From the NCBI GenBank assembly GCA_003565135.1, contig PXDC01000053.1, positions 1-43,990 of the forward strand: DNA of 43,990 nt, in the 5' to 3' direction. The notes beneath the pieces were generated by a model. That model worked only from the letters and a program-made list of their open reading frames with translations. It did no database searches and was not told the origin of the DNA. Position 1 is the first letter of the stretch; each line of letters opens with the position of its first letter. This DNA comes from Verrucomicrobiota bacterium. GTDB taxonomy: Bacteria; Verrucomicrobiota; Verrucomicrobiia; Opitutales; T3Sed10-336. Below, piece by piece: positions 1 to 43,990 of the stretch. The position numbers and the translations under genes were made by a program.

Positions 1-483
1 AATATCGCCCGCGATCCGCTCGACGCCTTTGTCCCGGAGGACGGCGGCCCATTCCCGGAATACATCGCGGGAATCGGCGTGGAAGCGCTCGTAGAGGGTC
101 GGATCGCCATAACCGAAAACAACCAGGTCTCCCTGCAGAACGCTCCCCTCGATTTCCCCGGTGTGGCACAGGGGCGTCTCGTATCGGAATTCGGGCCCGA
201 GATAGCGGAGGGCGGCGGCCGCGGTGAGGATTTTCTGGTTTGAGGCGGGAATAAAATTGCGCCGGGCGTTTTTCGCGTACCAAACCTCGCCGCTCTCCAG
301 CGACTCGAACAAAACCCCCCAATGGGTATGGGAAAAGTCCGGATCGGCGAGGCGGGCGTCGATGGCCGTCACCAACTCCCGCCTGAGATCCGTGCCGTGC
401 GGCTCGTAACCGGCCCAGCCGGCGGGGGGAGCGATTCCGATCACGGCGATCGGGAACAGGAACTTCAGGGGGATGCGCTTCAT
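1..483 (-). CDS. dacB: D-alanyl-D-alanine carboxypeptidase/endopeptidase, PBP4 type (peptidase S13), N-terminal part
   Basis: Partial gene: 161 codons are visible and the frame runs off the window at base 1. PBP4-family enzymes act in the periplasm, trimming or cutting peptidoglycan peptide cross-links. The start at 483 gives a basic N-terminus (MKRIPLK), a hydrophobic stretch to about residue 24 and a likely signal-peptidase site near AGWAG/Y. The S13 active-site motif is clear: PASNQK puts the nucleophile at Ser81 and the general base at Lys84, followed by an Ala-rich helix (LTAAAALRYLG) and the family-typical GDLVVFGYGDPTL segment. The SxN and KTG motifs would lie outside the window. It is divergent from the DUF2071 gene, with a 213-base gap between them. 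Family assignment is confident; whether the gene is complete cannot be seen. Confidence 0.9.
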   Translation of the reverse strand, partial: MKRIPLKFLFPIAVIGIAPPAGWAGYEPHGTDLRRELVTAIDARLADPDFSHTHWGVLFESLESGEVWYAKNARRNFIPASNQKILTAAAALRYLGPEFRYETPLCHTGEIEGSVLQGDLVVFGYGDPTLYERFHADSRDVFREWAAVLRDKGVERIAGDI

Positions 484-696
484 GGGTGCGGTAATAGCGT
501 GCGCGAGCGGAAGAGGGAAGCAAAAGAAACAAGGAGCTTACTCTACCCTTTGCCGGAACGCGTTTGCCCTATCAGGGAAAAGCGATCGTTTCACGGCATG
601 GCAATCCGCCGGGATCGCGGCCAGGCGAAAAGAGTTGAGCGGGATCGAATTCCTCATTAATTGTTAACAGGAGGATTCTGAAGGAAAAATCAAACC
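484..696. promoter_or_regulatory. Divergent intergenic region, dacB / DUF2071 gene
   Basis: This 213-base gap must hold the start signals for both genes. On the minus strand a TAAGCT hexamer (540-535) lies about 50 bases upstream of dacB in a position suited to a -10 box, but no good -35 precedes it. On the plus strand TTGAGC (635-640) followed after 16 bases by TTAATT is a weak candidate. An AGGAGG at 669-674 is rather far (22 bases) from the ATG at 697; AAGGA at 681-685 is better placed. None of these is strong. Confidence 0.3.
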
Positions 697-1497
697 ATGG
701 ACCGCCTTCGTATCAGGCAACGCCCCCGCGGTTACCCTCTGATGCGACAGCATTGGGGTAAACTGCTCTTCATGCACTGGCCGCTCCCTTACCGTACCCT
801 GCGTGCCCGCGTCCCCGACTCCCTGGAGATCGACCTCTACCACGGCAATGCCTGGGTCGGTCTCATTCCCTTCACCATGTGGGGCGTCCGTCCGAGCTTC
901 ACCCCCCCGATTCCGGGATTGAGCGCCTTCCACGAATTGAACGTCCGCACTTACGTGCACCGCGACGGGGTTCCCGGAGTTTATTTTTTTTCCCTGGACG
1001 CTTCCCTGGCACCCGCGGTCTGGGCCGCCCGCCGCTTTTATCACCTCCCCTATTTTGCGGCGGAGATCTCCTTGCGTGACACCGCCGGGGAAATCGCCTA
1101 CCGGTCGCGGCGTACCCACAAGGACGCCCCCGCGGCGGAATTCCTCGCCCGATGGCGTCCGGGAAGGCCCCTGCCGGAAACCGATCCGGGTTCCCTGGCG
1201 TTTTTTCTGACCGAACGGTACTGCCTCTACACCGAGCATCGGGGCCGGCTCTACCGCTGCCGTATCCATCATCCCCCGTGGCCGCTTCAATCCGCCGAGC
1301 TGACCGAATTTCATTCCGACCTCCTGGCCTCCCACGACCTGCCCGAACCGGAGAATTCCCCCGTCCTGCACTACGCGGCAAACATCGGTGTCGATATTTG
1401 GCCGCTCACCCCGGTCGAGGGGCTTTCCCGGGCGCGCCAGGCCCTCGACACCATCACGGCAAAAACCGTACCCAGCCCGGGCGGCAACCCCGCCTGA
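697..1497 (+). CDS. DUF2071 (YqjF-like) protein
   Basis: 266-residue cytoplasmic protein with no signal peptide. It matches the DUF2071 family pattern: an opening 'W..LLFMHWPLPY..LRARVP' segment, then GNAWVGLIPFTMWGVRP, a central FHELNVRTYV and VYFFSLDAS stretch, and the HLPYFAAEISL region. The family is widespread and adopts an acetoacetate-decarboxylase-like fold, but no reaction is firmly established, so I give no function. It begins a plus-strand group whose next gene starts 64 bases after its stop, so co-transcription with the secreted protein and the M14 peptidase is plausible. The ATG at 697 is preceded by AAGGA at a workable distance. Family call is good; role is unknown. Confidence 0.8.
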   Translation: MDRLRIRQRPRGYPLMRQHWGKLLFMHWPLPYRTLRARVPDSLEIDLYHGNAWVGLIPFTMWGVRPSFTPPIPGLSAFHELNVRTYVHRDGVPGVYFFSLDASLAPAVWAARRFYHLPYFAAEISLRDTAGEIAYRSRRTHKDAPAAEFLARWRPGRPLPETDPGSLAFFLTERYCLYTEHRGRLYRCRIHHPPWPLQSAELTEFHSDLLASHDLPEPENSPVLHYAANIGVDIWPLTPVEGLSRARQALDTITAKTVPSPGGNPA

Positions 1498-1561
1498 CGC
1501 GGAGCGCGGTTTCACCGCCTGCGGGATTGACCCGGGATCGCATTCAAACACGCTCGAACCG

Positions 1562-2590
1562 ATGTTTCATTACCGTTGTTTCCGCTGGAAAGGTGCGGCA
1601 CCGGTCGCTCCCGTGGCCCCTTTACCCTTCGTCCGCCGGTCCGCCTGCCTGATCTGTGCCGGGCTGGGGCTGACGGCCTTCGATCCGGTCCCGGCATCCG
1701 CCGCACCCGACCCCCGGCCGGAACGCGGCACGTGGCATTGGACGGGGCGGGGCGACAACCACCCGTACGGTTCGGCCCGGGCCGTCGGGAATCCCGAAAG
1801 CGAGGCCGAGATCCTGGAGATCTATCGCCGCTGGAACATCGTCCGGGTCTACACGAGTTACCCGGCCGACCGTCTGGAGAACGAACCGGATCCGGTGGCC
1901 CGATGGAACGCCACCCTGCACGGGGACGGCCGCAACGCGTTCCTCCTGTTGTCGACGACCCGGTGGATCTTCGAAGACCAGCGCGACGCGTTGCGGGAGG
2001 CCCTGCGGAAACGCCTGCTGGATTTCAACCGATCGCGGACCGATCCCGCCGAACGATTCCACGGTCTCCATTTCGACATCGAGCCTCACATCCTCGACGA
2101 ATGGAACCGGGCCACCCCCGAGGGAAAACGCGATTTCCTGTTCCTTCTCCGCGACCTCTTTCTCGACGCCCGCCGCTACCTCGACGAAAACGGCGGGGCA
2201 GCCCTGCCGATCCACGCCGCCCTCCCGGTTTGGTTCGATCGCCTTCCACCCGAACTCGGGGGCCGGGGAAGCATCGGCTGGGAAAGCCCCCGGCAGCGCG
2301 ACGGTTGGTTCCGCTCGGTCGGTGACGCCGTGGCGGCCATCAGCCTTATGGCATTTGAAACCCCGCACGTGCGCACCATCCTGGGTAATACAGAATGGGA
2401 ACGGGCTCATTTCGCCGGCGACGTGTTTGTCGCCCTGCGCGCCAATCTCGGCGGCGAATGGAAGGATATCAGCGAGATGATCGCGGCCATGGGCGAAGTG
2501 GAGGCGGCGACCGGCGGCGGCATCGACATTCAACCCTTTCGACGCTTCGCCGAAAAAGCGGGAAACCACCCTCCGCCCGTGACGAAATGA
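1562..2590 (+). CDS. Secreted hypothetical protein, probable TIM-barrel glycosidase-like fold
   Basis: 342 residues from the ATG at 1562. The frame stays open further upstream, but this start gives a plausible export signal: Arg/Lys near the N-terminus, a hydrophobic run around residues 20-40, and Ala-rich SASAA before the mature PDPRPE. I do not recognise the family. The mature part is rich in Trp/Arg and contains GLHFDIEPH, with Asp172 and Glu174 on a predicted strand; this resembles the 'DxD/E' strand-4 motif of GH18-like barrels. HAALPVWFD and AISLMAFETPH look like later barrel strands ending in acidic residues. A secreted carbohydrate-active or amidase-like role is possible but inferred only from motif shape. 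It sits between a DUF2071 gene and an M14 peptidase on the same strand. Confidence 0.6.
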   Translation: MFHYRCFRWKGAAPVAPVAPLPFVRRSACLICAGLGLTAFDPVPASAAPDPRPERGTWHWTGRGDNHPYGSARAVGNPESEAEILEIYRRWNIVRVYTSYPADRLENEPDPVARWNATLHGDGRNAFLLLSTTRWIFEDQRDALREALRKRLLDFNRSRTDPAERFHGLHFDIEPHILDEWNRATPEGKRDFLFLLRDLFLDARRYLDENGGAALPIHAALPVWFDRLPPELGGRGSIGWESPRQRDGWFRSVGDAVAAISLMAFETPHVRTILGNTEWERAHFAGDVFVALRANLGGEWKDISEMIAAMGEVEAATGGGIDIQPFRRFAEKAGNHPPPVTK

Positions 2591-2649
2591 TTGCGTCGGA
2601 GTAAAACGGATACTTACCGGGGGAACCGCGCCGGCAGCGACGAAACATC

Positions 2650-3414
2650 ATGGAACGACCCAAGGCAAAAAGATGGCTGGAAAACGTCCTTGCCCTGGCC
2701 CGCAATGCGGGGTTTGCCGCGGCCTCTCTCGATCGCGCGTACGATCTCCCCCTCCTGGCCCTGACCCGCCCGGCGCCGGGTCCGGCCCCGAGGGTCTACC
2801 TTTCGGCCGGCATCCACGGCGACGAACCCGCCGGTCCCCTCGCATTGATGGATCTCCTGCGCGAGCGCTTTTTCGACGATCGTTTTACCTGGACCCTTTG
2901 TCCCCTGCTCAATCCGGCCGCCTGGGATGCCGGCACGCGGGAGAACCCAGGGGGTATCGACCTGAACCGGGATTACCGCCAGCCCCGCAGCCGGGAGGTC
3001 CGGGCGCATCGAGACTGGCTGGAGGCGCAGCCGGCCAACGACCTCTACCTCTCCCTGCACGAAGACTGGGAGGCCAACGGTTTTTACCTTTACGAGATCA
3101 ATACCACGACGCTCCATTCCCTGGCCGAAACCATCCTTGATGCGGTGGAAGCCGTTATTCCGCGCGAGACGGGATCCCGGATCGACGGTCACGAAACCGC
3201 CGCCCCGGGACTGATCCACCACCGGCCCGAAGCCGACGAGCCAGAGTATTGGCCGGAGGCGATCTTTCACCTCAAAAGGTACCCGCACCTGTCGTACACA
3301 TTCGAGACGCCCAGCGCCCGGGACCTGGTCACGCGCACCGCGGCACTGAAGCTGGCCACGCAGGCCGCCATCGACGGTTTCTTCGAAATCAGGGCGAACG
3401 CGGAATCGCCCTGA
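2650..3414 (+). CDS. M14-type zinc carboxypeptidase / succinylglutamate desuccinylase-like metallopeptidase
   Basis: 254 residues, no signal peptide, so probably cytoplasmic. The zinc site is visible: AGIHGDEPAG supplies His56 and Glu59, and LYLSLHEDWE supplies the third ligand His137. GIDLNRDYRQP carries the substrate-carboxylate Arg motif, and YTFETPS provides Glu219 in the position of the catalytic Glu of M14 enzymes. The short length resembles MpaA-like murein-peptide amidases and the M14/AstE group rather than secreted carboxypeptidases. With PBP4 nearby, recycling of wall peptides is a fair guess, but the substrate cannot be read from the sequence. The gene lies 59 bases after the secreted protein. 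It converges with the HA-repeat gene, separated by only 27 bases and with no clear terminator. Confidence 0.8.
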   Translation: MERPKAKRWLENVLALARNAGFAAASLDRAYDLPLLALTRPAPGPAPRVYLSAGIHGDEPAGPLALMDLLRERFFDDRFTWTLCPLLNPAAWDAGTRENPGGIDLNRDYRQPRSREVRAHRDWLEAQPANDLYLSLHEDWEANGFYLYEINTTTLHSLAETILDAVEAVIPRETGSRIDGHETAAPGLIHHRPEADEPEYWPEAIFHLKRYPHLSYTFETPSARDLVTRTAALKLATQAAIDGFFEIRANAESP

Positions 3415-3441
3415 ACGCCGGGCACGCCGTTCCCGCCCCGC

Positions 3442-5364
3442 TCACCGCCCGGCGGTACGGTCCTTTTTCGCCCGTCGCTCCGCCCAGGGAAAACCGACGG
3501 CTTCCAGGAGTTCGATGTGGACGGGTTTCAGGAGGCCCCGTTTGTGTCGCTGCTTCTGCTGGGCGGCCCACTCGGCGAGCGCCTGGTTCGGAGGGTACTG
3601 ACGCGGTACACGACTGTGCCCGTGTTCGCGCCGGAACGCCTTGAGCCCTTCGTAATGCCCCATCCATTGAGGGGTTGGTTGGTCCGCCAATTCAAACGAA
3701 AAACCGACCGCCTCCAGCAGCCGCTTCCGGTCCGCGCGCAAATCTCCCCGTTGATACAGCGAACGCTGTCGTCTGACCCATACCGCCAAATCCGAATTTC
3801 CCTCGCCCGGCTCCACGCGGGTGTGGCCGTGGACCGCCACGAACCGTTTCAACGCTTCGTAGCGCCGCCGCCACCGCTCCTCGTGAAAGGACGTCAGGTC
3901 CCACACCATTCCCAGTTCGTCGAGCATTTGCACCTGGCGTTCATTCAAACGCCCCTTACGCCGGCTGCGCCGCTGCGCCGCGAGCCACCGCTCGAGGCGG
4001 CCCGGCAGGTCGTGCGGATCGGGGATACGCCCGCCGTGTTCCTTCCGGCAGATGGCCCTCAATTCCTCCAGGTTCTTCTGCCACAGGCCGGTTTGGATCC
4101 GCCGGGCTTCCTCTTCCCGAGCCCCGTCGCGGCCCGGGCGCGGATTCGGGTCCACTCCCAGCGAATCCAATGCCGCTCTCTGGTCGGCGGGAAGGCGCCG
4201 GTTGCGGTAAGCGGTCCTTTGGCGTGCCAGCCACCGGCCGAGCGATTTGTTACGGGGGTCGGTCTGCGTCACGCCGGCGTGACCGTAGTCCCGGTGAAAC
4301 GCTTTCAGTTGGTCGAAGTACGCCCACCAACGGCGGATTTCCGCCGGGCGGTCCCCCCAGGGGAAACCGGCTGCGTCCAGGGCCTCCTTTCGACGCGCGG
4401 CCAACACCCCCTGTCGGTACAGCCAGCGCTGCCGGCCGAACCAAACGTACAATCCATAATTCTCCTTTTTATCCGGAACCGCCCCCGGGCCCTGCCGCCG
4501 GACCCATTCACGGTACGCTTCCAGATTCTTTGACCAGGCCTCGTAGGCACCGTCGGAAATCTCCGTACGCTCCCAGTCGAAGCCCATCGCCTCCAGGGCC
4601 GTCTTAACCTCGGGCCGCAATTCACCTTTCCGGTACTCGGTCCGCCGCTTTCGCAGCCAGCGTCGCAGGTCCCGCTCGGGCAGGTGAAAAAAATCGAACC
4701 CCTGGGCCTCCGCCGCCTGTCGCACCCGATCAACCCATTTCTGCCAGGCCGGCACCTTCTTCACCGGAACCTTCTTTTTTTTCGCCGGACGTTTCTTCTT
4801 TGGCACCGGCTTCTTACGCTTCCGTTCAGCTACCGTCCAATCGTACCCGGTCGCATCGACGAGGGAAACCTGCCACGACCGCAGTTCCCCTTTCAATTTC
4901 CGCAAACGCGCCCGGTAAAGCCATTGCCGCAGCTCGGGCGGCAGCCGCGACAAGGCGAATTCACCGCTCTCGTCGACCGCCCGCTCCCGGACCTGCGAAC
5001 AAACCGCGGCCCAGTGACGGTACCGCTTCGACCGCTCGATGGCGTGGGGCGGGAGATCCCGGTCGTCGCCGGGTCGACCCGTCCCGGCCGCGGCTTCACT
5101 CGCCAGCTTCTCGGTCAGGGGCTTCCGGGGACGCCCCCGGCGCCGGCCACCGGGTTTCCGCGGACGGTCGTCGCCCCATTCCGAGGGGTCGACATAAGCC
5201 GCCTCCAAATCCCCCGGACTGATTCCCCCCATGTCGCCCGCTTCCCCCGGGAAACCGCGAACCGGCCGGCTATTCCCCTTGCGAGCCTGGCGCTCCTTTT
5301 CTTTCCGTCGCCGGGCCTGGAGACGCTGCTGCCGTTTCCGGGAGTCTTTTTTCTTTCGGGCCAT
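3442..5364 (-). CDS. Protein of seven tandem helicase-associated (HA) domains, no helicase
   Basis: 640 residues made almost wholly of helicase-associated (HA, PF03457-type) repeats. Each is about 60-75 residues: an aromatic W/Y start (W..yyeaLkaF), an H/G-rich turn, a central 'LaxWxxxQRxxyrrG.L' helix, and a closing 'LexxGFxW'. I count seven: roughly residues 115-175, 205-262, 272-335, 345-405, 425-490, 495-555 and 570-630. The N-terminal ~100 residues and a linker near 180-205 are Lys/Arg-rich and low complexity, as in a nucleic-acid binder. No Walker A, DEAD/DEAH or nuclease motif is present, so this is a stand-alone HA array. HA domains normally follow SNF2/SF2 helicase modules and are thought to bind nucleic acid. 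It is upstream of nothing obvious; valS lies 177 bases away on the same strand. Confidence 0.85.
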   Translation of the reverse strand: MARKKKDSRKRQQRLQARRRKEKERQARKGNSRPVRGFPGEAGDMGGISPGDLEAAYVDPSEWGDDRPRKPGGRRRGRPRKPLTEKLASEAAAGTGRPGDDRDLPPHAIERSKRYRHWAAVCSQVRERAVDESGEFALSRLPPELRQWLYRARLRKLKGELRSWQVSLVDATGYDWTVAERKRKKPVPKKKRPAKKKKVPVKKVPAWQKWVDRVRQAAEAQGFDFFHLPERDLRRWLRKRRTEYRKGELRPEVKTALEAMGFDWERTEISDGAYEAWSKNLEAYREWVRRQGPGAVPDKKENYGLYVWFGRQRWLYRQGVLAARRKEALDAAGFPWGDRPAEIRRWWAYFDQLKAFHRDYGHAGVTQTDPRNKSLGRWLARQRTAYRNRRLPADQRAALDSLGVDPNPRPGRDGAREEEARRIQTGLWQKNLEELRAICRKEHGGRIPDPHDLPGRLERWLAAQRRSRRKGRLNERQVQMLDELGMVWDLTSFHEERWRRRYEALKRFVAVHGHTRVEPGEGNSDLAVWVRRQRSLYQRGDLRADRKRLLEAVGFSFELADQPTPQWMGHYEGLKAFRREHGHSRVPRQYPPNQALAEWAAQQKQRHKRGLLKPVHIELLEAVGFPWAERRAKKDRTAGR

Positions 5365-5541
5365 CGGCCGTTACCGTTCGCGGATTCGCATGGGACTTCG
5401 CCCGGAAGCTAAGCGCACGCGCCGGTGCAAAGCAAGCGCGGGTTCGGGGAACGCGGGGCGGGTCCCTACCCGCCCGCCGCTTTCGGCCGGGCACGGGGCA
5501 GGCCGCGACAACGGGTTCCGCTGTGAACCTCACTCGCCGGT

Positions 5542-8253
5542 TCAACCGGACAACGCACCGAGGAGTTTTTCCACCTCCGCTTTTTTGTCCTTTAATTCGT
5601 CGAGCTGGCGACGGGCGCCTTCGACAATTTCGGGTGGCGCTTTGGAGACGAACTTTTCGTTCCGCAACTTGCCTTCACCGACGGCAACCTGTTTATCCAG
5701 TTTGGCCAGCTCCCGGCCCAGGCGCTCCTTTTCCGCCTCGACATCGACCGCCCCGGAAAGGTCGAGCTGGATGGTCCCGAGACGGGTCACAACGCCCGGA
5801 GCGCCATCGCCGGCCGCCGCAAAGGATATCCCGGCGGCCCCGATCAGCGCTTTGAGCTTGCCGAGCGAGGCTTCGATCTGGCCCCGGGCGCCCTTGTCGG
5901 CCTGGACAAAGAAAGAAAGATCCTTCCGGTTGGCCAGGTTGTAGTCGGCCTTCAGGGCGCGGGAACGGGTGACAAACTCCTGGAGGTTCACGGTGTTTTG
6001 CTCCGCCGCCCGGTCAGGTGAGACCCCGGCTGCCTCCAGCGCGCGCTTCAACTCGCCGGCATCCGGCGTATGCGCGTTCTGGATAAAGTCCGTGTCGGTA
6101 CCGTATCCGAGATCGTGCCACAACTCTTCGGTGATAAACGGGATGTAGGGATGGAGCAGGAGGAGCAATTGGCGAATGACAAAGTCCTGGAGCGCCAGCC
6201 CGGTTTCGCGCACCCCGGGATCCCGCGAACGGGTCTTGGAAACCTCCAGGTACCAGTCGCAGAAATCGGTCCAGAAAAAGGTGTACAACCGCTGGGCGGC
6301 GCCGGTGAACTCGTAACGATCCAGCGCCCGGTTCACCGCTTCGGTGGTCTCGAGCAAACGCAGCAGGATAAAGTGATCGTCGTCATCCAGGGCGTCGGGA
6401 CCGATCCGCGAGGCGACCGCTTCCAGGGAGCGGTTATCCCTCATGTCACCGGACATCTGCCGGTAGCGGCAGGCGTTCCAGAGTTTGTTGCAGAAATGCC
6501 GGCCCGTTTCGACCCGGTCTTCACTGAAGCGGATATCCTGACCCTTCGGCGCAATCAGCATGATACCGAGCCGCAGACCGTCGGCGCCGTACCGGTCGAT
6601 CAGATCGATCGGGTCGGGTGAATTTCCGAGGGACTTGGACATTTTTCGTCCCTGGATGTCGCGGATAATGCCGGTGTAATAGACGTCGCGGAACGGAATC
6701 CGCCGCTCCACCGGTTCCCCCGGACGCATGAACTGAAGACCGGCCATGATCATCCGGGCGACCCAGAAAAAGATGATATCCGGACCGGTCACCAGGGCAC
6801 GGGTGGGGTAGAAATAATCCAGGCCCTGCTTTTTTTCCTCCTCCGGGTCGGGCCAGCCCAGGGTGGCGAAAGGCCAGAGCCAGGACGAAGCCCAGGTGTC
6901 GAGCACGTCCTCCTCCTGCTCCCAATTCTCCGGATCGGCGGGAGGTTCCGTGTCGACATACCAGTTTTCCGGCGCGGAGCGATCGCTTCCTTTCCGGTAC
7001 CAGACCGGAATGCGGTGGCCCCACCAAAGCTGGCGGCTGATACACCAGTCCTGGATATTGTCCAGCCAATGCAGGTAAATCTTCGACCAGCGGTCGGGAA
7101 AGAAGCGGATTACGCCGTCCCGCACCGCGGCCTTGGCCTCTTCCACCGCGGGATACTTCAGGAACCACTGCTCGGAAAGGCGCGGTTCGATGGGAACGTC
7201 GGCGCGCTCGCTGAAACCGACGTTGTTTTCGTAGGGTTCTTCCCGCACGAGCAGCCCCGCTTCCCGCAACATGCCGGCCGCGAGTTTCCGCGCCTCGAAG
7301 CGGTCCATGCCGGCAAAGGCCTCGCCGGCCGAATCATTGAGTGTGGCGTCGGGATTAAAAACGTCGCGGACCGGCAGATCGTGCCGCCGACCGATGTCGA
7401 AGTCGGCCTTGTCGTGGGCCGGGGTGACCTTGAGAACGCCGGTGCCGAACTCCGGATCGATGTAGGAATCGGCGATCACCGGAATGGCCTCGCGGGGAAA
7501 CGGGCGCCAGACTTTCTCCCCCACCAGGTGCCTGTAGCGCTCGTCGTCGGGGTGCACGGCCACCGCGGTGTCGCCCATGATCGTTTCCGGGCGGGTGGTG
7601 GATATCTCCAGGAACTCCCCCGGGCGGTCGACGAGTTCGTAACGCATGTGATAGAGGACGCTGTTCTGCGTCTTCATGATCACCTCCTCGTCCGAAAGGG
7701 CCGTGAGGCTGGCGGGACACCAGTTGACCATCCGTTTACCGCGATAGACGAATCCGTCCCGGTAAAGCCGCACGAATGCCTCCTGAACCCGGCGACTGTA
7801 AGCCGGATCGAGCGTGAAGACCTCCCGGTCCCAATCACAGGAACAGCCCAACCGCTTCAGCTGTTCGATAATTATACCGCCGTGCTTTTCCTTCCACTCC
7901 CAGGCTTTCTCCAGGAATTTCTCCCGGCCGAGGTCGCGGCGGGTGACGCCCTCCTTTTCCCGCAGATCCCGCTCCACCCGGGTCTGAGTGGCGATTCCGG
8001 CATGGTCGGTGCCCGGAAGCCACATCGCCTCCTTGCCCTGCTGCCGGGCCCTCCGGATGAGGATGTCCTGGAGCGTGTTGTTGAGAACATGCCCCATGGT
8101 GAGGACCCCGGTGACGTTCGGCGGGGGAATCACGATACAATACGGTTCCCTGTCCGGGTCGGGACGGCCCCGAAAACAGTGCCGATCGATCCAGGTCCGG
8201 TACCAACGGGACTCAACCTGGCCGGGCTCGTAAGCTTTGCTGATTTCTGACAT
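5542..8253 (-). CDS. valS: Valine--tRNA ligase
   Basis: 903 residues, the normal length for ValRS, which charges tRNA-Val with valine in the cytoplasm. The N-terminal class I signature is IPPPNVTGVLTMGHVLN; the first residue of the HIGH box is Thr52 rather than the usual His (TMGH). The editing domain (TTRPETIMGDTAVAVHP), the DWCISRQLWWGHRIP segment, the KMSKSLGN loop near residue 555, an anticodon-binding domain, and the C-terminal coiled coil (AEKERLGRELAKLDKQ...) are all in order. The start at 8253 gives the usual MSEISKAYEPGQVESRWY opening. It is divergently arranged with glnD across an 80-base gap. A weak GC stem (5456-5475) lies downstream without a U tract. Confidence 0.97.
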   Translation of the reverse strand: MSEISKAYEPGQVESRWYRTWIDRHCFRGRPDPDREPYCIVIPPPNVTGVLTMGHVLNNTLQDILIRRARQQGKEAMWLPGTDHAGIATQTRVERDLREKEGVTRRDLGREKFLEKAWEWKEKHGGIIIEQLKRLGCSCDWDREVFTLDPAYSRRVQEAFVRLYRDGFVYRGKRMVNWCPASLTALSDEEVIMKTQNSVLYHMRYELVDRPGEFLEISTTRPETIMGDTAVAVHPDDERYRHLVGEKVWRPFPREAIPVIADSYIDPEFGTGVLKVTPAHDKADFDIGRRHDLPVRDVFNPDATLNDSAGEAFAGMDRFEARKLAAGMLREAGLLVREEPYENNVGFSERADVPIEPRLSEQWFLKYPAVEEAKAAVRDGVIRFFPDRWSKIYLHWLDNIQDWCISRQLWWGHRIPVWYRKGSDRSAPENWYVDTEPPADPENWEQEEDVLDTWASSWLWPFATLGWPDPEEEKKQGLDYFYPTRALVTGPDIIFFWVARMIMAGLQFMRPGEPVERRIPFRDVYYTGIIRDIQGRKMSKSLGNSPDPIDLIDRYGADGLRLGIMLIAPKGQDIRFSEDRVETGRHFCNKLWNACRYRQMSGDMRDNRSLEAVASRIGPDALDDDDHFILLRLLETTEAVNRALDRYEFTGAAQRLYTFFWTDFCDWYLEVSKTRSRDPGVRETGLALQDFVIRQLLLLLHPYIPFITEELWHDLGYGTDTDFIQNAHTPDAGELKRALEAAGVSPDRAAEQNTVNLQEFVTRSRALKADYNLANRKDLSFFVQADKGARGQIEASLGKLKALIGAAGISFAAAGDGAPGVVTRLGTIQLDLSGAVDVEAEKERLGRELAKLDKQVAVGEGKLRNEKFVSKAPPEIVEGARRQLDELKDKKAEVEKLLGALSG

Positions 8254-8275
8254 GGAAAAAGGTTAGCAGTAAGCT
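8247..8275 (+). promoter_or_regulatory. Candidate promoter for glnD
   Basis: CTGACA (8247-8252), a 17-base spacer, then TAAGCT (8270-8275). The -35 differs from consensus at one base and the -10 keeps the T-A---T core. The -35 overlaps the valS start codon on the other strand. An A/T-rich tract with TATAAA (8302-8307) lies further on and is an alternative. A start near 8282 would leave a 50-base leader to the GTG at 8334. Confidence 0.35.
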
Positions 8276-8333
8276 GGAATGTGAGGTAATTTCAATTCAT
8301 TTATAAAAAGACAATCCGTGATCGCTTCGCGCC

Positions 8334-11252
8334 GTGAACCAGTACGGAACAGATCCTGACCACCGCATCCACGGGGACGGTTTTGCAGCGGACGCCGTCG
8401 CTCCGACGGCATCGACCGACGCGCGGAACGTGATAAACCGGGACACCGAAGACGCCGCAAACATGCTCAAACGAATCCAAAAACACGCTGCCTCCCGGCT
8501 CGATTTCCCCGGAGACCTGAGTTCGTCCGAGCGATTGGCCATATACAAGCAGTTCCTCAACCTGGAAAACGAGATGATCCTGCGCCGGCATCGGTCCGGC
8601 GAATCGGGGCTGGCGGTCGCGCTCGCCCGCTCCTGCGTCATCGACGTGCTCCTGCAGCACCTTTTTTCCGAGGCCCTGGAAACGTTCGACCGGGAGCGCG
8701 GCGCGCCGGCCACCCCGGTCTGCCTGCTGGGGCTCGGGGGCTACGGACGGGCGGAACTGTCGCCGCTGAGCGACGTCGACATCATGTTCCTATTCCCCTC
8801 CAAATCCCGGGAGAAACATCTCAAACGATTCCAGGAACTGCTCTCCAACGAGATCCTTTACCCGCTCTGGGATCTCGGGCTCAAGATCGGGCATTCGTCG
8901 CGGACCATCCACGAAGTCCTGGACGAAGCCCGAAAGGACATCCGCACCAAGACCTCGCTGCTGGAAGCGCGGCTGGTCGCGGGATCGGAGGAACTGTTCA
9001 ACATCTTTCACCAAGCCTACAAGAATTTCTACCAGAAGGAAAATCCGCAGAAATACCTGGAGGCGCGGCTCCGCGACCAGGCGGAACGGCGGGAACGCTT
9101 TCAGAACACCATTTTTCTGCAGGAACCCGACATAAAGAGCGGCGTCGGGGGCCTCCGCGACTACCAGAACGCCCTCTGGATGGCGCGCATCAAACTCGAC
9201 ATCGCACGCATGACGGACCTGTGCACGCACAATTACCTGCGCGAGAAAGAGGCCCGGGAATACCTCCGGGCCTACGATTTCCTCACCCGGGTCCGCAACG
9301 AACTCCACTTCATCAGCCGCCACCCGACCGACCTCCTCGACCTGGAAAGCCAGCCGGTGGTGGCCAGGAACCTCGGCTACACCGAGGAGGATATCTTCCA
9401 GCGGGTGGAAGTCTTCATGCGGGACTACTACACCCACGCTCAGACCATTTTCCGCACCTCCCAATTGCTCGAGCAGCGCCTCGCCCTCCGCAAGGACGAC
9501 AAGAGCGCCGAAAGGATCTCCTTCCGCGAAGTCATCCGGGCGCGCAAACTCGACCGGCAGAAACAATTCGACGGATTCCTCCTCCGCGGAAACGAGCTCA
9601 CTTTCGAGGCCCGGAATGTCTTCAAAGAGGACCCGGAACGACTCATCCGGGTTTTCCGGCACTGCCAACAACTCGGCTGCCGCATGGATTTCGAACTGAC
9701 GAGCCTGATCCAGGAATCGGTGCACCTCATCACCAACAAGATCATCCTTTCTCCCCGGGCCAACGTCAGCTTCCGGTCCATTCTCGACCAATCGGGGCAG
9801 GTTTACCCCACCCTGCTGCAAATGCACGACCTCGGCGTCCTCGGGAAATTCGTCCCGGAATTCGGAAAGCTGACCTGCCTTGTCCAGCATGAATTCTATC
9901 ACCGCTACACCGCGGACATTCACACCCTGAATACCCTGGCCGAACTCGACAAGGTCTTCACCGGCGAGGATCCGGAAACCGAAAAGTACCGCAACGCCCT
10001 GCGTGAAACCCCGGACCCCACCCTTCTCTACCTCATTCTCTTCCTTCACGATATCGGAAAATCGGCCGGCGTGGCCGGTCATGACGAAGCCGGCGCGAAG
10101 CTGGCGCGAAACGTGCTTTCACGGATGGAAGTCGAGGACCAGAAATGCCGGCAAATCGATTTTGTCATTCGCAACCACCTGCTCATGACCCGGATCTGGC
10201 AGAAATTCGACGTGGACGATCCCAGCACGGCGGCACTGTTTGCGGAGCAGGCCGAAACCATCGACAACCTGCGCTACCTTTACGTCCACACCTTTTGCGA
10301 CGCCCGCGGCACCGCCGCCAACCTCTGGAACAGTTTCAAGGACACCCTGCACACCAACCTCTACCGCTCGACGGCGGAAAAACTCACCCGCGGCCCGAAC
10401 GCCGAGCACAGAAACACCGACCAGAAAAAAGTTATCCTCAAAAACATTATCGAGCAGAAAATCCCGGGCATCGGGGAGCAGGAGATCGAGGCCCATTTCA
10501 ACCTGCTGCCCGAACGCTACTTCATCAATACAAGCGCCGCGGAAATCATCCTGCACATCAAGCTGATCCACAACCTCCTGACCAACATCGCCGGCCACGG
10601 CGAAGCCGAAGGCGCCCTGCTCCCGATCATCGACTGGAAGGACGATGTCGACCGGAGCATCACCGTGGTCAACGTCGTGACGTGGGACCGGGCGGGCCTT
10701 TTCTGCAAAATGGCGGGGGCGTTTATCGCCGCCGGACTCAACATTCTGACCGCAAAAGTCGTGACCCGCTCCGATCACATCGCCATCGACACCTTCTACG
10801 TGGTCGAACCCGGTCGCGGAATGGTGCAAAGCCTCGACGCCCGCGGAACGTTCCGCGAGACCCTGGAAAAGGCGTTGACCTCCAAGGACGACGTGTTGCC
10901 CGGGATCGTGAACGAGATTCGTCGCAAAAAGAAAAAGGACAAGCCGCGGTACCGCCGCCAAAAGGAACGCCTCAGCGCCCACATCCCCGCCAACGTCCAG
11001 GTTTACAACGAACTCTCGCTCAAGCGGACCATTGTCGAAATCCAGGCCAACGACAAGATCGGGCTCCTTTACGAGATTTCGCGCATTCTTTTTGCCTACG
11101 GCTACGACATCACATTCGCCCGGATCGCCACCGAGCGCGACGTAGCCCTCGACACCTTCTACATCGAAAACATCGAGGAGCAGGCGCCCGGCGACGACAA
11201 CAACCTGCTCAAACTGCAGGAAGCCCTCAGCGCCGCCATCGCACCCGAATAA
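8334..11252 (+). CDS. glnD: [Protein-PII] uridylyltransferase / uridylyl-removing enzyme
   Basis: GlnD senses glutamine and adds or removes UMP on PII proteins, controlling nitrogen assimilation. Domain order is complete: a nucleotidyltransferase core with LGGYGRAELSPLSDVDIMF (about 132-152), a GlnD-specific helical region, an HD uridylyl-removing domain with FLHDIGKSAGVAGHDEAG (His572), and two C-terminal ACT domains (about 775-850 and 895-965). Both ACT units carry the aromatic/Ile pattern 'DTFYV' or 'DTFYI'. From the GTG at 8334 it is 972 residues. The first ~43 residues are low in family character, and an in-frame ATG at 8463 (MLKRIQKH) gives 929 residues, closer to family size. I cannot decide the start because neither has a clear Shine-Dalgarno. 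A histidine kinase follows 129 bases later on the same strand. Confidence 0.95.
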   Translation: MNQYGTDPDHRIHGDGFAADAVAPTASTDARNVINRDTEDAANMLKRIQKHAASRLDFPGDLSSSERLAIYKQFLNLENEMILRRHRSGESGLAVALARSCVIDVLLQHLFSEALETFDRERGAPATPVCLLGLGGYGRAELSPLSDVDIMFLFPSKSREKHLKRFQELLSNEILYPLWDLGLKIGHSSRTIHEVLDEARKDIRTKTSLLEARLVAGSEELFNIFHQAYKNFYQKENPQKYLEARLRDQAERRERFQNTIFLQEPDIKSGVGGLRDYQNALWMARIKLDIARMTDLCTHNYLREKEAREYLRAYDFLTRVRNELHFISRHPTDLLDLESQPVVARNLGYTEEDIFQRVEVFMRDYYTHAQTIFRTSQLLEQRLALRKDDKSAERISFREVIRARKLDRQKQFDGFLLRGNELTFEARNVFKEDPERLIRVFRHCQQLGCRMDFELTSLIQESVHLITNKIILSPRANVSFRSILDQSGQVYPTLLQMHDLGVLGKFVPEFGKLTCLVQHEFYHRYTADIHTLNTLAELDKVFTGEDPETEKYRNALRETPDPTLLYLILFLHDIGKSAGVAGHDEAGAKLARNVLSRMEVEDQKCRQIDFVIRNHLLMTRIWQKFDVDDPSTAALFAEQAETIDNLRYLYVHTFCDARGTAANLWNSFKDTLHTNLYRSTAEKLTRGPNAEHRNTDQKKVILKNIIEQKIPGIGEQEIEAHFNLLPERYFINTSAAEIILHIKLIHNLLTNIAGHGEAEGALLPIIDWKDDVDRSITVVNVVTWDRAGLFCKMAGAFIAAGLNILTAKVVTRSDHIAIDTFYVVEPGRGMVQSLDARGTFRETLEKALTSKDDVLPGIVNEIRRKKKKDKPRYRRQKERLSAHIPANVQVYNELSLKRTIVEIQANDKIGLLYEISRILFAYGYDITFARIATERDVALDTFYIENIEEQAPGDDNNLLKLQEALSAAIAPE

Positions 11253-11381
11253 ACGTCCCTTTCGCCCGATGCCACCCGCCGCGTCCGTCCGCCTTGTTCC
11301 CCTTTCCACCGCAACCGGGACCGGGTTTTCGGAACGCCCGCCCGGCCAAGCCTGACCACCCTCCGACCCCCGACACCGACG

Positions 11382-13091
11382 ATGCCAGAATCAAGCCGGG
11401 CCTCCGCCATCGACGCCCTCTACCGGATCAGCAGCCTGGCCGGAAAAACCGAAGAACCCCTGGAGGCGCTGCGACGGATCCTCCGGGAAATCGTCAGGAT
11501 CTTTGCCGCCAGCAGCGGATCGATCGCCCTCCTCAATCCCGACACCGGAAACCTCGAAATCGAGGTTTCCGAGGGCCTCCCCCACCACCCGGCCGACATC
11601 AGCCTGAAACCGGGTGAGGGCATCACCGGCTGGGTGGCGCTCCATGGCCGACCGCTCCTCATCCCGGACGTCCGGTCGGAACCACGCTACATTCAACTCC
11701 GGGAACCCGTGCGCTCGGAAATGGCCGTGCCCATGGAGGACCGGGGCCAGGTCATCGGCGTGGTCAACATCGACAGTGACACCGCGGACGCCTTCGGCGA
11801 CGAGGATCTCAAGCTGCTCCTTCTCATGACGGCGGAGGCCGGCAAGGTGGCCCGCAATCTCTGGCTTATCCAGCAGCTCAAGGTAAAAGCCAACCAGCTC
11901 GAATCCGTCATCAGCATCGGCCGCCGCCTCGTCTCGAAACTGGAACTCCAGGAGATCATCGACGGCATCACCCTCGAGTCGCGCAAGATCATCCGCTGCC
12001 GCCTTTGCGCGGTATTCCTGGCCCATGACGAGGCGGGGCTGCTCGAACTTTACTCGGTCAACGGGGATTCCGGGGCCTTCGCCGAACTGCCGCCCCTCTC
12101 GGTCGAAGAGAGCAGCATCGGCGTGGCCTTCCGCCGGCGAAAGCAGATTGAGGTCCTCGACCTGGTCAAAACCGAGGACAGCCTCGCCGTCCTGAAGGCG
12201 ATTCGGAGCGAGGGACTGGTTTCGCTTCTGGCGACCCCGATCCTTTACGAGGGCGAGGTCATCGGGGTTCTCAACGCCTACACCTCCGAGGCCCACCGGT
12301 TCAACGACGAGGAAAAACGCCTGTTCGCCGCCATGGCCAGTCTCGGCGCCGTCGCCATCCAGAACGCCCGCCTTTACGCCCGCGTCTTCCAGAGCGAGGA
12401 ACAGCTCCGCGTAAGCGAACGGCTGAACGCCCTGGGGCTGCTCGCGTCGGAGGTCGCCCACGAAATCCGCAACCCCCTGACCGTGATAAAACTCCTATTC
12501 CAATCCCTCGACCTGCAATTCGCCTCCACCGATCCCCGCGCCCGCGACCGCGCCATTATCGAGGAAAAGCTCGATCACCTCGAATCGATCGTCAGCCGGG
12601 TGCTCAACTTCGCCAAATCGTCCGAGGATGTTCACGCCCCGTGCGATCTCCGCGACATTCTCCGCGACACCCTTATCCTGGTCCGCCTGAAACTCGAACA
12701 GTGCCGGGTCCGGCACGAATATGAAGAACCGGGGGAACCGCTGGTGATCGAGGGCAACCGGGGACAACTCCAGCAGGTTGTTCTCAACCTTATTTTCAAC
12801 GCCCTTCAGTCCATGCCGGACGGCGGCGAACTCCGGCTCGAGCTGGTCCGGAAGCCGGATGCGGGAAACGGTCCGTGGGCGCATTTGACCGTGACCGATA
12901 CCGGTTGCGGCATCCCCGACACAATCCGCGAAGGGATTTTCGACTCGTTCCTGACCGGTCGAAACGAAGGAACCGGACTGGGCATGGCCATCGTCAAGCG
13001 AATCCTCGACGGTCACCACGGCCGGGTCGACGTCGTCCGATCCGATTCCACCGGAACCGCGATCCGGATCTCCCTCCCGTTGCGAAAATGA
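11382..13091 (+). CDS. GAF-GAF sensor histidine kinase
   Basis: 569 residues, soluble. Two GAF domains are seen: about 20-165 (SSGSIALLNPDTGNLEIEV ... GWVALHGRPLLIPDV) and about 185-335 (CRLCAVFLAHDEAGLLELY ... LLATPILYEGEVIGVLNAY). A HisKA dimerisation helix follows with VAHEIRNPLTVIK (His360), then an HATPase: N box VVLNLIFNALQSMPDGG, G1 DTGCGIP, F box FDSFLTGR, and G2 GTGLGMAIVKRIL. There is no transmembrane segment and no receiver, so it should sense a small molecule or protein in the cytoplasm and phosphorylate an unlinked regulator. It follows glnD at 129 bases, so a nitrogen link is possible but unsupported by any residue-level evidence. No partner response regulator is adjacent. Confidence 0.92.
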   Translation: MPESSRASAIDALYRISSLAGKTEEPLEALRRILREIVRIFAASSGSIALLNPDTGNLEIEVSEGLPHHPADISLKPGEGITGWVALHGRPLLIPDVRSEPRYIQLREPVRSEMAVPMEDRGQVIGVVNIDSDTADAFGDEDLKLLLLMTAEAGKVARNLWLIQQLKVKANQLESVISIGRRLVSKLELQEIIDGITLESRKIIRCRLCAVFLAHDEAGLLELYSVNGDSGAFAELPPLSVEESSIGVAFRRRKQIEVLDLVKTEDSLAVLKAIRSEGLVSLLATPILYEGEVIGVLNAYTSEAHRFNDEEKRLFAAMASLGAVAIQNARLYARVFQSEEQLRVSERLNALGLLASEVAHEIRNPLTVIKLLFQSLDLQFASTDPRARDRAIIEEKLDHLESIVSRVLNFAKSSEDVHAPCDLRDILRDTLILVRLKLEQCRVRHEYEEPGEPLVIEGNRGQLQQVVLNLIFNALQSMPDGGELRLELVRKPDAGNGPWAHLTVTDTGCGIPDTIREGIFDSFLTGRNEGTGLGMAIVKRILDGHHGRVDVVRSDSTGTAIRISLPLRK

Positions 13092-13403
13092 GGCGATCCG
13101 GGCATGCCCCGCACCCCGTGTCCGGTTTTAAAAAACTTAATTTCTGAAAACCTTTTTCCTAAGCTGCCTGTTACTAAGAACTTTTATCAGGAGCAAAAAT
13201 TGTGAAAAAGTTTTAAAAAAACAAGCTTGGCATCCCTGACCCCAAACACTACCGTCGCGGCACGATCAGTTTCACCGGACGCCGTCCCTTTCCACTCTCC
13301 CGGTGACGGCTTTCTCTCACGTCAAGTTGCCAGGACCCACCCCCCGGGTGGAGCCCTATCCGGGGCAACACGAACCTCAATCCGAACACCACTATTCTCT
13401 ATA
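13092..13403 (+). promoter_or_regulatory. A/T-rich intergenic region with two promoter-like elements
   Basis: This 312-base gap holds an A/T-rich island (about 13128-13225) that stands out from its surroundings. Within it TTAATT (13137-13142), 17 bases, TAAGCT (13160-13165) and TTGTGA (13200-13205), 16 bases, CAAGCT (13222-13227) read as tandem promoters for the gene at 13404. The remaining ~170 bases are GC-rich and, although open in frame with the next gene, show no coding character; a long leader is the simpler reading. No terminator for the kinase gene is visible. Confidence 0.35.
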
Positions 13404-13952
13404 ATGAATAAAGAGCTGTTGAACCTTTTTCGCGCGGATCAGAACGAGGACAGGACAACAGCCCGGTACGGCACTCCGGGGCATTGGGAACTGCGCCAGC
13501 GGGAACTCAAACGCCGGGAACGCGTTTCCGCGATCCTGGAATCCGGCGCGGCCACGGCACCGGAAGACTACTATCACGCCGCGGTCATTTTCCAGAGAAG
13601 CGACAATCTGGACGATATCTGGCAAACCCACACCCTGGCCGTGGCGGCGGCAAAACTGGGCCATCGTCCGGCGCGCTGGCTGGCGGCATCGTCGCTGAAC
13701 CGGTGGTTGACCTGCCAGGGGACACCCGGGAGGTATCCCCGCGAATCCGCCGATCCGGCCCGCCGCGAGGCGGCTGTTCCGGAGCCCCCGGCGCCGGCCC
13801 AAGGATCGGAAAGGGCCCGTTGGAACGTTGCGGCTCTCGAGAAGACCGGGAACGACGAATCCAGCCGGACAGGCAAATGCCGGGAACGCTCCGCCAAAGG
13901 CAACACCCCGTCCTGGCTCGACGAACCCCTTTATCGCTGGCATCCTTCCTGA
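13404..13952 (+). CDS. Small hypothetical protein (DUF6624-like central segment)
   Basis: 182 residues from the ATG at 13404 (MNKELLNLF); the frame is open to 13227, but the upstream part has unlike composition. The core is 'DYYHAAVIFQRSDNLDDIW' followed by 'THTLAVAAAKLGHRPARWLAAS.LNRWL' (about residues 53-105). This resembles DUF6624-type proteins that carry the pattern DYxHAAxIxQHGxxxxDxxxAHxLAxxAAxLGxxxARWL. The last ~75 residues are Pro/Arg-rich and look disordered. No signal peptide or membrane segment is seen. The stop codon directly abuts the guaD start (TGAATG), so the two are almost certainly translated from one mRNA. No function is known to me; family similarity is from memory and needs a profile search. 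Confidence 0.65.
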   Translation: MNKELLNLFRADQNEDRTTARYGTPGHWELRQRELKRRERVSAILESGAATAPEDYYHAAVIFQRSDNLDDIWQTHTLAVAAAKLGHRPARWLAASSLNRWLTCQGTPGRYPRESADPARREAAVPEPPAPAQGSERARWNVAALEKTGNDESSRTGKCRERSAKGNTPSWLDEPLYRWHPS

Positions 13953-14429
13953 ATGCCGCAACATGACGCAGGCCACCTGGCGCGCGCACTCGACCTGGCG
14001 ATCGAGCACTCGCGGGACGGGCGCCACGGTCCGTTCGGCGCGGTAGTGGCACGCGGAGAAAGCGTCGCAGGCGAGGGATGGAACCAGGTGGTCGCCGCGT
14101 GCGATCCGTCGGCCCACGCCGAAATCGTCGCTTTGCGGGACGCCGCCCGCAACCTCGACACCCACCTCCTGAGCGGGTGCACGATCTATTGCAGTTGCGA
14201 ACCCTGCCCCATGTGCCTGGCCGCGATTTACTGGGCGCGAATCGACCGGCTGGTATTCGCCTGTGGTGCGGACGACGCCGCCGCCGCGGGATTCGACGAC
14301 CGGAGAATCCTCCGTGAAATCCGGCGGGACTGGTCCGAGCGGGAAATTACCTGGCACCAGACCGGGCGCAAAGCCGGGCTCCGGGTATTCGAACGGTGGC
14401 GTCACAACCCGGACCGGGTCCCGTATTAG
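13953..14429 (+). CDS. guaD: Guanine deaminase, cytidine-deaminase fold
   Basis: 158 residues; converts guanine to xanthine in purine salvage. It carries the CDA-type zinc site: DPSAHAEIVALRDA (zinc ligand His55, proton-shuttle Glu57) and YCSCEPCPMCLAAIYWARI (zinc ligands Cys85 and Cys88). Several features favour GuaD over tRNA adenosine deaminase TadA. These are the GPFGAVV opening, 'AEHxDAAxAGFDD' here as ADDAAAAGFDDRRI, the IYWAR after the Cys pair, and a short C-terminus ending in Tyr (RVPY), all as in the Bacillus-type enzyme. It directly follows the 182-residue unknown protein with no gap. TadA-like activity cannot be fully excluded without alignment, but the GFDD motif is distinctive. 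Confidence 0.88.
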   Translation: MPQHDAGHLARALDLAIEHSRDGRHGPFGAVVARGESVAGEGWNQVVAACDPSAHAEIVALRDAARNLDTHLLSGCTIYCSCEPCPMCLAAIYWARIDRLVFACGADDAAAAGFDDRRILREIRRDWSEREITWHQTGRKAGLRVFERWRHNPDRVPY

Positions 14430-14602
14430 ACCCGGCCCCGCCTCGGCGGCGTTTCGCCCCGGTGGGCCCGAATCCGGCCGGGGATCATGCCCTTCCGCCG
14501 CCGGGCGGAGCCCGGAACGTTCTTGAAAAAACGGCCGAGTGAACCTTCCATAACAAACGGACCGGTACCCGGCGGAAATTCGCCCGGCGGCCAGCCTTCA
14601 CC

Positions 14603-16288
14603 ATGTCCGCAGCAGATATTCTATCCACGATTTTCATCACCGCCGGCGGTCTCGCCCTGTTCCTTTTCGGAATCCAGATCATGACCGGGGGACTTCGGGC
14701 GGTGGCGGGAGAACGCCTGCGCAGCGCCCTCGCCCTCGCGACCCGGAACCGGATCGCCGGCTTATCCCTCGGCACGCTGCTGGGTTTCCTCATTCACAGC
14801 AGCGCCGCCTCGGCCATGACCGTCGGTCTGGTCAACGCCGGACTCATCCGCCTGGCGGGAGCGCTCCCGATCCTCTTCGGCGCCAATATCGGCACCACGC
14901 TCTCAATGCAGGTCGTCTCCCTTCGGCTGACCGATCTCGCGTTCGCCGCCATCGCCATCGGCCTCCTGGTTTCGGTCGCGGCCCCGCGGGAGACTTTTCG
15001 CCAGGGCGGGCGCGCCCTGCTGGGGATCGGGGTGTTGTTTCTCGGCATGGACCTCATGAGCGGCGCCATCGAACCGCACCGCGATGCCATGCGCCCCTGG
15101 CTGGAAAGAATCGACGGCGCCACCTGGTCCGGCATGCTGCTGGGGGTGGCCGCCGCCGGCCTCTTCACCGCAGTCATCCAAAGCAGCGGCGCCACTATCG
15201 GCATGACGTTCGTGCTGATTTCCGCCGGCGTGTTCACGCAGTTGCACCAGGTTTATCCCCTTGTGCTCGGAGCCCACCTGGGCACCTCCGCCACCGCGCT
15301 GCTGGCGAGCATCGGCACCGGGATCGAGGCCCGCCGCGCCGCCATCGGCAACCTCGTGTTCAACGTTTTCAACACCCTCCTCGCGCTCGCCGCCGCCCCG
15401 CTTTTCCTCTGGGTGATTCCGCTGACGGCGGACAGTCTCGTCCATCAGACCGCCAACCTGCACACCGCGGTCATGGCGGTCGCCGCCGTACTCCTGCTTC
15501 CCTTCACCGGACTTTACGCCCTCGGAATCGAGAAGCTGACCCCCTCGAAAAAACCCGCCGGACCGGGAACCTTCCTCGATCCCGCTCTCACCCCCACGCC
15601 GGAAAACGCGCTGCAGGCCGCTCTCCGGGAATTGCAGCGGTGCGCGACGATCTGCCGGACCAGTCTCGACCACGAACGCGACCTCCTGAAAAACTACGAC
15701 AAATCGGTCGTTCGCAAAATCCGCATGAACGAGGACATCGTCAATGAGATCAAGGTTACCTTCAAAAATTACCTCGGTCTCCTCACCCGCCGCTATCTTT
15801 CCCGTCGCCAGGCCCTCTTTGCCAAATACCTGAATCACATCGTGGGCGATCTGGAACGCATCGGCGACCACATCGAAAACCTGGCCACCCTGGCCGAGAG
15901 GATGTTCCGAACCGGGCAGCCCGACCTCTCCCAACGATCCCTGGTTCAGCCCCTGTACGAGCTGCACCAAAAGGCGAACCGGGTGTTGCGGACGACGGAG
16001 GACGCTCTCGGCTCGGGCGAGAACGATTTCAATGACCGGGCCGCCGCCATCCTCCGGGCGCGCGATGCCTACGTGGAAACCAGCGCCGACATTCGCAGCA
16101 GACTCGACGAAAAGGTGGCCCGCCACGAGATCACTCCCGCGGCCGGACTTCACCTGAGCGAATACGTCATCAGTTGCGACCGCATGGTCCGGCATTGCAA
16201 GATGATTGCCATCGAAATGCAGCAGCCTTTTTTCCGTTTCAAGGAAACCAAGTTCGGGCGGATTACCAAACCGCTGGAATCGGGCTGA
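14603..16288 (+). CDS. Na+/phosphate cotransporter II-related protein with PhoU-like domain
   Basis: 561 residues. The N-terminal ~310 residues form about eight hydrophobic helices in the inverted-repeat NptA/PNaS layout, opening with ALFLFGIQIMTGGLRAVAG. The two re-entrant QSS motifs are FLIHSSAASAMTVG (His65 where Gln is usual) and AVIQSSGATIGMTF (Gln193). GANIGTTLSM and GAHLGTSATA are the matching substrate-site stretches. The C-terminal ~230 residues are helical and PhoU-like, with KNYLGLLTRRYLS, HIVGDLERIGDHIENL and a second bundle ending KMIAIEMQQP. The family takes up or releases phosphate with sodium at the inner membrane. The first-repeat His is an oddity. TTGAAA at 14523 is a weak promoter hint. 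The gene ends 21 bases before a strong terminator. Confidence 0.9.
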   Translation: MSAADILSTIFITAGGLALFLFGIQIMTGGLRAVAGERLRSALALATRNRIAGLSLGTLLGFLIHSSAASAMTVGLVNAGLIRLAGALPILFGANIGTTLSMQVVSLRLTDLAFAAIAIGLLVSVAAPRETFRQGGRALLGIGVLFLGMDLMSGAIEPHRDAMRPWLERIDGATWSGMLLGVAAAGLFTAVIQSSGATIGMTFVLISAGVFTQLHQVYPLVLGAHLGTSATALLASIGTGIEARRAAIGNLVFNVFNTLLALAAAPLFLWVIPLTADSLVHQTANLHTAVMAVAAVLLLPFTGLYALGIEKLTPSKKPAGPGTFLDPALTPTPENALQAALRELQRCATICRTSLDHERDLLKNYDKSVVRKIRMNEDIVNEIKVTFKNYLGLLTRRYLSRRQALFAKYLNHIVGDLERIGDHIENLATLAERMFRTGQPDLSQRSLVQPLYELHQKANRVLRTTEDALGSGENDFNDRAAAILRARDAYVETSADIRSRLDEKVARHEITPAAGLHLSEYVISCDRMVRHCKMIAIEMQQPFFRFKETKFGRITKPLESG

Positions 16289-16309
16289 AATCCTCCCGCA
16301 CCCGACAAA

Positions 16310-16343
16310 AAAAGCCCCGGGGCGTTACCGCCCCGGGGCTTTT
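16310..16343. terminator. Bidirectional rho-independent terminator
   Basis: Perfect 13-base stem (16310-16322 with 16331-16343) of A4/GCCCCGGGG type around an 8-base loop, with A-rich flank on one side and T-run on the other, so it reads as a terminator in both directions. It sits between two convergent genes (Na/Pi cotransporter and Ig-like protein), exactly where a shared terminator is expected. Confidence 0.92.
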
Positions 16344-16366
16344 GAAAAACGACTGCAAACCGCGGA

Positions 16367-18580
16367 TCAATCCTCCACGTTCACCCGGTAAAAGCGACGC
16401 GGATACGTGGATACCTCTTCCTCGATGAACTCGGCGACGCCGGTACCGTCCGCTTCAATCGTCGCGAGCGGTTCCCAGTTCACCAGGTCCCCGGAAACCT
16501 CCAGGGCGAAGGAGGCGTTGGCTTCCCCGGTTACCTGCACGCGGACATTGCCGTCCGGCGTGCGGCCCGCGGCCACCTGCGGCAGCCCCACAAAAGCCGG
16601 GGGTCCGACTTCGGTCACCTCAAAATTATCGAGGTGGATTTCGTACGGGCCCGTCGGGTAGTTGTCATCACCATCCCTCACCGGCATGAACGCCAAGTGT
16701 TCAATGGTCCCGCGATCGCCGTCCAGTTCCCCGTCGGCGCCGACCCCGGCAAACGCCGTGACCAACTCGTTGGGTATGTCGAAATAAAGGGTCGTCCATT
16801 GCCCGGCCCGGACCAGCCGCGCTTTCGGCGGAACGCTGTCCGGGTCGATATCCCCGCCAATCCATTCGATGCCGTTATGGATGTTTCCATCGCCGGTTCC
16901 TCCGTCTTCACCGATACCGTCGTTCGCGGGACTCAATCCCGGGGCGTGGGTTTCGCGGACCGCAAGGGTTACATAAACATCCTCGTTCGTATGGATATCG
17001 AAGCGCAGGAATTGCTCAAAGCTGATGATCGGATTCCCCAGAGTGGCGACATTGAAGGTCGTCAGGCGCAACCACGGGTTGGCGAGGTCCGCGGCGAAAC
17101 TGAAGTTTACCAGCAGTGACTGGGCCCCCCAGTTCCCTTCCGGAACATCGTCCGTTACCTGGGCCAGGTTGGGAGCCGCCACATTGCCGCTGGTCGATCC
17201 GGAGAAACTGGGTGCCCGGAACATCACCGTCCCGTTGGCCGCGGGCAGCACAATATCCTCGAAGTCGGCAAAACGCACCCCGGTCGGCGCGGGCGCGATG
17301 ACCAGGGCCGCGCCTTCGGTCTCGCGGCTGCCGTGAGTATTGCCGACCTCCACCGAGTACCGGCCGGCGTCGGCCGGAACCGCCTCCGCAAGGGTCAGGG
17401 TGGCGTCGGTGGCACCGGAGATGCGTCCCCCGTCGGTCACCTCCTCACCGTCGCGGAACCACTGGTAATCGAAGGGCTCCTCGCCCTCGACCTCGACGGA
17501 AAACACCGCGTTCTCACCTTCCTCCAACTGAACGGTCCCGGGAACCTCCAGGAAAATAAAGGGCTGCACATCGATTTCGGCACCGCGGCTCAGGGTGGTC
17601 TCGCTGCCGTCGGAAACCGCCACCCGGTAGAGCCCGGCATCGTCGAATTCGGTACCGGTAATCGTTAGGGTGTCGCTGGTGGCACCGGAGACGCGGGGAT
17701 CGGAATCGGCGAGCTCGACGTTGTCCTTCAACCACTGATACGTAAGGGTTCCGGAACCCTCCGCGACCAAGCTCAACTCAAACTCGAAACCGACCGCCAC
17801 TTCGCGGCCCTCCGGATGCTCCACGATATCGATGGCGCGCGCCGCACCCGGATCCTGCGCCAGGTAGACATCGTCGTAATTGGCCGGAAAGTTCGCGGTG
17901 GAAAACGGTCCACCGATATTGACGATCTCCATGGAACCGCCGTTCCACGGGATAGCGGTCCCGTTGGGATCGAGCTCGCCGTTGACATAGATATCGACCG
18001 AGTTTTCAAAGATGACAAACCGGAATTCCTGCCAGCCTTCACTCCGCTCGGCGGCGAGCTGGATCCATCCGGGTCCGGCGAAGACGCGCGCCTGGTAACG
18101 GGTGACGTCGAATTCACCCACCTGCGTCTCGATCCAAAAGGGAGCCGCGAAGATGTTGCCGAACTCGGCGCGCACTTCGGCGTAGTTGGCGCCGGCCACC
18201 AGCACCTCCTCTTCCGCATCCTCGTCGAACTCGGTCGTCATGTGGTCGTATACGCGAAACTGGAAAACAATCGGTTCGTCATCGGTGGGATTGAGATCCA
18301 TGATCTCCCACCAGCCGCGGTTCACTCCGCCGGACATCAGGACACTCTGGTTTGTGGTCCCGTCCGGGTCCTGAGTCACCAGTGGCGCCAGGTCGGGATC
18401 CTGATCGGCCGGAAACAGGGGCCAATCGCCGGTTTCCTGGTCGCCCATCTGGGCGGTCGATGTGTAGCTTTCAAAATCGATATCGATAAATATCTGCTGC
18501 GCGTAAGCGGAAACGGCCGCCACCGCGAAGCACAGAACCAGCAGAGCCGGCAGTTTCAGAACCGAGGATTTGGTATTCAT
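16367..18580 (-). CDS. Secreted protein with two Ig-like domains and a Verrucomicrobia-type C-terminal tail
   Basis: 737 residues. The signal peptide is clear: MNTKSSVLKLP, a hydrophobic core and SAYAQQ cleavage near residue 27. The N-terminal ~220 residues look like a concanavalin/LamG-type jelly roll (FQFRVYD, WIQLAAERSEGWQEFRFVI, DIYVNGEL). Two Ig-like domains follow, about 250-340 and 342-430, each with the 'YQW.kDg.el.d..R.SGAt..tLtit....DAG.Y.V.V' core. A second carbohydrate-binding-like segment lies at 445-650. The last ~65 residues carry FALEVSGDLVNWEPL ... RRFYRVNVED, a tail common on secreted proteins of this phylum. It is rich in Asp/Glu, unlike its neighbours. Role is likely extracellular adhesion or glycan binding; no catalytic motif is seen. 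Confidence 0.85.
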   Translation of the reverse strand: MNTKSSVLKLPALLVLCFAVAAVSAYAQQIFIDIDFESYTSTAQMGDQETGDWPLFPADQDPDLAPLVTQDPDGTTNQSVLMSGGVNRGWWEIMDLNPTDDEPIVFQFRVYDHMTTEFDEDAEEEVLVAGANYAEVRAEFGNIFAAPFWIETQVGEFDVTRYQARVFAGPGWIQLAAERSEGWQEFRFVIFENSVDIYVNGELDPNGTAIPWNGGSMEIVNIGGPFSTANFPANYDDVYLAQDPGAARAIDIVEHPEGREVAVGFEFELSLVAEGSGTLTYQWLKDNVELADSDPRVSGATSDTLTITGTEFDDAGLYRVAVSDGSETTLSRGAEIDVQPFIFLEVPGTVQLEEGENAVFSVEVEGEEPFDYQWFRDGEEVTDGGRISGATDATLTLAEAVPADAGRYSVEVGNTHGSRETEGAALVIAPAPTGVRFADFEDIVLPAANGTVMFRAPSFSGSTSGNVAAPNLAQVTDDVPEGNWGAQSLLVNFSFAADLANPWLRLTTFNVATLGNPIISFEQFLRFDIHTNEDVYVTLAVRETHAPGLSPANDGIGEDGGTGDGNIHNGIEWIGGDIDPDSVPPKARLVRAGQWTTLYFDIPNELVTAFAGVGADGELDGDRGTIEHLAFMPVRDGDDNYPTGPYEIHLDNFEVTEVGPPAFVGLPQVAAGRTPDGNVRVQVTGEANASFALEVSGDLVNWEPLATIEADGTGVAEFIEEEVSTYPRRFYRVNVED

Positions 18581-18897
18581 GATCAGGGATGTCGGGTTGG
18601 GAGTTAGGTATAAGGGAGTACCGGCAACCGCTGGAAACAGAAAACCCTCTTCGAGCCACCGAACATGACAGGGATCAGGAGCTGCGTTTCAATCTTCGGA
18701 ATCAGGGGATAGGTTGAAGCCCGAAAATAAAACCTGTTGCATTGGAGGAGGGACGCGTTCAAACGGACGCCGGGAATAAGTGATATCATCGGCCCCAATC
18801 TCCACGTTGTCAAACCTCAAAACAATTTGCGATCAACATAATCGGGGTGCGCGGACGGGTTCCCGCAAATCGTTCCCGACCGGCAGAGCGCGGCCAA
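18581..18897 (-). promoter_or_regulatory. Intergenic region upstream of the Ig-like protein, with candidate promoter
   Basis: 317 bases without a convincing gene. On the minus strand TTGACA (18814-18809), a 17-base spacer and GATGAT (18791-18786) form a sigma70-like promoter with a perfect -35 and four of six -10 bases. It would give a leader of about 200 bases before the ATG at 18580. A 69-codon open frame inside it (18604-18813) has no coding character. A GC stretch near 18841-18897 only spaces it from the Sel1 gene's end. Confidence 0.4.
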
Positions 18898-20625
18898 TCA
18901 CTCCGGGGAAATCCGGGCGGCCAGTGTCCGCGCCGTACGCCGGTCCTCGTCGGTGAGTTCACGATCGAGGACTTCGATCATGGCCGCCGCCTCCTCGTGG
19001 CCGCGCCCGGCGGCGAGAATAAACCATTTCTGGGCTTCCACCGGATCGCGCAGGACGAACCTGCCTTCGTGAAAAATCGTCCCCATCCGCCACTGGGCCT
19101 CCACCAGTCCGCGCAAAGCGGCAAACTCCATGTAAGCGATCCCCTTTTCGAGATCCCGCGACGTACCGGTGCCCTCGAGGTAAAGCCCCCCCACGTTCAT
19201 CATACTCCGCAGGTGTCCGCGGTCGGCGGCGATTAGGAACTGTTCATAGGCCCGTTCCGGGTTGTGCTCCACCCCCCGTCCTTCGTAGTAGAGTGAGCCC
19301 AGGTAAAAATGACCCAGGACGTGCCCGGAATCGGCCAGGTCGGAAAGGTAGCGGTAGCTGCGCTCGTAATCGACGGGGACGTAATCCCCGCGGTAATGGA
19401 TCATACCCAGGTTGAAGATCGCCGCCTGAAACCCCTGCCCGGCCGCGCGCTCGAGCCAGACCATGCCCTGGTCCACGTCCGCCTCGACTCCGACGCCGCG
19501 AAGATAGATCAATCCCAGGTCGTTCTGCGCCGCCGGATGCCCGCCCCGGGCCGCCCGGCTGAACCAGGTATACGCTTTTCCGGCATCCGGCTCCACCCCG
19601 CGCCCCCCCTGGTAGGCCTCGGCCAGTTCCTTCTGCGCCTCGATGTCGCCGGCTTCCGCCGCCGCCAGGAAATGGCCGAAAGCGGCCGATGCGTCCGCCT
19701 CCACCCCGCGCCCCTGCAGGTACGCCCGCGCGATCTCGCGCCGGGCCGCCGGCTCCCCGGCTTCGGCAGCCATCCGAAAGGACTCCAAAGACCGGGCATC
19801 GTCCTGGATATCGCCGTACCCCTCCCGATAAAGGTAACCTAGATCGAGCGCCGCCGCGGCGTGTCCCTGCTCCGCCGCCAGGGCCAGGTACCGGGCCGCG
19901 CGCCCGGGGTTTTTCCAGTATTTCGGATGGGACGGGTCATAGTACACCTGCCCCAGCCGGTACTGGGCCTCGCGGTGACCGGCGTCGGCCGCCCGGGTCA
20001 GGAAGGCGACCGAGTCCCAATCGCCCTCCAGGTCGTCCAGGTCGATTTCCGGCCGTTCCTCGGGCGCGTCCTCCACCACCTCCACCAGGGGAAGCTCGTC
20101 GGGAAACACCAGGAAGAGGCAGATCGCGGCAACCGCCAGGGCCGCCGCCGCCACGCCGCCTTCGCGCAGCCCCTGACCGGCGCGCCGGCGGGCCTGTTTC
20201 GCCGTGTATTCCGGGTATTCCGCGGGGTAATCGCCGGCCTCTTTGAAACGAATTACGGCCGCCGCCAGGTAGATCAGGGCGGCCGCCACCGGGACGTAAC
20301 CCAACAGGACCTCCCCCCAGAATCCGTGCCGGAGAACCAGCAACTGTGCCGCCAGCGAAGCGCCGCCCAAACCGACCACAAACAGCGTGGAGAGCACCAG
20401 AAAAACACGTTCGTGCCATCCGGTCAGGTAGTCGTCGCTCACGTACGCCCGGCGCACGAGCAGCCCGCCGCAGGCCAGCGCGACGCCGACCCCGAGCACA
20501 AACAACCCGACCGGAAAACCGGGAAGGGTTTCGGTGAGGTGGGCGAAAACGTAGGAGAGCACCAGGAACAGGAGGAACACCCCGAGCGCGAGCAGCGCCA
20601 CTCTGCGAAGCAAAGGAAGGATCAT
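18898..20625 (-). CDS. Membrane-anchored Sel1-repeat protein
   Basis: 575 residues. The N-terminal ~180 residues contain about five hydrophobic helices (near 9-28, 37-57, 73-97, 105-125, 158-176). After an acidic linker (EVVEDAPEERPEIDLDDLE) come nine to ten Sel1-like repeats (SLR, a TPR relative) running to the end. Examples of the 36-residue unit are 'AAEAGDIEAQKELAEAYQGG' and 'AARGGHPAAQNDLGLIYLRG', with the A-x2-G-x2-xAQxxLGxxYxxGxGV pattern. SLR proteins are protein-interaction scaffolds; here one tethered to the inner membrane. A role in envelope assembly or signalling is plausible but not shown. The gene is divergent from the 445-residue membrane protein gene across a 404-base gap. Confidence 0.88.
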   Translation of the reverse strand: MILPLLRRVALLALGVFLLFLVLSYVFAHLTETLPGFPVGLFVLGVGVALACGGLLVRRAYVSDDYLTGWHERVFLVLSTLFVVGLGGASLAAQLLVLRHGFWGEVLLGYVPVAAALIYLAAAVIRFKEAGDYPAEYPEYTAKQARRRAGQGLREGGVAAAALAVAAICLFLVFPDELPLVEVVEDAPEERPEIDLDDLEGDWDSVAFLTRAADAGHREAQYRLGQVYYDPSHPKYWKNPGRAARYLALAAEQGHAAAALDLGYLYREGYGDIQDDARSLESFRMAAEAGEPAARREIARAYLQGRGVEADASAAFGHFLAAAEAGDIEAQKELAEAYQGGRGVEPDAGKAYTWFSRAARGGHPAAQNDLGLIYLRGVGVEADVDQGMVWLERAAGQGFQAAIFNLGMIHYRGDYVPVDYERSYRYLSDLADSGHVLGHFYLGSLYYEGRGVEHNPERAYEQFLIAADRGHLRSMMNVGGLYLEGTGTSRDLEKGIAYMEFAALRGLVEAQWRMGTIFHEGRFVLRDPVEAQKWFILAAGRGHEEAAAMIEVLDRELTDEDRRTARTLAARISPE

Positions 20626-21029
20626 GGATTGACGGATGGATCGGTTGATTTACATCGAGAATACAAACGCGCGAAAATCGACGGGATACATGGGTCTCAA
20701 ACTAAGCGGTCCCCTGATTCTGTCCACCTCCGAATGCCCCGGCCCTCCGGGCATTCGGGTTGCGGCCGGGTCCCCGGACCGGTGGTGGAACGCCCGATTT
20801 ATTTTGTTGTCGGCGAAGGTCATCCTGCTATTGCTAAAGGTCCGGTCCGTTCCGTTCGGAACCGACCGGATCGAGCGCAATTCATGGCAGCCAAGCGCAA
20901 ACCGACAGCCGCGCAGCGGACAGTACCTGGAACCCCGCCCCGGCGGCTTCCTCCGGCCATGAACGCGGCGGAGCCGGGCGTTCTCGACCCCGCCACGATA
21001 TCCCAAAAACCCAAACCCGGCTGATTCGC
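20626..21029. other. 404-base divergent intergenic region with two hairpins
   Basis: No convincing gene. It holds a perfect 10-base inverted repeat (20730-20739 with 20749-20758, loop 9) and a 13-base repeat with one mismatch and a 2-base loop (20842-20854 with 20857-20869). Neither has a T tract, so they are not obvious terminators; as both neighbours diverge, operator or leader structures are more likely. TTGTTG/TTGTCG around 20803 followed by TATTGC (20830) is a poor plus-strand promoter candidate. A 46-codon frame (20884-21024) is basic, but its start lacks an RBS. Confidence 0.5.
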
Positions 21030-22367
21030 ATGAAAACACGCAAACACAAACTCCTGGATTTTTCCCTGCTCATCCTGTTCCTTCTCGCCCTCGGCGGGCT
21101 GGGATTCGGCGTGTATCATTATTTCGGTCCGGGACCGGAAGGCGCGGTGGAGGCCGCCGCCCTCGAGGAGGCCGACCTGGTGCTCTACCTGAATATCCGC
21201 GACCTCGAAACCTCCGCGTTTTCGCGGGCCCTCGACCGCCCGGACGAAGTCGTGCCGCCGGAAGTCGCCCGTTTTCAGAACGCCCTGGGCATCCGCGAGG
21301 AGGACGTGCTGGAGGTCCTGTTCTCGGTGGGCGACATCGGGGCGTTTGCGGAAAACCGCCCGCACGAGGTAAGCATGGCCGGCGCCGTTCGCCTGGCCGC
21401 TGCGCTCGACCTCGACCGGATGGAAGCCGCTGTCAGGGAGACTCTCGAGGAAGGAGATCGAAACCGCCTGGAGCGAACGGAAATCGAAGGGCGCGACGTT
21501 CTTAACTTCCCGGTCCCCGACTCCCCCCTTCTCTTTGCCGCGACCGTCTTCGATCGCGGCGATAACGGCACCACCGTTTACTTTGGCGACGAAAACGCCC
21601 TCCGGGACACGCTGCGGAAGCTCGATTCCCGGCGGGAAAAACATTTGCCCGCCGGCATCCGCGAAGGGAGGGAATCGATTGAAAACGGCGATCACGGATG
21701 GCTTGTGGTCACCCTGAACGACCGGATGCAGGCGCAATTGCGGGAGGGGCTGGCGGCATCGCCGGTCCAACTGGGTCCGGCGGGCGAGGCCCTGGCGTCA
21801 CTGCGCAACGCCGGCATCGGCGTTCGGGCCAACCGCACGCTCGCCCTGCAACTGGTTTTCGGATTCGGGAGCGCGGGCGACGCGGACACCATCCGCGACG
21901 CGCTGAACGAAAACTTTCTTCCCCTGCTGCAGATGATGGCGGCCCAGCAGGTGGAGCGTCCCCCGGCGTTCCTGGAGGACCTCCGGGCCCGGACGCACGA
22001 CGCCACGCTGTCCTTCTCGTTTTCGCTTTCGGCCGAGGATATCAAGAGCGTTCAGGACGCCGTCCCGCAACCCCCTCAACCCCCGCTGACCGGCGAAGCG
22101 GCGGATACACCGCGGGACCCCGCCGAAACGGGGCGAACCGCCGCCCCCGAGCGCACCCCGACAGAGGACGGCAGTTGGCCCCGGTTAACCATCGAAGCCG
22201 TCCTCATGGAGAACCGCGAAGCCGTCATCAACGGCTCGGTAATCGCCGAGCGCGAGGAAATCGAGGGGGTTATCCTTTACGAAGTGGAGCCGCGCGGCGT
22301 TATCCTGCGTCGCAACCGCGAGTACCGATTCGTGCCCGTGGGTGAAACGGTGGAACCGGACAACTGA
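21030..22367 (+). CDS. Hypothetical membrane-anchored protein
   Basis: 445 residues, not recognised. A basic start (MKTRKHK) precedes one transmembrane helix at about 9-29 (FSLLILFLLALGGLGFGVYHYF), so most of the protein should be outside the cytoplasm. The exported part alternates 'ADLVLYLNIRDLE', 'LFSVGDIGAFAENRP', 'ISFAA' style strands with Glu/Arg-rich helices. This is reminiscent of the two-fold repeats in some bacterial DUF3352-like envelope proteins, though I would not assign it. Residues 345-385 are a Pro/Thr/Glu linker, followed by a C-terminal strand-rich module ending YRFVPVGETVEPDN. The start codon has no strong RBS. The PP2C gene follows 16 bases after its stop, so the two are probably co-translated; a phosphatase-regulated envelope pathway is conceivable. 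Confidence 0.7.
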   Translation: MKTRKHKLLDFSLLILFLLALGGLGFGVYHYFGPGPEGAVEAAALEEADLVLYLNIRDLETSAFSRALDRPDEVVPPEVARFQNALGIREEDVLEVLFSVGDIGAFAENRPHEVSMAGAVRLAAALDLDRMEAAVRETLEEGDRNRLERTEIEGRDVLNFPVPDSPLLFAATVFDRGDNGTTVYFGDENALRDTLRKLDSRREKHLPAGIREGRESIENGDHGWLVVTLNDRMQAQLREGLAASPVQLGPAGEALASLRNAGIGVRANRTLALQLVFGFGSAGDADTIRDALNENFLPLLQMMAAQQVERPPAFLEDLRARTHDATLSFSFSLSAEDIKSVQDAVPQPPQPPLTGEAADTPRDPAETGRTAAPERTPTEDGSWPRLTIEAVLMENREAVINGSVIAEREEIEGVILYEVEPRGVILRRNREYRFVPVGETVEPDN

Positions 22368-22383
22368 AACAACGGCAGAGGCG

Positions 22384-23091
22384 ATGGAGGTTACCAGCTA
22401 CGGTCAAAGCGATATCGGACGGGTGAGGGAGCGCAACGAGGACGCCTGCCTGCTCCAGGGGACCCGGTCGGTGTTCGCCGTGGCCGACGGGCTCGGGGGA
22501 TTGCCCGAGGGCCAACTCGCCAGCACCACCGCGCTCTCGATCCTGGAGCGGGAACTGGACAAACGCGGAATTCCCCGTGACTGGAAGCCGCTCTTCCACA
22601 AATTGAACGCGGAGATCGTGGTGCTGGGCCGGAGGCTCAGTCCCGAGACCGGAATCGGAACGACCCTGACCAGTGCGGCCCTGCGGGGCGACCGTCTGGA
22701 AATCACCCACGTCGGCGATTCGGCCCTCTACCGGTTCCGGCCCGAAGGAATGGAAAAACTCACCACCGACCACACCCTGGAGGAGGAAATCCGCAGCCGT
22801 CCCGACTACAACCCACTCATCCCCATTCCCCGCCGCCACAGTCACGTGCTGACCCGCTGCCTCGGGCAGATTGAAGACCTGGAAATCGACACCCGGGTCG
22901 AAACCGCCGTTCCCGGAGACCGTTTTATCCTTTGCACCGACGGTATCACCCTCGCCATTACACCCGAGGAAATCCACCCGCGGGTGCTCGCGGCGGCATC
23001 GCCGGAGGCCGTCGTGCGCGAATTGATCGCCTTGGCCAACGAGCGCGGCGGACGCGACAACGCCACGGCCGTGGCGATATTCGTCGATTAG
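22384..23091 (+). CDS. PP2C-family serine/threonine phosphatase
   Basis: 235 residues from the ATG at 22384; an in-frame start at 22342 would overlap the previous gene and adds residues without family match. All PP2C metal-site motifs are present. These are GRVRERNEDACL (motif 1, Arg and Asp), FAVADGLGG (metal Asp), TTLTSAALRGDRLEITHVGDS (central strands), FILCTDGI (metal Asp) and the C-terminal GGRDNATAVAIFVD (metal Asp plus Asn). It is a compact, soluble, prokaryotic PppA/Stp-type enzyme that dephosphorylates Ser/Thr phosphoproteins. No Hanks-type kinase is in the window. Its direct neighbour upstream is a single-span membrane protein; downstream is a DUF6807 protein 50 bases away. Confidence 0.93.
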   Translation: MEVTSYGQSDIGRVRERNEDACLLQGTRSVFAVADGLGGLPEGQLASTTALSILERELDKRGIPRDWKPLFHKLNAEIVVLGRRLSPETGIGTTLTSAALRGDRLEITHVGDSALYRFRPEGMEKLTTDHTLEEEIRSRPDYNPLIPIPRRHSHVLTRCLGQIEDLEIDTRVETAVPGDRFILCTDGITLAITPEEIHPRVLAAASPEAVVRELIALANERGGRDNATAVAIFVD

Positions 23092-23141
23092 TCCCGGAGT
23101 TTTCCCTTGATCCCCCGACCGGTTCGCCGTGCAATCAAGCC

Positions 23142-24359
23142 ATGCGGAAATCCCTACTCTTTTCATTCGTCCCGGTCGTCCTGCTTCTGGCCCCGTCTCC
23201 GCTCCCCGGCGATGCCGTCACCGTTACCGTCGCCGCGGGAGACTGGGACCGGCACGGCACCCCGGTCACCTTTGAATTGCCCGAAGGAGCCCGCGACCAC
23301 CGCTCCCTGGAGGGGCCGGACGGTGAACGGATTCCCCTTCAGGTCGCCCCCGACGGAACCGCCGCGTTTATCCTGCCGCGACTCGCGGCCGGGAGCGACA
23401 TCACCTACCGCCTGGCCGGAACGACCCCCGCCCACGACGTGGCTCCATGGGTCGAAACGGCGAACGCCGACGGACGCGTACGGTTCTCACTTGCCGGTCG
23501 ACCCGCTCTTTACTACCAGGCGGAGGAACGCCCCTTTCCGCGCCCGGACATCAACCCGGTCCTGAAACGGGGCGGATTCCTCCATCCGGTCATCAGCCCC
23601 TCCGGCCGGACGGTCACCTCCAGTTACCCCCCGCGCCACACCCATCACCAGGGGATCTGGGCGCCGTGGACCCGGACCGAGTTCCAGGGGCGCAATCCCG
23701 ACTTCTGGAACATGCACGCCGAAACCGGCCGGGTCGAATTCGAGGAATTGGACCGGCACTGGAGCGGGCCCGTACACGGCGGTTTTCGATCCCGTCACCG
23801 CTTCGTGGACCTGTCCGCCGACGAACCGGTCGTCGCCTTGCGCGAGACCTGGGCGGTGCAACTCTACCAGACCGGCAACACCTCGGCACAACACCACCTG
23901 TTCGACCTCGAGATGGTGCAGAAGGCGGCTACCTCCGACCCGCTCAGACAAATCGAACACCACTACGGCGGCCTTGGCTTCCGGGGACACGACGACTGGA
24001 TGGGAGCGGAAAACACCCATTTTCTCACCTCGGAAGGCGTCACCGGCCGGCAGGAAGGCAACAACACACGAACGCGCTGGACTCATATCAGCGGCGACGT
24101 CGACGGCGAGCGGACCGGCATCGCCATCTTCTGCCACCCGGAAAATTTCCGATTTCCCCAGCCCGTGCGCCTCCACCCCCGCGAACCCTTCTTCTGTTAC
24201 GCGCCCTCCCAATTGGGAGACTGGGAAATCTCGCCCGGGGAACCCTATGTCGCGCGCTACCGGTTTGCGGTCATGGACGGGGAACCGGACCCGGCGGAAC
24301 TCGAACGCCTCTGGAACGACTACGCCCACCCGCCGGAAGTCCGGATCTCGACGCGGTGA
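23142..24359 (+). CDS. Exported DUF6807 (PmoA-family) protein
   Basis: 405 residues from the ATG at 23142, chosen because it begins a normal signal peptide (MRKSLLFSFVPVVLLLAPSP, cleavage near GDA); the open frame extends upstream into the PP2C gene. The body matches DUF6807: a pseudo-substrate strand region (about 30-115), then the hallmark YPPRHTHHQGIWAPW near residues 165-180, WNMHAETGRV, an aromatic 'HHYGGLGFRGHDDW' stretch, and IAIFCHPENFRFPQP. The family is common in Verrucomicrobiota and Planctomycetota and is found in carbohydrate-utilisation loci; its reaction is not established, though the conserved His/Glu/Trp suggest sugar binding or an epimerase/galactose-mutarotase-like fold. 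Nothing adjacent fixes a substrate. Confidence 0.85.
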   Translation: MRKSLLFSFVPVVLLLAPSPLPGDAVTVTVAAGDWDRHGTPVTFELPEGARDHRSLEGPDGERIPLQVAPDGTAAFILPRLAAGSDITYRLAGTTPAHDVAPWVETANADGRVRFSLAGRPALYYQAEERPFPRPDINPVLKRGGFLHPVISPSGRTVTSSYPPRHTHHQGIWAPWTRTEFQGRNPDFWNMHAETGRVEFEELDRHWSGPVHGGFRSRHRFVDLSADEPVVALRETWAVQLYQTGNTSAQHHLFDLEMVQKAATSDPLRQIEHHYGGLGFRGHDDWMGAENTHFLTSEGVTGRQEGNNTRTRWTHISGDVDGERTGIAIFCHPENFRFPQPVRLHPREPFFCYAPSQLGDWEISPGEPYVARYRFAVMDGEPDPAELERLWNDYAHPPEVRISTR

Positions 24360-24462
24360 TTGTTGATCGGTCCGAACCAGAGGCGAACCGAACCCCGCGT
24401 GACCGCCCGCTCCGCCGGTGTGCGGACGCACCCGGGATTTTCGAATTCTCCGCCCGCCGTCC

Positions 24463-25254
24463 ATGTCCCATCCCACCATCCTGATCACCAACGACGACGG
24501 GCTCGATACGGCCTTTCTGCGGCACCTCGCGGCCGCCCTGGCCGAAATCGGCCGGGTCTACACCGTGGCCCCGGCAACAGAGCAGAGCTGGACCGGAAAG
24601 GCGATGAGCCGCCATCGGGAGGTCGCGGTGCGACCGGTCGAGGGCCACGCCGGTCCGGCCTGGGCGGTGGAGGGAACGCCCGCCGACTGCGTCAATATCG
24701 CGGTGGGACACCTCCTTCCCCGCCGTCCGGACCTCGTCGTCGCCGGGATCAACATCGGGTTCAACGCCGGGCTGCCGCTCATTCTCAGTTCCGGGACCGT
24801 GGCGGCCGCCCTGGAGGGCGCCCTCCTCGGCCTTCCCGCGCTGGCCCTCTCGCAGCACCTGCCGCCGGGGACCTTTAAATCCCTGAAATCGAAGCCCGGC
24901 GCGCTCGACGGCGAGATGCAAAAGTCGCTCGCCGCCGCCGCCGCCTTCGCCACCCGGCTGGCCCGAACGCTCGCCGGCCGGGGGAATCCCCGCAACGTGG
25001 TTCACAACGTCAATTTCCCGTTCCCGGTTCACCCGGAGACCCCGTGCAAAAAAACCGTCCCGGCCCGTTTCAACCTCGGGAGCCTGTACCGGCGATCCTC
25101 ACACAACCGCTTTCACTTCCGGTTGAATCTGCCGGAAGAGGGCCCCCGGGAGGGCCTTTCGGACATGGACTGCCTCAGGAAGGGATGGATCAGTCACGGC
25201 CTGCTCGATTTCGGCGCGCTCGGCAGCCCGGGTTTTTTGCACGAAACCGACTGA
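24463..25254 (+). CDS. surE: 5'/3'-nucleotidase SurE
   Basis: 263 residues, the usual SurE size. It hydrolyses nucleoside monophosphates and short polyphosphate and acts in stationary-phase survival. The metal site is LITNDDGLDT (Asp-Asp near residues 11-12), and Ser of EQSWTGKAM matches the conserved 'APxxEQSxxGxxxT' loop (here with Trp after Ser). VAGINIGFNAGLPLILSSGTVAAALEG holds the conserved Asn of the 'GINxGxN' motif and the SGTVxAAxEG segment. The start at 24463 (MSHPTILITNDDG) fits the family; a longer frame from 24418 adds unlike residues. It is 103 bases after the DUF6807 gene. Function is confident. Confidence 0.94.
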   Translation: MSHPTILITNDDGLDTAFLRHLAAALAEIGRVYTVAPATEQSWTGKAMSRHREVAVRPVEGHAGPAWAVEGTPADCVNIAVGHLLPRRPDLVVAGINIGFNAGLPLILSSGTVAAALEGALLGLPALALSQHLPPGTFKSLKSKPGALDGEMQKSLAAAAAFATRLARTLAGRGNPRNVVHNVNFPFPVHPETPCKKTVPARFNLGSLYRRSSHNRFHFRLNLPEEGPREGLSDMDCLRKGWISHGLLDFGALGSPGFLHETD

Positions 25255-25370
25255 ATGGGCTGGCCATTCTTCCATCGCGGCACCAAATAAAAGGCGGGGT
25301 AAAACGCGTCTAACTCACGGATGATGCCCATCTTCCGCATCGAAACGCGAAACAACCGCCCAGACTTTTC

Positions 25371-26603
25371 ATGCAATCTTCAAAACGACGAGCCGTCATC
25401 ACCGGAATTGGAGTCATTGCCCCCAATGGTTCCGACCTCAATCTATTCTGGACCAGTTTGTGCGCCGGGCGAAGTGCCGCCGCCTTCATCAGCCGCATCG
25501 ACACCTCCGCCCTGCCGAGCAAAGTGGCCTGCCCCCTGCGGGGATTCAATCCCGCCGATTACCTCGCCCCGGCGACGGCCAATCACTACCCGCCCGCCAT
25601 CCAATACGCGATCGCCGCCGCCAGGAACGCCCTGGATGACGCCGCATTCGATTCCGCCTCCGTCGAACCGGACCGCCTCGCAATCGTGGCGGGAACCTCC
25701 CAGCAACTTCATCGCTCCGCCGAACTGCCGGCAAACGGCGATCGGCCCCGCGACACCCTTTCGATTCTCATCAACGGGCAGACCGGAAGCGGAGGCTCCG
25801 CCATCGCCCACGAGTTGGGATTAGCCGGGCACGCCCTCAGCTTATCCACCGGTGCTTCCACCGGCGTCGACACCCTGGCCCAGGCGCTCGCCCTGATCCG
25901 CGACGACGACGTCGATATCGCCCTGGCCGGAGCGGCGGAAACACCGATAACTCCCGGCTTCTGGGGTTTGTTCTGCGCGTCGAACGACATGAGTCGCGAG
26001 TGCGAGGAACCGGCGCGAGCGATGCGCCCTTTTGCGGCGAACCGGGACGGATTCATCCTCGGCGAGGGTGCGGCATTCCTGGTGGTCGAGGAGTTATCCT
26101 CCGCCCTTCGCCGGGGAGCTCCTATCTACGCCGAAATCGCCGGGTTCGGCCGAAGCTTCGACTGCAACGGATCAAACGGAACCGGCGGCACCGGGTTCCG
26201 CTCACTGGGAAAGGCCCTGCACCGCGCGGGGGTCGCCCCGCACGAAATCGATTATCTCAATGCCAACGGCACAGCGACCGCGGAAAACGATCGGGCGGAA
26301 TCCGTGGCGATCAAGCAAACATTCGGACAGCACGCGAAACGCCTCCAGGTGAGCGCGACCAAACCGGTCACCGGCCACTGGACCGGAGCGGCCGGACCCC
26401 TGGAAGCGGCGATCTGCGCACTGGCAATACGGCACCGCACCATTCCCCCCACCATCAACCTCACCGCTCCCGACAGCGAATGCGACCTCGACTACGTCCC
26501 GCTTGCGTGCCGCGGCTATCCGGTTAACGCCGCGGTCAGCCTGAACGCCGGCTTCGACGGCAGCAACACCTGCCTGGTATTCAAAAAATTCATCCATTTC
26601 TGA
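25371..26603 (+). CDS. Ketoacyl-ACP synthase homologue lacking catalytic Cys (chain-length-factor-like)
   Basis: 410 residues, full-length FabF-type thiolase fold, cytoplasmic. It aligns end to end with FabF, from the opening ITGIGVIAPNG to the closing 'NAGFDGSNTCLVFKKF'. The active site is broken: where FabF has STACASG this protein reads STGASTG, so the nucleophile is Ala162. The first catalytic His is Asn299 (LNANGTATAEND for NAHGTSTP.ND). The Lys (K331, SATKPVTGH) and second His (H336) remain. The 'APNG' opening and the lost Cys recall chain-length factors (KS-beta) of type II polyketide systems, which dimerise with an active KS-alpha; that is inference. No KS-alpha, ACP or acyltransferase is adjacent. 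The start lacks a good RBS. A promoter for the next gene lies just after its stop. Confidence 0.9.
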   Translation: MQSSKRRAVITGIGVIAPNGSDLNLFWTSLCAGRSAAAFISRIDTSALPSKVACPLRGFNPADYLAPATANHYPPAIQYAIAAARNALDDAAFDSASVEPDRLAIVAGTSQQLHRSAELPANGDRPRDTLSILINGQTGSGGSAIAHELGLAGHALSLSTGASTGVDTLAQALALIRDDDVDIALAGAAETPITPGFWGLFCASNDMSRECEEPARAMRPFAANRDGFILGEGAAFLVVEELSSALRRGAPIYAEIAGFGRSFDCNGSNGTGGTGFRSLGKALHRAGVAPHEIDYLNANGTATAENDRAESVAIKQTFGQHAKRLQVSATKPVTGHWTGAAGPLEAAICALAIRHRTIPPTINLTAPDSECDLDYVPLACRGYPVNAAVSLNAGFDGSNTCLVFKKFIHF

Positions 26604-26620
26604 TCTCTCAAACTCCAAGG

Positions 26621-26647
26621 TTGCGCTTTGTGAATAAATTGTATAAT
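26621..26647 (+). promoter_or_regulatory. Promoter of the receiver-GAF histidine kinase gene
   Basis: A perfect TATAAT (26642-26647) lies 15 bases after TTGCGC (26621-26626), in an A/T-rich pocket, 30 bases before the ATG at 26678. The -10 is strong; the spacing is short of the optimum, so an extended or activator-assisted promoter is possible. Confidence 0.55.
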
Positions 26648-26677
26648 ACCAAACCCGGCTTCTTCTAAACGCCCGTA

Positions 26678-28693
26678 ATGTTCCATATTCTCGTCATAAC
26701 TGAGGACAACGGTTTTACCGATTCGCTTAAAGCGCTGCTCCCTGAAAACGAGTTTCGGCTCCACCCCCTCCCCTCCCCGAATAAAGCCCAATCGATTCTC
26801 AAGACCCCGCTTCCCGACGCCTGCCTCATCGACGCCGATCTGCCGAACCTGTCCGCGGTGAACGCCCTGGAGGAGGTGCGCCGCCATGCTTCCGCCATCG
26901 GCGTTTTTCTCTGCACCCGGGACACGAATCCCATCTGGGAAGAGGACGCCTATCTCAAGGGCGCCGATTTCATATTCCGCAAACCGCTCCGTTCCGCCCT
27001 GCTCCACCGGATTCTCACCCGGCACCTCCGCTCCCCCGCAAAAAAGCCGGCCTGGACCCATCGCCCCGAAACCGGACCGGCCCCGGCTCCCGGAACCTTT
27101 CGTCACGGCGGAACACTGCCCGGCTCGGCCCTGGAGATCATGCGGGATTTCTCCCGCATCCTCTCCTATTCGCTCGACCTCAAATCCTTCGTCCACCAGT
27201 TCATTCTCAAGCTTCGCGAAATCATCAGCGTGAACCGGGTCGCCATCCTGCTGCGAAAACCCGACCTGCCCCTCCCCGGCCTGTCCGCCGCCGAGAGGGA
27301 GGACGACGCGCTCGAATGCATCTGCTCGATCGGAATCGAAGCGGACCTTTTCCAATACTTCCAGATCAACCTCTCCAGTGGTATCGGCGGCATGGTCGCC
27401 CGCAGCGGACAAATCCTCAAGGCCGATTACGAAGCCAACCTGTTTTCGGACGAGAACTACGAGATCAACCGGGAATTCGAACTGCTCGGGTGCGAGGTGG
27501 CCATACCTATTGTCGATCGGGAGCGCTGCCTCGGGATCGCGCTGATCGGAGGCCGATTGACCGGAACGCGGTTTGCGGACGACGAACTGCAACTGCTCTT
27601 TCACCTCATGGAGGAGCTCGGGCTCGCCATCCGCAACAACTGGCTCCACGAGGAACTGGCCAGCCATCACGAACTGATTTCCGATGTCATCGCCCAGTTC
27701 AAAAGCGGTTGCCTGGTGATGTCGCCGGAATTATCCGTCCTCCACGCCAATCCCGCCCTGCTGGAATTCATGCAGAAGGCACCCGGCGATTCGGTGTCCT
27801 TCTCCGACCTGCCTCCCAGCATCGCCTGCCAGTTGTACGAGGTCGTCCAAAAAGGAGAAGACATTCCGCCCTTCATGTTCGACGGCTTTCCCGGCGACGA
27901 CCGGATATTCCGGATCTCCATATTTCCTCTGCAGACAGGACGGCTGGAGGCGGGATCGGCCACCATGCTGCTGATGGAGGACTTTACCCAGGTGGAAAAG
28001 GCCAAGAAGATCGAAGTCGAGGCCCAAAACGCCCGGACCGTCGCCCTCATCGCGGAACGTTTCGCCCACGAGATCCGCAATGCCCTCGTCCCCCTGAGCA
28101 CACACCACCAACTGCTGGAAACCGATTTTGACAAGGACGCCTTCCGGAACTCTCTGGACAAGACCATGGACCGCCAGATTCGCCGCATCTCGCGCTTCGC
28201 GGACCAGATGATGCTCCTTTCCCAGAGCCGAAACGGCACCGATCACGGCGGTTCCCTGCAGGAACTTCTCGAACAGGCATTCTCCGAAGCCCTCAATTTC
28301 TGCGGCCGGGACGGAACCCTCCAGTACGACCCGGAATTCGACGACTGCAAAATCCGCGGCGATCTATCGACCCTGAAACACGCCTGCATGGAGATCCTCC
28401 TCAACGCCCTGCAATCGGGCTCCGAGCAGGCGAACATCGTGGTCACGAACCGATTCGAAAACGACGACAAGGGACGGAATGTCGTCGCCATCGATTTTTT
28501 CGACCACGGGGGCGGTTTTTCCGAAGAAGCCGCGGAGGAGGCATTAAAGCCTTTTTTCACCACCCGCAACGTCGGTGTCGGCCTCGGGCTCACCGTGGCG
28601 GAAAAAATTCTGCGAGCCCACGGAGGTTCGCTTGAAATCACTCGAAACAAGACAAAGAAAAAACACGTCCGCGCGATCCTTCCCCTGGCATGA
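26678..28693 (+). CDS. Histidine kinase with N-terminal receiver and GAF domain
   Basis: 671 residues, no membrane segment. Order: receiver domain (about 1-120) with acidic TEDNG, phospho-acceptor Asp52 in CLIDADLPN and Lys102 in FRKPL; a linker; a GAF domain (about 165-330) with VNRVAILLRKPD, SSGIGGMVARSG and CEVAIPIVDRERCLGIALIGG; and a PAS-like segment (about 335-440, SDVIAQFKSGCLVMSPELS). A HisKA helix follows with FAHEIRNALVPLS (His464), then an HATPase with EILLNALQSG, DHGGGF, FFTTRNVGVGLGLTVAEKIL. The receiver keeps its chemistry, so the protein can be both phosphorylated and a phosphodonor. A strong -10 lies upstream. Its stop overlaps the next start by four bases (ATGA), coupling it to the FadL gene. 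Confidence 0.92.
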   Translation: MFHILVITEDNGFTDSLKALLPENEFRLHPLPSPNKAQSILKTPLPDACLIDADLPNLSAVNALEEVRRHASAIGVFLCTRDTNPIWEEDAYLKGADFIFRKPLRSALLHRILTRHLRSPAKKPAWTHRPETGPAPAPGTFRHGGTLPGSALEIMRDFSRILSYSLDLKSFVHQFILKLREIISVNRVAILLRKPDLPLPGLSAAEREDDALECICSIGIEADLFQYFQINLSSGIGGMVARSGQILKADYEANLFSDENYEINREFELLGCEVAIPIVDRERCLGIALIGGRLTGTRFADDELQLLFHLMEELGLAIRNNWLHEELASHHELISDVIAQFKSGCLVMSPELSVLHANPALLEFMQKAPGDSVSFSDLPPSIACQLYEVVQKGEDIPPFMFDGFPGDDRIFRISIFPLQTGRLEAGSATMLLMEDFTQVEKAKKIEVEAQNARTVALIAERFAHEIRNALVPLSTHHQLLETDFDKDAFRNSLDKTMDRQIRRISRFADQMMLLSQSRNGTDHGGSLQELLEQAFSEALNFCGRDGTLQYDPEFDDCKIRGDLSTLKHACMEILLNALQSGSEQANIVVTNRFENDDKGRNVVAIDFFDHGGGFSEEAAEEALKPFFTTRNVGVGLGLTVAEKILRAHGGSLEITRNKTKKKHVRAILPLA

Positions 28694-29919
28694 ATAAAAA
28701 TTTCCTTCGTTTGGTCACCGTCGCAACCCTAACCGTCATTCCCGTCGTGACCGCATCCGGCCTGGGCTTCCGCCTGGTGGACATGGACACACATGCGTCG
28801 GGGCGGGGAAACGCCTACGCAGCCACCGCCGACAGCCCCGCCGCCATCTATTATAACCCGGCCGGAATCACCCAGGTACACGTCCCTTCGATTCAGGCCG
28901 GCGTCTACGCCATCCATTTCGACGTCGATTACCGCAGCCGCCAGACCGGCGAACGAACGACCAACGACACCAGCATCCAGCCGGTCCCCAACGCCTATTT
29001 CACCCTTCCCATCGAAACCACCCCTCTCACCTTCGGCATCGGCGCTTACGCACCCTTCGGGCTGGTCAACGACTGGCCCGACGACACCGATTTCCGGACC
29101 GTGGCCACCCGGTCCACCCTGGAATTCCGGCAGATAACGCCGGTTATCGCCTGGGAAATCAACCCGCAGCTATCCATCGGTGGCGGCCTCACCATCAACG
29201 ATGCCCAGCTCGACCTGCGTCAGGCCCTCTTTCCCCCGGGCCATCCCCTGGCCAACGGCGACGAATTCCACTTCGACGGGCGCGACCAGTTTTTCGGGTA
29301 CACCCTCGGAGTGCGCTGGGCACCCGCCCCGCGTCACGCTTTCGGCCTCGCCTACCGAAGTTCATTGCGGTCCAACCTGAAAGGCACCGGCACCACCCGT
29401 CTGCCCGCTGCGGGAATCGATTCCCGGGAGGACGCCGAGCTCAATCTCCCCTTTCCCCGGACCGCCGTCATCGGGTATTCTTTTCGTCCCAGTGAGGCCT
29501 GGAATTTCGAGGCGAACCTCGACTGGACCGACTGGTCCGTCCTCGATTCGGTCACGATGCGGCTGGAGAACAGCGGAAACCAGGACCTCGAGTTCAACTG
29601 GGAGGAAAGTATCGTTTACAAGGCCGGGGTCACACGGTATTTTGAAAACAATTACCACCTTAGCGTCGGCTACATGTTCAGCGAGAATTCGGTCCCCAGC
29701 AGTTATTTCAATCCCGCCGTGCCGGACTCCGACCGGCACCTGGGGGCTCTGGGCGTCGGCTGGCGGGACGAACACCTCAGTTGGAGCCTGGGCTACCAGT
29801 TCGGCTACTCACCGACCCGTCGCGTCCGCGGCAGCGACGGGGGAGATGAGGGACCGGCCGACGGGAATTATCGAACGATCGTCAACGCGGTCTCGGCCTC
29901 CGTGGGAATAGCATTTTAG
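28690..29919 (+). CDS. FadL/OMPP1-type outer-membrane porin
   Basis: 409 residues. A signal peptide (MNKNFLRLVTVATLTVIPVVTASG) precedes the typical N-terminal hatch: ARGNAYAATADSPAAIYYNPAGI, here preceded by HASGRG. The body alternates short amphipathic strands (LSIGGGLTINDAQLDL, RHAFGLAYRSSLRSNLKG, WNFEANLDWTDWSVLDSV), and the chain ends in a Phe-terminated strand (ASVGIAF), the outer-membrane insertion signal. FadL-family channels import long-chain fatty acids or other hydrophobics through lateral diffusion. It is translationally coupled to the upstream receiver-GAF kinase (4-base overlap) and is followed 6 bases later by a receiver-kinase gene, so all three should be one operon. Substrate is not readable from the sequence. 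Confidence 0.93.
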   Translation: MNKNFLRLVTVATLTVIPVVTASGLGFRLVDMDTHASGRGNAYAATADSPAAIYYNPAGITQVHVPSIQAGVYAIHFDVDYRSRQTGERTTNDTSIQPVPNAYFTLPIETTPLTFGIGAYAPFGLVNDWPDDTDFRTVATRSTLEFRQITPVIAWEINPQLSIGGGLTINDAQLDLRQALFPPGHPLANGDEFHFDGRDQFFGYTLGVRWAPAPRHAFGLAYRSSLRSNLKGTGTTRLPAAGIDSREDAELNLPFPRTAVIGYSFRPSEAWNFEANLDWTDWSVLDSVTMRLENSGNQDLEFNWEESIVYKAGVTRYFENNYHLSVGYMFSENSVPSSYFNPAVPDSDRHLGALGVGWRDEHLSWSLGYQFGYSPTRRVRGSDGGDEGPADGNYRTIVNAVSASVGIAF

Positions 29920-29925
29920 TCCATT

Positions 29926-31149
29926 ATGACGGAATACACCAAGGAAACGCTCCTGATAGTCGACGACGAAGAGGGTCCCAGGGAATCGCTGAAGATCGTC
30001 TTCGAGGAGCGTTACCATGTACTCCTCGCCCGTTCCGGTGAAGAGGCGGTGACCGTTGCCCGCCAGACTCCGCCCCACACGGTCATCCTCGACATCCGTA
30101 TGGCGGGAATGTCGGGGATCGAAGTGCTCAAGTCCCTCAAAGAGATCGACCCCCACACCGAGGTCATCATGCTGACCGCCTACGAAACCCTGGAGACGGC
30201 GCGGCAAGCGCTTCGTTACGGCGCCCGGGATTACATTGGAAAACCGTTCAATGTAAAAGCCATGCGCACGGCGGTGGAAAGCGCGATGGAACACCGGCGA
30301 CTCTCCCTGAACATCGCCAGTTCGGTCGGGCAGCTCGATTCGCTTCAATCGGACCTGGAGAAGCTGATGATGCAGGAAGAGATGGCCCGCACGTCCTCAC
30401 AGATCTACGCCGGGGTCCTTCACGACATCAACAATCCGCTCACCATAATCAGGGGCTACGTGGACCTCCTGATGCACCGGCTGGCCGAAATGTCGCGGTT
30501 GACCGGAAACGACCTGGAGGAAGTCCGGGAAAACATGAATACGGTGGCCCAACAGGTTCGCGTCTGTTGCTCGATTTCGAACCGACACCTGGAGCTCATC
30601 CGCCGGGAATCCCCGGAGGGCCAACTGGTTTCGGTCAACCTGATCCTGCAGGACCTCCAGGACCTGATCAAGGTCCACCCGGCGGTCCGCGAATCCATGG
30701 TCGAAATCACCCCCCTGGAAGAGGACACATCGGTTTTTATTCACAGTTCCGAGCTCATGCAGATTCTGCTGAACCTCGTGACCAACTCCCTGCAAAATTC
30801 ACCCGCTTCCCGCAAGGTTACCGTACAGGCCGCCTTGCTGCCTTCGTTGCCGTCGGCCGCAAAATTCACCAACGGCCCGGAGGAAAGGATCATCAACGGC
30901 GAAATCCTGGACCCGAAGCGCTCCTATGTGGCGGTCACGATTCGCGACCAGGGAAAGGGGATACCCGCCGATATCATCGAAGAAGTGTTTGAACCGTATT
31001 TCACTACGAGGAAGGAGGACAACGGAACGGGGCTGGGACTGGCGATCGTCTCCCGGCTTGTGACGCGTAATCGCGGGGCCATCCACCTCCGGACAAAAGT
31101 AGGTGAAGGTTCCTCATTCACGGTATATCTTCCCCGGGAAAGCGAGTGA
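29926..31149 (+). CDS. Histidine kinase with N-terminal receiver domain
   Basis: 407 residues, soluble. Receiver domain at about 8-125: LLIVDDEEGPRESL (acidic pair), Asp56 in VILDIRMAGMSG, Thr in VIMLTAYET, Lys106 in GKPFN. A coiled linker (about 130-155) leads to the HisKA H box VLHDINNPLTIIRGY (His166), then an HATPase with LMQILLNLVTNSLQNSP, DQGKGIP, EPYFTTRKEDNGTGLGLAIVSRL and a GEGSSFTVYLP end. Of its relatives, this REC-then-kinase order without any DNA-binding output resembles a phosphorelay intermediate. It starts 6 bases after the FadL gene. Together with the upstream REC-GAF-kinase, it forms a pair likely to exchange phosphate through the receivers, which is inference. Confidence 0.93.
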   Translation: MTEYTKETLLIVDDEEGPRESLKIVFEERYHVLLARSGEEAVTVARQTPPHTVILDIRMAGMSGIEVLKSLKEIDPHTEVIMLTAYETLETARQALRYGARDYIGKPFNVKAMRTAVESAMEHRRLSLNIASSVGQLDSLQSDLEKLMMQEEMARTSSQIYAGVLHDINNPLTIIRGYVDLLMHRLAEMSRLTGNDLEEVRENMNTVAQQVRVCCSISNRHLELIRRESPEGQLVSVNLILQDLQDLIKVHPAVRESMVEITPLEEDTSVFIHSSELMQILLNLVTNSLQNSPASRKVTVQAALLPSLPSAAKFTNGPEERIINGEILDPKRSYVAVTIRDQGKGIPADIIEEVFEPYFTTRKEDNGTGLGLAIVSRLVTRNRGAIHLRTKVGEGSSFTVYLPRESE

Positions 31150-31196
31150 GGCGCCCGCCGCCGCCCCGGCCCGGCCGGGTGATTTTCAGCAATTAC

Positions 31197-31224
31197 TTGA
31201 AAATGAGGCGTTTTTAGCGCAAGC
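31197..31224 (+). promoter_or_regulatory. Candidate promoter for the phasin-like gene
   Basis: TTGAAA (31197-31202), 16 bases, CAAGCT (31219-31224), in an A/T-rich patch that follows a GC-rich one. The pattern is the same as at 13200-13227 (TTGTGA-16-CAAGCT). The ATG at 31265 is about 35 bases past the expected transcription start. Confidence 0.35.
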
Positions 31225-31264
31225 TGCACCATCACCGAACCCGTATGTAATAAAGGAGACTGTC

Positions 31265-31585
31265 ATGTTGGATATGTTTAAGAAAGCCGTATACGCCGGG
31301 ATCGGCGCCACTGTCACCACCAAGGAACACGTGCAGAAGATGCTCCACGAAATGGTGGAGCAGGGAAAAATCACCCGCCAGGAGGCCGAAAAAATGGCCG
31401 AAAAAATTGTCGAGGAAAGCCGCAAGGAGTTTGAGTCGACAACCAACGAAATCAACCGAACCCTGCGGGAATGGTGGCAGAAGGAGAAGCCGGTCAGTGA
31501 GGAGGAACTGCACAAACTCGAGAGCCGGGTAAAATCCCTCGAAGTCAAACTCGCCAACCTGACCCGCAAGGTAAAGGGGGAATAG
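31265..31585 (+). CDS. Phasin-family / polyhydroxyalkanoate-granule-type small protein
   Basis: 106 residues from the ATG at 31265, chosen for an excellent RBS (AAGGAG, 31253-31258, 6 bases upstream); the frame stays open to 31103 with no second start of merit. Sequence: MLDMFKKAVYAGIGATVTTKEHVQKML at the start, then an unbroken amphipathic, Lys/Glu-rich helix (about 25-75) and a heptad-like C-terminal coil (LESRVKSLEVKLANLTRKVKG). This is the layout of small bacterial phasin-family proteins (PhaF/PhaI-like N-terminal pattern 'MKK.yaGiGa...T.e.v...l.elVe.GkIt..Ea'). They coat granules or act as polyhydroxyalkanoate regulators, but many homologues occur in non-PHA organisms. No pha gene is in the window. 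A T8 run follows (31650-31657). Confidence 0.72.
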   Translation: MLDMFKKAVYAGIGATVTTKEHVQKMLHEMVEQGKITRQEAEKMAEKIVEESRKEFESTTNEINRTLREWWQKEKPVSEEELHKLESRVKSLEVKLANLTRKVKGE

Positions 31586-31627
31586 CCCCCGGGGGTTCGG
31601 GGCGAGGGGTGTCCGACTCCCGGTGCC

Positions 31628-31657
31628 GCCGCGCCACGATTCCGGTCGCTTTTTTTT
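31628..31657 (+). terminator. Possible terminator downstream of the phasin-like gene
   Basis: A GC-rich, imperfectly self-complementary stretch (31628-31649) runs into eight T residues (31650-31657). It lies between the phasin-like gene and the convergent pseudouridine synthase, whose stop begins at the end of the T run. The stem is weak. Confidence 0.35.
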
Positions 31658-32604
31658 CACACCCGCCGCCTCAAAGCGGCGACCATTCCTCGGAAATCCG
31701 CAGGGGGCGGAGCCGAGAGCTGCATGGCCTCACCGGTCAAGGGATGGCGGAACCCTATCCGCTCCGCGTGAAGCATGATCCGCGGCGGCATCGGCCCCTC
31801 GCGGGCCGCGTCCCGGTACCCGTAAACGGCATCGCCCAGGAGCGGATGCCCGCGTGAACTCAGGTGCACGCGAATCTGGTGGGTTCGGCCCGTCAGGATC
31901 CGGCAGCGCAGCAGGCTCGCTGTTTTGCCGTAGACCTCCACCCGCTCCCACCGGGTGCAGGCCGGACGTCCCCGCCCTTCCGGGCATACCGCCATTTTGT
32001 GACGGTGAACCGGATGCCGCCCGATGGAATCGACGATCGAGCCGGAGAGCAACTCCGGGACGCCGAACACCAGCGCGAGGTAATCCTTGGTCACCTCCCG
32101 GTCCCGGAACTGTCGCGCGAGTTCGCGGTGGGCGGGATCGGTCTTGGCGACGACGATCAGGCCGGAAGTTTCCCGATCCAGCCGGTGGACAATGCCGGGA
32201 CGTTCGACCCCGCCGATCCCGCTGAGCCCGCCACGGCAATGAGCCAGCAACGCGTGCACCAGGGTGTCCTCGCCGGTCCCGGCGCCGGGATGCACCACCT
32301 GTCCGCTCGCTTTGTTGATCGCGAGAATGGCCGCATCCTCGAACAGGACCTCCAGCGGGATCGGTACGGGCTTTATGGCCGAAGGTTTCACCGCCGGCAG
32401 GGAAAACCTCAGAACATCGCCCCCGGACACGGATTCCCGCTTTCCGACCGCGATCCCCGCCCTCAATACCCGTCCCGCGTCAAAAGCCCGTTGCAGCGCC
32501 GTCCGGCTGAACCCGGGAAATCCCGCCGCCAGAACCTTGTCCGCCCGCTCGCGGTGAATCCCCTCGGGAACCGTAAAACTGTACTCGGTCGGTGTGTCAG
32601 GCAT
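31657..32604 (-). CDS. rluD: RluA/RluD-family ribosomal large-subunit pseudouridine synthase
   Basis: 315 residues. N-terminal S4-like RNA-binding segment (about 17-75: RADKVLAAGFPGFSRTALQRA, VAVGKRESVSGGDVL), then the synthase domain with the catalytic motif GIVHRLDRETSGLIVVAKT (Asp near residue 146). It closes with GRTHQIRVHLSSRGHPLLGDAVYG. RluD makes pseudouridines 1911, 1915 and 1917 of 23S rRNA. The symbol is assigned by family; paralogues RluA/RluC cannot be separated by eye, though the S4 domain excludes RluA proper. It is the last gene of a minus-strand run with two ABC permeases, 93 bases after the MalG-type gene. Convergent with the phasin gene. Confidence 0.85.
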   Translation of the reverse strand: MPDTPTEYSFTVPEGIHRERADKVLAAGFPGFSRTALQRAFDAGRVLRAGIAVGKRESVSGGDVLRFSLPAVKPSAIKPVPIPLEVLFEDAAILAINKASGQVVHPGAGTGEDTLVHALLAHCRGGLSGIGGVERPGIVHRLDRETSGLIVVAKTDPAHRELARQFRDREVTKDYLALVFGVPELLSGSIVDSIGRHPVHRHKMAVCPEGRGRPACTRWERVEVYGKTASLLRCRILTGRTHQIRVHLSSRGHPLLGDAVYGYRDAAREGPMPPRIMLHAERIGFRHPLTGEAMQLSAPPPADFRGMVAALRRRV

Positions 32605-32697
32605 AGTTTAACCCCCCGCGGCCCGAGGATCCCAACCCGGGGAACCCGTCGCCGGCCGGACGGGAAACCGGGGGACCGGCGAAGTTATCCGGCCTCC

Positions 32698-33627
32698 TCA
32701 CCCTTTGACGGAACCGACCGTCAGTCCGGAGAGGAAGAATCGCTGTCCGACCAGGAAAAGGACAATCACCGGGACCAGCATCAGCAGCGACGCGGCCATC
32801 ATCAGGTGCCACTCGGTTGAATACTGTCCCTGGAATGCCTGCAGCCCCACCGGCAAGGTGCGGAGATATTCCTGGTTGGTCGCCACCAGCGGCCAGAGGA
32901 AGGCGCCCCAAACCGTCATAAACGTCAACAGCGTCAGTGCCGTCAGCCCCGGAATGGAAAGCGGGAGGATGACCTTGGTAAAAATTTTCCAGTGCCCGCA
33001 GCCGTCGATCTTGGCGGCTTCATCCAGTTCCTTGGGGAGGCTGATGAAGAATTGCCGCAGGAGAAACGTACCGTAGGCCGAGAACATTCCGGGAGCGATC
33101 AGGGCAAAATAGGAATCGAGGCCGGCCAGACGGCCGATGCCGGTCGCGTCGGCACTGGTTCCGAGGTAGCGCAGGCTCATCCAGTCCACCACCGGAACAG
33201 CGATCTCCAGCCCCTCCGGAATCAGCTTCATGAGAATGAAGTTCGGAATCATGATGACCAGCCCGGGAATCATCATGGTCGCCAGGTAAGCGAGAAAAAG
33301 CTTATCCCGCCCCGGCCAGCGGATCCGGCTGAAAGCATAGGCGGCCATGGCGCTGGTCAAGACCTGGCCGGTGGTGGCGACAACCGCGACAAAGAGGCTG
33401 TTGATGTAGTAACGCAGGAAGGGAACGATCTCCCAGACGATGATAAAATTCTCCCAGCGCCAGTTCTGGGGGATCACCATCTCCCAGAAATTGTCGGTCG
33501 CCCGCATGGCGGCTTCCGGCGGAGCAAGAGCGGTGGTGATCATAAACGCCAGGGGAAGCAGACAGGTGATGCCCCCGAGGATAAGGGGAATGTGCCAGAG
33601 CGATTGCCAACGGGTGTCCTTACTCAT
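32698..33627 (-). CDS. Carbohydrate ABC transporter permease, MalG type
   Basis: 309 residues, six predicted membrane helices beginning ILGGITCLLPLAFMITTAL. The cytoplasmic EAA loop is clear: ELDEAAKIDGCGHWKIFTKVILPLSIPGL (E-A-A---G-x9-I-x-LP). A long N-terminal external loop (IPQNWRWENFIIVW) fits the CUT1 class. It forms the inner-membrane channel with the MalF-type partner encoded just upstream (13-base gap). The solute-binding protein and ATPase that normally complete the importer are not in the window, so the substrate is unknown. 'SVKG' at the C-terminus follows the usual GLTVGSVKG ending of sugar permeases. Confidence 0.92.
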   Translation of the reverse strand: MSKDTRWQSLWHIPLILGGITCLLPLAFMITTALAPPEAAMRATDNFWEMVIPQNWRWENFIIVWEIVPFLRYYINSLFVAVVATTGQVLTSAMAAYAFSRIRWPGRDKLFLAYLATMMIPGLVIMIPNFILMKLIPEGLEIAVPVVDWMSLRYLGTSADATGIGRLAGLDSYFALIAPGMFSAYGTFLLRQFFISLPKELDEAAKIDGCGHWKIFTKVILPLSIPGLTALTLLTFMTVWGAFLWPLVATNQEYLRTLPVGLQAFQGQYSTEWHLMMAASLLMLVPVIVLFLVGQRFFLSGLTVGSVKG

Positions 33628-33640
33628 GCGCTGCTCTCCA

Positions 33641-34558
33641 TCAATCCTCGATACTGCCTCCGCCCTTTTTCCAATTGAGCAGGGTCAAACCGAATATCAG
33701 AACGAACAGGATCCATGAAATGGTGGCGGCATAACCCATTTCAAAATCCTGGTAAGCCTTCAGGTAAATATAATATCCCAACGTGGTGGACGCCCCGAAG
33801 GGACCTCCCTCCGTCATGACCATGACCGCCTCCGCCCCCCACTGGAGCCCGTTGATGATACCGATGGTAAACAGGAAGAACGTGACCGGCATAACGGAAG
33901 GCCAGGTAACGGCCCAGAAACTCTGCCAGGGGTTGGCCCCGTCAATTTCGGCCGCCTCGTAAAGCTCGGTGTTCACGTTGCGCAGGGCGGCTATGTAGAG
34001 AACCATCCCGACCCCGCCGATCATGATCCATATCTGCATGATAATGATAGCGGGCTTGACCCAGTTGGGGTCGGTCAGCCAGTTGGGCCCGTCGATCCCG
34101 ATAAACGCGAGAATCGAGTTAAAGAGCCCGTAATCGGGATTGTAAATCCACCGCCAGAGATAATAGATGGCAATCCCCGCAAGGATGCTGGGAAGAAAGA
34201 AAACCAACCGGTACACGTAGGTGAACCGGATATTTTTCACCAGGATCAGGGCCACGATGAGCGAGGTCGCGATATTGATCGGCAGGCTCATCAACATGAA
34301 GATGGTGTTGTAAAGGTATTTCCAGAAATCGGGATCGTTCGCCCGAACGCCGTCAACGCTCCGGTGAAAGCCGATCAGCTCCCAGAAATTGCCCAAACCG
34401 ACCCATTGCGGCGGCGTCAACAGGTCCCAGGAAGTAAAACTGAGCAACAGGGAGGCGAGAACCGGTCCGGCAGTGAAGGCGAAAAAACCAATGATATTCG
34501 GCAGCAGGAAAGCCAGCGCGATCAGGGTCTCCCGTCTGCGAATGCCACTGCCCTTCAT
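33641..34558 (-). CDS. Carbohydrate ABC transporter permease, MalF/UgpA type
   Basis: 305 residues from the ATG at 34558, chosen because AGGAGG (34573-34568) sits about 9 bases upstream; the frame extends to 34594 without such a site. Six hydrophobic helices start at LIALAFLLPNIIGFFAF. The coupling loop ELYEAAEIDGANPWQSFWAVTWPSVMPV is the standard EAA motif. It pairs with the MalG-type permease that follows 13 bases later. No binding protein or ATPase lies in the visible upstream stretch, which instead holds the SOD terminator, so the transporter's other parts must be encoded elsewhere or borrowed. A conserved loop 'VGLGNFWELI' matches sugar permeases. Confidence 0.92.
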   Translation of the reverse strand: MKGSGIRRRETLIALAFLLPNIIGFFAFTAGPVLASLLLSFTSWDLLTPPQWVGLGNFWELIGFHRSVDGVRANDPDFWKYLYNTIFMLMSLPINIATSLIVALILVKNIRFTYVYRLVFFLPSILAGIAIYYLWRWIYNPDYGLFNSILAFIGIDGPNWLTDPNWVKPAIIIMQIWIMIGGVGMVLYIAALRNVNTELYEAAEIDGANPWQSFWAVTWPSVMPVTFFLFTIGIINGLQWGAEAVMVMTEGGPFGASTTLGYYIYLKAYQDFEMGYAATISWILFVLIFGLTLLNWKKGGGSIED

Positions 34559-34684
34559 TCGCCGAAACCTCCTGTCGGTCTCAAAACGGAACAATCTTCT
34601 GCTCGTGCGTGCAAATCCATAACCCCGGTTACTGAATCAAAGCCGTCATTAAAAGCGTTCGACCGGATCGTGCCAATCCAGAAA

Positions 34685-34721
34685 TGAACAAAACGCCCGG
34701 ATTCGGAACCCGAAACCGGGC
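34685..34721 (-). terminator. Rho-independent terminator after the SOD gene
   Basis: On the minus strand an 12-base stem with one mismatch (34721-34710 with 34706-34695, 3-base loop) is followed by GTTTTGTTC. It lies 10 bases past the SOD stop codon, in the right orientation to end its transcript and isolate the ABC permease genes. Confidence 0.82.
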
Positions 34722-34730
34722 CGGAGCATC

Positions 34731-35501
34731 TCAACCTTTCGCCGCCGTGTAACGACGCGCCACGTCATCCCAATCAACGACGTTCATGAACGCGTCGACG
34801 TAGTCGCCGCGGCGGTTTTGATAGCGAAGGTAGTAGGCATGCTCCCAGACATCGATCGCGAGGAGAGGAACGACGCCATGAACGGTGATATCGTGATGTT
34901 TTTCCGCCTGCAGGACCACCAGTCGCCCGCTTAACGGCTCGTATCCGAGGATTCCCCAACCGCTGGCCTCGACCGCGCCGGAGGCCGCCTTGAACAGCCG
35001 CGCAAAATTCCCGAAGCTGCCGAAACTCTCGTCCACCGCCTCGGCCAGCTCGCCCGTCGGCTCGCCTCCACCGCCGGGCTTCATGTTGTTCCAGAAGAGC
35101 ACATGCAGCGAATGCCCGGACCCGTGAAACGCCAGTTCCCGCGTCCAGTGCTTGACCAGACCGGGATCCCCGTCGCCGGAGGCAATCGCATCGAGCTTTT
35201 CCAACGCGTTGTTGGCCCCGTTCACGTATCCATTGTGGTGAATGCTGTGATGCAGCTCCATGGTCTGGGCGTCGATGTACGGTTCCAGAGCATCGTAGGC
35301 GTAATCCAGGGGAGGAAGGACGAACTTGCCGTCTTTAAACCCGATTTCACTTTCCCTGGGCTCCCTCCGGCCGTGGTCGGCGGCGGCGGCAGTCGATGCG
35401 ATAAACGGGGCCGCGCCCAGGGCCGCCGCTCCCAGACCCAGTTTTTTGACGAGATCGCGGCGCGGAAGTTTTTGTGCGAGAAATTCGTTGGTGTCGCTCA
35501 T
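34731..35501 (-). CDS. sodB: Tat-exported Fe/Mn superoxide dismutase
   Basis: 256 residues from the ATG at 35501 (GGAG lies just upstream). The N-terminus has a twin-arginine signal: LPRRDLVKKLGLGAAALGAAPF, with Arg14-Arg15, a hydrophobic run and ASTAAAA cleavage near residue 41. The mature part is a normal Fe/Mn SOD: LPPLDYAYDALEPYID, first metal ligand His84 in MELHHSIHH, AFHGSGHSLHVLFWNNM (second His), and IDVWEHAYYLRY (Asp and last His). Dismutates superoxide, here likely in the periplasm. Metal choice (Fe or Mn) cannot be told by eye; sodB is a family label. The gene stands alone with its own terminator. A longer frame to 35657 lacks coding character. Confidence 0.92.
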   Translation of the reverse strand: MSDTNEFLAQKLPRRDLVKKLGLGAAALGAAPFIASTAAAADHGRREPRESEIGFKDGKFVLPPLDYAYDALEPYIDAQTMELHHSIHHNGYVNGANNALEKLDAIASGDGDPGLVKHWTRELAFHGSGHSLHVLFWNNMKPGGGGEPTGELAEAVDESFGSFGNFARLFKAASGAVEASGWGILGYEPLSGRLVVLQAEKHHDITVHGVVPLLAIDVWEHAYYLRYQNRRGDYVDAFMNVVDWDDVARRYTAAKG

Positions 35502-35546
35502 GGTTTCTCCGGGTTTCGGGTTAATATTGCCTGATTCGCAAGCCCG

Positions 35547-35575
35547 ATTAGGCCAAATCCACCGCCCGGATGCAA
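35547..35575 (-). promoter_or_regulatory. Candidate promoter for the SOD gene
   Basis: Minus strand: TTGCAT (35575-35570), 17 bases, CCTAAT (35552-35547). Both boxes are four of six. The start codon at 35501 would be about 40 bases downstream of the expected transcription start. Other weak matches occur nearby. Confidence 0.28.
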
Positions 35576-35599
35576 CCTTGGAACCTGAAATCCGCCGCG

Positions 35600-35655
35600 A
35601 AAAAACAAAAACCGCGAACGGACCGGCCCCCGGCAACGCCCGCCGCCCGTCCATC
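35600..35655 (-). terminator. Possible terminator after gatB
   Basis: Just past the gatB stop, the minus strand has a GC-rich region with several imperfect stems (GGACGGGC...GCCGGTCC and a short CCG-TTCG-CGG hairpin) running into a U-rich tract (35611-35600, TTTTTGTTTTTT). The location suits the end of the long translation operon; the main stem is imperfect. Confidence 0.4.
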
Positions 35656-35661
35656 ACAGCC

Positions 35662-37110
35662 TTACAGCTTGCCCAGTTCCTCCCGCAGAACCTGGTCGAC
35701 CACCTGCGGGTTGGCCTTGCCGCGGGTGGCCTTCATGACCTGCCCTTTGAGAAAATTAATGGCGTTCTCCTTCCCCGCTTTATAGTCCTCAACCGACTTG
35801 GGATTGGCCCCGATCACCTCGCGGCAGACCGCCGTCAATTCGCCCGTATCGCTCGACTGCTTGAGTCCCTTGTTTTCCACGATCTCCTCGGGCCGCTCGC
35901 CGGTCCGGAACATCTCGACGAATACCTCCTTGGCGATGTTGTTGGAGATAACCCCTCCGTCGACCAGTTTGACCAGGCCGGCAACGTGTTCCGGACGCAA
36001 CTTGCTTTCGTCGATGCCGATCCCGGCGGCGGACAACTCGCGCAGGAGGTCATTGGCGATCCAGTTGGCCGCGGCCTTGGGCTGCCCGCATTTTTCCGCC
36101 GCGTCCTCGAAGAACGCGGCCAACCGGTGATCGGGAACCAGCACCGACGTCAGCGTGTACGGGAGGTCGTGTTCTTCAAAGTAACGTCTTTGACGCTCGT
36201 AGGGAAGTTCGGGAAGGGTCGCCCGCAGATTCTCCAGCCACTCCCGGTTCACCCTCACGGGCATGAGATCCGGGTCGGGAAAATAGCGGTAGTCGTGCGC
36301 CATTTCCTTGGTTCGCATGAGGGTCGCCGCTCCGGCCTCGGCATCCCACCGCCGGGTTTCCTGGATAACCTGTCCACCCGCCTCGACCACCTTGATCTGG
36401 CGCTGGATCTCGTAATCGATACCATTGCGCACGCCGGAAATGCTGTTGAGGTTTTTCAGCTCAACTTTGACCCCAAGCGTATCCGACCCCCGGGGACGAA
36501 TGCTGATATTGGCGTCGCAGCGAAGCTGCCCTTTTTCCATATCGCAATCGGAAATGCCACCGCAGATCATGATCTGCTTCAAAGCGGTAAGATAGGCGTA
36601 GGCCTCGTCACCGGACGACATATCCGGCTCGCTCACAATCTCCATCAAAGGCGTACCGGCCCGATTGTAGTCGACCAGGCTGTCATCGTCGAAGTGATTG
36701 AGTTTGCCGACATCCTCTTCCAGGTGAATCCGGGTCAGTGCCACAAACTTGTGTTTGCCCATGACATTCCGCGACGGACCCGGGAGTTCGATTTCGAGTT
36801 TTCCCCCGATGCAAATGGGTTGGTCGTACTGGGATATCTGGTAGTTCTTCGGGCTGTCGGGGTAAAAGTAATTTTTCCGGTCCCATTTGCATACGGGCGC
36901 GATATCGCATCCCAGCATAAGCCCGGTCTTGATGATCTGATCGATGGCCCGCTTGTTCATGACCGGCAAGGTTCCCGGCAGGCCGAGCACAACCGGGTCC
37001 GTCAGTGTGTTGGGTTCGTGCCCGTACCCGGCCGCGACAGGTGAAAACATTTTGGATTCCGTCTTGATCTGGACGTGTACCTCGAGACCGATGACCGCTT
37101 CGTAGTTCAT
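35662..37110 (-). CDS. gatB: Asp-tRNA(Asn)/Glu-tRNA(Gln) amidotransferase subunit B
   Basis: 482 residues, standard GatB length. Opens EAVIGLEVHVQIKTESKMFSP, with the family HVQ motif; ALTRIHLEEDVGKL and LVDYNRAGTPLMEIVSEPD are signature stretches, and the C-terminal YqeY-like domain (about 400-482) ends NPQVVDQVLREELGKL. GatB binds the tRNA and phosphorylates the Glu/Asp carboxylate before amide transfer from GatA. The presence of GatCAB implies indirect synthesis of Gln-tRNA or Asn-tRNA in this organism; which cannot be told. It lies last in the block, 77 bases after gatA, the widest gap between members. Confidence 0.97.
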   Translation of the reverse strand: MNYEAVIGLEVHVQIKTESKMFSPVAAGYGHEPNTLTDPVVLGLPGTLPVMNKRAIDQIIKTGLMLGCDIAPVCKWDRKNYFYPDSPKNYQISQYDQPICIGGKLEIELPGPSRNVMGKHKFVALTRIHLEEDVGKLNHFDDDSLVDYNRAGTPLMEIVSEPDMSSGDEAYAYLTALKQIMICGGISDCDMEKGQLRCDANISIRPRGSDTLGVKVELKNLNSISGVRNGIDYEIQRQIKVVEAGGQVIQETRRWDAEAGAATLMRTKEMAHDYRYFPDPDLMPVRVNREWLENLRATLPELPYERQRRYFEEHDLPYTLTSVLVPDHRLAAFFEDAAEKCGQPKAAANWIANDLLRELSAAGIGIDESKLRPEHVAGLVKLVDGGVISNNIAKEVFVEMFRTGERPEEIVENKGLKQSSDTGELTAVCREVIGANPKSVEDYKAGKENAINFLKGQVMKATRGKANPQVVDQVLREELGKL

Positions 37111-37187
37111 GGATTAATCTTCAAAGTTCCTGGCTCGACGTGCAGGATTCCGGATTCAGGTATCGCTTCGAACGCCCCATCCGCTTC

Positions 37188-38654
37188 TCACAATCCCGGA
37201 TGTTTCGCATGGTAATCATGGGCTTCTTCAAACCGGCGGGCGATGGCGAAGAGGTCCGCCTCCTGATAGGGGCGACCGAGAATCTGCAGCCCGATGGGGA
37301 GCCCGTCCCCGCTGAAGCCGCAGGGTATGGAAATGCCGGGGATGCCCGCGAGGTTGGCCCCGATGGTGTAAATGTCACTGAGGTACATCCGGAGGGGATC
37401 GTCTGTTTTCTCCCCCTTCCGGAAGGCCGGTGCCGGGGTGGTGGGCGTCAGAAGCGCATCGACCTGGTTATACGCCTTGAGAAAGTCCCCCCGTATAAGG
37501 GTCCTCACCTTCTGCGCCTTCAAGTAATAAGCGTCATAATAGCCACTGCTGAGAACGTATGTGCCGAGGATAACCCTTCGTTTGACCTCCTCCCCGAACC
37601 CTTCGGCCCGGCTCCGGAAATAAAGATCGATGGCATCGGTCGCCTCGGAACTGCGATGGGTGTAGCGAATCCCGTCGTAACGGGCCAGGTTGGACGATGC
37701 CTCGGCGGTGGCTATGATGTAATAAACCCCGACCGCGTACTCGGTATGCGGCAAGGACACCTCCACGATTTCGCATCCTTCTTTGCGGTAAAAATCGATC
37801 GCGGCCCGAACCGCCTTTTCCACTTCGGGATCGAGACCCTCGCCGAAATACTCCGACGGGATCCCCAGTTTCCACGGCCCGCGATTTTCCTGCAACGCCG
37901 CACGGTAGTCGGGGATATCGGTTTTGTAGGAAGTGGAATCGCGCCGATCGTACCCGGCCACCGCCTGGAGCAGGATCGCCGCATCCTCCACCGTGTGCGC
38001 GAACGGCCCTACCTGGTCCAGGGAGGAGGCGAAGGCAACCAGCCCGTAGCGCGAAACCAGTCCATAGGTCGGCTTCATGCCGACCACACCGCAGAGCGCC
38101 GCCGGTTGCCGAATGGACCCGCCGGTATCGCTTCCCAGGGTCAGGGGTGCCTCCCCGGCCGCCACGCAGGCGGCACTTCCACCGCTGCTCCCGCCGGGAA
38201 TACAATCGGTATTCCAGGGGTTGGCCGTCGTCTTGACCGAAGAATTTTCCGTGGATGACCCCATGGCAAACTCGTCCATGTTGAGCCGGCCCCATGGGAT
38301 CGCCCCGGCCGCTTTAAGTTTCCCGATCGCGGTCGCGTCGTAGGGGGAGACAAAATCACCCAGCATCCGGCTGGCACACGTCAAGGGCTGCCCTTCCACT
38401 GCCAGAATATCCTTGATCCCGACCGGGATTCCGTCGAGCGGGCCCAGCGCCTCACCGCCCTCGCGCCGCGCGTCCGAGGCCCGGGCCCGGGCCAGCGCGT
38501 CGTCCTCGTCAAAACTGATAAACGCGCCCACGGTCCCATCGACCGCCCGGGTTCGTTCGATCACGGCCCGGACGAGCTCCAGGGACGAGATTTTTTTTGC
38601 CTCCAGCTCCCGGCTTAATGCGGAAGCGGTCCGGTAGTACAACGGGTCCGACAT
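37188..38654 (-). CDS. gatA: Asp-tRNA(Asn)/Glu-tRNA(Gln) amidotransferase subunit A
   Basis: 488 residues, an amidase-signature enzyme. The Ser-cisSer-Lys triad is present: Lys in [11 protein letters not shown], the cis-Ser in [14 protein letters not shown], and the nucleophile in [30 protein letters not shown] and the C-terminal [11 protein letters not shown] are typical of GatA rather than other amidases. It releases ammonia from glutamine (or asparagine) for transamidation of mischarged tRNA. Starts 17 bases after gatC; an AAGGAA sequence lies upstream of its ATG. Catalytic residues are intact, with no signs of decay. Confidence 0.97.
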
Positions 38655-38671
38655 GCGTCAAGGTTCCTTTC

Positions 38672-38965
38672 CTACTCCACCACTTTGGGCACGGCGATCA
38701 TGTTGCGGCGCACCGCGGGCGCATTTTTCAGCGCGGTTTCCACCGGGAAACCGGGTTCCGCGGCATCTTCGCGCCACACATTCTCCAGCGGAAACGCGTG
38801 TGCGGTCGGCTCGACTCCGGATACATCCACCGTATTCAACTTTTCGATATATTTCAAAACATCGCCCAGCTGTCCCGAAAACCGCTCCTTTTCCTGATCG
38901 GTAAGGGCGATCCGGGCCAGGTTGGCCACGTAGTCGATGTCGATTCCGTCGCTGTCGTTTGCCAT
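38672..38965 (-). CDS. gatC: Asp-tRNA(Asn)/Glu-tRNA(Gln) amidotransferase subunit C
   Basis: 97 residues, normal for GatC, the small helical subunit that stabilises GatA-GatB. The family's 'vaniARiaLteeE...f..qL..iL.yvekL..vD..gVeP..h' pattern is plain (YVANLARIALTDQEKERF, KLNTVDVSGVEPTAHAF), and the C-terminal 'REDAAEP' matches the usual 'R.D...p' segment. It starts 3 bases after the pheT stop, so it is translationally coupled to the phenylalanyl-tRNA synthetase gene, then gatA follows after 17 bases. Confidence 0.95.
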   Translation of the reverse strand: MANDSDGIDIDYVANLARIALTDQEKERFSGQLGDVLKYIEKLNTVDVSGVEPTAHAFPLENVWREDAAEPGFPVETALKNAPAVRRNMIAVPKVVE

Positions 38966-38968
38966 GAT

Positions 38969-41424
38969 TTACTTTCGGATCCGGTAGTCGGTTTGGTTCG
39001 AAACAGCATCCTGAATCCCGGCGAATACCGTATTGACTTCCTCTTCGGTAAGCGTGCGGTCGACCGCACGGAAAACAAGGGAAAATGCGAGGCTCTTACT
39101 GCCTTCGGGAACGCCTTTGCCCTCGTAGAGGTCGAAAACCTCGACGTTTTCCAGCGCAAACTTATCCCCGGTGGCATGGCGTCCGAATGCTTCGAGTTTT
39201 CGCCGCACGGTTTCGGCCTGTTCGCGCGACGGAACCAGGAGGGAAAGATCGCGTTCGGCCGCGGGATAAACGCTAAAGGGCCGGAACGTTTTCCGCGGCG
39301 GCGTCCGGGAGAGCTGCTCCGGGAGCACCTCCAGGATACCCCCAACCACGGTACCCTCCAGCCCGTAGGCCTTCAACAGCGCCAGGTTCAACAACCCCAG
39401 GCGCGCCTCGGCACCCCTGGACAGATCCCCCAGTTTCGCGGAGTGGCCCTCCTGCCAGGCGGAATTCGTCAAAGGCACCGGACTGATTTCCTCTTCGCTC
39501 ATATCAAATCCGGCCATACGCGAGAGATTGAGCACCAGGTTCTTGGCCGTGAAGAAATCCGCCGGTTCACGCATCTTCCAGGCGCGTTCATCATCGGCAT
39601 TGAGAATGACAAACGCCAGGGTCACCACTTCCACCACGGCCCCGTCGAGCTCGCGAAAAGTCCGGCCCCGCTCGAAAAACCGCGTCCCCCCGGTTTTCCG
39701 GTGGCGGTTGAGCCGCAGCACGTCGAGCAGACCGGGAATGAGGGACCAGCGCAGGTGTGACTGGTCCGAGCTCAGGGGGTTGGACAAACGCAGCGAATCG
39801 ATGCCCGCATTGGAGAACCATTTCTTGAGTTCCTCACCGGAACGAAGCGAGTAGTTGAAGCACTCGTTGAAATACTGACCCACCAGGAAATCGGCAGCCA
39901 GGCGGTTGAAAACCACCTGGCGGTCATCGTCCGCGTCGAGCCCCCGGCTAACCACCGTCGCCTCGGGAATCTTGTCGGTGCCATGGATGCGCACCACCTC
40001 CTCCACCAGGTCGATGGGCGTCTCCAGGTCGGTCCGGAAACTGGGGATCCGCACCGTCCAATAAACTTCCATGTCACGATTTTCGTGCCGGGACACATCC
40101 AGTTCAAGCGATCCCAGAATCTCCTCGATGGTTCGGTCCGGAATATCAAATCCGCACCGCCGCCGCACAAAATCAAAATCGAGCGTGATCTCCTGTTCGA
40201 GCTCCGGCTCGTGCCCCACCTGGATCTCCGCGGTATCGATCGTCCCCCCGGCGATCTCCAGGATCAGATCCAAGGCCCGCTGGGCGGCATACTTTACCCC
40301 GCGGGGATCGACACCCCGTTCGAAGCGGTAGGAGCTGTCCGTAGAGAGGTTGAGGCGCCGCGACGTACGCCGGATAGACGAGGCGCGAAAATACGCCGCC
40401 TCAAGCACGATATCGGTGGTGCCGTCATCGACCTCGGCATCGATACTCCCCATGACACCGGCCACGACCAGCGGCTTCGCGCGTCCGCGATCACCATCAT
40501 CCGCTTGCCGAGTTCACGTTCACGGTCATCCAACGTGACGATCTTTTCCCCCTCCACGGCGTGCCGTATAACCAGCTTTTTCCCTTCGATCTTGGCGGCA
40601 TCGAAGGCGTGGAGGGGTTGTCCGAGTTCCAGCAGCACGTAATTGGTGATATCCACCACGTTGTTGACCGGCCTCAACCCGACGGCGGTCAGCGACCGCT
40701 GCAGCCACTCCGGGCTGGGAGCCAGCTTCACCCCGGTCACCGTATAGGCGAGATAGAGCGGGCAATCCTCCTCCGCCTCGACACTCACCGCATCCAGGAG
40801 CCGCCGGGAAGAAGGTTTCTCCGCGGGGGCAAGGGAATGAGTGAGCGTCGGGTAGCGCAGTTCCAGACCGAAATAAGCGGCCAGTTCGCGGGCGATGCCG
40901 AGGTGGCTCAGGCAATCCGGACGATTCGGCGTTACTTCGACATCGTAAACAACGTCCCCGCCCGGAAAAACCTGGTTGATCGGGGTGCCGATTTCCGGGC
41001 GCCCGTCGAGGATGAGAAGCCCTTCGGCATCGTCGTCGATACCGAGCTCGTTGCCGCTGCAGAGCATACCCTCCGACCGGACGCCGCGGAGTTTCGAGGC
41101 CTTGATCCTGAAGCCGCCCGGCAGGGTGGCTCCGGGAAGCGCCACCGGCACCCGGTCACCGACCCGGTAATTGTTCGCCCCGCACACGATCGTCGACGGT
41201 TCGGCCCCCGCTGCGACAGCCACGCGGCAGACGCTCAAACGATCGGCGTTGGGATGCGGTTCGGAAGCCAGCACCTCCCCGACCACCACCTCCGGCATAT
41301 CGGGCAATCCCGTCTTCTCCACGCCCTCGACCTCGAAACCGATCAGGGTCAACGCCTCCTCGATCGCCTCCGGCGAATGGTCGAGATCAACGTATTGCTG
41401 GAGCCACTGAGTACTGAGCTTCAT
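38969..41424 (-). CDS. pheT: Phenylalanine--tRNA ligase beta subunit, interrupted by a frameshift
   Basis: The gene is split over two frames. From 41424 to about 40477 it reads MKLSTQWLQQYVDL, the EMAP-like tRNA-binding domain (VVVGEVLASEPHPNADRL, KLRGVRSEGMLCS) and on to MMVIADAR. From about 40476 the homologous reading continues in another frame as PLVVAGVMGSIDAE to the stop at 38969. The breakpoint is at GCGCGAAGCC (about 40472-40481); one extra A would restore DARKPLVVAGV and give 818 residues, normal for PheT. The downstream part has the B5/core fold (RFERGVDPRG, EVVRIHGTDKIPEA), and the FDX-ACB end (EVFDLYEGKGVPEGSKSLAF). Either the sequence has a one-base error or the gene has a -1 shift; as an essential gene, error or recoding is likelier than loss. 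pheS overlaps by one base (TGATG). Confidence 0.9.
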
Positions 41425-42464
41425 CAGGCAAACTGTTGCAGGAAACGGAGGTCGTTCTGGTAAAAATAACGGATGTCATCGACCCCGTACAGGATCATGG
41501 CAATCCGCTCGATACCCATGCCGAAAGCAAACCCGGAATATTCCTCCGGGTCGTAGCCGACCGATTCGAACACGGAGGGGTGCACGAGCCCGCAACCGGC
41601 GATCTCGATCCAGCGACTCCCGAGCTTCTCGAGGTGGGAGGACGAGAAATCCACTTCAAAGCTCGGTTCGGTATAGGGAAAAAAATGGGGCCGAAACCGC
41701 GTGCGGGCATCCTTGCCCAGGAGCGAGCGAATGAAATAGTCGAGCATCGCCTTGAGGTCTTTGACGGACACATCCCGGTCCACGTAAAGCCCCTCGATCT
41801 GGTGGAAATTGGCGCTGTGGGTGGCGTCCGCCGTATCCCTGCGAAAACAGCGGCCGGGCGAAATCACGCGAACCGGGGGAGCCGTTCGGAGCATGTGGCG
41901 AATCTGGACCGACGAGGTATGGGTGCGCAACAGGTACCGTTCCCGGTTTTTTTTGGACACGTTGCCGAATCGGGCCGATTCCGGAAGGTAGTAGGTGTCC
42001 TGCAGGTCTCGTGCCGGGTGATCCGACGGCGTGTTCAGGGCATCGAAACAATAGTACTCGGTCTCGACCTCGGGACCCTCCACCACGGAAAAACCGACCT
42101 TGCGAAAGAGCGAACAGATCTCATCGCGCACCCGGGCCAGCGGATGCAGGGATCCCGGCCCCCCGTCCGGTGACGCAAGGGACGGATCGACCGGCGGTCC
42201 CAGGCGGGCCGCGGACTCCCGCTCCTCGATGGATCTGAGGAGTTCGGAAAAAAGCGATTCGAGCTCGGTCTTGACCTCGTTGAGGAGCCGTCCGATCTTC
42301 GGCTTGTCCTCCTTAGGCACCGCGGCCATCCCCTTCATGACCCCGGTCAGATCGCCTTTCGGCCCTACCAGGCGGGCCTTGAAGGATTCCAGGTCGGCCC
42401 GAGTCGCAACATCTTTCGCCCCCTGCGCCGCCCGTTCCCGAATGGACTGGAGCTTGTCTTCCAT
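41424..42464 (-). CDS. pheS: Phenylalanine--tRNA ligase alpha subunit
   Basis: 346 residues, the normal size for bacterial PheS. Coiled-coil N-terminus (about 1-85), then the class II catalytic core: HPLARVRDEICSLFRKVGFSVVEGPEVETEYYCFDALNTP in family order (motif 1 region), LLRTHTSSVQIRHM and VISPGRCFRRDTADATHSANFHQIEGLYVDRDV (motif 2), and FGMGIERIAMILYGVDDIR (motif 3). Forms the alpha2-beta2 enzyme with PheT. Stop and pheT start share one base; 23 bases separate it from rplT. Confidence 0.97.
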   Translation of the reverse strand: MEDKLQSIRERAAQGAKDVATRADLESFKARLVGPKGDLTGVMKGMAAVPKEDKPKIGRLLNEVKTELESLFSELLRSIEERESAARLGPPVDPSLASPDGGPGSLHPLARVRDEICSLFRKVGFSVVEGPEVETEYYCFDALNTPSDHPARDLQDTYYLPESARFGNVSKKNRERYLLRTHTSSVQIRHMLRTAPPVRVISPGRCFRRDTADATHSANFHQIEGLYVDRDVSVKDLKAMLDYFIRSLLGKDARTRFRPHFFPYTEPSFEVDFSSSHLEKLGSRWIEIAGCGLVHPSVFESVGYDPEEYSGFAFGMGIERIAMILYGVDDIRYFYQNDLRFLQQFA

Positions 42465-42487
42465 GCGCCGGATCCGCCGCGGGACCG

Positions 42488-42922
42488 TCAGGCCCCGGAT
42501 TCGGAATCGCCGGATTTAGCGGCTGTCCAGCTCCGGGTTGGCTTCAGCGTCGAGGCCTTCTGCTTGGAAGCCAATCCCTCCTTGGCTTTTTTGACCACGC
42601 CCTGAAACGCTTCCGGGTCCCGCACCGCCATATCGGCGAGCACTTTGCGGTCCAGATCGATTCCGGCCACGCGCAGCCCCTCCTGGAAACGGCTGTAGCT
42701 GATGCCGGCCTCGCGGCAGGCCGCGTTGATCCGGACGATCCAGAGTGAGCGCCAGGTGCGCTTCTTCAGGCGACGATGGTGGTAGGCGTATTGCCCCGCG
42801 TGCGCGACGGCTTCTTTGGCGTAGCGGTAAAGGCGGGATTTATTCCCGTAGTATCCCTTGGCCCGCTTGAGCATCTTCTTGCGGCGGCTGCGGGAGGCAG
42901 GCGAATTGGTGGCTCTTGGCAT
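42488..42922 (-). CDS. rplT: 50S ribosomal protein L20
   Basis: 144 residues from the ATG at 42922, which has AAGGAG 8 bases upstream; a longer frame to 42985 is spurious. Core (1-119) is a typical L20: [64 protein letters not shown] in order, and [19 protein letters not shown] ~25-residue Lys/Ser/Thr-rich tail ([13 protein letters not shown]..) goes beyond the usual end. L20 binds 23S rRNA and in many bacteria represses its own operon. It follows rpmI by 90 bases and precedes pheS. Confidence 0.96.
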
Positions 42923-43012
42923 GGTTCGGCTCCTTCTTAATAAATCAAATCGACCGGCGTTCGGCCGCCGGAAACCCCCGGACACATCGTTCGTTCGGCG
43001 CGCGCGGAGGCG

Positions 43013-43207
43013 TCACCCGCCGAACGGCATCGACTTGCGAAACGAATCGGCATGGGTCTCGGAAACCAGTTTGGCCTGGCCGAGACGGCGCTTCTGTTTG
43101 CGGGTTTTCCGGGAGAGGAGGTGGCGCATTCCCGGGCTGCGACGGACCAGTTTTCCGGACCCGGTGAACTTAAAGCGCTTCGCGATCGACTTCTTCGTTT
43201 TCTGCAT
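43013..43207 (-). CDS. rpmI: 50S ribosomal protein L35
   Basis: 64 residues, the usual L35 size: MQKTKKSIAKRFKFTGSGKL, then RRSPGMRHLLSRKTRKQKRRLGQ. It forms the classic rpmI-rplT-pheS-pheT order, though infC, which normally leads it, is not upstream here. There is little Shine-Dalgarno (TGAATTGAGCC) before the ATG. A promoter candidate (43260-43232) sits very close upstream. Downstream, a 90-base gap precedes rplT. Confidence 0.95.
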   Translation of the reverse strand: MQKTKKSIAKRFKFTGSGKLVRRSPGMRHLLSRKTRKQKRRLGQAKLVSETHADSFRKSMPFGG

Positions 43208-43231
43208 GGCTCAATTCAGTGAAAAGAGATG

Positions 43232-43260
43232 AATAAAAAGCACCCCGCAACCCTTGTAAA
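43232..43260 (-). promoter_or_regulatory. Candidate promoter for the rpmI-rplT-pheST-gatCAB block
   Basis: Minus strand: TTTACA (43260-43255), exactly 17 bases, TTTATT (43237-43232), five of six and four of six matches. The expected transcription start near 43225 leaves only about 18 bases before the rpmI ATG at 43207, leaving no room for an L20-type leader after it. A GC hairpin (43294-43314) lies upstream. Confidence 0.4.
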
Positions 43261-43326
43261 GAGCAAAGATGCCATTAATCCGGATTTGTGCCCAGCGGGG
43301 CGAAGCGACCCCGCCGCCACCACCCG

Positions 43327-43770
43327 TCAATCCGTCGGCAGCTTGTTGTCGGTGCGCAGGGCCAGGACCGGTACCTTGGTTTTGACCGCGACCTCCTGTT
43401 CCTTGAAAAACTTGGCCCCGACGCTCTCGATGGCCTCCCCCATGCTCAGGACGGGCAGTTTGCGGCCCCGGGGACTGGCGTTAAAATCGTAAGCCGCGCG
43501 CTGGATCCGTTCGGGCGCGCTGAGGGGACTTTCCTCTTCGGGAATCTGGATCACCCAGCCCACGATATCTTTTCCGGGAAGCTCGTTCTCCGGGTCCGAG
43601 AGGAGGATGACAAACTGCCGCTTTTTCTTCGGGGCCTTCTCGGCCTCTTTCTGCTGCTGCTCCTCCTCGATCTGCCGCTGAATGTCTTTCATGATCCGCT
43701 CCACCGTAGGCTGGGGCAGTTCGTTCTGGTTCAGGATCATGGCAACTTGATCGGTATCGATTTTCGGCAT
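43327..43770 (-). CDS. Small hypothetical protein
   Basis: 147 residues, not recognised. Begins MPKIDTDQVAMILNQNELPQP, then a Gln/Glu/Lys-rich helix (about 25-50, MKDIQRQIEEEQQQKEAEKA), KKKRQFVILLSDPENELPGKDIVGW with a strand-helix pattern, and a C-terminal domain (SMGEAIESVGAKFFKEQEVAVKTKVPVLAL) that reads as a compact alpha/beta fold. No signal peptide or membrane segment. It lies between the dGTPase-like gene (65-base gap) and rpmI on the same strand. GGGGAAACC just precedes its ATG. The composition fits a conserved housekeeping or phage-like adaptor protein, but I give no function. Confidence 0.7.
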   Translation of the reverse strand: MPKIDTDQVAMILNQNELPQPTVERIMKDIQRQIEEEQQQKEAEKAPKKKRQFVILLSDPENELPGKDIVGWVIQIPEEESPLSAPERIQRAAYDFNASPRGRKLPVLSMGEAIESVGAKFFKEQEVAVKTKVPVLALRTDNKLPTD

Positions 43771-43835
43771 GGTTTCCCCTTATGTAAACTTCCGGCGGAT
43801 TCCTCAATTACAAATCCGGGGCAAACCCGGATTAA

Positions 43836-43990
43836 TCAGGCAAGTTCGGTGATGGACCCGAAATCGGGATCGAAAAGGCGCTTGTAGGTGCGGATGGCCG
43901 CGCTGTCCGTCAGCGACGCGAGGTAGTCCGCAATCCGGCGAACCCGGCCCCGCCGGTCGGTCTCACCCTCGACCAGGGCCGTCACCGATG
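43836..43990 (-). CDS. dgt: dGTPase-like protein (Dgt family), C-terminal end only
   Basis: Partial: 51 codons and the stop (TGA, 43838-43836) are visible; the gene continues beyond base 43990. The C-terminal pattern '[27 protein letters not shown]' matches the end of Dgt-type HD hydrolases ('R.v.DYIaGMTD..A...y..l'), which split dGTP to deoxyguanosine and triphosphate. The HD motif itself is outside the window, so the assignment rests on this short tail. It reads in the same direction as the following 147-residue protein. Confidence 0.65.

Follow-up and report, generated by a model that had tools for sequence, protein, structure and literature searches.

HA-domain helicases carry a ResIII/DEAD motor and a Helicase_C domain followed by a C-terminal array of tandem PF03457 (HA) units, and they occur in Streptomyces, in Clostridia, and in the bacterial order and class to which the locus described here belongs. 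The four that we scanned with Pfam matched ResIII/DEAD and Helicase_C, and the two that we scanned with PADLOC both matched profiles of DNA restriction enzymes. A single HA unit is available as a solved chain, 2kta_A, named "Putative helicase". Arrays that stand alone have also been deposited: WP_062546108.1 of Rufibacter tibetensis (8 HA units, 567 aa) and WP_302211104.1 of Tunicatimonas pelagia (5 HA units, 337 aa) contain no helicase, are annotated as "helicase associated domain-containing protein" and lie on Bacteroidota plasmids. The sequence-only reading of our locus had supposed that such arrays exist elsewhere and that the function of HA domains is unsettled. Both statements agree with what we found: the two deposited arrays lack a helicase, and no functional study of the PF03457 HA domain is among the matches listed in the open literature; a passage of one review (PMC12787238) concerns the HA2 domain of DEAH helicases.

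We analyzed a gene for such a stand-alone array in a stretch of 43,990 nucleotides from a Verrucomicrobiota bacterium (the window). The gene starts with ATG, and Pfam matches its product to PF03457 in six stretches (E = 4.5e-69) with a score of 229.1 bits against a cut-off of 28.4, which identifies an HA array. The sole further Pfam match, PepSY_2 (E 0.19), is under its own cut-off, and an NCBIfam scan of the protein gave no match. When the host genome was searched for HA domains, this locus returned six matches, five of them above the curated cut-off singly and one below it, and one unit was not seen by Pfam. A profile made from the repeats of the protein itself delimits seven units (aa 115-178, 204-266, 274-338, 343-406, 425-490, 494-559, and 564-629), which it matches by construction. 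An independent profile made from 54 HA repeats of Streptomyces and Clostridia helicases finds units 2-7 at 23.8-43.2 bits, with unit 2 matched over aa 229-266 only, and unit 1 at 7.5 bits over aa 143-178 only; the maximum among 200 shuffled copies was 5.1 bits. The HA array is thus real and not due to chance, and the count of seven is correct, with unit 1 being degenerate. The sequence-only reading had proposed seven units, all of the HA type, and had asked whether a further domain was hidden among them; the units match the HA profile and no further domain passes its cut-off. It had also described the array as the whole protein after a basic tail, which holds for the HA units and the basic start but overlooked an AT-hook-like motif within aa 1-114 and a lysine-rich linker between units 1 and 2 (Table 1).

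The AlphaFold model of the whole protein (mean pLDDT 70.2, pTM 0.28) is a loose string of separate modules. Each of the seven units contains three helices in this model, including unit 1, the third helix of which (aa 165-172) lies in a stretch with pLDDT below 50, and the last HA unit is modeled as three helices with a pLDDT of 93.1. All seven units are net positive, by +3 to +7 each. Summed over the units, helix 1 contains 27 K/R and 17 D/E and helix 2 contains 36 K/R versus 10 D/E, compared with 9 versus 14 in helix 3, a distribution that makes helix 2 the likely contact face of the HA units.

The region before the first unit is also basic. Its K/R-rich start reads MARKKKDSRKRQQRLQARR, and aa 2-30 are predicted to form a basic helix, which is in effect a single-sequence prediction because the aligned rows do not reach this part of the protein; aa 1-35 have a net charge of +14. 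The following aa 33-101 are predicted to be disordered (pLDDT below 50) and contain the sequence RRRGRPRKP, which has both the core and the basic flanks of an AT-hook, whose consensus we take to be [KR]GRP[KR] with basic residues on either side. In composition-preserving shuffles of aa 1-114, the core arises in 2.1% of cases, whereas a stricter version that has a pair of basic residues on either side arises in 0.2%. The core is present in only 3 of the 12 members of the protein family described below (the window, G002, and G270, the last from another taxonomic family), and it is therefore not essential to the family. A K/R-rich start is found in most members, the window protein included: a KxKLARPPK-type start was seen by eye in f4, f23, and three of the four f11 members, and a shorter QSEKKRKR in f22. 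The lysine-rich linker is 74% identical between the window and the sister species G002 (23 aligned codons).

Table 1 Features of the HA-array gene and its flanking genes (window coordinates).
Feature	Positions	Strand	Details
Stand-alone HA-array protein	3442-5364	-	640 aa; net charge +64 (K+R-D-E)
Basic N-terminal helix (predicted)	5275-5361	-	aa 2-30; pLDDT block means 90, 96, 86 (aa 1-30)
AT-hook-like RRRGRPRKP	5119-5145	-	aa 74-82, in predicted disordered stretch; sequence, model
HA unit 1, degenerate	4831-5022	-	aa 115-178; Pfam silent; own-repeat and independent profiles, model
Lysine-rich linker	4756-4824	-	aa 181-203; net +14 over aa 179-203
HA unit 2	4567-4755	-	aa 204-266; alone under Pfam cut-off; both profiles
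HA unit 3	4351-4545	-	aa 274-338; genome HA search, both profiles
HA unit 4	4150-4338	-	aa about 343-405; genome HA search, both profiles, repeat tree
HA unit 5	3895-4092	-	aa 425-490; aligns to solved chain 2kta_A, E 1.5e-7
HA unit 6	3688-3882	-	aa about 495-559; genome HA search, independent profile, repeat tree
HA unit 7, family-signature terminal unit (LAE[FYW].AQ type)	3478-3675	-	aa 564-629; last-unit and repeat trees
valS	5542-8253	-	upstream, same strand, 177 bp off; not part of system
AstE/AspA-like gene	2650-3414	+	convergent neighbor; near HA gene in G002 too; not part of system

The protein lacks the motor that defines the HA-helicases. Pfam finds neither a helicase nor a nuclease in it (no DEAD, ResIII, or Helicase_C match), and a profile of the HA-helicase motor, which lies N-terminal to the array in those proteins, does not match it either; its first HA unit begins at aa 115. 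We therefore rejected a helicase hidden in this frame, given that Pfam, NCBIfam, and the motor profile were all without one. The flanking genes are valS and the AstE/AspA-like gene, and not a motor encoded next door as in a split HA-helicase. The Pfam scan of the 12 family members, eight of which were entered from a later, conserved start and not as the longest frame, gave no credible helicase or nuclease domain; the weak matches, DNA_pol_B_thumb among them (best E 0.01, in two members), were taken as not real. The motor profile likewise found no helicase reading frame in the stretches around the 12 genes (about 6.6 to 18 kb, and the whole window). The absence of a helicase, as claimed from the sequence alone, is thereby upheld, and so is the companion claim that HA domains often follow one, with 22 of the 49 proteins in our last-unit tree carrying a helicase (a chosen set and not a frequency). 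The three best named HA-helicase loci found with tblastn had E values of 2e-27 to 5e-24, as measured against the candidate stretches alone.

HA-helicases with 5-14 HA units occur in the order and class of the window. Three of them, L114:5378-10255 (-), L129:5803-10197 (-), and L133:5086-9981 (-), have 11-14 HA units by our profile; a ResIII/DEAD motor is present in L114 and L129, and aa 39-636 of L114 match the PADLOC profile of a type IIG restriction enzyme. Locus L189:812-3397 (+), on a plasmid of Pseudomonas oryzihabitans, consists of a helicase-related gene and, behind it, two separate genes with HA domains; it is a split or broken HA-helicase and lies beside ParB and ParA family genes.

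The window protein belongs to a family of stand-alone arrays spread over one bacterial order, which the sequence-only reading had not recognized. From the last HA units of 49 proteins, of which 27 were labeled stand-alone and 22 helicase, we built a tree by a quick search on 67 columns with SH-aLRT support only, omitting proteins with fewer than four HA units, frames open at the 3' end, and last units under about 50 aa. In this tree, 12 stand-alone arrays form one clade (SH-aLRT 97), apart from the helicase units: those of the window, G002, G075, G028, G138, G174, G051, G079, G186, G294, G301, and G270, which span five taxonomic families of the order. Over the whole tree, 10 changes are required to account for the stand-alone label, and stand-alone arrays have therefore arisen, or have lost or gained the motor, more than once. 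Two proteins labeled stand-alone, L040 and L043, adjoin helicase reading frames in other frames and are probably broken helicases. The consensus of the last unit in the family is about P.W...Y..LKAF...HG...VPR.YP..QGLAEFVAQQKQRGRKG.L..EHIRLL.ELGF.W. With profiles made by leaving out one taxonomic family at a time, the held-out last units scored 95-117 bits in 10 of the 12 members, while the best outside repeat in those four runs reached no more than 79.8 bits (L049, a two-HA protein of G039); with f1 held out, its two terminal units scored 102.8 and 95.1 bits, and no outside repeat exceeded 75.4. L050, a fragment from the family genome G051, was not counted as an outsider in this scoring. When f4 (G051 and G079) was held out, its terminal units reached 72 bits, under the best outsider at 81.3, so that the membership of f4 is less sure and rests on the tree and the N-terminal start.

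The family members have 6 to 9 HA units each. In a repeat tree that includes 92 of the family's 93 HA units (66 columns, quick search, SH-aLRT only, with a long-branch warning), the units group by their position from the C-terminus, needing 23 changes compared with a shuffled mean of 65.6, a value as low being reached in 0 of 200 shuffles; near-copies favor clustering of this kind. The exception is the third-from-last unit of f4, which sits within the terminal group. By this clustering, the array looks old, and its units have been kept apart and not homogenised. G230 encodes a short protein (L106:1464-2975 (-)) that starts with a basic stretch and has 4 HA units but lacks the signature terminal unit; its upstream neighbor matches that of the G270 family member, and it may be a truncated thirteenth member of the family.

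HA domains are scattered among the genomes of this lineage. With the host genome counted, they occur in 7 of 88 relatives, 24 of 372 genomes of the order, and 26 of 384 genomes of the class, 5 of these 26 belonging to the order itself. Longer stretches were examined for the 23 other matching genomes of the order and for 17 of the 21 matching class genomes outside it (20 regions), that is, all but G447, G537, G549, and G661. By our classification, the 24 order genomes comprise 12 with the stand-alone family, one probable truncated member (G230), five with an HA-helicase (G130, G256, G330, G352, and G360, the motor of G360 being in two frames), and six others (G039, G096, G117, G210, G292, and G298, in the last of which the scan found no HA reading frame). 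The class also has stand-alone arrays outside this family, for example, L118, L120, L121, L124, L126, L128, and L130. Within the taxonomic family of the host, two of eight genomes have the gene and G001 of the same genus (96% complete) is without it; the protein is therefore not an essential nucleoid protein. We found no second HA locus in the host draft genome (4.23 Mb, 538 contigs, 82% complete) or in G002 (97% complete), and hence no HA-helicase in either.

Beyond the order, 12 of the 387 genomes sampled from the phylum match the terminal-unit profile at E 1e-9. This profile scores above 120 bits only in two sampled family members, both of which are in the profile, and at most 76.8 bits elsewhere. 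Other classes of the phylum have a short stand-alone family (L179:937-1707 (-), L180, L181:1282-2046 (+), L182, L183, L184, and L185:1483-2274 (+)), with 254-263 aa in six of the seven reading frames and 381 aa in L180, perhaps owing to the choice of start. In these proteins, two HA units precede a conserved domain of ~100 aa at the C-terminus, with Y[VI]QY.G inside it and a GxLP motif near its end. In the four that were scanned with Pfam, only HA is above the cut-off; the weak matches below it include one to DUF5382_C (E 0.00026), which overlies the first HA unit of L185, and one to EspA (E 0.057) in L179. We also considered a phage or plasmid origin of the gene and rejected it. One unannotated phage record matches, and two viral contigs have a relative, one of them being, to judge from its length and the site of the match, the same contig end as the Streptomyces helicase L034. 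Matches were found in 180 plasmid records, in none of which a single place extends over 80% of the query. Searches with the terminal unit gave one viral contig at 33% identity and eight plasmid records at less than 60% identity each.

The gene is under purifying selection between the window species and G002. The two proteins are 67% identical, with dN 0.23, dS 1.6 (near saturation), and a ratio of about 0.14 for this one pair, and unit 7 has the lowest pN of the seven units (0.117). The start of the gene is unusually similar at the nucleotide level: 75 bases from just before the ATG (window 5293-5367 (-)) are 95% identical to the G002 orthologue, while synonymous sites elsewhere are near saturation, and among the first 27 codons 19 of the 22 codons for identical residues are themselves identical (10.1 expected). 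We found no second copy of this start in the host genome and no such codon identity in seven other gene pairs of the family. When ORFs antisense to real genes are disregarded, other 27-codon windows in the few real genes compared with G002 reach similar values (17 of 19 in a deaminase, 17 of 21 in a histidine kinase). We regard the conservation of the gene start as an oddity and not as evidence.

The neighboring genes in the window are housekeeping genes, and none is conserved across families. In a comparison of ORFs of at least 90 aa, which covered the first 16,000 bases of the window, no partner gene was common to the families apart from one Y1-transposase-like pair near L048 and L108. Neighbors are shared within families, namely, the upstream gene of L106 and L108 (f11), in f22, in f4, and at L104 and L110 of f11. 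PADLOC returned 0 families, and the locus was not classed as anti-phage defense. An operon with valS was rejected as a general rule, as ~7.5 kb separate the two genes in G002 and the link is absent from the stretches of other families. Elsewhere in the window are a 400-aa reading frame at 1388-2590 (+) with no Pfam family at E 0.001 and a 737-aa protein with immunoglobulin I-set domains at 16367-18580 (-).

The best explanation we can offer, which we hold at about an even chance, is that the gene product is not an enzyme but a multivalent binder of nucleic acid, most likely an architectural or regulatory factor that acts on DNA. A nucleic-acid-binding role is suggested by the long row of basic modules, joined by flexible, basic linkers, together with the AT-hook-like motif, in a protein in which no catalytic domain was found; the attachment of HA units to ResIII/DEAD helicases elsewhere is consistent with nucleic-acid contact. 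The basic second helix may be the main means by which each HA module touches the phosphate backbone or a short segment of nucleic acid, and the flexible linkers would allow the modules to lie along one molecule or to bridge two. The AT-hook and the basic helix may add a minor-groove and electrostatic grip, and the conserved terminal module may serve a function common to the family, such as a fixed site or a partner contact. The likely outcome would be coating, bridging, or local occlusion of DNA, for which nucleoid-associated or silencing proteins offer a parallel, and not unwinding or cutting. Against this explanation stand the presence of the AT-hook core in a minority of members, the fact that basic tails rich in lysine occur just as commonly in proteins that bind RNA or ribosomes, an empty fold search, the patchy distribution of the gene, and the degenerate first unit.

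The alternative that survives best, which we consider rather unlikely, is that the array binds RNA as a ribosome- or mRNA-associated protein, with lysine-rich tails that would bind RNA as disordered segments. The helicases to which HA modules are fused are of the SF2 type, a superfamily in which many members work on RNA, and the very basic N-terminal tails look like those found in RNA-binding proteins. The gene also lies just downstream of valS on the same strand in the window, but this link is loose in G002 and unseen in other families. The restriction enzyme matches of both HA-helicases scanned with PADLOC concern DNA, and the AT-hook is a DNA motif. We believe that DNA is a more likely ligand than RNA.

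It is improbable, in our judgment, that the protein is a detached targeting subunit that cooperates in trans with a helicase or nuclease whose gene lies at another place in the genome, in the manner of a specificity subunit. A split of this kind is conceivable, since HA arrays elsewhere form the C-terminal part of helicases, and the Pseudomonas oryzihabitans plasmid has helicase-related and HA genes that are close but separate. However, the motor profile finds no helicase in the examined stretches around the 12 family genes, the families have no common neighbor except the transposase-like pair, PADLOC gave no match, and no second HA locus was found in the host draft genome (82% complete) or in G002 (97% complete).

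We give a similarly low probability to an array that reads sequence, in which each HA unit recognizes a short, unit-specific piece of DNA and the whole array reads a long site. The repeat tree is structured by unit position and the last unit is well conserved across families, as such an array would have it, but positions could equally be kept by folding or by partner contacts, and the number of units varies within the family. A position-fixed form, with unit-specific contacts, the last unit at a constant site, and the AT-hook and basic helix clamping the ends, is likewise doubtful; if true, it would be a helicase-free, TALE-like bacterial DNA-binding scaffold made from a module known mainly as a helicase appendage. 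The least likely alternative is a decayed remnant of an HA-helicase minus its motor, which we regard as highly improbable: HA-helicases occur in the same order and class, unit 1 is degenerate, and the motor was lost or gained more than once in the wider set, but the dN/dS of the window and G002 pair, the long intact frames of the 12 members (chosen partly for length), their common terminal unit and basic start, and the clustering of their terminal units apart from those of helicases all argue against decay.

HA domains are common, and a protein made only of HA units and basic tails would allow the function of the module to be measured without a helicase. An order-wide family with position-specific units shows which residues matter, and if the units bind DNA in a unit-specific manner, they would represent a new kind of modular DNA-binding scaffold.

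Compared with described systems, the window protein has the tandem PF03457 units of the HA-domain helicases without the motor that precedes them. A Foldseek search of the HA model against the PDB gave no match and so offers no structural likeness to a known DNA-binding fold. The HA unit of the window protein aligns with 2kta_A at E 1.5e-7 by sequence (unit 5) and 2.1e-13 with a repeat profile, 2kta_A being one isolated 74-residue module versus an array of seven. With AT-hook nucleoid-associated and silencing proteins, beside which MvaT and Rok may be named, the likeness presumably lies in multivalent basic DNA binding and an AT-hook-like element; it is one of analogy only, as there is no common domain and PF03457 is the sole family in the window protein. 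Alike in architecture are the helicase-free arrays of Rufibacter and Tunicatimonas, the printed starts of which, unlike that of the window protein, show no AT-hook or lysine-rich tail by eye. The stand-alone HA architecture is thus already known, and what is new here is an order-restricted variant of it.
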